From: Chloroflexota bacterium
Lineage (GTDB): Bacteria; Chloroflexota; Anaerolineae; B4-G1
Direction: 5' to 3'
Assembly: GCA_011046405.1 (NCBI GenBank)
Contig: DSAR01000349.1
Span: 1-37,231 of the forward strand
Length of the DNA stretch: 37,231 nt
The translations under genes were made by a program, and so were the position numbers. This document shows, piece by piece, positions 1 to 37,231 of this stretch (its first letter is position 1; the number at the start of each line of letters is the position of its first letter). The notes below the pieces were generated by a model. That model worked only from the letters and a program-made list of their open reading frames with translations. It made no database searches and had not been told where the DNA came from.

Positions 1-25
1 CATCACCTCCTTCTTTCTCTCCCCA

Positions 26-119
26 CAGCCCCTCTCCCTGATCATTTCCTTTCATCATCTTATCGACGGGAGAGGGGCTGGTGGGAAAAGAGCGCGTGCC
101 AGGGCCCCATAGGGGGCCC
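26..119. repeat. Two intergenic inverted repeats upstream of mvk
   Basis: The arms CAGCCCCTCTCCC (26-38) and GGGAGAGGGGCTG (68-80) are perfect 13-bp inverted copies around a 29-bp loop. A second short hairpin, GGGCCCC / GGGGCCC, follows at 102-119. Neither has a T-tract in the plus direction, so they look like a dispersed intergenic repeat rather than a clear intrinsic terminator. The gene upstream lies outside the window. Nothing else is recognised in positions 1-129. Confidence 0.6.
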
Positions 120-129
120 ATACGAGGAC

Positions 130-158
130 TTGGCAGACTGCGCAATCTGAAGTAGACT
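130..158 (+). promoter_or_regulatory. Possible promoter of mvk
   Basis: TTGGCA (130-135) and TAGACT (153-158) are separated by 17 bp. The predicted start of transcription would lie almost on the ribosome binding site AGGAGG (165-170), giving a very short leader. This is a weak match and mvk may instead be read from upstream of the window. Confidence 0.3.
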
Positions 159-175
159 AAGCGCAGGAGGTTTTT

Positions 176-1183
176 ATGCGATCTGAACAAGTCCGCGCGT
201 CGGCTCCCGGGAAAATCATCCTGTTCGGCGAACACGCCGTCGTCTACGGTCGCCCGGCCATTGCAGCACCGGTGACACAGGTCCAGGCCACGGCGACGGT
301 TCAACCTGCCCCACCGGGTGCAGGCTTCACCATCGCCGCTCCCGACATCGGCCAGGTGTTCTCGTTCGCCACGAAAACGAGCACGGCCGCTCCCGATGAC
401 CCGCTCGCCGTCGCTGTCCAACTGGTATTGGCAGATCTCTCGGTCGAAGCGCCCGATGCGACGCTCACTATTCGCTCCACCATCCCCATCGCCAGTGGAC
501 TGGGCAGCGGCGCGGCCGTCGCCACCGCCCTCGTGCGAGCGCTGGCGGCCTATCTCGGCCGTCCCCTGGCCCCAGATCAAATCAGTGCCCTGGTCTACCA
601 GGTGGAAAAGCTCCATCATGGGACACCCAGCGGCATCGACAACACCGTCATCGCCTACGAACAACCCATCTACTTCGTCAGGAAGCCAGCCAAGGACCCC
701 GCTGGCTTCCCAGTTGGCCTCATTGAGCGTCTGATTGTGGGCGCCCCGCTGATCCTGGTCATCGGCGATACCGGGCTCCCCAGCCCCACCAAGCAGATCG
801 TCGCGCAGGTACGGCGCACGCGAGAGCGCGACCCGGCGCGCTGCGATGCACGTCTCGATCAAATCGGCGACGTCGCCGTCTCGGCGCGGCACGCCATCGA
901 GGCCGGCGACGTGGACACGCTGGGGCCGCTGATGGACGAGAACCACGCTCTCCTGATCGAGCTAGGCGTCTCCTCGCCCAAACTCAATGCCGTGGTAGAA
1001 GCGGCCCGCATCGCCGGCGCCATTGGGGCCAAGCTCTCTGGCGCGGGCCATGGCGGCAATATGATCGCCCTGGTGCAAAGGCAGAAAGACGCCGCCGACG
1101 TTATCGAGGCCCTGAAAGAGACCGGCGCCAAAAACGTCATCTGCACGACAATCCAGTCGACCCTTCCGCAGGTTCAAAAATGA
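176..1183 (+). CDS. mvk: Mevalonate kinase (GHMP kinase family)
   Basis: This 335-residue protein should phosphorylate mevalonate with ATP to 5-phosphomevalonate in the cytoplasmic isoprenoid pathway. The sequence shows the GHMP kinase signatures in order. An N-terminal SAPGKIILFGEHAVVYG strand-loop comes first, the glycine/serine-rich ATP loop IPIASGLGSGAAVATAL lies near residues 103-119, and the C-terminal KLSGAGHGGNMIALV motif lies near residue 290. EHAVVYG and the HHGTPSGIDN segment favour mevalonate kinase over homoserine kinase or galactokinase. AGGAGG lies 5 nt before the ATG. The next gene, 54 bp downstream, is isopentenyl phosphate kinase, which supports a mevalonate role. No phosphomevalonate kinase or decarboxylase is in the window. 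Confidence 0.93.
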   Translation: MRSEQVRASAPGKIILFGEHAVVYGRPAIAAPVTQVQATATVQPAPPGAGFTIAAPDIGQVFSFATKTSTAAPDDPLAVAVQLVLADLSVEAPDATLTIRSTIPIASGLGSGAAVATALVRALAAYLGRPLAPDQISALVYQVEKLHHGTPSGIDNTVIAYEQPIYFVRKPAKDPAGFPVGLIERLIVGAPLILVIGDTGLPSPTKQIVAQVRRTRERDPARCDARLDQIGDVAVSARHAIEAGDVDTLGPLMDENHALLIELGVSSPKLNAVVEAARIAGAIGAKLSGAGHGGNMIALVQRQKDAADVIEALKETGAKNVICTTIQSTLPQVQK

Positions 1184-1190
1184 CCGCAAG

Positions 1191-1233
1191 ACTTGCATAC
1201 TTGCAACTTGCACACTTGCAACTTGCACACTTC
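1191..1233. repeat. ACTTGCACAC-type short tandem repeat between mvk and ipk
   Basis: The spacer consists of alternating ACTTGCA and ACTTGCACAC units. Related stretches lie at 2071-2096 and, in reverse orientation, at 36034-36066. Because it contains ATG in frame with ipk, the ORF track reads through it as MHTCNLHTCNLHT, which is an artefact of the repeat and not part of the enzyme. Confidence 0.75.
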
Positions 1234-1237
1234 AACC

Positions 1238-2053
1238 ATGCAAAACATCATCTTTCTAAAATTGGGCGGATCGCTCATCACCGATAAGACACAGGCCTAC
1301 ACCGTCGAAACCCGGCGCCTCGCGCGCCTGGCGGAGGAAGTCGGTCAGGCCCTGGACAAGAACGCCGGTCTGAAATTGCTCCTCGGTCATGGCTCGGGGT
1401 CATTCGGGCATTGGGCGGCCAAGCCCTACGACACCCGTCACGGCGTCGAGACGGCCGCACAGTGGCGCGGTTACGCCGAGGTCGCTGCGGCCGCCGCTCA
1501 CCTCAACCACATCGTGACCCAAGCTTTCTGCAGCGCCGGTGTGCCGGTATGGAGCCTACAACCCTCGGCATCGGCCCGGTGTCACGATTACGTCCTGCAA
1601 CACCTGGACGTCCATCCCATTCACGCCGCCCTGGCGCGCGATCTCGTCCCATTGGTCTACGGCGACGTGGCCCTGGACGACGTGCACGGCGGCACCATTA
1701 TCTCGACCGAGGACATCTTCCTGTTTCTGGCCCATCACTTGCGCCCGACACGCATCCTGCTGCTGGGGCAGGTCGATGGCGTGTTGGATAGTGAAGGCCG
1801 CGTCATCCCCCGCATCACGCCTGCCGATCTCCCCGCCATCCAACAGGCGCTGTCCGGCTCGGCCGGCGTCGACGTCACCGGCGGCATGACCGACAAGGTC
1901 TCGCGGATGATCGAATTGGTGCAAGGTCTCCCGGCGACTTGCGTGCACATCCTCAACGGCGCCCGACCGGGCGCTCTGCGACGAACGCTCCTCGACCCCG
2001 CAATCGACACAGGCACGCGCATCTACGCTCCGCCCAAAGACGAGGATCACTAA
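1238..2053 (+). CDS. ipk: Isopentenyl phosphate kinase
   Basis: An amino-acid-kinase-fold enzyme of 271 residues that should convert isopentenyl phosphate plus ATP to isopentenyl diphosphate. The N-terminal LKLGGSLITDK nucleotide-binding strand, the GHGSGSFGH motif with the His typical of this family, and the late DVTGGMTDKV segment are visible. The ORF track begins at 1193, but the first 15 residues are translated intergenic repeat. The ATG at 1238 puts the LKLGGS motif near the N-terminus as in the family. No strong ribosome binding site precedes it, so coupling to mvk is possible. Together with mvk it points to the pathway variant in which phosphomevalonate is decarboxylated first and isopentenyl phosphate is then phosphorylated. 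Other amino acid kinases (UMP, glutamate 5-kinase) fit less well. Confidence 0.9.
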   Translation: MQNIIFLKLGGSLITDKTQAYTVETRRLARLAEEVGQALDKNAGLKLLLGHGSGSFGHWAAKPYDTRHGVETAAQWRGYAEVAAAAAHLNHIVTQAFCSAGVPVWSLQPSASARCHDYVLQHLDVHPIHAALARDLVPLVYGDVALDDVHGGTIISTEDIFLFLAHHLRPTRILLLGQVDGVLDSEGRVIPRITPADLPAIQQALSGSAGVDVTGGMTDKVSRMIELVQGLPATCVHILNGARPGALRRTLLDPAIDTGTRIYAPPKDEDH

Positions 2054-2070
2054 TCCCACGTGCTTCCCAT

Positions 2071-2096
2071 CTTGCAACTTGCACACTTGCACACTT
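2071..2096. repeat. Second ACTTGCACAC-type repeat
   Basis: CTTGCAACTTGCACACTTGC followed by ACACTT lies between ipk and the secD promoter. It matches the repeat at 1191-1233 unit for unit, and ends immediately before the -35 hexamer of the secD promoter. Confidence 0.7.
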
Positions 2097-2099
2097 AGA

Positions 2100-2128
2100 T
2101 TGACACAAGCGCCTCGCTCGGTTATAAT
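2100..2128 (+). promoter_or_regulatory. Consensus promoter of secD-secF
   Basis: TTGACA (2100-2105), a 17-bp spacer and TATAAT (2123-2128) form a perfect housekeeping sigma-factor promoter. It is followed by CCCC and a leader of about 60 nt before the secD start at 2198. It separates secDF transcriptionally from mvk-ipk. Confidence 0.88.
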
Positions 2129-2197
2129 CCCCAACGTTTGCGTTCGTTTTCATACAAACAAACAGGAGAAGAAAAAAAGCACCGAAAGGATCCCCTT

Positions 2198-4273
2198 ATG
2201 AAACAATCAGAATCATGGCGATTCGCCATCATCATACTTATCGCGCTCGTAGCGCTGTACGTGAGCCTGGACATTGAGCACCCTCAATGGGTGAAAAATC
2301 TGGCTTTCTGGCAGCCGGCCGCGCACAGGGACATCGCCCTGCGCCTGGGGCTCGACCTGCAAGGCGGTCTCAAGGTGCTGCTGGCCGCCCAGGCGCCGGA
2401 GGGAGAGGAGATCGATCCCGGCTCGATACAGGAAGTGAGACGAATCATCGAGAGCCGGGTCAACGCCCTGGGATTGACCGAGCCAGTCGTCCAGTCGCAG
2501 GGGGAACGGCGTATCATCGTCGAGCTGCCCGGCATCGAGAACCCCGAGCTGGCGGTAGAGACGATCAAAGATACCGCCCTGCTAGAATTCGTCGACGTTG
2601 GGCGCATGTGGCTGGAACCGGGGGCCGTCATCACGACGACCGAAGGCCCCCCCACTTTTGGCGTGTCCGGCGTCGAAGAAACGGCGTTGATCCTCTCCGA
2701 GGAAGACGCTATGCCAACAACCGTCCTGCCCACACCCACGGAACCCACAGCGGTTGAGGAGACCGTGGAGGAGCGGGATCTCCCGCCCATGCCCGAAGAT
2801 CCTGCCGAGCGGGCCGATATGTACAGCGCCCCGCCCGAGATGCAGATCGACGTCGGGCAGACCTACACCGCCACGATCTCCACCGCCAAGGGAGACATCG
2901 TCGTCCAACTCGATCCCCAGGCAGCGCCCCTGACCGTCAACAACTTCGTTTTCCTATCCCAACAGGGGTTCTACGACGGGCTGACCTTCCACCGCGTCGA
3001 ACCGGGCTTCGTCATCCAGGGCGGCGATCCGTTGGGGACCGGCGGCGGCGGCCCGGGATATACCGTGCCCGCCGAAATCGGCCTGCCACATACCAAGGGC
3101 GCCATCGCCACCGCTCGCCTGGGGGATCAGATGAACCCGGAACGCGCGTCCAGCGGAAGTCAATTCTACATCGCGTTAGAAGCGTTACCCCAGTTGGACA
3201 ACGCCTACACGGTCTTTGGCCAGGTCGTCGAGGGGATGGACGTCGTCGAGTCGATCGAGATTGGCGACGTCATTCAGAACGTCAGCATCGTTGACGAAGA
3301 CGGAGAGGCGCCTGTTCCAGCCGATACAGTGACCGATCCAACGGTCGAGACGCCCCCGTCGCCAGCGACGACGCCGCAGACGAACGGCGAAGCAATCGTC
3401 TACGAGACGATATTGACCGGTGATCAGTTGACCGGGGTGGATCTAAACGTCTCGCCACAGAACGAGTTCATCGTCAGCATCGCGTGGAACGATGAGGCCG
3501 CCGAGATCTTTTACGAGTATACTGCGGCCCACGTCGGGCAACATCTCTGTATCCTGCTCGACAAGACCGTCATATCCTGTCCACGCATCAACCAGCCCAT
3601 CCCGGGCGGACAGGCCTCCATCACCGGCAACTTCACTCTCGAAGAAGCCCGCCGGCTGGCGCTCCAATTGCGTTACGGCGCCTTGCCCGTCCCGATGCAT
3701 GTCGAGAGTTTCAACCGCATCGGCGCCACGCTGGGTTCCGAATCGGTGGAAAGGTCGATTCGCGCCGGCCTCGTCGGTCTATCTATCGTCCTGTTCTTCA
3801 TGCTGGTCTATTACAGAATTCCCGGCGTGTTGGCCAACTTCGCGCTCATCATTTACGTGTTGATCAACATCGCAGTCTACAAACTCGCCCCGATCACGCT
3901 CACCCTGCCCGGGATCGCCGGGTTCATCCTATCGGCTGGGATGGCGGTAGACGCCAACATCCTCATCTTCGAGCGGCTGAAAGAGGAGTTGCGGCGGGGG
4001 CGACGGCTGATGACGGCAATCGAGATCGGTTTCGACCGGGCGTGGCCCTCGATCCGCGATGGTCAGCTTTCCAACCTCATCATCTGTGGCATTCTCTTCT
4101 TCTTTGGCAGCAATTTCGGCGCCAGTATCGTCAAAGGGTTCGCCATTACGCTGGCTATCGGCACGGTGATCAATATCTTCACGGCGGTCTTCGCTACCCG
4201 CACCTTCGTCCGTCAATTCGCGGCCTTGGCTGGCGATTGGCTCGCCGAGCACGAGAGGTTACTAGGAGTATAG
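2198..4273 (+). CDS. secD: Protein translocase subunit SecD with inserted cyclophilin domain
   Basis: SecD works with SecF to drive late steps of Sec-dependent export using the proton motive force. The chosen ATG (2198) has GAAAGGA 7 nt upstream; the track start at 2138 lies only 10 bp past the promoter and adds 20 residues without homology. This gives 691 residues. Seen in order: a transmembrane segment (about 8-25), the RLGLDLQGGLKVLL motif, the first periplasmic portion (RVNALGLTEPVVQSQG, IIVELPGI), a Pro/Thr-rich linker, a cyclophilin-type isomerase domain (about 220-362), a second Pro/Thr-rich linker, the second periplasmic portion (ITGNFTLEEARRLALQLRYGALPVP), and five C-terminal membrane segments with GMAVDANILIFER. 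Usual SecD proteins lacking the insert are about 150-200 residues shorter. secF follows after 2 nt. Confidence 0.95.
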   Translation: MKQSESWRFAIIILIALVALYVSLDIEHPQWVKNLAFWQPAAHRDIALRLGLDLQGGLKVLLAAQAPEGEEIDPGSIQEVRRIIESRVNALGLTEPVVQSQGERRIIVELPGIENPELAVETIKDTALLEFVDVGRMWLEPGAVITTTEGPPTFGVSGVEETALILSEEDAMPTTVLPTPTEPTAVEETVEERDLPPMPEDPAERADMYSAPPEMQIDVGQTYTATISTAKGDIVVQLDPQAAPLTVNNFVFLSQQGFYDGLTFHRVEPGFVIQGGDPLGTGGGGPGYTVPAEIGLPHTKGAIATARLGDQMNPERASSGSQFYIALEALPQLDNAYTVFGQVVEGMDVVESIEIGDVIQNVSIVDEDGEAPVPADTVTDPTVETPPSPATTPQTNGEAIVYETILTGDQLTGVDLNVSPQNEFIVSIAWNDEAAEIFYEYTAAHVGQHLCILLDKTVISCPRINQPIPGGQASITGNFTLEEARRLALQLRYGALPVPMHVESFNRIGATLGSESVERSIRAGLVGLSIVLFFMLVYYRIPGVLANFALIIYVLINIAVYKLAPITLTLPGIAGFILSAGMAVDANILIFERLKEELRRGRRLMTAIEIGFDRAWPSIRDGQLSNLIICGILFFFGSNFGASIVKGFAITLAIGTVINIFTAVFATRTFVRQFAALAGDWLAEHERLLGV
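2855..3283 (+). other. Cyclophilin-type peptidyl-prolyl isomerase domain inside SecD
   Basis: This sub-gene segment encodes about 143 residues with the full cyclophilin core: ISTAKGDIVVQLDPQAAP, VNNFVFL, GLTFHRVEPGFVIQGGD, GSQFYIAL and NAYTVFGQVVEGMDVVE. The catalytic Arg of FHR (R266 in SecD numbering) and the Phe/Gln of GFVIQGGD are kept. The Trp of eukaryotic cyclophilin A is absent, as in many bacterial forms. It sits in the large extracytoplasmic loop after the first membrane segment, flanked on both sides by acidic Pro/Thr-rich linkers, so it should face outside the membrane where exported chains emerge. Confidence 0.9.
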
Positions 4274-4275
4274 TT

Positions 4276-5220
4276 ATGTTCAATATCGTAGAAAAACGAC
4301 GTTGGTTCTTTGTCATCGCAGCCATCACGATGCTGTTGTCGGTCGCTGTGATGCTCGTCTCCACCGCTCGCTTCGGCCAACCGATGCGTATTGGCATCGA
4401 CTTCACCGGCGGGAGCATCTTCGTCCTTCAATTCGACCCCAGCGCTGAAGGAGAACGAGAGGAAATCATCCGTTCCGTCTTCGTCGACTATGGACTGGAG
4501 GGGGCCATCGTACAGCAATTGGGCGACCCGGAAGAACATAGGTGGCAAATTCGCACCCGTGAAGTCACCGCTGACGAGGTCAATGACATCCTGGGGGCGT
4601 TGGATGAACAGGTAGGACAGATCGACCGCGACGCGATCACATTCGATACGGTCGAACCGACCGTCGGCGGCGAGGTGGCCCGGGCGGCGGGATTGGCCAT
4701 CCTGGTCGCCGCCGTCATCATCATCCTGTTCATATGGTTCTCCTTCCGGCGCGTCCCGAATGCGATTCGCTACGGGGTCTGCACCATCTCTGGCATGCTC
4801 TACAATCTGATCATTTCCTTTGGATTCTATTCGCTGATGGGCATCGTCGCCGGGTGGGAAGTCGACGCCCTCTTCCTCACTGCCATCCTGACCGTGATCG
4901 GGTTCTCGGTACAGGACGTGATCGTCGTCTTCGACCGCATCCGCGAGAACATCCCCCTGCGCCGAAGCGAACCTTACGAAACGGTGGTCAATCGCTCGAT
5001 CCTGGAGACGATCCACCGCTCGTTGGCCACCGAGCTCAACGCTATGTTCGTGATGGTCGCCATCATCCTCTTCGGGGGAGCGACCATCAAGCCCTTCATC
5101 GCCACGATGTTGGTCGGTATGCTCAGCGAGACCTTCTCGGCTATCTTCATCGCCGTGCCGCTGCTGGTCGTCTGGGAAAAGGCATCTGAACAACGCGCCA
5201 AATTGCAAGCGCGGGCCTAA
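4276..5220 (+). CDS. secF: Protein translocase subunit SecF
   Basis: SecF is the partner of SecD in the SecDF complex. The ORF track extends upstream to 4042 inside secD, but the ATG at 4276 begins the normal SecF N-terminus (MFNIVEKRRWFF), lies 2 nt after the secD stop and is preceded by AGGAG. The product is 314 residues. It shows a first membrane segment, the IGIDFTGGSIFVLQF motif, a short extracytoplasmic domain, and five C-terminal membrane segments with the conserved VIGFSVQDVIVVFDRIREN stretch, followed by the LNAMFVMVAIILFGGATIKPF helix. The tight spacing indicates co-transcription and translational coupling with secD. Nothing is missing. Confidence 0.95.
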   Translation: MFNIVEKRRWFFVIAAITMLLSVAVMLVSTARFGQPMRIGIDFTGGSIFVLQFDPSAEGEREEIIRSVFVDYGLEGAIVQQLGDPEEHRWQIRTREVTADEVNDILGALDEQVGQIDRDAITFDTVEPTVGGEVARAAGLAILVAAVIIILFIWFSFRRVPNAIRYGVCTISGMLYNLIISFGFYSLMGIVAGWEVDALFLTAILTVIGFSVQDVIVVFDRIRENIPLRRSEPYETVVNRSILETIHRSLATELNAMFVMVAIILFGGATIKPFIATMLVGMLSETFSAIFIAVPLLVVWEKASEQRAKLQARA

Positions 5221-5252
5221 CGCGGGCCTGGGAGCCATCGCTTTAGTGAAGC

Positions 5253-5285
5253 AGAAACCAGGTTTTTTCGAAAAACCTGGTTTCT
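5253..5285. terminator. Hairpin after secF, member of a dispersed repeat
   Basis: AGAAACCAGGTTTTT and AAAAACCTGGTTTCT are perfect 15-bp inverted arms with a TCG loop. It lies 32 bp after the secF stop and 35 bp before xth. There is no long T-run after the stem, but the T-rich arm could still terminate in either direction. A half copy (GAAAAACCCGGTTTCT, 15 of 16 identical to one arm) occurs at 30488-30503, which marks it as a dispersed repeat. Confidence 0.6.
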
Positions 5286-5319
5286 CCTGTCATGGGAGTT
5301 AGATTCGGAGGTCAGCCCA

Positions 5320-6102
5320 ATGTCCGATACCATCACCCTGCTATCCTGGAACGTCAACGGCATCCGCGCTTGTTACCGCAAGGGTTTCCTGGACTGGCTA
5401 TTTAACGCGCAGCCCAACGTGCTCGGCCTGCAAGAAACCCGGGCTGAAGCACACCAGCTTCCCCAGAAACTCGCGCAACCCGAGGGATACCAGGGTTACT
5501 GGAACCACTCACGTCGCAAAAAAGGATACAGCGGCACTGGCCTGCTCACCCAGATCGAAGCGTTGGACGTTCAATTTGGATTGGGAATCGAGGAATTCGA
5601 CCAGGAGGGCCGCACGATCATCGCTCAATATTCATCGTTCACCCTGCTCAACTGCTACTTCCCCAACGGTGGGCGTGACCTCAAGCGCGTGCCCTTCAAG
5701 ATGGCCTTCTACGACGCTTTCCTGGAAAAATGTGAACGGCTCCGCGCCCAGGGGCACGCGATCATCTTCTGTGGCGACGTAAACACTGCCCACCGCGAAA
5801 TCGATCTGGCTCACCCAAAGGCGAACGAGAAAAACACCGGCTTTCTGCCGGAAGAGCGGGCCTGGATCGACGCGGTCGTAGCCGCCGGGTACGTGGATAC
5901 TTTCCGTCACTTCTACCCGGATTTGACCGAGCAATATACCTGGTGGTCGATGCCCACCCGGGCTCGAGAACGGAATGTAGGCTGGCGCATTGACTACTTC
6001 TTCGCTGCCGAGGAGGTGATGGAGCGAATCACCGATGCCTTCATCCTGGCGGATGTGATGGGCAGCGACCATTGTCCGGTAGGGTTGAGGCTTCGCGTGT
6101 GA
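5320..6102 (+). CDS. xth: Exodeoxyribonuclease III / AP endonuclease
   Basis: A 260-residue member of the exonuclease III (EEP) family that should cut DNA at abasic sites and trim 3' ends during base excision repair. The metal and catalytic residues are visible: LLSWNVNGIRA near the N-terminus (Asn 11, Asn 13), LGLQETR (Glu 39), CGDVNTAH (Asp 153, Asn 155), the WRIDYFF motif (Asp 225) and the terminal GSDHCPV (Asp 250, His 251). Length is normal. GGAGGTCAG precedes the ATG. It stands alone, with its 3' end 22 bp from the convergent gene at 6125-7066. Confidence 0.95.
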   Translation: MSDTITLLSWNVNGIRACYRKGFLDWLFNAQPNVLGLQETRAEAHQLPQKLAQPEGYQGYWNHSRRKKGYSGTGLLTQIEALDVQFGLGIEEFDQEGRTIIAQYSSFTLLNCYFPNGGRDLKRVPFKMAFYDAFLEKCERLRAQGHAIIFCGDVNTAHREIDLAHPKANEKNTGFLPEERAWIDAVVAAGYVDTFRHFYPDLTEQYTWWSMPTRARERNVGWRIDYFFAAEEVMERITDAFILADVMGSDHCPVGLRLRV

Positions 6103-6124
6103 GATCGTCTTTTTGTTGGGGAGC

Positions 6125-7066
6125 CTAATCGGGCAGATCCGGATAGACGTCTATCACCTTCCGCCCGCCGACGACCGACTGGGCCGCTACCCGACCCTTG
6201 ACCGAAGCAGGGTCCAACGTCACACCGGCGATCTGGCTCACGTTTTCTGTCAGGGACGCCAGAGGCAGAGCCAGCCCGATCAGCGTGCGGGATTCGTTCA
6301 CGACGAATCGCGGCCTGCCAGCCGAGACCAGGCGTAACTGGGCGGCGTCCCAAACCAGGAAGTACGGTTCGTAATTGCCGCTGGCCTCGTTGTATGAGAC
6401 GCCGATAGCGGCCTCGTACCCCAGGTCGGGATTGACGAGAACCGTAGCGGGCGGACGACCGCTCGTTTGATCCCCATCCACGTCTAACACGAAGACCCAA
6501 TCGGTGAAAGCGGCCGGCGGATCGGGGATCGGGTCGTATAGAGAGACCCACAACAGCACATCTCCCTCATTGGCCCACTCGATGAGTTCTGCCGGTGTGC
6601 CATCCGTCGGCTGAAGCGAAACCAGCAAATCGGCCCCCACATTGGCAGCCTGGATATCCACGCCACCGGGAAATGCTGCAACCGGTTCGCTTGTGTCGTA
6701 GATTATCACGTCTCCCCGGGCATCAGCGGATGAGATAGCCGGGGAAGACGGAAGCGTTGGGGATACCACGGCAGGCGAAGGAGACACCGGAACAGTTGGA
6801 GATTGCGTGGGCATTGGGGTATCGGTGGACACAGTTGAAGCCGGCGTTGGCGGCGTCGGCGTGCTAGATGCGGGCGTTATCGTGAGCCCCCCGGATGCAA
6901 GCATAGCGGTCGCGGTTGGGGCCGGTTCACCCTCTGACGTGGATCGCGAGTACGTGTACGCAACCAATACCACGCCAAGACACAGGGTGAGCACGACGAT
7001 GCTCAACACGACGGCCCAAAGCTCTTTCGTCTGCTGCTGGGCCACGATTCGTTGATATTCACGCAT
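6125..7066 (-). CDS. Membrane-anchored protein with Thr/Pro-rich stalk, function unknown
   Basis: I do not recognise a family with confidence. The 313-residue product has a short cytoplasmic N-terminus, one strong membrane helix (about 17-38, VVLSIVVLTLCLGVVLVAYTY) and then a roughly 75-residue Thr/Pro/Ser-rich stalk. The C-terminal domain of about 190 residues is rich in beta-type segments (DWVFVLDVDGDQTSGRPP, YEAAIGVSYN, YEPYFLVWDAAQLRLVSAGRPRF). The domain has the look of an exported beta-sandwich of the carbohydrate-binding or DOMON-like type, but this is only an impression. It should sit outside the membrane on a stalk. GGAG lies about 11 nt before the ATG. It is convergent with xth and divergent from the L,D-transpeptidase gene. 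Confidence 0.8.
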   Translation of the reverse strand: MREYQRIVAQQQTKELWAVVLSIVVLTLCLGVVLVAYTYSRSTSEGEPAPTATAMLASGGLTITPASSTPTPPTPASTVSTDTPMPTQSPTVPVSPSPAVVSPTLPSSPAISSADARGDVIIYDTSEPVAAFPGGVDIQAANVGADLLVSLQPTDGTPAELIEWANEGDVLLWVSLYDPIPDPPAAFTDWVFVLDVDGDQTSGRPPATVLVNPDLGYEAAIGVSYNEASGNYEPYFLVWDAAQLRLVSAGRPRFVVNESRTLIGLALPLASLTENVSQIAGVTLDPASVKGRVAAQSVVGGRKVIDVYPDLPD

Positions 7067-7167
7067 AGGCTAGTTACTCCAATTCGTGTCGTTTGTCTAT
7101 TCGGGAGATTCGTGATCTCACACGATCTCAAAAATGTCCGCCAGCGAATTCAGTCAAAGGCAAAAAT

Positions 7168-7194
7168 CTGACAGTCAGTTGGTCTCATTATAAT
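7168..7194 (+). promoter_or_regulatory. Possible promoter of the L,D-transpeptidase gene
   Basis: CTGACA (7168-7173) and a perfect TATAAT (7189-7194) are separated by 15 bp, shorter than ideal. It lies in the divergent intergenic region and would give a leader of about 60-100 nt depending on the start codon used. Confidence 0.4.
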
Positions 7195-7259
7195 GAAGCC
7201 TATAAGAAACGTCAACTTGAGTCCTCCTCAGGCAATTCGTCGTGCAGCGATGAAAAATC

Positions 7260-8831
7260 ATGCCATATACCCACCAACCTGATCCAGGGCAAACGACCCA
7301 AATGACCGACAAGAAAAGTCCCGGATGTTTCACCGGTGTATTCACGGCTTTCCTGTTGTTGGGGTTCATCACCATCGGCGCTTTCGCCTTCTGGACCATC
7401 AAGCAGGTCGTCCTGGCACCTTACGAGACCCGTATCTACCCCAACGTCTACGTGAGCGGCGCAGGTCTCGCCGTTAACCTGGGTGCTTTGACGGTGGAAG
7501 AAGCGAGCGCCGTCCTCTCCGGACATCCCCTCGATGCCACAGCGACGCTCAAATTCAGCGACGGGGAGCACACCTGGGAAATCGCCTGGTCAGATATGGA
7601 GGTACAGTTGGATGCCGGTGCAACAGCCCAGGCTGCCTTTGCCGTCGGCCGGGAGAACCTGGATCTACAAACGTTCATCCACATGCAAAGAGGAAGCTAC
7701 GAAGTTGCGCCCGTTTTCACCCTGGACACCGGCAAAGCACGAATTGCCCTCGAAGATCTGGCGCGCCACGTTGCTCTCGCCCCCATCGACGCCACACTCC
7801 GGTTGGAGGGAGAGACGTTGATCGCCGCGCCGGGCCAACCGGGGCGCGCGCTCGACGTCGAGGCCACGTTGGAAAACGTATCCGCCACCATCACCCACCT
7901 GGGTCCCGATAACCGCTTCGCGCTGAAATTCGTCTCGATACCGCCCCAACAGGTCGACGTCGATGCAGCCAAAGCCCAGGCCGAGGATATGTTGGAGCGC
8001 CAGGTGCAAATCGCCGCGCACGACTGCTTCACAGGCGAAACCTTCGAGTGGACGTTAAAACGCGATACCTTGATCACTTGGCTGCGCGTGGAGGCGGCGG
8101 AAGACGGCAACGGCCCCCTCGTTCGAGTCGATGAGCAAGCTGTCTTCACGACGCTGGAAACGCTGGCCGCTTCGATTGGCGAGGGACGCGGGCTCGACGC
8201 CAACGAGGCGACCCGACAGGTCCTGGAGACCTTCCAGTCCGGCGGCGGCGCGGTGGACCTGAGAGTGACACACCCACCCCGCACGTACACCGTCCAAGCC
8301 GGCGACGACCTCAGCCTCATCGCCCACAAGTTTGGTATGCCGCCGGGCCTGATCGCCGAGGCTAACCCCGGCATTGATCCTGATTGGCTCTTCGTCGGTC
8401 AGGAGATCACCATCCCATCGGAAGACATCCTGCGGCCCTACCGACCGGTACCCGCTAAGCAGATCGAAATCAGCATCGAAGATCAACGCTTGCGGGTCTA
8501 CGAAAACGAGCAATTGCTCCACGATTGGCCCGTGTCGACCGGCATCGCGAGTTCGCCCACTTACGTTGGCCGGTTCCAGGTACTTGGCAAGAACGAGAAC
8601 GCCTACGCCAGCCAATGGGATCTGTGGATGCCTCACTTCATCGCCATCTACCGCGCCGGCGGCGACACGTACAACGGCATTCACGCCCTGCCTATCCTGT
8701 CGAACGGCCAGCGTTTGTGGGAAGGATCGTTAGGTTCGCCTGCTTCCTACGGGTGCATCATTCTGGGGATCGAGGAGGCCGAAACGCTCTTCAATTGGGT
8801 CGAAATCGGCGTGCCGGTGACCGTCGAGTGA
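7260..8831 (+). CDS. L,D-transpeptidase with LysM domain (YkuD family)
   Basis: A 523-residue cell-wall enzyme likely to cross-link or modify peptidoglycan outside the membrane. It has a membrane anchor (about 24-48) and a region of about 280 residues that resembles the peptidoglycan-binding repeats found before VanW or YkuD domains. A LysM motif (YTVQAGDDLSLIAHKFG to VGQEITIPS, about 335-385) precedes a C-terminal YkuD domain (about 398-523). The catalytic stretch has His 475 and SYGC ending in Cys 499, so the usual His of the S-H-G-C motif is Tyr here. Start choice is uncertain: ATG 7260 or ATG 7302 (MTDKKSPG), neither with a clear ribosome binding site. It ends 17 bp before the promoter of the ABC operon. 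Confidence 0.88.
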   Translation: MPYTHQPDPGQTTQMTDKKSPGCFTGVFTAFLLLGFITIGAFAFWTIKQVVLAPYETRIYPNVYVSGAGLAVNLGALTVEEASAVLSGHPLDATATLKFSDGEHTWEIAWSDMEVQLDAGATAQAAFAVGRENLDLQTFIHMQRGSYEVAPVFTLDTGKARIALEDLARHVALAPIDATLRLEGETLIAAPGQPGRALDVEATLENVSATITHLGPDNRFALKFVSIPPQQVDVDAAKAQAEDMLERQVQIAAHDCFTGETFEWTLKRDTLITWLRVEAAEDGNGPLVRVDEQAVFTTLETLAASIGEGRGLDANEATRQVLETFQSGGGAVDLRVTHPPRTYTVQAGDDLSLIAHKFGMPPGLIAEANPGIDPDWLFVGQEITIPSEDILRPYRPVPAKQIEISIEDQRLRVYENEQLLHDWPVSTGIASSPTYVGRFQVLGKNENAYASQWDLWMPHFIAIYRAGGDTYNGIHALPILSNGQRLWEGSLGSPASYGCIILGIEEAETLFNWVEIGVPVTVE

Positions 8832-8848
8832 CGTGGCGTGTACTCAGT

Positions 8849-8877
8849 TTGACATCATTGCAGAAAACGATTAAAAT
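8849..8877 (+). promoter_or_regulatory. Strong promoter of the DUF3798 ABC transporter operon
   Basis: TTGACA (8849-8854), 17 bp, TAAAAT (8872-8877). The predicted transcript begins near 8884 and has a leader of about 158 nt before the GTG start at 9042. Confidence 0.78.
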
Positions 8878-8886
8878 ACGATAAGC

Positions 8887-8900
8887 CAGGTGTATACCTG
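8887..8900. promoter_or_regulatory. Candidate operator overlapping the ABC operon transcription start
   Basis: CAGGT-GTAT-ACCTG is a perfect 5-bp dyad with a 4-bp centre placed at about +4 to +17 of the predicted transcript. Position and symmetry suit a repressor site, but no regulator gene adjoins and no second copy was found nearby. It could equally be a small leader hairpin. Confidence 0.35.
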
Positions 8901-9041
8901 CAACGTATCAGCCTCGTTGTTTTTGGAACCATCTACATCTACAAGATAAGAGCAAGATAAGAGAAAGGAGGTCTCCCACAACACATAAAATCTCGGCTCG
9001 TTTTACTCGCAAAGTCCCTTTTAACCTTAAGGAGGAAAAAC

Positions 9042-10184
9042 GTGTTCAAGAGAACGTTAATGGTTTTGTTGGTAGTGGTAGCGATCGCCAGTCTAGTTGG
9101 TTGCCAACCAAAAGATGCAGAGCCTGCGGCCACAGAGGATTGGAAGATCGGCATCATGACCGGCACTGTAACCCAAAATGAAGAAGAGTTCCGTATGGCT
9201 GAACAGATGCAAGAGAAGTACGGCGCCGACCGCATCCTGATCTCCACCTATCCAGACCGCTTCATGCAAGAGCAGGAGACCACCATCACCAACATGTTGG
9301 AGATGGCCTCCGATCCTGACGTCAAGGCGATCGTCATGGTGCAGGCCGTGCCCGGCACCGTGGCGGCTGTGGACAAGGTGCGGGAGATCCGCCCCGATAT
9401 GTTCTTCGTGTTGGGCGCGCCCCAGGAGGATCCGGACATCATCACCCAGAAGGGTGACATCATCCTCAACACCGACGACCTGGGCCGTGGCCCACAGATC
9501 GCCGAGCACGCCCACGCCATGGGCGCCGAGGTGCTGGTGCACTACTCCTTCCCGCGCCACATGTCTATCGAGTTCCTGGCGCAGCGTCGTCAGATGATGA
9601 AGGATCGCGCCGAAGAACTGGGCATCCTGTTCGTGGATGAGGACGCCCCCGACCCCACCGGCGACGCCGGCGTGCCAGGCACCCAGCAGTTCATCATGGA
9701 AGACGTGCCGCGCAAGATCGCTCAGTACGGCCCCAACACGGCCGTCTTCGGCACCAACTGCGCGATGCAGGAGCCACTCATCCGTCAGGCCGTGGAGTAT
9801 GGCGGCATCTTCCCCGTACAGTGCTGCCCCTCCCCCTACCACGCTATGCCGGCCGCCTTGGGCATCGAGGTGCCCGAGGAACACAAGGGTGACGTCGTGT
9901 GGATACTGGGACAGATCAACGATAAGGTCTGCGACGCCGGTGCAGCGGGCCGCGTCGCGACCTGGCCTGCTCCCGTCAACATGATGTTCATCCAGGCGGG
10001 CGTGGAATATGCCATCGACTGGATCAACGGGGATATTACAGAGCGTGTGGATCAGGCCGCTCTGGTCAATATCATGGAGGGCATTCTCAAGGAGATGGGT
10101 GTCAGTGGCAGTGTGCAACTGACGCCATACGAGGGCACAGACAACTACTTCCTCTACCTCTCCGACCACATCATCTTCGAGTAA
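9042..10184 (+). CDS. DUF3798-type substrate-binding lipoprotein of an ABC importer
   Basis: The 380-residue product starts with GTG behind AAGGAGG (9029-9035). It has a lipoprotein signal peptide with the lipobox LVGC (Cys 21), then a short linker, so it should be lipid-anchored outside the membrane. The mature part reads like a periplasmic-binding fold (WKIGIMTG, DVKAIVMVQAVPGTVAAVDKVREIRPDMFFVLGAPQEDPD) and matches what I remember of the DUF3798 family, whose ligand is not known to me. The order binding protein, double ATPase, two permeases is the layout of a ribose/nucleoside-type importer. Unusually Cys-rich stretches for a binding protein (NCAMQEP, PVQCCPSPYHAMPAA) may line the ligand site. 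The substrate cannot be told from sequence. Confidence 0.85.
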   Translation: MFKRTLMVLLVVVAIASLVGCQPKDAEPAATEDWKIGIMTGTVTQNEEEFRMAEQMQEKYGADRILISTYPDRFMQEQETTITNMLEMASDPDVKAIVMVQAVPGTVAAVDKVREIRPDMFFVLGAPQEDPDIITQKGDIILNTDDLGRGPQIAEHAHAMGAEVLVHYSFPRHMSIEFLAQRRQMMKDRAEELGILFVDEDAPDPTGDAGVPGTQQFIMEDVPRKIAQYGPNTAVFGTNCAMQEPLIRQAVEYGGIFPVQCCPSPYHAMPAALGIEVPEEHKGDVVWILGQINDKVCDAGAAGRVATWPAPVNMMFIQAGVEYAIDWINGDITERVDQAALVNIMEGILKEMGVSGSVQLTPYEGTDNYFLYLSDHIIFE

Positions 10185-10229
10185 CCGAGTAACCCTTGTT
10201 GGAGATGACATCCGACGTGTAAGGTAAAA

Positions 10230-10261
10230 CGTGAGGTTGCCGGTCGACCGGCAGCCTCACG
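10230..10261 (+). terminator. Long perfect hairpin between binding-protein and ATPase genes
   Basis: CGTGAGGTTGCCGGTC pairs with GACCGGCAGCCTCACG over 16 positions with a single G-U pair. Only the weak CTTT follows, so partial readthrough is expected. Such a hairpin after the first gene of an importer operon commonly raises binding-protein mRNA relative to the membrane components; that role is inferred here. Confidence 0.65.
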
Positions 10262-10336
10262 CTTTGGGTAGGGCTGTTAGTCCGCCCAGATGCGCGGACT
10301 TAACAGCCCACCCTTATCATTTTCAGAGGAGGAGGT

Positions 10337-11935
10337 ATGACAGAACAACCTCTGTTGTCCATGCACGGTATCAACAAGAGCTATTATGGCACCCAGGTCT
10401 TGCAAGACATCGATCTCACGCTCCGGGCGGGAGAAATCCACGCCATCGTGGGTGAAAACGGCGCCGGCAAATCGACCCTGATGAACATTCTGTTTGGGAT
10501 GCCCGTGATCCACGAAACCGGCGGTTACCAGGGAGAGATTCTCTTCGAGGGGCAGCGAGCCGACATCCTGTCGCCTCACATGGCGATGGAATTGGGCATT
10601 GGGATGGTACACCAGGAATTCATGCTGTTGCCCGAGTACACGATCACGGAGAACATCAAGCTCAACCGGGAAATACTCAAAGACAATCCCCTGAGCCGGA
10701 TCTTTGGCGAGCAATTGAAATTGCTGGACGTGAAGGCGATGCGAGCCGACGCCCGCCGGGCATTAGACAGCCTCGACATTGGGATCGAGGAGTACGTCAA
10801 GGTGGCAGGCTTGCCTGTGGGCTACATGCAATTCACCGAAATCGCCCGCGAGATCGACAAGACCAACATCAAGCTCATCGTCTTCGACGAACCTACGGCC
10901 GTCCTGGCCGAGAGCGAAGCGGCCCACCTGTTGGAGGCGATGCAGCGGATCGCTGCCCAGGGCATAGCCATCCTGTTCATCACCCACCGCCTGGACGAGG
11001 TGATGGAAGTCGCCGAGAACATCACCGTGTTACGGGATGGACGCCTGGTAGCGACCAAGTCCAGGGAGGAGACAAGCATCTACGAGTTGGCCGAATTGAT
11101 GGTCGGCCGCAAAATAGAAAAACTGTCCCTCAGAGCAGAACAGCCGTCCAACGGCAAGGTCGCCTTGAGCATCCGGGATCTGGTGGTCGAGATGCCTGGC
11201 GAGGAGGTCAAGCGACTCGATCTCGAGGTGCGCCAGGGTGAGATTCTCGGCATCGGCGGGTTGGCAGGACAGGGCAAGGTCGGCATTGCCAATGGCATTA
11301 TGGGACTTTATCCAGCCCGAGGTACTGTCCAGGTGAACGGTTCTCCCCTTCAGTTGAACGACACACCCACATCCATCGCGCGCGGGCTGGCCTTCGTCTC
11401 GGAGGACCGTCGCGGCGTGGGACTGCTGCTCGACGCGTCTATCGAGATGAATATCGCCATCACCGCGATGCAGAACCAGGACCGCTTCATTCGCAAATTT
11501 GGCTTTCTCACCCAGATCGACGGGCGCGCGATGCGCGAACACGCGTCGAAGATGATCGAAGATCTCGACATCCGTTGTACCGGTCCGACCCAGATCGTCC
11601 GGCGGCTCAGCGGCGGCAACCAGCAAAAAGTCTGCGTCGCGCGCGCGCTGACGCTGGAACCGGAGATCCTGTTCGTGTCGGAACCCACGCGGGGTATCGA
11701 CGTGGGCGCCAAACGCCTGGTGTTGGAGACGTTAATTCAACTGAATACCGAGGAGGGTATGACCATCGTGATGACATCCAGTGAATTGGGCGAGTTGCGC
11801 AGCGTGTGCGATCGCATCGCCATCATCTCCGAGGGACAACTCGCCGGCATCCTGAAACCGGACGATTCGGACGTGGATTTCGGTCTGCTCATGGCCGGAC
11901 AAAAAAAGCAGGCAAGGAGCATAGGACATGGGTAA
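10337..11935 (+). CDS. Sugar/nucleoside-type ABC transporter ATPase, two nucleotide-binding domains
   Basis: A 532-residue protein with two tandem ABC domains, as in RbsA/MglA. Domain 1 has Walker A GENGAGKST (about 35-43), an altered signature LPVGYMQFTEIARE, Walker B LIVFDEPTAVL and the H-loop FITHRLDE. Domain 2 has a degenerate P-loop (GLAGQGKVG, with Val instead of Ser/Thr after Lys), an intact LSGGNQQKV signature, Walker B ILFVSEPTRGIDVG, with Ser where Asp is usual before the Glu, and SSELGEL in place of the His switch. A weak second site is normal in this subfamily. GAGGAGG lies 4 nt before the ATG. Its stop overlaps the first permease gene by 8 bp. Confidence 0.93.
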   Translation: MTEQPLLSMHGINKSYYGTQVLQDIDLTLRAGEIHAIVGENGAGKSTLMNILFGMPVIHETGGYQGEILFEGQRADILSPHMAMELGIGMVHQEFMLLPEYTITENIKLNREILKDNPLSRIFGEQLKLLDVKAMRADARRALDSLDIGIEEYVKVAGLPVGYMQFTEIAREIDKTNIKLIVFDEPTAVLAESEAAHLLEAMQRIAAQGIAILFITHRLDEVMEVAENITVLRDGRLVATKSREETSIYELAELMVGRKIEKLSLRAEQPSNGKVALSIRDLVVEMPGEEVKRLDLEVRQGEILGIGGLAGQGKVGIANGIMGLYPARGTVQVNGSPLQLNDTPTSIARGLAFVSEDRRGVGLLLDASIEMNIAITAMQNQDRFIRKFGFLTQIDGRAMREHASKMIEDLDIRCTGPTQIVRRLSGGNQQKVCVARALTLEPEILFVSEPTRGIDVGAKRLVLETLIQLNTEEGMTIVMTSSELGELRSVCDRIAIISEGQLAGILKPDDSDVDFGLLMAGQKKQARSIGHG

Positions 11936-12989
11936 ATACATCAAGGAATTCGTGCGGAATTTCGGACTCCCCAGATTGATCATTCTGGGCTTCTTCATCT
12001 TCCTGTGTGTGCTTGCTCTGGTCCTGGGGTTGGACTTTGCCGAACTGATGAGCTCGAGCCTCGTGCGCATCGGTATGAACGGGGTGCTGGTTCTGGCGAT
12101 GCTGCCGGCGATTGTGAGCGGCATCGGTCCTAACTTCGGCGTATCCCTGGGCATCCTGTGCGGCCTGATCGGTTCGCTGATGGCTATCGAGTTCAGACTG
12201 GACGGTTTCGCCAACTTATTTGCCGCCATCCTCTTCTCCATGCCGTTCGCGGTTGCCGTGGGCTACGGCTATGGGTGGTTGTTGAACCGAGTCAAGGGGT
12301 CCGAGATGATGCTGGCGACCTTTGTAGGCTTCTCCACGGTCTCCGTCATGAAGATCGCCTGGTTGATCCTGCCTTTCAAAAGCCCCGAGATGGCATGGCC
12401 GATCGGACGGGGCCTGCGCGTCACCGTCTCACTCGAAAATCGACAACTCTCACAACTCCTGAACAACTTTCTGGCTTTCGAAATCGGCGGCATCGTGATC
12501 CCCACCGGCTTGTTGCTCTTTTTCCTGGCTTGTTGCCTGTTGATGTGGCTGTTCATGCGCTCCAAGGCTGGCGTCAGTATGTCTACGGCGGGCAGCAATC
12601 CGCGCTTTGCAGAGGCTGCGGGCATCGACGTGAACCAGAACCGGATTCTGGGTACCATCGTCTCCACGATTTTGGGCGCCGTGGGCATCCTGGTCTATGC
12701 ACAGAGCTACGGCTTTCTCCAACTCTACGAGGGGCCAATGTTCATGCCCTTCGTGGCAGTCGCCGCCATCCTCATTGGCGGCGCGTCCATCCGGAAGGCA
12801 ACTATCGCTCACGTGATCATCGGCGTCTTCCTCTTCCAGGGCATTTTGGTGGTGGCGATGCCCGTCGCCAATACGATCACCACCGTCTTCCCCACGGATA
12901 TGACCAGTATGGCGGAGATATCACGCATCATCATCCAGAACGGGATCATTCTCTACGCATTGACACAGACCGGAGGAGAGCAAGCATGA
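11928..12989 (+). CDS. ABC transporter permease (BPD_transp_2 family), first
   Basis: A 353-residue integral membrane protein with about eight to ten hydrophobic segments, starting inside the end of the ATPase gene (8-bp overlap). The segment SMSTAGSNPRFAEAAGIDVNQNRILGTIVSTILGAVGIL is the cytoplasmic coupling region typical of the RbsC/AraH/BmpC-type permeases. It should pair with the second permease to form the channel for the ligand captured by the DUF3798 lipoprotein. The stop overlaps the next start by 4 bp (ATGA), so the genes are translationally coupled. Confidence 0.9.
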   Translation: MGKYIKEFVRNFGLPRLIILGFFIFLCVLALVLGLDFAELMSSSLVRIGMNGVLVLAMLPAIVSGIGPNFGVSLGILCGLIGSLMAIEFRLDGFANLFAAILFSMPFAVAVGYGYGWLLNRVKGSEMMLATFVGFSTVSVMKIAWLILPFKSPEMAWPIGRGLRVTVSLENRQLSQLLNNFLAFEIGGIVIPTGLLLFFLACCLLMWLFMRSKAGVSMSTAGSNPRFAEAAGIDVNQNRILGTIVSTILGAVGILVYAQSYGFLQLYEGPMFMPFVAVAAILIGGASIRKATIAHVIIGVFLFQGILVVAMPVANTITTVFPTDMTSMAEISRIIIQNGIILYALTQTGGEQA

Positions 12990-14275
12990 GTATCCAAGAG
13001 CGTATCACATCTATGCTGGGACCAGAGTTCGATTTTAAGCGGACGTTGGTGCAATTCTTGACCAAAAATATGGTCACGATCATGTTCGTCGTCCTCAGCC
13101 TGGCGGGGCTGTACGTCTCTGGACTGAACGCGCTCCTTTACGTCACGGACATCATCTCTCGCGTGTCGCGCAATTCCTTCCTGGTACTGTCGTTGATCGT
13201 CCCTGTCATCGCCGGGATGGGACTGAACTTCTCTATCGTCTTGGGCGCGATGGCGGCGCAGGCAGTCATCATCTTCGTCTCCCATTGGGGGATCACCGGT
13301 TTTCCCGGGATTTTGTTGTGTGTGGTGCTGGTGACGCCGTTGGCGATCTTGCTTGGCACGTTGACCGGCAAGCTCTTCAATCGCACCAAGGGGCAGGAGA
13401 TGATCACCGGCCTGATCCTGGGCTTCTTCGCCGCCGGCTGGTACCAATTCATCTTCCTGCAACTGGTGGGCGGCATCATTCCCATGGACAACGACGTGTT
13501 GGTGCTCAGCTCCGGGATTGGGATCCGGACGACGGTGGACCTCTCCAAGGGTCTGAAATACGGCCTGGACGACGTTCTCCGGATCAATTTGCCGACGCTG
13601 TTGATCATCACGGGCCTCATTGGTCTGGGGATACAGGGTTACCGTTTCTTCAAGTCGAACGATGGCAATCGCAGCAAATCCCGCCTGATTCTGGACAGCG
13701 CTATCCCGATCGGCGCGATTGCTTGGGCCGCGTGGCTGCTGATCAGCCAATCCTTGCTCCAGAACGTCTTGATTCCCGCCGGAACGTGGTTGGCGATCGC
13801 TGGCCTATGCCTTTTCCTTTTCTTTCTCTCCAAGACCAAGTTGGGCCAGGATATGCGCTCCGTGGGGCAGGATCGTCACGTGGCCGAGGTATCTGGCATT
13901 CCGGTGGAAAACATTCGCGTCAAGGCCATCGTCTTCTCCACGGTCTTCGCCGCGTGGGGCCACATTATCTTCCTGCAAAACATGGGCGCCTTCAGCACCT
14001 ACGGTAGCCACGAGCAGGTGGGTCTTTACGCGACGGCCGCGATCTTGATCGGCGGGGCTACCGTAACCAAGGCCACCATCGGGCAGGCATTGCTGGGCGT
14101 CTTCCTGTTCCACACCCTCTTCATCGTCTCACCCGCTGCGGGGCGACAGCTCTTTGGCGATGCCCAGATCGGCGAATACTTCCGCGTCTTCGTAGCTTAC
14201 GGCGTCATCGGTGTGACCCTGGCGATGCACGCCTGGAAAAAGCTACTGCAACGCCAGCAGGGCCACGTGGAGTAA
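12986..14275 (+). CDS. ABC transporter permease (BPD_transp_2 family), second
   Basis: A 429-residue membrane protein. The ORF track starts at 12158, inside the first permease gene in another frame; the ATG at 12986 begins a sensible N-terminus (MSIQERITSMLGPEFDFKRTLVQF), is preceded by GGAGGAG and overlaps the upstream stop as ATGA. The conserved MRSVGQDRHVAEVSGIPVENIRVKAIVFSTVFAAWGHII coupling region and ATAAILIGGATVTKATIGQALLGVFLFH match the first permease, so the two are paralogues forming a heterodimer. It is longer than its partner because of an insertion of about 70 residues between the middle helices (PMDNDVLVLSSGIGIRTTVDLSKGLKYG, then FFKSNDGNRSKSRLI). Confidence 0.9.
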   Translation: MSIQERITSMLGPEFDFKRTLVQFLTKNMVTIMFVVLSLAGLYVSGLNALLYVTDIISRVSRNSFLVLSLIVPVIAGMGLNFSIVLGAMAAQAVIIFVSHWGITGFPGILLCVVLVTPLAILLGTLTGKLFNRTKGQEMITGLILGFFAAGWYQFIFLQLVGGIIPMDNDVLVLSSGIGIRTTVDLSKGLKYGLDDVLRINLPTLLIITGLIGLGIQGYRFFKSNDGNRSKSRLILDSAIPIGAIAWAAWLLISQSLLQNVLIPAGTWLAIAGLCLFLFFLSKTKLGQDMRSVGQDRHVAEVSGIPVENIRVKAIVFSTVFAAWGHIIFLQNMGAFSTYGSHEQVGLYATAAILIGGATVTKATIGQALLGVFLFHTLFIVSPAAGRQLFGDAQIGEYFRVFVAYGVIGVTLAMHAWKKLLQRQQGHVE

Positions 14276-14313
14276 AGCAGACTGTAACACAGCGATGGGA
14301 AGTAACGGAGCAA

Positions 14314-15177
14314 ATGAAAACCTTTGCCGTACTACAGCTCAGCGGTTGTGCTGGTTGCGAGGTATCGCTCCTCAATTCCAAGGCGTGGATCCAACAGTAT
14401 AGATTGCTCTATCTACCTCTGGTGAGCTCGACCTACGAGGTCCCAGAGGTAGAGGTGCTGTTGGTGAGCGGGGGTGTGCGCAACGATGAAGACCTCTACA
14501 ATCTACAACGGGCTGTGCGGCGAGCGGGACGAGTCGTCGCCGTGGGTACGTGCGCTATCTCGGGGGGCGTGCCTAGCCTGGGCGACCGGGCGGAGGTGCG
14601 AGAGATGTTCATCGCCGAGGAGAGACGGCGTCACGTGCCGCACCTGTTGCCCCAGTGCCGCCCCATCGATACGGCCGTGGCGGTAGACCTATACCTGCCA
14701 GGATGCCCGCCGACGCCGGAACTTCTCATGGGGGCGCTGACCGGACCGGAGGCCTTTCAAGCCTCCCGACTCGTCTGCCAGGAGTGCGGGCGCAAAAAAC
14801 TCAAAGATATGCGCCCCAAACGCCTGCTCGGCTTCCAGCAAGGCGAGGTCTTGCCCGACATCTGCCTCATCAATCAGGGCTTTCTGTGTGTCGGCTCTTC
14901 AACCAGGGGCGGTTGCCGCGCTCCCTGCCCCCGCGCGGGTCACCCTTGTGTGGGTTGCCGGGGCCCCACCAATGCGCTGATCGATCAACAATCAGCGGTC
15001 TGGTTCACGCTCATCCAACGCGTCTTCGATACACTGACCGACATTCCCCGGGAAGAGATCGAGGCTGGCCTGCGCTCGCCCCAGTACGCCCTGTTCCTGT
15101 TTCAATTTGCCGACTATTTTGGGCCAGTCCACGTAGAGGGAGGCGGCAAACCCCGGCCCAAGGAAAAGGTGTTGTGA
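14314..15177 (+). CDS. [NiFe] hydrogenase small subunit (MvhG/group 3-like)
   Basis: A 287-residue iron-sulfur protein that should pass electrons to or from the catalytic large subunit encoded next. The proximal cluster ligands are visible: CAGC (Cys 12, Cys 15), GTCA (Cys 80) and LPGCPPTPE (Cys 131). Two further Cys groups, CQEC (155, 158) with Cys 184, Cys 192 and CRAPC (201, 205) with CVGC (212, 215), suit two more [4Fe-4S] clusters as in cytoplasmic MvhG/FrhG-type subunits. There is no Tat signal, so the enzyme should be cytoplasmic. It starts 38 bp after the permease gene with no terminator between, and the large subunit starts 1 nt after its stop. No diaphorase, MvhD or ferredoxin-type partner is nearby. 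Confidence 0.88.
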   Translation: MKTFAVLQLSGCAGCEVSLLNSKAWIQQYRLLYLPLVSSTYEVPEVEVLLVSGGVRNDEDLYNLQRAVRRAGRVVAVGTCAISGGVPSLGDRAEVREMFIAEERRRHVPHLLPQCRPIDTAVAVDLYLPGCPPTPELLMGALTGPEAFQASRLVCQECGRKKLKDMRPKRLLGFQQGEVLPDICLINQGFLCVGSSTRGGCRAPCPRAGHPCVGCRGPTNALIDQQSAVWFTLIQRVFDTLTDIPREEIEAGLRSPQYALFLFQFADYFGPVHVEGGGKPRPKEKVL

Positions 15178-15178
15178 C

Positions 15179-16498
15179 GTGCCGACTTTGACGTTTCCAT
15201 TAAGCCGCATCGAGGGCCACGCCCAGGTCGTCATCGAGGTGCAGGCCGGCGAAGTGCTCGCCACACACTTCCAAGCGACCGAGTTCCGGGGATTCAAGCA
15301 CCTGGTCCAGGGGATTCCAGCCGAGCAGATGGTCGTCATCGTGCCCCGCATCTGCGGCGTCTGCTCGACGGCGCACCACCTGGCGGCAGTCAAGGCGTTG
15401 GAAGATATCTATGACGTCGCTCCCCCCCCGTTGGCGTGTGAGATTCGGGAACTGTTGATGCTGGGGCAAATTGTGCAAAATCAGGCTACTTCTCTCTTCA
15501 TCTTCACTATGCCCGACCGCTTGGGCGTCTCTAGCATCTACCAGTTGGCCCAGCGAGAGGGGGATGAGGCCGACACGCTAAGATCTCAAATCGCCACCCA
15601 GGCGCTGCGGGTGCGGGCAGCTGGCACACATTTGATCACCCTGGCGGGCGGACAGTTCATCCATCCGGTCAAGGCGGTCGTCGGTGGCGTAATCAGCGGC
15701 GTGAGCGAGGGGCAATCTGCCAATATGCGCGACGAGGTGCTGGAGTCGCTGCCTATAGCGCGCCAGTTGTTCGATTACTATTGGGAGCAATCGGTAGCCC
15801 TCAAAGAGCGCATCGGCACCTGGGGCGACGATCAGCCGGCATGTTACATCGCCGCCATCGAAGACACGTGTCCCGACTACACCGGGGCCGACATCCGGGT
15901 GATGGACGTCGATGGGCGGGTAAGCGCTCGTTTCCCTCCACGGGATTTCCAGCACTATCTCTCTTACGAGGAGACTGACTACAGTTATGCCGGCCGGACC
16001 AGCTACAGGGGAGCGATGATGCGCGCCAATAGCCTGGCGCGGATCAATATGACCAAGTCGATGGGGACGCCGCTGGCCGACGAGTACCTGGCCCGTTTCC
16101 GGGATACGTTCGGCCAGCCGGCCCACGCGATTCTCCTATTCGATCTGGCACGAGGGATCGAACTGGTCTATGCGCTGGAGCGGGCGGCTGAAATCCTGGG
16201 CCAACGACTGGATGGAGAGGATACCGCCGTCGCTTACACCCCTCGTGACGGGGAGGGCTACGGCCTGGTCGAGGCCCCGCGCGGCCCCCTGATCCATCAT
16301 TACGTCGTCCGAGATGGTTTGATCGAGCAGGCCGCGTTTGTCATCCCCACGGTGCACAACGTGTTGGCCATCGAGCGGGCATTGCGCGTGGCAGCCGAGC
16401 GCTACATCACCCCAGACCGGGTAGATATGGAGTTGGAGCGCGCCGTTGGGCGAGTGGTGCGCGCATTCGACCCATGCATCGCCTGCGCGACCCATTGA
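15179..16498 (+). CDS. [NiFe] hydrogenase large (catalytic) subunit without C-terminal extension
   Basis: A 439-residue catalytic subunit, GTG start, AAGGAAAAGG upstream. The N-terminal metal-binding motif RICGVCSTAHH (Cys 59, Cys 62) and the C-terminal motif DPCIACATH (Cys 433, Cys 436) supply the four Ni-binding cysteines; the leading SRIEGHA is also typical. The protein ends exactly at the His of DPCxxCxxH (codon CAT, then TGA). Most [NiFe] large subunits carry a further 5-30 residues that a dedicated endopeptidase removes after nickel insertion. Its absence is known from CooH and from H2-sensing HoxC/HupU types, and suggests no protease step here. Composition and motifs otherwise fit group 3 (bidirectional, cytoplasmic) enzymes. 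A frameshift hiding an extension is unlikely because the following DNA is a short tandem repeat. Confidence 0.93.
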   Translation: MPTLTFPLSRIEGHAQVVIEVQAGEVLATHFQATEFRGFKHLVQGIPAEQMVVIVPRICGVCSTAHHLAAVKALEDIYDVAPPPLACEIRELLMLGQIVQNQATSLFIFTMPDRLGVSSIYQLAQREGDEADTLRSQIATQALRVRAAGTHLITLAGGQFIHPVKAVVGGVISGVSEGQSANMRDEVLESLPIARQLFDYYWEQSVALKERIGTWGDDQPACYIAAIEDTCPDYTGADIRVMDVDGRVSARFPPRDFQHYLSYEETDYSYAGRTSYRGAMMRANSLARINMTKSMGTPLADEYLARFRDTFGQPAHAILLFDLARGIELVYALERAAEILGQRLDGEDTAVAYTPRDGEGYGLVEAPRGPLIHHYVVRDGLIEQAAFVIPTVHNVLAIERALRVAAERYITPDRVDMELERAVGRVVRAFDPCIACATH

Positions 16499-16501
16499 CA
16501 C

Positions 16502-16539
16502 ATGGGCACATTGGCATGGGCACATTGGTATGGGCGACC
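16502..16539. repeat. 14-bp tandem repeat between convergent genes
   Basis: ATGGGCACATTGGC and ATGGGCACATTGGT follow each other, then a partial third unit ATGGGCGACC. It fills the 46-bp gap between the convergent hydrogenase and histidine kinase genes. No terminator-like hairpin is seen there. Confidence 0.7.
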
Positions 16540-16544
16540 TATCG

Positions 16545-19500
16545 CTAGGCGCTCTCCGGCTCTGATTCTACGATCGGGATGGTGAAGGCAAACTTGCTCC
16601 CTTTGCCCAACGTACTCTCGGCCCAGATATCGCCCCCTTGCAATTCCACGAGGCTTTTGGTAATCACCAATCCCAAACCAGTACCAGGCTCGCTCTGCAC
16701 GGATGGATCGTCGGAGCGGAAATATTTGGTAAACAGGCGGCCTTGATCCTCCGGTGACATGCCCACCCCGGTGTCGACGACTGCGCATACGACGAAGCCA
16801 TTCTCCCCCCGTTGCGCAGAGACGCTGATCTGCCCAGCTTCTGGAGTGTATTTATGCGCGTTGCTCAATAGATTGGTCATCACCTGCACCAGCCGAGTAC
16901 GGTCTCCTCTGACCAGGGGCAAATCTGGCGCAACGTCAACCGTCAACGATTGCTGCTTGGTCTTGATTTGAGCCCGAATCGTATGCAGAGCCTCTTCGAC
17001 GACCTCCTCAACCGAGATTTCCTCCAGGTTGATTCGAATGCGCCCACTCTCGATCCGCGAAATGTCCAACAAGCTACTGACCAGCATATCCATTCGTTCG
17101 ACGTTGGAACGAATCGTATCCAAGAACGCCTGCTGATCCTGGTTCAGTTCACCGGCCACACCCTTGGACAACAGATCTGTGTATCCTCTCATCGACGTCA
17201 TCGGCTGTTTGAGTTCGTGAGAGACGAAAGAGACAAACTCCGTCTTGGCCTCGTTGGCCTGGTGGACTTGCTCGAAGAGGCGCGCGTTCTCAATCGAGAT
17301 GGCGGCGTGGTCGGCCAGGCGTGTCACGAAAGCCAGCGCGCTTTCGTCGAGACGCCCCTGATGGAACGATTCCAGGGCAATCGAACCGATAATTCGATCC
17401 TCACACCAGATAGGCACCGTCAATTGAGCAACCACACCCGGCACCGTCGCCTGGTAATCGGGGTCTGCCCCCACGTCCAACACGAGTTCTGGCCTTTTGT
17501 TTCGCATAGCCCGACCGATAATCCCGCGATCTAAGGGCCACAATTCATCCTCATGGGCAGCGATAAAACTCTCCGGATACCCTTTGTTGGCCAGGAGCTG
17601 CAATCCACGCTCCCCCTCTTCGGTCTCAACGACGATGGCCACCAGGCCCATATCGGCGTCGGTCATACGCATTGCCCAATCAAGCGTCTGCTTCATCACA
17701 CGATCGTAATCCAAGGTCGCGTTGAGCTCTCGATCAATACGCTGCATCATGGAAAGCTCTTCGACCCGGGCCGCCAGCGCCTGATCGGTTTGCGTAAACA
17801 GCCGCGCGTTTTCGATAGAAACGGCTGCGTTGGCTGCAAAGGCGGTCAGTAAGCGCTCATCTTCCTCGTCGAAAGACACCCCATCGCGCCGATTGAGCAA
17901 CTCGATCACCCCGATGACGTCTCCTCGACTGACCATCGGCACGGCAATGATGGAATGGGTGATGAAGGCGTCATCCAAATCCTTGTACCAACGTTGATCG
18001 GTCTGCGCATCCTTGATGAGCACCGGTTTCTGTTCCTGGACCACTGTGCCCAGGATACCGGTGGAGGGGGGCAAACGCATCCCCACCAAATCGGCGGAAC
18101 CGGGACCGGCCGTCACCTCGAAGACCAACTCGCCGGTATTGCGATCGACTAGCACCAAAGATCCAGCTTCGGCCTGGAGTAACGCCACCGCCTTGTCCAT
18201 GATCAGATTCAACACCATCGGCAGGTCCAACGTCGACGTAATCACGCTGCCGACTTCATTCAGCGCCTTGAGCTGGCGAGCCCGTTCCTCCATCCGTCCA
18301 TACAAGCGTGCCTTGTCCAGGATTGCAGCCGCCTGGTCGGCAATCGCCGAGAAGAACTGTAACTGTTCTTCAGTATACGTCACGGCCGGATCGAAGCTTG
18401 AGACATTCATCACACCGATGATCTGGTCGCCGGCGCTAAGCGGCACGCTCATCCAGGCCTTGCCCGGCCGACCGCCGGGCGCGACGCCCCTGGCCCGACA
18501 TTCCTGAGCGTAGTCATCGGTGACGATGGCGCGACCGGTTTGCACAATTTGCCCGGTCAGACCGGTATCCACTGACCACTCGTAGCTGTTGTACATCCGA
18601 TCTCCATTCTCGACGTAAAAAGCGAAGGAAAGCGAGCGCTTCTCTGGATTGTACAACGCGATGTAGAAGTGACTGGTATCCATCACGCGACCGGTCTGGG
18701 TGTAGATCAACTCTAGCAGGTCATCGACGTTCATCGAGAAATTAACCGCCTGCCCCACCCAGCGGAGCACCTCCACCTCGGTCATTCGTCGTTCCAGATC
18801 GGTGAAAAGTCGGGCTTTGGCCAAAGCCACAGCAATCTGGGCGGCCAATGACTCCAAGGCAGCGAGATCATCCGAGGAAAAAAGCGCGCCACTAGATTTC
18901 ATCCCCAGGGTCAGCCACCCGTAATTGGGGATGGGGACAAAAAGCGCCGGACGCAGGGTGTCTAATTTACTACGCTCATCATCTAAATCAGGGGGTAGGG
19001 GACAGTCATGGTACAGAAAAAGGCTTTTTCTCTGCTGAAGCATCTGCCGGACCAACGGGCTATCCGTCGCAAAGGCCACGTCGGGAAAGTCGCCATCACC
19101 CAGTGTGTGCGGTACGTAGCGTCCTCGCCGTTGATCATAGAGATATAGAGCCGCAAAGGTAACGCCCCAGCCTGACGATAGGGTCTCATCGAGCGCCTCG
19201 AGCACCGAAGTCAGGTTAGTCGTCTCAGTTAACTGATCGGCAAAACGACGCGCGAGTTGACGATAGTCAAGCGAAGCGCCCAAGAACACCCGTTCAACTA
19301 CACGTTGCACCTGCCCCTGAAGCGGATTCAACACAAGCACCAAGAAGAAGACGAAAACGCCTAAGATAACAGGGTGTCCAACCTGGATCGGGACGTCGAT
19401 AAGCCACCCCAGGAGATAAGCAAAAAGAGAATAAATGCCTACAACGGTTGCGCTCAGAAGCGCGTACATCACCCCTCGGCTGATGACCCGGTTGATGTCG

Positions 19501-20561
19501 AACAGACGATAGCGCAAAATAGCATAGGCAATAGATAGCGGGAAAAGAACTAGCCAGGGGAAGGCGAGCATCGACCCAATCCACCATCCCAGCCAGGCAA
19601 ATGAGATAAACCAGAAGGAAATAGGGCCAAAAGCCAGGAGGCTGCCCCACATAATCGTCCGGGCCTGGGCCTGAGCGATGGGTGATTCGGAAGACAGGCT
19701 CCGGTAAATCATCATGCCCAGGAATGCCAGCGCGCTCAGGGCCACTGAAATGTAAACAAGTTGCCAGGATTTAAAATAAAGTCGCGGCGCGGAGAAATCA
19801 AAAATGGAGAATTGATTGTTGATGGCAAGAATAAGGCCCGGTGCGTAGACAATGTAGCGTAATGCTGGCGCCCGGTTGAGAATCCGCATCCGCTGGGGGA
19901 ACACCAGCGCCAGGTGTAACAACGCGCTCCCCACCAACGAAAACGCGCCAATCCACAACCGGGAAAAGCGGTGGGAGGTATACGTATCGAACATTAACCC
20001 CAGGCTCAATGCGATGACGGCGCACAAGAAAGCAAAGGCCCGGCCGGCCGACTCACGCCACCGCTCCACAAAGACACCGATCCCAATAGCCAGGTAGATG
20101 ATTGCAATGAGGTAAGGCAGCGCGAAAAAATCCCCCAACGCTCCCAGCGGGAAAGAGCAAAGCACCAGTTGAAACTCACGCTGTTCACCATCCAATCCTT
20201 CCACCGCCAGCGTGATCCGATCACCAACCTCGTATTGCGCCAGGAGACGCGTCAACGCGCCCGACGTATTCAATGCTTGATCGTCTACGGCTAAAATTCG
20301 ATCGTGCACACGCAGGCCGATCTCATGCGCCGAGCAGGTCGATTCCTCGGCGCCATTCGCCACCAGCGTCGGCTCGACAAAGAAACCGGGGAAAGGTAAT
20401 CGGATGACGCGCCAGGCGAGAAAGGCGGCCACAATCAAAATAATGACCGCCATGATGAGCGACGCCGCAACAAAGTATACCTGGGGAAGCAAGCGCTGAG
20501 AATTCAGATGGCGGGTTTGACGTCTCTTTTTATCTTCCAAGATGTTTACCTCGTACCTCAC
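16545..20561 (-). CDS. Large membrane sensor histidine kinase: PDZ-like, multi-TM, four GAF domains
   Basis: A 1338-residue protein, GTG start with weak ribosome binding site. In order: a membrane helix (28-51), a PDZ-like segment (about 60-135, GLRVHDRILAVDDQALN), about eight membrane helices (145-412), four GAF domains (about 450-585, 610-755, 775-920, 945-1095), a HisKA domain with FVSHELKQP (His 1115) and a HATPase domain (N-box NLLSNAHKYTP, DTGVG near 1263, GTGLGL near 1293). It should autophosphorylate in response to ligands or membrane cues and pass phosphate to an unlinked response regulator; the nearest regulator gene in the window is 16 kb away. The third GAF is followed by ENARLFTQTDQ and the fourth by ENARLFEQVHQ, typical signalling-helix linkers. 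It is convergent with the hydrogenase. Confidence 0.92.
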   Translation of the reverse strand: MRYEVNILEDKKRRQTRHLNSQRLLPQVYFVAASLIMAVIILIVAAFLAWRVIRLPFPGFFVEPTLVANGAEESTCSAHEIGLRVHDRILAVDDQALNTSGALTRLLAQYEVGDRITLAVEGLDGEQREFQLVLCSFPLGALGDFFALPYLIAIIYLAIGIGVFVERWRESAGRAFAFLCAVIALSLGLMFDTYTSHRFSRLWIGAFSLVGSALLHLALVFPQRMRILNRAPALRYIVYAPGLILAINNQFSIFDFSAPRLYFKSWQLVYISVALSALAFLGMMIYRSLSSESPIAQAQARTIMWGSLLAFGPISFWFISFAWLGWWIGSMLAFPWLVLFPLSIAYAILRYRLFDINRVISRGVMYALLSATVVGIYSLFAYLLGWLIDVPIQVGHPVILGVFVFFLVLVLNPLQGQVQRVVERVFLGASLDYRQLARRFADQLTETTNLTSVLEALDETLSSGWGVTFAALYLYDQRRGRYVPHTLGDGDFPDVAFATDSPLVRQMLQQRKSLFLYHDCPLPPDLDDERSKLDTLRPALFVPIPNYGWLTLGMKSSGALFSSDDLAALESLAAQIAVALAKARLFTDLERRMTEVEVLRWVGQAVNFSMNVDDLLELIYTQTGRVMDTSHFYIALYNPEKRSLSFAFYVENGDRMYNSYEWSVDTGLTGQIVQTGRAIVTDDYAQECRARGVAPGGRPGKAWMSVPLSAGDQIIGVMNVSSFDPAVTYTEEQLQFFSAIADQAAAILDKARLYGRMEERARQLKALNEVGSVITSTLDLPMVLNLIMDKAVALLQAEAGSLVLVDRNTGELVFEVTAGPGSADLVGMRLPPSTGILGTVVQEQKPVLIKDAQTDQRWYKDLDDAFITHSIIAVPMVSRGDVIGVIELLNRRDGVSFDEEDERLLTAFAANAAVSIENARLFTQTDQALAARVEELSMMQRIDRELNATLDYDRVMKQTLDWAMRMTDADMGLVAIVVETEEGERGLQLLANKGYPESFIAAHEDELWPLDRGIIGRAMRNKRPELVLDVGADPDYQATVPGVVAQLTVPIWCEDRIIGSIALESFHQGRLDESALAFVTRLADHAAISIENARLFEQVHQANEAKTEFVSFVSHELKQPMTSMRGYTDLLSKGVAGELNQDQQAFLDTIRSNVERMDMLVSSLLDISRIESGRIRINLEEISVEEVVEEALHTIRAQIKTKQQSLTVDVAPDLPLVRGDRTRLVQVMTNLLSNAHKYTPEAGQISVSAQRGENGFVVCAVVDTGVGMSPEDQGRLFTKYFRSDDPSVQSEPGTGLGLVITKSLVELQGGDIWAESTLGKGSKFAFTIPIVESEPESA

Positions 20562-20648
20562 TCTTTTAAACCCAATTGAGTCCTAAATGACGATGGATCC
20601 CAAGTGAGACTGAACCCGCCCTAACCTGACAGAGCCAGAGCCAACAAG

Positions 20649-20773
20649 GTCCATCCGTATCTTCTCAATAAGTTGGGGAGCTGTGGCCGGTCTCCCGACC
20701 GAGCCCAGCGGGCACGGTCAGGAGACCGGCCCGAGCGAGTTTGCCCCGGTTTATTGAGATGATACGTCCATCC
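20649..20773. mobile_element. 109-bp MITE-like element with 15-bp terminal inverted repeats and 8-bp direct repeats
   Basis: The ends GTATCTTCTCAATAA (20657-20671) and TTATTGAGATGATAC (20751-20765) are inverted copies matching at 14 of 15 positions. GTCCATCC flanks the element directly on both sides (20649-20656 and 20766-20773), as a target duplication would. Inside is a further hairpin, GGCCGGTCTCC[C]GACCG / CGGTC[A]GGAGACCGGCC (20685-20701, 20715-20731). No coding capacity. It lies between the promoter and start codon of the kinase gene. Confidence 0.75.
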
Positions 20774-20799
20774 TTATTGGTTAGGCCCTATGACGATTT

Positions 20800-20828
20800 A
20801 TTCTAGCATAGATAAAGCGAATTGTCTA
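20800..20828 (-). promoter_or_regulatory. Promoter of the multi-GAF histidine kinase gene
   Basis: On the minus strand TAGACA (20828-20823), 17 bp, TAGAAT (20805-20800) with an extended -10 TGC just before it. The predicted leader is about 230 nt long and contains the 109-bp element. Confidence 0.7.
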
Positions 20829-20922
20829 TGTGTTGGCTTCCGTCACCACCCATGATGGCCCTTGCACCATCGACGCGGATTGTGATCCGCACTGCACACG
20901 TAGGCTGAGCAGTTACAAAAGA

Positions 20923-20960
20923 AAAACGTAAAGCGTAACAAATATTACGCTTTACGTTTT
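20923..20960. terminator. Symmetric AT-rich hairpin downstream of nrdJ
   Basis: AAAACGTAAAGCGTAA and TTACGCTTTACGTTTT are perfect 16-bp arms around a 6-nt loop. The A- and T-ended arms allow termination in either direction, though the stem itself supplies the T-run. It lies about 180 bp past the nrdJ stop. The 12-bp motif CTGAGCAGTTAC stands just before it at 20905-20916. Confidence 0.5.
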
Positions 20961-20989
20961 ACCAATCAGCGCCAGAAGCACTACGAGCC

Positions 20990-21132
20990 TAAGCGTTCAG
21001 GGGATTGAACGATGGGACACAGATCGACACAGATTTTTTCCATCGAGTGCCAAGTAAGGCCTACTTGATGGCCTCAATCTGTGTGAATCTGTGAAAATCT
21101 GTGTCCAATGTTCCCCCGGCCTGAACGGTTAC
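20990..21132. repeat. Intergenic inverted-repeat element abutting the nrdJ stop
   Basis: The termini TAAGCGTTCAGG (20990-21001) and CCTGAACGGTTA (21120-21131) are inverted with one mismatch. Inside, GGACACAGAT / ATCTGTGTCC form a second inverted pair, with further ACACAGATT and AATCTGTG copies. About 143 bp, no coding potential. The right end lies 6 bp from the nrdJ stop codon (21139-21141), so it probably shapes the nrdJ mRNA 3' end. Confidence 0.6.
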
Positions 21133-21138
21133 ACAGCG

Positions 21139-23601
21139 CTAACACTCGCTGTATCCGCATGAATAGCAGCGCCGGCATCCTTCCGTATTGACCAAAGCGG
21201 CATGGCCGCATTCAGGACACAGATCACCCGCCGGGAACAGGGCCAGTTGTTCGGCTGGGGACTGACCTTCCTCTGGCACCGGATCTATCATCCCCAGGTG
21301 CTCGGCCAATATCTGTGCGATCCCATCGGGAAGGCTGCGGACCCGGTCACGTCCGAATCCCAGGGGGCGTCCGCCGCCAATACCCTTCAATTGCCGCACC
21401 ACCTGTTTCAGTCGTCGCGTGGCCGAAAGAGGTGAAGGAACACGCAGTATCAGCGAGATCAAGCGCCCGATCGCCTCGGCCACTGCGGCTGTATCAGACC
21501 CGGCCTTGCCCACGTTGAGGAAGACCTCGAATGGCTCGCCATCACCGTTTGCGTTGATGGTCGTATATGCGGTACCCAAAGGCGTGTTCAAGCGATAGGT
21601 CTGGCCCGCCAACGCACGCGGCCGAGGGCGCACCTTTATGGAAGCTAGATCCGGGGAATACGGTTGGTGCTGCTTGGCCTTTCGCGTCTCTTCAGTCTCC
21701 AGGACGACTTTTTCCCGCGAGCCGGTCACGTAGACGGTCAACCCCTTGCAACCCAATTTCCAGGCCAATTGGAACGCGTGCGCCACATCGTCAGGCGTCG
21801 CCGACGCTGGGAAATTGATCGTCTTGGAGATCGAGCTATCGACGAATGCCTGTAACGCCGCCTGCATGCGCACGTGCTCCTCGGCGGCGATGTCGCTGGC
21901 GACGACAAAAACTTCCCGTACGGCGGATGGGACGGCGTCGACCGCCTGACAACTGCCCGTCTCCATCACCTCCTGGAAAATCGTCTCTCTCGCTCCCTCG
22001 TCCAGACCGATCTCCTCCAACGCCCGATCGAAGAGCGGACTGATGTAACGTAGCTCCAGGTCCTGACCATTGTCGTTGACGTGGCGCACGTAAGCCAAAG
22101 CAAAGACCGGTTCGCACCCATAGGCCTCACACCCCGAGACGGTCGCGACGGTGCCCGTCGGCGCCACCGTCGTCTGGGCCGCATTCCGGATACCGTGACG
22201 TTTTATGTCCTGCACAATAACGTCCCAATCCAGGGCAGGCCGTCCCCACTCTTCCAGGCGTTCGTAGGGGGTCACAGGACGGGGCGGCCGCCATTGCAGA
22301 TCATTGGGATCATAAACACTGCCCTCAATCGCCGGGAACGGTCCCCGAACCTCCGCCAACGCGATACTGCTTCGCATGACGTGATAGCGGATGTATTCCA
22401 TAACCTGGGCTACCAATTCCTGAGCCTCCTCGCTGCCGTAGCGCACCCGCAGATGGTAGAGTAAGTCACCCAGCCCCATGATACCCAACCCGATCCGCCG
22501 GGTCTGCTGGGCCGCGCGTTTCAGTTGGGGCACTGCCGGGACGTAGGCATTTGCGTCGATCACGTCATCCAAAAAACGGGTCGCTCGCTCGACCGTCTCG
22601 CGTAGTTTTTCCCAATCCACCGAGGCGTGCCCGTTGTGCCCATAGGTCACGTGCCGGGCCAGATTCACCGATCCCAGGCAACAATTCTCATAAGGCAACA
22701 AAAACTGTTCCCCACACGGGTTGCTCGCTTCATATGTGCCCAAATGTGGGCAAGGATTTTCTCGATTGGCCGCGTCCAAGAAGAGCATCCCCGGCTCACC
22801 ATTGCGATGCGCCCCGGCGATGATGTCGTCGAATATCTGTCGCGCCTCGACCGTCTCCCAGACCTCATCATCCTGGGGATTGACCAGCTCGATCATCCCC
22901 TCCTCCGCCACCGCCTGCATAAACACATCTGTCACGCCAACGGAGACATTGAAATTGGTGATCGCGTGTTCGTCGCTCTTGCAATGAATGAATTCACTGA
23001 TGTCGGGATGATCGACGCGCAACACGGCCATGTTGGCGCCCCGCCTGGCCCCGCCCTGGCTGACGATGCCTGAAGCGACGTCGAAAACCTGCATAAAGCC
23101 TACTGGCCCGGTGGCCTGACCGCCACTGCTGCGCACCAACGCGCCCTTGGGACGGAGTCGAGAGAAGGAAAAACCGGTCCCCCCCCCCGTCTGTTGGATC
23201 AACGCCGCATCCCGTAGCGTCTGAAAAATGCCCTCTCCATCGCGACCCATATCGTCAGCGACGGGAAGAACAAAACAAGCAGCCAATTGCCCTAAAGGCG
23301 TCCCAGCTCCGGTGAACGTGGGAGAATTGGGCATAAACTGAAAGCTGGTGATCAAATCATAAAAGCTATCCTCGACCGCCGATACATCCTCACCCCACAC
23401 CTCCTCGACGGCAGCGACGTGACTAACCACGCGATGGAACATCTCCTCTACCGTTTCGACCGGTTGGCCATTCATCCCCCTGCGCAAATAACGACGCTTC
23501 AAAACCGCAAGGGCGTTCTCACTTATCTTGATCCCGGCTCTCTTGGATCTCGCGACCGAAGCCATGGTACTTTTCACAATGTGCCCCATCATTTCCTCCA
23601 T
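21139..23601 (-). CDS. nrdJ: Adenosylcobalamin-dependent (class II) ribonucleotide reductase
   Basis: An 820-residue enzyme that reduces ribonucleotides to deoxyribonucleotides with a B12-generated radical, needing no oxygen and no NrdB partner. Visible: [26 protein letters not shown] (Cys 109, first of the reducing pair), the glycine-rich [16 protein letters not shown], the active-site NPCGE (294-298; Cys 296 is the radical cysteine), [10 protein letters not shown], and the C-terminal Cys-rich tail [26 protein letters not shown], which relays electrons or binds zinc. No ATP-cone is seen at the N-terminus, so allosteric overall-activity control is probably absent. The start may really be Met 4 or Met 5, because GGAGGA lies within codons 1-3 just before them. 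It follows nrdR by 27 bp. Confidence 0.95.
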
Positions 23602-23628
23602 AGAAAACTATTCCCGCCGCTCCTCAGT

Positions 23629-24099
23629 CTATGCCTCTTTAGTGCTCTCTTTGCTCTCTTCCAGCAATCGATCAATCTCCGATCGCACTGCCTCCAGATC
23701 CTCTAAACCCAGGTAGACAATAGCATAACGGACGTAAGAAACGGGATCTAGTTCCTTCAACTCTTTGATGGTCAAATCCCCAACGACGTGACTGGGCACC
23801 TCCATCCTGCCCATCTGGCAGATCGCGTGCTCGACGCGATCCACCAATCGCTCCAGATCATCGGCCGAGACCGGGCGCCGGGCGCAAGCCGTCCGTAAAC
23901 CAACGAGTAGCTTCTCGCGACTGAACTCCTCCCTTTGATCGTCCCGTTTGACCACCAGGGGTGTATTCAATACCGGCCGCTCCATCGTACTAAAACGCTG
24001 ATCGCACGATTGACACACCCGTCGCCGGCGCACGCCCCTTTCGTTACGCCGTGTATCGATCACCCGTGTATCGTCGCTATCACAAAAAGGACAACGCAT
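23629..24099 (-). CDS. nrdR: Transcriptional repressor NrdR
   Basis: A 156-residue nucleotide-sensing repressor of ribonucleotide reductase genes. The N-terminal zinc ribbon has MRCPFC (Cys 3, Cys 6) and CQSC (Cys 31, Cys 34); an ATP-cone domain spans about residues 49-139 (VVKRDDQREEFSREKLLVGLRTAC), and the protein ends in an acidic helix. AGGAGGCGAG precedes the ATG. It is first in a two-gene unit with nrdJ, so it very probably controls its own operon. Candidate NrdR boxes and attenuator-like hairpins lie in the 340-nt leader. The length is normal for the family. Confidence 0.96.
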   Translation of the reverse strand: MRCPFCDSDDTRVIDTRRNERGVRRRRVCQSCDQRFSTMERPVLNTPLVVKRDDQREEFSREKLLVGLRTACARRPVSADDLERLVDRVEHAICQMGRMEVPSHVVGDLTIKELKELDPVSYVRYAIVYLGLEDLEAVRSEIDRLLEESKESTKEA

Positions 24100-24187
24100 A
24101 ACACTCGCCTCCTGAATCTACCCGCCCTCTCCTATCCCGGACAGAGGGTGCTTCACACCCGCCAAACGACCCAAACCCCCCACTCTC

Positions 24188-24219
24188 CATCGCAGCAAGG
24201 GACTGGCCTGAGCAGTTAC
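24188..24219. repeat. 32-bp dispersed repeat, copy 1
   Basis: CATCGCAGCAAGGGACTGGC followed by CTGAGCAGTTAC is present here and, as an exact reverse complement, at 30370-30401. The terminal CTGAGCAGTTAC also occurs at 20905-20916. It lies within the leader of nrdR-nrdJ. Confidence 0.8.
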
Positions 24220-24288
24220 GACTGCCAAATTCTTGCTCGTTGTGCAGGAACCTTGTCGGTTAGGCCCTTACTCTCCGGCGTTGCCAAT

Positions 24289-24432
24289 AAAAAAAGGCCC
24301 CCTACATCCTTCAAGCAATGGCGCTTAGCTTAGCGTTCAAACATGGACCTGTCCCAAAGCCATGGGGCATTCAAGCTCTAAATAACACCAGATGTAGGGG
24401 GATAACAAAAAAAAGCCCTATATGTAGGGGGG
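24289..24432 (-). promoter_or_regulatory. nrdR-nrdJ leader with triple GATGTAGGGGG motif: NrdR boxes and/or attenuator
   Basis: Plus-strand GATGTAGGGGG occurs at 24391-24401 and as ATGTAGGGGG at 24422-24431; its inverted copy CCCCCTACATC is at 24298-24308. Read as operators, ACACCAGATGTAGGGG (24385-24400) and GCCCTATATGTAGGGG (24415-24430) each match 11 of 16 positions of the NrdR-box consensus as I recall it, with starts 30 bp apart, close to the helical phasing of paired boxes. Read as RNA on the minus strand, CCCTA-CATA-TAGGG is followed by U8 and CCCCCTACATC...GATGTAGGGGG by CC and U7, two terminator-like hairpins with alternative pairing. Both readings may hold. Confidence 0.6.
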
Positions 24433-24449
24433 TCGTTAAGGTGGTGCAG

Positions 24450-24478
24450 ATTATAGCATAGCCTACAACAATGCACAA
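24450..24478 (-). promoter_or_regulatory. Promoter of nrdR-nrdJ
   Basis: On the minus strand TTGTGC (24478-24473), 17 bp, TATAAT (24455-24450), with an extended -10 TGC. The start of transcription would be near 24443, just upstream of the first candidate NrdR box. Confidence 0.75.
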
Positions 24479-24543
24479 GCGCTTTCAAGAAGATTATCTT
24501 AAAAAGCAAGGGGAAATAATCGTAGCGCCATAAACGCCATCAA

Positions 24544-24572
24544 TTGACAATTGTCTCACTTTAGAGTACATT
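24544..24572 (+). promoter_or_regulatory. Promoter of the small GAF protein gene
   Basis: TTGACA (24544-24549), 17 bp, TACATT (24567-24572). The -35 lies in the inverted repeat CAATTG-A-CAATTG (24541-24553), which could be an operator. The leader is about 88 nt. Confidence 0.55.
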
Positions 24573-24666
24573 TGATGGAAGATAGCCAATCAACTTACCC
24601 ACCGACTGAAAGGACAGAAAATTTCGCCTCGGCGCCCCAGCCAATCACGAGGAAAGGAGGGTTTCT

Positions 24667-25278
24667 ATGTCAGCAACCAACAATCAATTTATCCGTTTTC
24701 TCCAACAGGAATGCTCCCGGTTCAAGGACGAAAACCGACTGCTGCTGGAAGAGGTGCGCGCGCTAAGACGTTATCTCAATGCCCTGCAGCATCTACAGAA
24801 AACTGTCCAGCATTTTACGCCGGAACAGGACATTCTATCCCTGCTCGATGATACGCTCAAATGCGCCCTCGTTCTATTAGACGCTATCGATGGTTCGCTG
24901 ATGTTGATTGATGAGGAAACGGACGAGCTGGTCTTTGTGCTCGTGCACGGCACAGCCAGCGACAGCCTGGTCGGCCATCGCTTCGACCGCCGCCAGGGCA
25001 TTGCCGGATGGGTAGCCGAAAATATAGAGCCGGCCATCAGCGATAACGTCCGCACCGATGCACGCTTCTTACCAACCGTCGATGAGCAGGTCGGTTTCGA
25101 GACCCGTTCCCTGGTCGCGGTGCCATTGGCTGCCCGGGGACGCACACTCGGCGTCATCGAGGTCGTCAACAAACGCTCTGAACGGCCTTTCACCGAAGAA
25201 GACGCCAACCTGCTTTCGATTCTGGCCACTCTGGCTGCCTCGGCCCTTGACTACGCGGCTTCTGCTATGGAAGAATGA
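24667..25278 (+). CDS. GAF domain protein with N-terminal coiled coil
   Basis: A 203-residue cytoplasmic protein behind AAAGGAGG. Residues 1-48 form a charged helix likely to be a coiled coil (FLQQECSRFKDENRLLLEEVRALRRYLNAL), and a single GAF domain fills about 55-198 (GSLMLIDEETDELVFV, GIAGWVAENIEPAISDNV, SLVAVPLAARGRTLGVIEVVNK, FTEEDANLLSILATLAASAL). It resembles the GAF domains of the 1338-residue kinase in this window but has no output domain. It probably acts as a ligand-sensing adaptor, or in a partner complex; the ligand is unknown. It lies 60 bp upstream of tgt in the same direction. Confidence 0.85.
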   Translation: MSATNNQFIRFLQQECSRFKDENRLLLEEVRALRRYLNALQHLQKTVQHFTPEQDILSLLDDTLKCALVLLDAIDGSLMLIDEETDELVFVLVHGTASDSLVGHRFDRRQGIAGWVAENIEPAISDNVRTDARFLPTVDEQVGFETRSLVAVPLAARGRTLGVIEVVNKRSERPFTEEDANLLSILATLAASALDYAASAMEE

Positions 25279-25290
25279 AGATCATCATAA

Positions 25291-27077
<1,787 letters not shown>

Positions 27078-27364
27078 CACGAATTTTGGCTCGAATTGTG
27101 AAAAAACAGGTTCTTTTCGTGTAATTCGTAGTAAAAAATTGACCGCTTGCTAAGCCAACCATGCGAACTAGGAGAGCCAAAAAACATTCGTGAAATTCGA
27201 GCATTCGTGCGATTCGTGATAGAAAATCTCGGGTAGTGAATGTTTTTATCGCAATTGCCCAGCGACAGAGATGAGTGACGGGACGATGGCAAAAATCGTC
27301 AAGACAATGCGAGATAAATGAAGGATAGAGGAGCTTTTATCGGGCGAGCGCCGCAACGAAGATC
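27078..27364. repeat. Intergenic region with CACGAAT/ATTCGTG repeats
   Basis: CACGAAT at 27078-27084 faces ATTCGTG at 27186-27192, 27203-27209 and 27212-27218, with further partial copies (TCGAATTGTG, TAATTCGTAG). The arrangement is an imperfect inverted repeat of about 140 bp. The remaining bases up to 27364 show no gene, RNA or strong hairpin that I can support. Confidence 0.5.
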
Positions 27365-27393
27365 AAGACAAGTGATTTTCTCTCTGCTATACT
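27365..27393 (+). promoter_or_regulatory. Promoter of trmO
   Basis: AAGACA (27365-27370), 17 bp, TATACT (27388-27393) with an extended -10 TGC. It leaves a leader of about 60 nt before the ATG at 27459. Confidence 0.6.
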
Positions 27394-27458
27394 GGATCGC
27401 AGAAAGTCAGGCTGTTCACAAGTTTTTGGCAACCAGATTATAGCAAGGAGATGAATAA

Positions 27459-27938
27459 ATGGAAAAGACGCAGGATGTGTATCACATACGCCCGATTGGG
27501 ACGGTGCGCCGCAACGGGGACGACGTTTGCCTGGAGATCGACGAGCCTTTCCGTCCAGCGATGAGGGAACTGGGCGGTTTCAGTCACGTGATGGTTTTCT
27601 GGTGGGCGGACCGTTTCGCTGACGAAGAGCACCGTACCACGTTGCAAATGAATCCGCCCTACGCTGAAGACCACTTGACCGGCGTGTTTGCCTCCCGGTC
27701 GCCCGTCCGTCCCAACCCACTGGGGATGACGACCTGCAAGGTGGTGGACGTCGACGAGGCGGAGGGTGTCATCCGCGTGGCCGACATCGACGCCTTCGAC
27801 GGCACGCCGGTCGTGGACCTGAAGGCCTACTTCCCGGTTTGTGACCGGGTGCAAACGGCCCACATCCCCAAGTGGCTGGTGGGGTGGCCTGAATGGATGC
27901 CGGAGGACGGTATTGGACTCCAGCCGGGAGAGGCATAG
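27459..27938 (+). CDS. trmO: tRNA N6-threonylcarbamoyladenosine methyltransferase (TsaA/TrmO family)
   Basis: A 159-residue protein of the TsaA/YaeB family, which uses S-adenosylmethionine to methylate the t6A37 base of certain threonine tRNAs. The family signatures are clear: IRPIGTVRR at the start, GGFSHVMVFWWADR, the long FASRSPVRPNPLGMTTCKVVDVD stretch that forms the cofactor site, and DIDAFDGTPVVDLKAYFP. AAGGAG lies 8 nt before the ATG. It lacks the C-terminal extension of the E. coli protein, so it is the short form. The GyrI-like gene follows after 81 bp including a hairpin. In some hosts members of this family are annotated only as putative methyltransferases, so the tRNA target is inferred. 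Confidence 0.9.
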   Translation: MEKTQDVYHIRPIGTVRRNGDDVCLEIDEPFRPAMRELGGFSHVMVFWWADRFADEEHRTTLQMNPPYAEDHLTGVFASRSPVRPNPLGMTTCKVVDVDEAEGVIRVADIDAFDGTPVVDLKAYFPVCDRVQTAHIPKWLVGWPEWMPEDGIGLQPGEA

Positions 27939-27972
27939 ATTCGAGCTTCGATAAAGACTTAGGCAGGATGCG

Positions 27973-27994
27973 GCCCCGGGCAATCGCCCGGGGC
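27973..27994. terminator. Short GC hairpin after trmO
   Basis: GCCCCGGGC-AATC-GCCCGGGGC is a perfect 9-bp stem with a tetraloop, 34 bp after trmO and 26 bp before the next gene. No T-tract follows, so termination would be weak; it may be a spacer hairpin within one transcript. Confidence 0.45.
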
Positions 27995-28019
27995 TATCCC
28001 GCTTTCCGAGGAGTGAACG

Positions 28020-28544
28020 ATGGAACCAACCAGGATAGTCGACAAGCCCCGGATGATTTTGCTGGGCCTCAACTTTTTCGGCGACCCGTTCAGATTCAGC
28101 GGTGACTGGACCGAGGAGAACGAGATCGGGCGATTGTGGAAGCGGTTTCTGGCTTACTTGCAGGAAAATGAGCAGCGTATCAAGCACGCTCAGATGGACG
28201 GCCCGATGTACGAGGTGCACGTCCAGCACGAGATGACACCGCGCACCGGCGAGTGCGAAGTTTTCGTGGGAATCGAGGTTGAAAAGCTGGAGGACGTGCC
28301 GGTGCTCCTGTCGGCGAAGATTTTGCCGGCGGTAACGTACGCAGTCTTCACCTTCCGCGGAAAGCAAATTGTGTCGGATTGGGGGCACTGGATCTTCGAC
28401 GAGTGGTTACCCCAATCCGATTTCGAGTCCGCCTATCCCTACGGCTTCCAGTATTACGACGAACGCTTCAAGGGACTCGAGCGCCTGGAAGAATCCGTTC
28501 TGGACGTCTACATTCCGGTGAGAAAGATCAAGCAAGATGCTTGA
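28020..28544 (+). CDS. GyrI-like (AraC effector-binding type) small-molecule-binding protein
   Basis: A 174-residue protein with the alpha/beta pattern of GyrI/SOUL-type effector-binding domains: RMILLGLNFFGDPF at the start, ECEVFVGIEVEKLEDVP in the middle, LPAVTYAVFTFRG followed by WGHWIFDEWLPQSDFESAYPYGFQYYDERF and LDVYIPVRK at the end. There is no DNA-binding domain. It overlaps the AraC gene by 8 bp, and the AraC protein has its own related domain at the C-terminus, so this could be a separate sensor, a buffer for the same ligand, or a hydrolase of the toxic ligand, as reported for some GyrI-like proteins. GAGGAG lies 6 nt before the ATG. The ligand is not predictable. Confidence 0.8.
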   Translation: MEPTRIVDKPRMILLGLNFFGDPFRFSGDWTEENEIGRLWKRFLAYLQENEQRIKHAQMDGPMYEVHVQHEMTPRTGECEVFVGIEVEKLEDVPVLLSAKILPAVTYAVFTFRGKQIVSDWGHWIFDEWLPQSDFESAYPYGFQYYDERFKGLERLEESVLDVYIPVRKIKQDA

Positions 28545-29397
28545 CGCTGTCGTCATCTCTCAGGCTATCGACTTCATCGAAGACAACCTCCGGGAGAATA
28601 TTGCCGTGGCCGACGTGGCGGATGCCGTTTCGTATTCGCTGTATTATTTCTGCCGGGCATTCAACCAGGTCACTCACCTCACCCCTTACGATTACTTGAT
28701 CCGGCGGCGGCTGGCGATGGCGGCCCGAGCGCTGCTCGAGACCGATCGTAAGGTGATCGACGTCGCGCTCGACTACCAGTTCAACAACCCCGAGACGTTT
28801 TCGCGGGCCTTCAAGCGGGTGTTTGGAACATCGCCGAGCGGATGGCGGAAGCGGGGCCGCCTCGACGAATGGGACCTCATGCCGCGGCTGACGCTGGCTC
28901 ATCTCGAACACATCGCGAAGGGAGATTACCTGAAACCGGTACCGGTGACACAGGAGGCGGTCCGGGTTGCCGGGGTGATGACGTGGGTGCAGGAGAGGCG
29001 GCGGAGCGTCTCGGACCTGTGGCATCTGCTGGCCGACATACTCGTCCGGCGAGAGATCGCTCACATGCCGGGGGCGTATTACGGCATCTCGATGCGAGCC
29101 TCCCAGGAGATGGGGGGCTTCCTGTACCTGGCGGCGGTCGAACTAGCGGAGGGAGAGATCGGGGACGCGGCGTTGGTGGTGAAGGAGATCCCCGCACTGG
29201 GGTGCGTGCGTTTTGTCCACAAGGGGCCAGGGTGGGATCTGCCGCTGACGCTGGATTACGTCTATCACACCTGGCTGCCCAAATCGGGGCTGCGGCCGAG
29301 CGTGCCGTGGACGATCGAACAGAGCGAACGAAACTTCTGCCACTTGGACGAGGCGCCGTCGGAACGGGCGGTCTACGTGCCGGTGGACAGACAATAG
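28537..29397 (+). CDS. AraC-family regulator with C-terminal GyrI-like effector domain
   Basis: A 286-residue regulator of the SoxS/Rob-like layout. The two AraC helix-turn-helix motifs fill residues 1-105 (IAVADVADAVSYSLYYFCRAFNQVTHLTPYDYL and VIDVALDYQFNNPETFSRAFKRVFGTSPSGWRK). The effector-binding part spans about 130-286 (VRVAGVMTWVQ, YYGISMRA, LPLTLDYVYHTWLPKSGLRPS, RAVYVPV). It should sense a small molecule, possibly the one bound by the upstream GyrI-like protein, and control transcription of targets that cannot be read here. The start overlaps the upstream stop, indicating translational coupling. A strong terminator follows 55 bp after the stop. Confidence 0.92.
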   Translation: MLDAVVISQAIDFIEDNLRENIAVADVADAVSYSLYYFCRAFNQVTHLTPYDYLIRRRLAMAARALLETDRKVIDVALDYQFNNPETFSRAFKRVFGTSPSGWRKRGRLDEWDLMPRLTLAHLEHIAKGDYLKPVPVTQEAVRVAGVMTWVQERRRSVSDLWHLLADILVRREIAHMPGAYYGISMRASQEMGGFLYLAAVELAEGEIGDAALVVKEIPALGCVRFVHKGPGWDLPLTLDYVYHTWLPKSGLRPSVPWTIEQSERNFCHLDEAPSERAVYVPVDRQ

Positions 29398-29451
29398 CGC
29401 TGACGGCGGTTGACCTGGTTTTATACAGCGCGTAAGAGAGAAGAGGTTAGC

Positions 29452-29485
29452 AAAAGCTCGACGACCGAGAACCGTCGGGCTTTTT
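29452..29485 (+). terminator. Intrinsic terminator after the AraC gene
   Basis: AAAAGCTCGACG pairs with CGTCGGGCTTTT (12 pairs, one G-U) around a 9-nt loop, ending in TTTTT (29481-29485). It has both the stem and the T-run expected of an intrinsic terminator. Confidence 0.85.
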
Positions 29486-29536
29486 GAGGATGTGAACGTT
29501 TGCCGCCGGATTTCGAAAACCCAGCTATCATCAAAT

Positions 29537-29565
29537 TTGTGCAAGTTCGACCATTAGGCTATAAT
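29537..29565 (+). promoter_or_regulatory. Promoter of the unknown gene at 29626
   Basis: TTGTGC (29537-29542), 17 bp, TATAAT (29560-29565). The pair of hexamers is identical to that of the nrdR-nrdJ promoter. TATAAT is followed by CCC as at the secD and lgt promoters. Confidence 0.7.
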
Positions 29566-29625
29566 CCCTTGCGATGACGTACGCACCTGCAACCTGCCTA
29601 ACTGACATCTTACACGCGCCTAAAG

Positions 29626-30342
29626 ATGACCAACATTTCAGCTGATCAACTAAGTCCCAGTCAAATCCTCTTACTCCGAGGCGACCGCTTCGTCCACCAA
29701 CGGGGCAAGCTCGTGCTGCCCACTGGTGCCTCCGTTTCGATGCAAGCGATGGCCGAGAAGTTAATGACCGTCGCCTTCCTGGCCTGCGCAGCTCAAAATA
29801 TCATGGAACTCCAAATTCAGACGCAGGAGACGCTCTTCGGGCTCTGGACCGTTCAAAAGCTGCTCGTTATCCCTCACACCACCGACGTTCCCTGGCCCAA
29901 AACCTCTTTGGAGGCTCGCCTAACCCAATTGGCCGCACATCTCCTGCCAGAAAACCGATGCCGCGTTCAATCTCTCGTTCACGTCTTTCTGGGGGAGGAC
30001 AGCCCCTATCCCTGGCGCCAGATCGTGGCTATCGCTCAGGGCGGCCTGGTCGCCCAGGGGGTCTTGGCCCACATCGACGAAGCGCACTGGTCGATGTTCG
30101 AGCACCGCAAAAAGCTTCACCTGGCCCGACCCACGTGCGGCTCGCTCGACGATCTCGACTGCACGGTGCCCGAGGCGTTATTGGTCCATTACGCCCAAGC
30201 AACGCCCCAAATTTGGCATCGCCTGCGTCAGGAGATCGCGTGGGGCATCGGTGCGCGCAATAAACGCCCCCATCCACTACGCGAGAACCGCCAACGACGA
30301 ATCAAGCTCATCAACGAACACCGCCCTTTCAACCGGTTCTAG
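29626..30342 (+). CDS. Hypothetical cytoplasmic protein, family not recognised
   Basis: A 238-residue protein between its own promoter and a repeat-rich spacer. I do not recognise it. It appears soluble, with no signal peptide and no clear membrane helix. The first third is helical (ASVSMQAMAEKLMTVAFLACAAQNIMELQIQ), the middle has DSPYPWRQIVAIAQGGLVAQGVLAHI, and the C-terminus is basic (GARNKRPHPLRENRQRRIKLINEHRP). The layout of a short start motif (PSQILLLRGD) followed by helices vaguely recalls GPP34-like proteins, but I would not rely on it. There is no strong ribosome binding site. Codon use matches neighbouring genes, so it is probably a real, vertically held gene. Confidence 0.75.
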   Translation: MTNISADQLSPSQILLLRGDRFVHQRGKLVLPTGASVSMQAMAEKLMTVAFLACAAQNIMELQIQTQETLFGLWTVQKLLVIPHTTDVPWPKTSLEARLTQLAAHLLPENRCRVQSLVHVFLGEDSPYPWRQIVAIAQGGLVAQGVLAHIDEAHWSMFEHRKKLHLARPTCGSLDDLDCTVPEALLVHYAQATPQIWHRLRQEIAWGIGARNKRPHPLRENRQRRIKLINEHRPFNRF

Positions 30343-30369
30343 TGGCAATATGCTTTAAATAACGGAAAA

Positions 30370-30401
30370 GTAACTGCTCAGGCCAGTCCCTTGCTGCGAT
30401 G
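30370..30401. repeat. 32-bp dispersed repeat, copy 2 (inverted)
   Basis: GTAACTGCTCAGGCCAGTCC followed by CTTGCTGCGATG is the exact reverse complement of 24188-24219. It directly precedes the hairpin element at 30402. Confidence 0.8.
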
Positions 30402-30489
30402 CTAAGGACTTGTTCAAAAATAACTTCGGTGTTTGGGCCGACTTTTCCCAGGGAAAAGTCCGAAGTTATTTCTGAACAGCTCCTAAGGA
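30402..30489. repeat. Nested hairpin element upstream of the CCA-transferase fusion
   Basis: Outer arms GTTCAAAAATAACTTCGG (30412-30429) and CCGAAGTTATTTCTGAAC (30460-30477) are inverted with one mismatch. An inner pair, GACTTTTCCC / GGGAAAAGTC, shares the centre. CTAAGGA occurs directly at both ends (30402-30408, 30483-30489), which could be a target duplication. It looks like a small non-coding mobile or dispersed element. GAAAAACCCGGTTTCT, a half copy of the 5253 repeat, follows at 30488-30503. Confidence 0.6.
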
Positions 30490-30543
30490 AAAACCCGGTT
30501 TCTAACAGCGTTAACCAAACCTGATCGATTTTAGGAGTCAACT

Positions 30544-33165
30544 TTGGAAGTCATCCTGACCCACGAGAACGCCGATTTCGACGCCATCGCCAGCCTGCTG
30601 GGCGCCAGCAAGCTATTCCCGGCCGCCACGCCCGTGCTGCCTCGGCGCGTCAATCGCAATGGGCGGGCGTTCCTGGCGCTCTACGGAGCGGAACTCCCAA
30701 TGATCGAGGAAAAGGACCTTCCAAGGCGTCGCCAGATCACCCGCGCCATCCTGGTGGACACTCAGGGTCTGAACACCCTCAAGGGAATGAAACGTAACCT
30801 ACGGGTTGACGTCATCGACCACCACGAACGGGATCAGAAACTGCCAGAAAATTGGACCTTCACCGGAGAGCCGCTAGGGGCGACCACCACCCTGCTGGTC
30901 GAGGAAATTTCAGGACGGGCCTTGAAACTCACCAGCATCGAAGCGACCCTGCTACTCCTGGGCATCTACGAGGATACAGGCTCTCTATCCTACGAAACGA
31001 CTAGTCCCCGCGACGTGCGGGCAGCCGCCTGGCTCATGGAACAGGGCGCCCGCCTGTCTGAGGCCAACAAATTTCTTCACCATCCCCTCGCCCCAGAACA
31101 ACGCGATCTCTACGAACAGCTGCTGGAACAAAGCGATACCCGCGAAATTGAGGGACACCATATCCTCGTCGCCTGGGCCGAGGCGCCCCGCTTCGACGAG
31201 GAAATCTCCACCCTGGCCCACAAGCTGCGCGACCTGCTGGAGCCCTCGGCCTTGTTCGTCCTCGTCGGTCTCAACGATCACGTCCAGATGGTGGCCCGCA
31301 GCGCCACCGACGATATCGACGTCTCGAAGGTAGCCAGACACTTTGGCGGCGGCGGGCATAAACAGGCAGCGGCCGCTCTCGTCCGTGAACGTCCGTTGCA
31401 GGCCGTGCGCGAGGAACTGATCGACCTGTTAAGCGACATCGTCCAGCCCAGCACCACCGTCGCCCAGATTATGTCGTGGGGCGTCCAGGTGCTCTCGCCC
31501 GACGATACCATCGCCGAAGCAGCCCACCGCATGCAACGCACCGGGCACGAAGGTTATCCGGTCGTCGACGCAGGCCGCGTAGTTGGCCTGCTCACCCGCC
31601 GGGCCGTCGATCGCGCCCAACAATTCAAAATGCTTGACAAGCCGGTTAGCCAGGTGATGGAAGCCGGCGCCGTCACGGTAGAAAGCGACGACTCGGTCGC
31701 TTATCTCCAACAACTGATGATCGAAAGCGGCTGGGGCCAGATACCCGTCGTCGAGAACGATCAGGTCGTCGGGGTCGTCACGCGCACTGATCTGATCACC
31801 CTGTGGGGGTCTACTCCCCCGTCACCCCGGCAACGAGAGTTCGCCCGGCTATTGGAACAGGCGTTTCCGGCCCCGGTGCTTGCCCTGGTGCGCTGCATTT
31901 CACGAGAAGCCAGCGACATGGACGTCGTTCCCTACTTCGTCGGCGGGTTGGTTCGCGATCTGATCCTCAAACAACCCATCTTCGACATCGACATGGTGAT
32001 AGAGGGTGACGCCATCGCTCTGGCTCGCCGCCTGGCCCAACAACTGGGTGGTCGGGTGACGACCCACCGGCGATTCGGCACAGCCAAGTGGCTCCTCTCT
32101 TCCCAGGTTTGGCGACAGGTCGCCCCCCACGAGAAAATCTCGACCGAGGACACGCTCCCTCCCAGCGTGGATTTTGTCACGGCGCGCACCGAATTTTACA
32201 CGCACCCGAGCGCCCTCCCGCAGGTAGAGCGTAGTTCCATCAAACAAGACCTCCACCGGCGCGACTTCACCATCAATACGCTGGCAATTCGCCTGGATCC
32301 TGAGCACTGGGGCGAGATATTGGATTTCTACGGCGGCGAAGCCGACATGGACAACCGCGTCATCCGAGTGCTCCATAGCCTCAGTTTCGTGGACGATCCC
32401 ACCCGGATGTTGAGAGCGGCGCGACTGGAATGCCGTTTGGGATTCCACCTGGACCCCCGCAGCGAAGAACTCATCTCCAAGGCCCTGCCACTGCTAAAGC
32501 GCGTCAGCGGGGATCGCATTCGACACGAACTGGCGTTGATTTTCTGCGAACCGGAACCGGAGCAGGCCCTGTGCCGCCTGCAAGCATTGGACATCCTGCC
32601 CCAAATCCACCCCGATCTGAGGTGCGACACCTGGCTCCAGGAGAAATATACCGCGCTCCGCCAGAGTTTCGACGCCGCCGTGTGGGATCTGAAATCGAAT
32701 GACTGTCCCTTCCTTCACCTGGCCCTGCTCACCTACCGCCTCGATAAGAAAGGGCTGACCACCCTGATCGAGCGACTGAAAGTACCGCGCAGCGACGCTG
32801 ACGACCTGCACCTGCTCTTCAACCTCCGGCAAGCGCTCCCCCAGCTGGGTAAAGCGCGCCGGCCCAGCGCCGTCTACCACCTGCTTCAACCCTATCCCTC
32901 GCAGGTCCTGGGGGCAGCGTGGTTGCTTAGCGAACGCGCGCGCCTTCGCCAGCGCATCTATCAATACCAGACGGAGTGGCGCCAGGTAGAACCAGAACTG
33001 ACCGGCGACGACCTGAAAGCGATGGGGCTGGAACCGGGTCCCATCTTTGGGCGTCTGCTGGAAACCCTGCGCGACGCCCGTCTCGACGGCAAGGTCAGCA
33101 CGCGGGAAGAGGAGATTTGCCTGTTGAAAAGAAAGCTGAAAGCCGAGGAAACGTCAGAAGTATAA
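30544..33165 (+). CDS. DHH phosphoesterase - CBS pair - tRNA nucleotidyltransferase fusion
   Basis: An 873-residue protein starting at TTG with AGGAG 7 nt upstream. Domains in order: DHH phosphoesterase (about 1-150; HENADFDA, VDTQG, VIDHHERD, EDTGSLSYETTSPRD), DHHA1 (about 200-300; FGGGGHKQAAAALV), two CBS repeats (about 305-360 and 368-422), and a poly(A) polymerase/CCA-adding head (about 455-610; FVGGLVRDLILKQPIFDIDMVIEGDA with catalytic Asp 481 and Asp 483, then RRDFTINTLAIRL) plus helical tail. The architecture is known in several phyla and probably adds CCA or A residues to tRNA 3' ends, while the N-terminal half may hydrolyse nucleotides or short RNA. CBS repeats suggest adenylate control. 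It starts an operon with the two GerW-like genes. Confidence 0.93.
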   Translation: MEVILTHENADFDAIASLLGASKLFPAATPVLPRRVNRNGRAFLALYGAELPMIEEKDLPRRRQITRAILVDTQGLNTLKGMKRNLRVDVIDHHERDQKLPENWTFTGEPLGATTTLLVEEISGRALKLTSIEATLLLLGIYEDTGSLSYETTSPRDVRAAAWLMEQGARLSEANKFLHHPLAPEQRDLYEQLLEQSDTREIEGHHILVAWAEAPRFDEEISTLAHKLRDLLEPSALFVLVGLNDHVQMVARSATDDIDVSKVARHFGGGGHKQAAAALVRERPLQAVREELIDLLSDIVQPSTTVAQIMSWGVQVLSPDDTIAEAAHRMQRTGHEGYPVVDAGRVVGLLTRRAVDRAQQFKMLDKPVSQVMEAGAVTVESDDSVAYLQQLMIESGWGQIPVVENDQVVGVVTRTDLITLWGSTPPSPRQREFARLLEQAFPAPVLALVRCISREASDMDVVPYFVGGLVRDLILKQPIFDIDMVIEGDAIALARRLAQQLGGRVTTHRRFGTAKWLLSSQVWRQVAPHEKISTEDTLPPSVDFVTARTEFYTHPSALPQVERSSIKQDLHRRDFTINTLAIRLDPEHWGEILDFYGGEADMDNRVIRVLHSLSFVDDPTRMLRAARLECRLGFHLDPRSEELISKALPLLKRVSGDRIRHELALIFCEPEPEQALCRLQALDILPQIHPDLRCDTWLQEKYTALRQSFDAAVWDLKSNDCPFLHLALLTYRLDKKGLTTLIERLKVPRSDADDLHLLFNLRQALPQLGKARRPSAVYHLLQPYPSQVLGAAWLLSERARLRQRIYQYQTEWRQVEPELTGDDLKAMGLEPGPIFGRLLETLRDARLDGKVSTREEEICLLKRKLKAEETSEV

Positions 33166-33180
33166 AAATAGGAGAACATC

Positions 33181-33516
33181 ATGTCCACCAGACGAACAAA
33201 TCGGCGCCCCCCCGCGCTGTCCAGCGAGATCGTCCAGGGAGAACCCATGCCAGCAGGAGAGCGGGAAATCATTCCTGTAGTCCGAGTGACGACCTACGCC
33301 CGTCGCCGCGCCCTCGTCGGCGCCCAGCGATTGACCGGGCAGGGCGGCGGCTTTGTACACCTCAAGCCCATCGCCATCATAGCGCGCGGACCGGACGGCG
33401 AGCGCCGCATACCCATCCCCGATAAGACCGTCCAGATACTGGGAGGACTCCTGCTGGTCGCTTTCATCGTCCCTGTGATCTTGATGTTGGCCGTACAACT
33501 GATGCGCAAGCGCTGA
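33181..33516 (+). CDS. Small GerW-like protein with C-terminal membrane helix
   Basis: A 111-residue protein starting 15 bp after the fusion gene behind AGGAG. The central part (EREIIPVVRVTTYARRR, then GQGGGFVHLKPIAIIARGPDGERRIPIPDK) follows the same pattern as the GerW/YtfJ domain of the next gene: IPV strand, glycine run, then PIA strand and DGxR. It ends in a single hydrophobic helix (about 86-108) and a basic tail, so it should be a tail-anchored membrane protein. The glycine run is short, so I regard it as a diverged paralogue of its neighbour. Function unknown. Confidence 0.72.
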   Translation: MSTRRTNRRPPALSSEIVQGEPMPAGEREIIPVVRVTTYARRRALVGAQRLTGQGGGFVHLKPIAIIARGPDGERRIPIPDKTVQILGGLLLVAFIVPVILMLAVQLMRKR

Positions 33517-33556
33517 TCTTCGGCAAAACCTGATGAGTCTCACGAAAGGAGAAGCT

Positions 33557-34000
33557 ATGGATATGGAAAAGGAAATTCAAAAACTACTGGATGCTGTCGC
33601 CGATTTACGCCACAAAGCCAACGCGAACGCCTGTTTCGGCGAGCCCGTGCTCGTCGAGGATTGCGTCGTCATCCCCGTCGCCAGCGTCAGTTATGGTTTC
33701 GGCGCGGGGATAGGACAATGCCCCAGGATGGAAGACATGGGGATGAGAAAAGCACCAGACACCGAGGAACCCAAGGTAACCGAGCAGGAGGAAAACGACA
33801 TCGACAGTGGAAAAGGCGGAGGCGGAGGAGGCGGCGCTTCGGCGCGGCCTATCGCTGCTCTCGAAGTGACGTCGAAAGGCGTCAGAGTAGAGCCGGTCAT
33901 GGATGAGCAGAAACTGGCCCTCGCTGGCGCCCTGTTGATCGGGTGGAACGTCTTCTGGCTGGCACGCGCGCTGATCAAGATATTCGGCCAGCAGGATTGA
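33557..34000 (+). CDS. GerW/YtfJ family protein
   Basis: A 147-residue protein. The track start at 33533 is extended; AAAGGAG at 33545-33551 sits 5 nt before the ATG at 33557, which is preferred. Family signatures are NACFGEPVLVEDCVVIPVASVSYGFGAGIG, a seven-glycine run, and SARPIAALEVTSKGVRVEPVMDE. A hydrophobic C-terminal segment (LALAGALLIGWNVFWLARALI) may be a membrane helix. In Bacillus this family acts in spore germination, but it is widespread in non-sporulating bacteria including Chloroflexota, where its role is not known to me. The acidic insert EEPKVTEQEENDIDSG before the glycine run is unusual. It shares an operon with 33181-33516. Confidence 0.87.
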   Translation: MDMEKEIQKLLDAVADLRHKANANACFGEPVLVEDCVVIPVASVSYGFGAGIGQCPRMEDMGMRKAPDTEEPKVTEQEENDIDSGKGGGGGGGASARPIAALEVTSKGVRVEPVMDEQKLALAGALLIGWNVFWLARALIKIFGQQD

Positions 34001-34027
34001 GCGCCTCACAACGAGGATTGTTTTTTG

Positions 34028-34056
34028 TTGAAGAACCGGCCTGCCTGTGGTATAAT
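34028..34056 (+). promoter_or_regulatory. Promoter of lgt
   Basis: TTGAAG (34028-34033), 17 bp, TATAAT (34051-34056) with an extended -10 TGG. The leader is about 75 nt. Confidence 0.75.
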
Positions 34057-34139
34057 CCCTCGCGGGCTGGAGATCGCAAACATACGCCCGTTTCAAACGT
34101 TCAAAAATTCCATATCTATGCAGCAGGAGGAGGACACCT

Positions 34140-35030
34140 ATGAAGCCACCGCTTGACCCCATACTCATCCGCTTTGGGCCAAATCTGGGCATTCACTGGT
34201 ACGGTATTCTCATCGTCAGCGGCGTGATGCTGGGCGCTGTTTACGCAGCCTGGCGGGCCAAACAGGCGGGCGACGACCCCGATCACGTCTGGAACGCGCT
34301 CATTCTCGCCATCACCCTGGGCATCATCGGCGCCCGGATCTATCACGTCTTCTCTAACCCGGCCGGCATGATCGGTTGGGATTATTACAAAGAGAATCCT
34401 ATCGAGGTTTTTTACATCTGGCAGGGAGGTCTGGGCATTTACGGCGCCATCATTGGCGGCGCATTGGGCATCCTGACCTACGCCTGGCGAGCTAACTTGA
34501 AAGCGCTTCGATGGCTGGATTACGGCGCCCCTGGTCTGGCCCTGGGACAGGCTATCGGGCGGTGGGGAAATTTTATCAATCAAGAACTCTACGGTCCCCC
34601 GACCGATCTGGCGTGGGGATTGATCATCGATCCCGCACACCGCATCCCACCTTACAATGACCTCACCACCTATCCCCTTGACACCCTATTCCATCCTACC
34701 TTCCTGTACGAATCGCTGTGGTGTCTGCTGCTATTCATCTCGTTGGCCGTCATCTCCAGGAAACTGAAGGATAAATTGCTCCCGGGAGACATTCTCCTGG
34801 GCTACCTGATTGGCTATCCCCTGGGACGCTTCTTCATCGAGTACTTCCGCCCCGATGCCTGGACCATCGGTTCCATCGCCGCCGCGCAACTATTTGCTCT
34901 CATCAGCATCGCCGCTGCCGTTGCCATTCTCGCCGTTCGCCACGTCCGGGCAAAGGAGAAGGAGAACGGGATTGAGAATGGGATTGAGAACGAGATTGAG
35001 AACTCGAGTCAAAGCGATCTGGATGTGTGA
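34140..35030 (+). CDS. lgt: Prolipoprotein diacylglyceryl transferase
   Basis: A 296-residue, seven-helix membrane enzyme that attaches diacylglycerol to the lipobox cysteine of exported lipoproteins such as the DUF3798 binding protein in this window. The signature GQAIGRWGNFINQELYGPPT (about 137-154; Arg 141, Asn 144, Glu 149) and the N-terminal GIHWYGILIVSGVMLG are clear, and YLIGYPLGRFFIEYFRPD near the C-terminus is also typical. GGAGGAGGACACCT precedes the ATG. The cytoplasmic tail ends in a small repeat, NGIENGIENEIEN, encoded by three 12-bp DNA units (34965-35000), which looks like recent slippage. A terminator follows. Confidence 0.95.
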   Translation: MKPPLDPILIRFGPNLGIHWYGILIVSGVMLGAVYAAWRAKQAGDDPDHVWNALILAITLGIIGARIYHVFSNPAGMIGWDYYKENPIEVFYIWQGGLGIYGAIIGGALGILTYAWRANLKALRWLDYGAPGLALGQAIGRWGNFINQELYGPPTDLAWGLIIDPAHRIPPYNDLTTYPLDTLFHPTFLYESLWCLLLFISLAVISRKLKDKLLPGDILLGYLIGYPLGRFFIEYFRPDAWTIGSIAAAQLFALISIAAAVAILAVRHVRAKEKENGIENGIENEIENSSQSDLDV

Positions 35031-35097
35031 TGTCTGACGAAAGAAACCCGACCAGTTTAGCGCATGTCGATAGACAGCTGAGTCAGTCAAGAAGAGA

Positions 35098-35130
35098 GGC
35101 CTAATGCCTGAGGGTGTTAGGCCCGTTTCT
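35098..35130 (+). terminator. Terminator after lgt
   Basis: GGCCTAA (35098-35104) and TTAGGCC (35117-35123) form a 7-bp stem with possible inner CCT/GGG pairs, followed by CGTTTCTTT. It separates lgt from the zinc-ribbon gene, though the latter has no clear promoter of its own and may rely on readthrough. Confidence 0.55.
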
Positions 35131-35151
35131 TTCCTAGGGGAGGAATAACCG

Positions 35152-35850
35152 ATGGACATAGGGAGCACCTTATACCATTTGCAAGAACTGGATACAGAAA
35201 AAGATGCCGCGCAACGTCGATTATCCGAAATCGAGGCAGTGTTGGGGGAAAACGAGGCCCTAAAACGCGCCCGTCACGCCCTGAAAACCGCACAGGAGCA
35301 GTTGAAAAAGTGGTCGAAGCAACAACGCGAATTGGATCTCCAAATCCAAAGCATCGCAAACAAACGAGCGCGCTCTGAAAAAAGACTCTACAGCGGCGAA
35401 GTCACAAACCCCAAGGAATTGACCGATCTCCAATCGGAGATCACATCCCTGCAACGACGGAAACGAAAACTGGAGGATGAACTGCTGGAGGCGATGATCG
35501 CGCTGGAAGAATCGGAAAACGCCCAAACACAGGCACAACAACACTTCGATCAAACGGAATCCCAGTGGCTGGGCCAACAGGCGAATCTGAAAGCTGAACA
35601 ACAACAGCTTCAAAGCCGGCTGATAGAGATCCAACAGGCGCGCGCGAAGCTTCCGCCCCAGATAAGCACCGACAAACTGGCTGCTTACGATACCTTACGT
35701 GCGAAGAAAAGTGGATTGGCCGTCGTAAAAATCAACGGTGACGCTTGCGGAGGTTGCGGCGTGAGCATCACACCTGCCCTGAAGTGGGAACTGCGCCAAC
35801 AGGAGATGGCCTATTGCGGTAACTGCGGGCGCATCATCGTGCCAGTATGA
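35152..35850 (+). CDS. Coiled-coil protein with C-terminal zinc ribbon (zf-RING_7 type)
   Basis: A 232-residue cytoplasmic protein. About residues 10-175 form a long antiparallel coiled coil (RRLSEIEAVLGENEALKRARHALKTAQEQL and many Glu/Gln/Lys heptads), with the conserved hairpin turn RLYSGEVTNPKELTDLQSEI in the middle. The C-terminus has a four-cysteine zinc ribbon, CGGC and CGNC, joined by VSITPALKWELRQQEMAY. This matches the widespread family usually annotated as C4-type zinc ribbon protein; a nucleic-acid or ribosome-associated role is assumed from the fold. AGGGGAGG lies 12 nt before the ATG. A long hairpin begins 8 nt after the stop. Confidence 0.9.
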   Translation: MDIGSTLYHLQELDTEKDAAQRRLSEIEAVLGENEALKRARHALKTAQEQLKKWSKQQRELDLQIQSIANKRARSEKRLYSGEVTNPKELTDLQSEITSLQRRKRKLEDELLEAMIALEESENAQTQAQQHFDQTESQWLGQQANLKAEQQQLQSRLIEIQQARAKLPPQISTDKLAAYDTLRAKKSGLAVVKINGDACGGCGVSITPALKWELRQQEMAYCGNCGRIIVPV

Positions 35851-35853
35851 GGA

Positions 35854-35962
35854 TAAAAAGTCACGGCCTCCTCTTTAGAAAGAGGAGGCCGTGACTGCGA
35901 AAGGAGGGTAACCACAAACAGCCTTTGATGTCAGTCAGGGGGGCGGAACCCTTTCCAACATC
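35854..35962 (-). ncRNA. Candidate small RNA on the minus strand
   Basis: A minus-strand promoter (35969-35997) would start a transcript near 35962 that ends about 107 nt later at an intrinsic terminator. The terminator is an 18-bp perfect stem, AGTCACGGCCTCCTCTTT with its complement, then TTTTT (plus-strand AAAAA at 35855-35859). On the plus strand no T-run follows the stem. The 5' part can fold as GATGT...ACATC, and the single-stranded middle holds CCCTCCTTTC, complementary to Shine-Dalgarno sequences. No minus-strand protein gene explains this terminator. No known RNA family was recognised (not tRNA, SRP, 6S or tmRNA). Confidence 0.5.
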
Positions 35963-35968
35963 AATTAC

Positions 35969-35997
35969 ATTTTAATGGACAGCGTCCCCCAAGTCAA
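35969..35997 (-). promoter_or_regulatory. Minus-strand promoter of the candidate small RNA
   Basis: On the minus strand TTGACT (35997-35992), 17 bp, TAAAAT (35974-35969). It differs from the consensus at one base in each hexamer and points away from the response regulator gene. Confidence 0.6.
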
Positions 35998-36033
35998 TAG
36001 TACTATCGTACCATTGGCAGGCAAATGAGTAGA

Positions 36034-36066
36034 AAGTGTGCAAGTGTGCAAGTGTGCAGGTGTGCA
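36034..36066. repeat. Third ACTTGCACAC-type repeat, reverse orientation
   Basis: AAGTGTGC, AAGTGTGC, AAGTGTGC, AGGTGTGC: four 8-bp units, the reverse complement of the repeats at 1191 and 2071. It lies upstream of the response regulator promoter. Confidence 0.7.
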
Positions 36067-36114
36067 CCCGCTTCCCTTTCGATGCGCCATCATGTTGCTA
36101 TCCGCTCTCGCAAG

Positions 36115-36143
36115 TTGACATTCACGCTAAATTTAGCTATCAT
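36115..36143 (+). promoter_or_regulatory. Promoter of the response regulator gene
   Basis: TTGACA (36115-36120), 17 bp, TATCAT (36138-36143). A second TTGACA at 36169 has no acceptable -10. The leader would be about 75 nt. Confidence 0.7.
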
Positions 36144-36224
36144 TAGGCATATTCGATAACATACATAATTGACAAAATTCGTGTCATCCATTTCTATCTC
36201 GTTCAGGTCAGGGAGGTATAAGCC

Positions 36225-36920
36225 GTGGAATACAAAATCTTGCTCATTGAAGACGATGAAGCCCTATCGCGAATGATGCGCCTTCAGTTGGAACACGCTG
36301 GTTACGCGGTAACGGCTTGTCAAACAGGCACAAGCGGACTAGAGGCCGCTCGAAAGTCTGAGCCGGATTTAGTTCTACTGGACATCCTCCTGCCCGATAT
36401 GGACGGGTGGGACGTTTGCGAGCAATTAAAAAAAATAACGCCAGCCCCCATCATCTTCTCCACTGCCCTGGGTTCCGAGCGCGACGTCATCCGGGGCCTC
36501 GAACTGGGGGCTGACGATTATATGATCAAGCCCTTCAGTTACAAGGAGCTTCTCGCTCGCGTCAAGGCCGCCCTGCACCGGGCGAACCGCTCTGACCCCC
36601 CCACGACGGTGTATAAAAACGGCCCTCTCGTGGTAGATATGGAGCAACAACAGGTAACGGTCGCGGGGAAAAATGTCTTTCTAACACCAATGGAGTACAA
36701 AATGTTAGTCGCCTTGATCCAAAAGGCTGGAGATACCGTGTCTGACGAGGAACTGCTCCAACAGGTATGGGAAGACCAACACGAAGACCGTGGGCAATAT
36801 ATCAAGCTCTACATCTCGTACCTGCGCCAGAAAATCGAAGCCGATCCATCGAACCCCAGGATCATCCTGACAGAAGAAAACGTTGGATACCGTCTGGTCG
36901 ACTCACAAGACACACGATGA
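36225..36920 (+). CDS. OmpR-family response regulator
   Basis: A 231-residue two-component regulator, GTG start with AGGGAGG upstream. The receiver domain (1-120) has the acidic pair Asp 10/Asp 11, the phosphorylation site Asp 53 (LVLLDILLPDMDGWDV), the Ser/Thr switch in FSTALG and the conserved Lys in MIKPFSYKEL. The winged-helix DNA-binding domain follows at about 130-228 (VFLTPMEYKMLVALIQKAGDTVSDEELLQQVWED, YIKLYISYLRQKIE). It overlaps the next gene by ATGA. A histidine kinase would be the usual partner; the next gene is cut by the window end and cannot confirm this. The multi-GAF kinase at 16.5 kb is another possible partner. Confidence 0.95.
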   Translation: MEYKILLIEDDEALSRMMRLQLEHAGYAVTACQTGTSGLEAARKSEPDLVLLDILLPDMDGWDVCEQLKKITPAPIIFSTALGSERDVIRGLELGADDYMIKPFSYKELLARVKAALHRANRSDPPTTVYKNGPLVVDMEQQQVTVAGKNVFLTPMEYKMLVALIQKAGDTVSDEELLQQVWEDQHEDRGQYIKLYISYLRQKIEADPSNPRIILTEENVGYRLVDSQDTR

Positions 36921-37231
36921 TATCTTATCTTCCCGGATCACTGATACGTCGCGTATCAGAAATAATCGTGAGGTCGAATGCCTGGCGTTTCGACCTCACG
37001 TCAGCGCTGATTGGCGCAATCATCACGCTGCTCCTGCTTGGATTGGCCTATTACTTCCGGGATCAATTGCGCGCTGGCTGGCAATCGGCGAAAGCTCCAT
37101 TTCATCAAATCTCCCGCTACTTCCAGGCTGACGCGGCCGAGCGCTACCTCGAGCAGATCATCACCTACACCCAGTCCCTCTCGACACCGGCCTTTATCTC
37201 TCTGGAAACCACTTACATCGAGCCACAACTC
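36917..37231 (+). CDS. Membrane protein, partial (window end), coupled to the response regulator
   Basis: The ATG at 36917 overlaps the regulator stop (ATGA) and stays open for 105 codons to the window edge; the ORF track omits it because no stop is reached. The N-terminus is basic (SLIRRRVSEIIVRSNAWRF), followed by one membrane helix (about 38-50, ALIGAIITLLLLG) and an outward or inward region RDQLRAGWQSAKAPFHQISRYFQADAAERYLEQII. It could be a sensor kinase, by position, or an ATPase of the NACHT type, because ERYLEQIITYTQ...FISLETTYIEP faintly recalls the segment before such domains. Neither can be decided. Confidence 0.8.
   Translation, partial: MISYLPGSLIRRVSEIIVRSNAWRFDLTSALIGAIITLLLLGLAYYFRDQLRAGWQSAKAPFHQISRYFQADAAERYLEQIITYTQSLSTPAFISLETTYIEPQL

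Follow-up and report, generated by a model that had tools for sequence, protein, structure and literature searches.

NrdR boxes are 16-bp palindromes with an essential C and an essential G, and the NrdR tetramer loaded with dATP and ATP bends the DNA to which it binds (PMC9110341, PMC12051234), kinking it by about 90 degrees per box (PMC9110341). Binding in vitro is good at spacers of 14-17 bp between the boxes (PMC12051234), and the residues that determine DNA specificity in S. coelicolor NrdR are D15 and R17 (PMC9110341). Here we describe the nrdR-nrdJ leader in a stretch of 37,231 nucleotides from a Chloroflexota bacterium (class Anaerolineae; contig DSAR01000349.1), hereafter referred to as the window.

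The closest described system is the S. coelicolor nrdRJ promoter (PMC9110341), with which the window shares the gene order nrdR-nrdJ, two 16-bp boxes placed about three turns apart, the conserved C and G and autoregulation, which is a prediction in the window. The two differ in that the S. coelicolor boxes are positioned upstream of the start site and overlap it, whereas both boxes of the window lie 3' of the -10 element; in addition, the arms of the window's boxes are richer in C and G and are accompanied by a U tract. Placement 3' of the -10 element has a precedent in boxes 1 and 2 of E. coli nrdAB (PMC12176259), where the operator likewise sits in the downstream promoter region; the 15-bp spacer of that operator can be listed as a further likeness, the window's own spacer being 14 bp. 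E. coli nrdAB differs in that its enzyme is of class Ia, that nrdR lies outside the operon and that the consensus is closer to ACACWATATATWGTGT.

The nrdR-nrdJ operon and its predicted operator

The nrdR gene (23629..24099, minus strand) was recognized by TIGR00244 at 152.5 bits, against a cut-off of 124.65, and is followed after 27 bp by nrdJ (21139..23601, minus strand; TIGR02504, 664.8 bits), which encodes an adenosylcobalamin-dependent ribonucleotide reductase (RNR). A 17-bp stem with a T-rich tail at 20923..20960 (minus strand) is the likely terminator of the operon. PF02867 has a single match in the 4.8-Mb genome, so that no RNR large subunit other than that of nrdJ was found, and nrdR is also followed by nrdJ in many of those relatives with contigs that extend far enough. 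The promoter has a perfect -10 element, TATAAT (24450..24455, minus strand), and 17 nt upstream of it a weak -35-like hexamer, TTGTGC (24473..24478, minus strand), that matches TTGACA in part; a perfect or near TATAAT occurs at the equivalent place in nearly all relatives within the order. Divergent from this promoter, a promoter-like TTGACA-17-TACATT was seen at 24544-24572 for a GAF-domain-like gene at 24667-25278.

The earlier note on this DNA had described two direct copies of one string, 30 bp apart, and a third, inverted copy, and an exact and one-mismatch string search of the window located all three at the positions claimed. The string GATGTAGGGGG occurs exactly at 24391-24401 (plus strand) and at 24298-24308 (minus strand), and its one-mismatch copy, TATGTAGGGGG, at 24421-24431 (plus strand). 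The window holds no further match with at most one mismatch, and 3 of 100 shuffled sequences reached three matches. Read on the nrdR strand, the leader runs CCCCTACATATAGGGC-TTTTTTTT-GTTATC-CCCCTACATCTGGTGT ... GATGTAGGGGGCC-TTTTTTT.

The two direct copies fall within two NrdR boxes, of which box 1, CCCCTACATATAGGGC (24415..24430, minus strand), scored 17.0 bits and box 2, CCCCTACATCTGGTGT (24385..24400, minus strand), 20.5 bits on the profile. The pair begins 19 nt 3' of TATAAT, upstream of the operon, and the two 16-bp boxes are separated by 14 bp, so that their centres lie 30 bp, or about three helical turns, apart. Both boxes are palindromic and have the conserved C4 and G13 and the central AT, and the spacer falls within the 14-17 bp range of operators, in which spacers about one turn longer also occur. 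The RNR operon that the pair precedes belongs to a genome with its own nrdR gene, whose protein has both D15 and R17. On a pair profile built from the leaders of 20 relatives, with the window left out, the window's pair scored 37.5 bits, compared with 15.4 bits for the best of 30 random Markov windows. Within the window's genome the pair pattern was found only at nrdR. Other box-like sites in the genome were rejected as candidates; they are single, show no excess over the control, as expected from chance, and adjoin a transposase remnant and a cas1-like gene.

Taken together, these results argue strongly that the two direct copies are one predicted NrdR operator of the known kind, through which nrdR-nrdJ would be autoregulated, and we hold this prediction with high confidence. 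Counting against it are the placement of the transcription start from the -10 element only, the -35 hexamer being poor, a spacer that at 14 bp falls one base short of that in most relatives, and the leaders without a pair that are described below. We infer that when dATP is plentiful the window's NrdR would bind both boxes as a tetramer and bend the DNA, that the bound protein would block initiation or early elongation at the nrdR-nrdJ promoter, and that NrdR would thereby repress both nrdR and the single ribonucleotide reductase of the cell.

Conservation of the box pair in the order and class

Leaders of nrdR were taken from the window's family, order and class. The box pair is present at the equivalent place in 37 other leaders from the order and class, nearly all of them with a 15-bp spacer, and sits 5-23 nt 3' of a -10-like element that within the order is usually a perfect TATAAT. 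A second, independent set gave the pair in 47 of 56 class genomes, with spacers of 15 bp (37 genomes), 14 bp (9) and 13 bp (1); the remaining nine test leaders, as well as several leaders from the order, were without a pair at the threshold used. A lack of conservation in relatives, which the earlier note had named as grounds for abandoning its proposal, is thus not what was observed, since the pair is kept in position, sequence and helical phase across the class. These data extend the predicted NrdR operator to a bacterial class for which the literature searched yielded no test, and the class-wide placement 3' of the -10 element, together with the nearly fixed 15-bp spacer, predicts repression by a roadblock or at the open complex. 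With regard to the protein, a scan of genome contigs returned distant NrdR proteins only, with no close relatives among them. An NrdR-like protein with 45% identity was also seen at L051:2501-2944 in a metagenome-assembled genome labelled as an archaeon, and this may be contamination.

The distance from box 1 to the nrdR ATG is 331 nt in the window, compared with 50-100 nt in most relatives. Part of this unusual length comes from half of a dispersed inverted repeat (24146..24225, minus strand) that has been inserted between the operator and nrdR; this segment has 58 matches in its own genome, and the other loci have both arms. The presence of part of a dispersed repeat in the leader, and the more than 30 dispersed copies of a different repeat with a box-like pair in one relative (G006, described below), raise the question of whether the entire block is itself a mobile repeat that merely resembles an operator, an outcome that the earlier note had likewise named as fatal to its proposal. 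The dispersed part lies outside the operator, however, and positions 24226-24480 have only weak partial matches elsewhere in the genome. The pair occurs once in the window's genome, at nrdR, and at the orthologous position in relatives; this single occurrence and orthologous position refute the mobile-repeat reading of the block, which we consider extremely improbable.

Box 1 and the U tract that follows it

The earlier note had further proposed that operator and attenuator are combined in one sequence. Whereas the operator half of that proposal is strongly supported by the data above, the attenuator half is limited to the window's lineage, and neither the U tracts nor the third copy belongs to the conserved mechanism. 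In a dual control of this kind the operator would also act as an attenuator in the transcribed leader: the box 1 hairpin and its U8 tail would stop or pause the polymerase some 35-40 nt into the transcript, and a second hairpin, formed by box 2 and the third copy and followed by U7, would stop the polymerases that escape. We regard such dual control as doubtful, and the evidence on it comes from the hairpins, from the relatives and from searches for known RNA families.

Box 1 can form a 5-bp hairpin on the transcript and is followed directly on its 3' side, in the spacer between the boxes, by a T8 tract (24407..24414, minus strand) that would supply the U tail of the first terminator-like hairpin; the first copy, on the nrdR strand, thus lies within CCCTACATATAGGGC-U8 (24429-24407). 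This arrangement fits the simple terminator pattern of a GC hairpin followed by a U tract in a transcribed leader, and of the five A/T runs of at least 7 nt in the 37 kb window the U8 and U7 tails account for two, which favors dual control. Within the family, 5 of 10 leaders, the window's included, have a box 1 hairpin of -5 to -12 kcal/mol and 7-8 T among the 8 nt that follow it (G003, G004, G006 and G007 each have 7 of 8), and the bases that flank the kept tract are saturated in these five genomes, although the five were picked for having the tract and the choice is therefore circular. Additionally, in the first set of 38 leaders, the 8 nt after a box held 5.1 T where the hairpin was strong, compared with 2.6 where it was weak (p = 2e-6), in an exploratory association among related rows drawn mostly from the window's order. 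The T excess after strong boxes in this set exceeded that at the mirror position, namely A before the box (p = 0.0006, with 16-mer folding), and A before strong boxes was itself mildly raised.

The association did not replicate. With a criterion fixed beforehand, 47 independent leaders of the class gave 2.95 T compared with 2.41 (p = 0.086), and there were 5 terminator-like boxes on the nrdR strand compared with 4 on the other. The U-tract feature is consequently at best particular to the window's order.

The tract may also serve the DNA rather than the transcript, in that an A tract in the spacer could add curvature or twist that aids bending by NrdR and may offset the short 14-bp spacer. The kink of about 90 degrees that NrdR imposes at each box (PMC9110341) and the mildly raised A before strong boxes in the first set are consistent with such a role. 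A symmetric operator, however, would not predict the observed bias of the first-set link, which favors the transcript side over the mirror side, and we consider this explanation rather unlikely. The U tract after box 1 may accordingly be a terminator, a pause site or an effect of the spacer A tract on the DNA.

The third copy and the second hairpin

The third, inverted copy, GATGTAGGGGG (24298..24308, minus strand), can pair with the 5' half of box 2, and more weakly with that of box 1, around an 82-nt loop. In the second hairpin the second copy, in box 2, pairs with it over 11-12 bp, and CC and a T7 tract (24289..24295, minus strand) come next, the latter giving a U7 tail (24295-24289) to a terminator-like structure. 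Both of the alternative terminator-like hairpins with U8 and U7 tails that the earlier note described can thus be folded, but the mutually exclusive antiterminator and the signal that would make them a switch were not found: folding and inspection of the leader revealed neither an antiterminator nor a sensor, and the two long hairpins share one 3' arm and therefore provide no switch in themselves. The fold energy of the leader is also ordinary (z = -1.0). The window resembles intrinsic-terminator attenuators in having a GC hairpin and then a U tract in its 5' leader and differs from them in lacking, as far as was found, an antiterminator, a sensor or a conserved leader structure, and in a second hairpin with an 82-nt loop that is unique to the window's genome.

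The earlier note had mentioned an RNA motif named after nrdJ, and this is not supported, because no Rfam family matches: the window returned no family at gathering and permissive thresholds, with a best chance match of E = 2.5 among unrelated families, and the loci of nine relatives had no match at the gathering threshold. The leader has in common with the nrdJ RNA motif and with the cobalamin riboswitches of Rfam a position upstream of a B12-dependent RNR gene, without a family match. No description of an nrdJ RNA motif was found in the literature search.

An 11-nt inverted match to the operator in the downstream leader arose in 7 of 2000 shuffled sequences, and such a match with a T tract in 0 of 2000, which speaks for dual control and against a third copy without function. 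Neither the third copy nor the leader itself, however, was found in any of the 149 other genomes of the class that were searched. Several facts suggest that the copy serves no function, being either an additional NrdR box that has decayed or an inverted match that arose by chance: only its right half fits a box, only 11 bases match, it occurs in the window's genome alone, and the surrounding leader has taken in a dispersed repeat and is under little constraint. We give this explanation about an even chance. The third copy is more likely non-functional than functional, without certainty. A 19-codon ATG frame (24311..24370, minus strand) fills the loop of the second hairpin and stops 2 nt short of the third copy; it is probably there by chance, and as a leader peptide it was set aside for lack of conservation.

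On these data a dual operator and attenuator function is possible in the window's lineage. Its fullest form is that in the window's order the NrdR palindrome is also a terminator stem, so that one sequence would both repress initiation and limit read-through of the only RNR, and that the third copy of the window would add a second terminator reusing box 2 as its 5' arm; we judge this version unlikely. Were the terminator reading true, one set of bases would act at two levels, and leaders from the order, in which the hairpin is found at box 1, at box 2 or at neither box, would form a natural series for testing it. In the leaders of family f3 (L056, L058, L059 and L062) the perfect hairpin is formed by box 2 and not by box 1, and the right arm of f3 box 2, TAGGGG, resembles the ribosome-binding region that follows, with a possible effect on translation at the level of the RNA.

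A transposon-like repeat with an NrdR-box-like pair

In the relative G006, more than 30 near-identical copies of a dispersed 153-bp element (L113:917-1069) carry a pair of NrdR-box-like sites, spaced 31 bp apart, between the terminal inverted repeats CTGGAGTCTGGC...GCCAGACTCCAG. Diverged relatives of the element (L118 and L142-L149), 75-83% identical, occur in several other families of the class with the box pair in the same register. Across these relatives conservation is 97% at the core box positions but 64% in the spacer, and none of 3000 column permutations reached the shared pair score. The repeat could be an NrdR-responsive mobile repeat, a decoy array or a set of look-alike transposase sites. 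The literature search found no link between NrdR and such repeats. The element could matter more than the leader itself, as it would tie a mobile repeat to a nucleotide sensor or give the cell many decoy sites. Two further repeat families were seen to carry box-like pairs at operator spacing, with four copies in G030 (L121, L122) and three in G021 (L119, L120).
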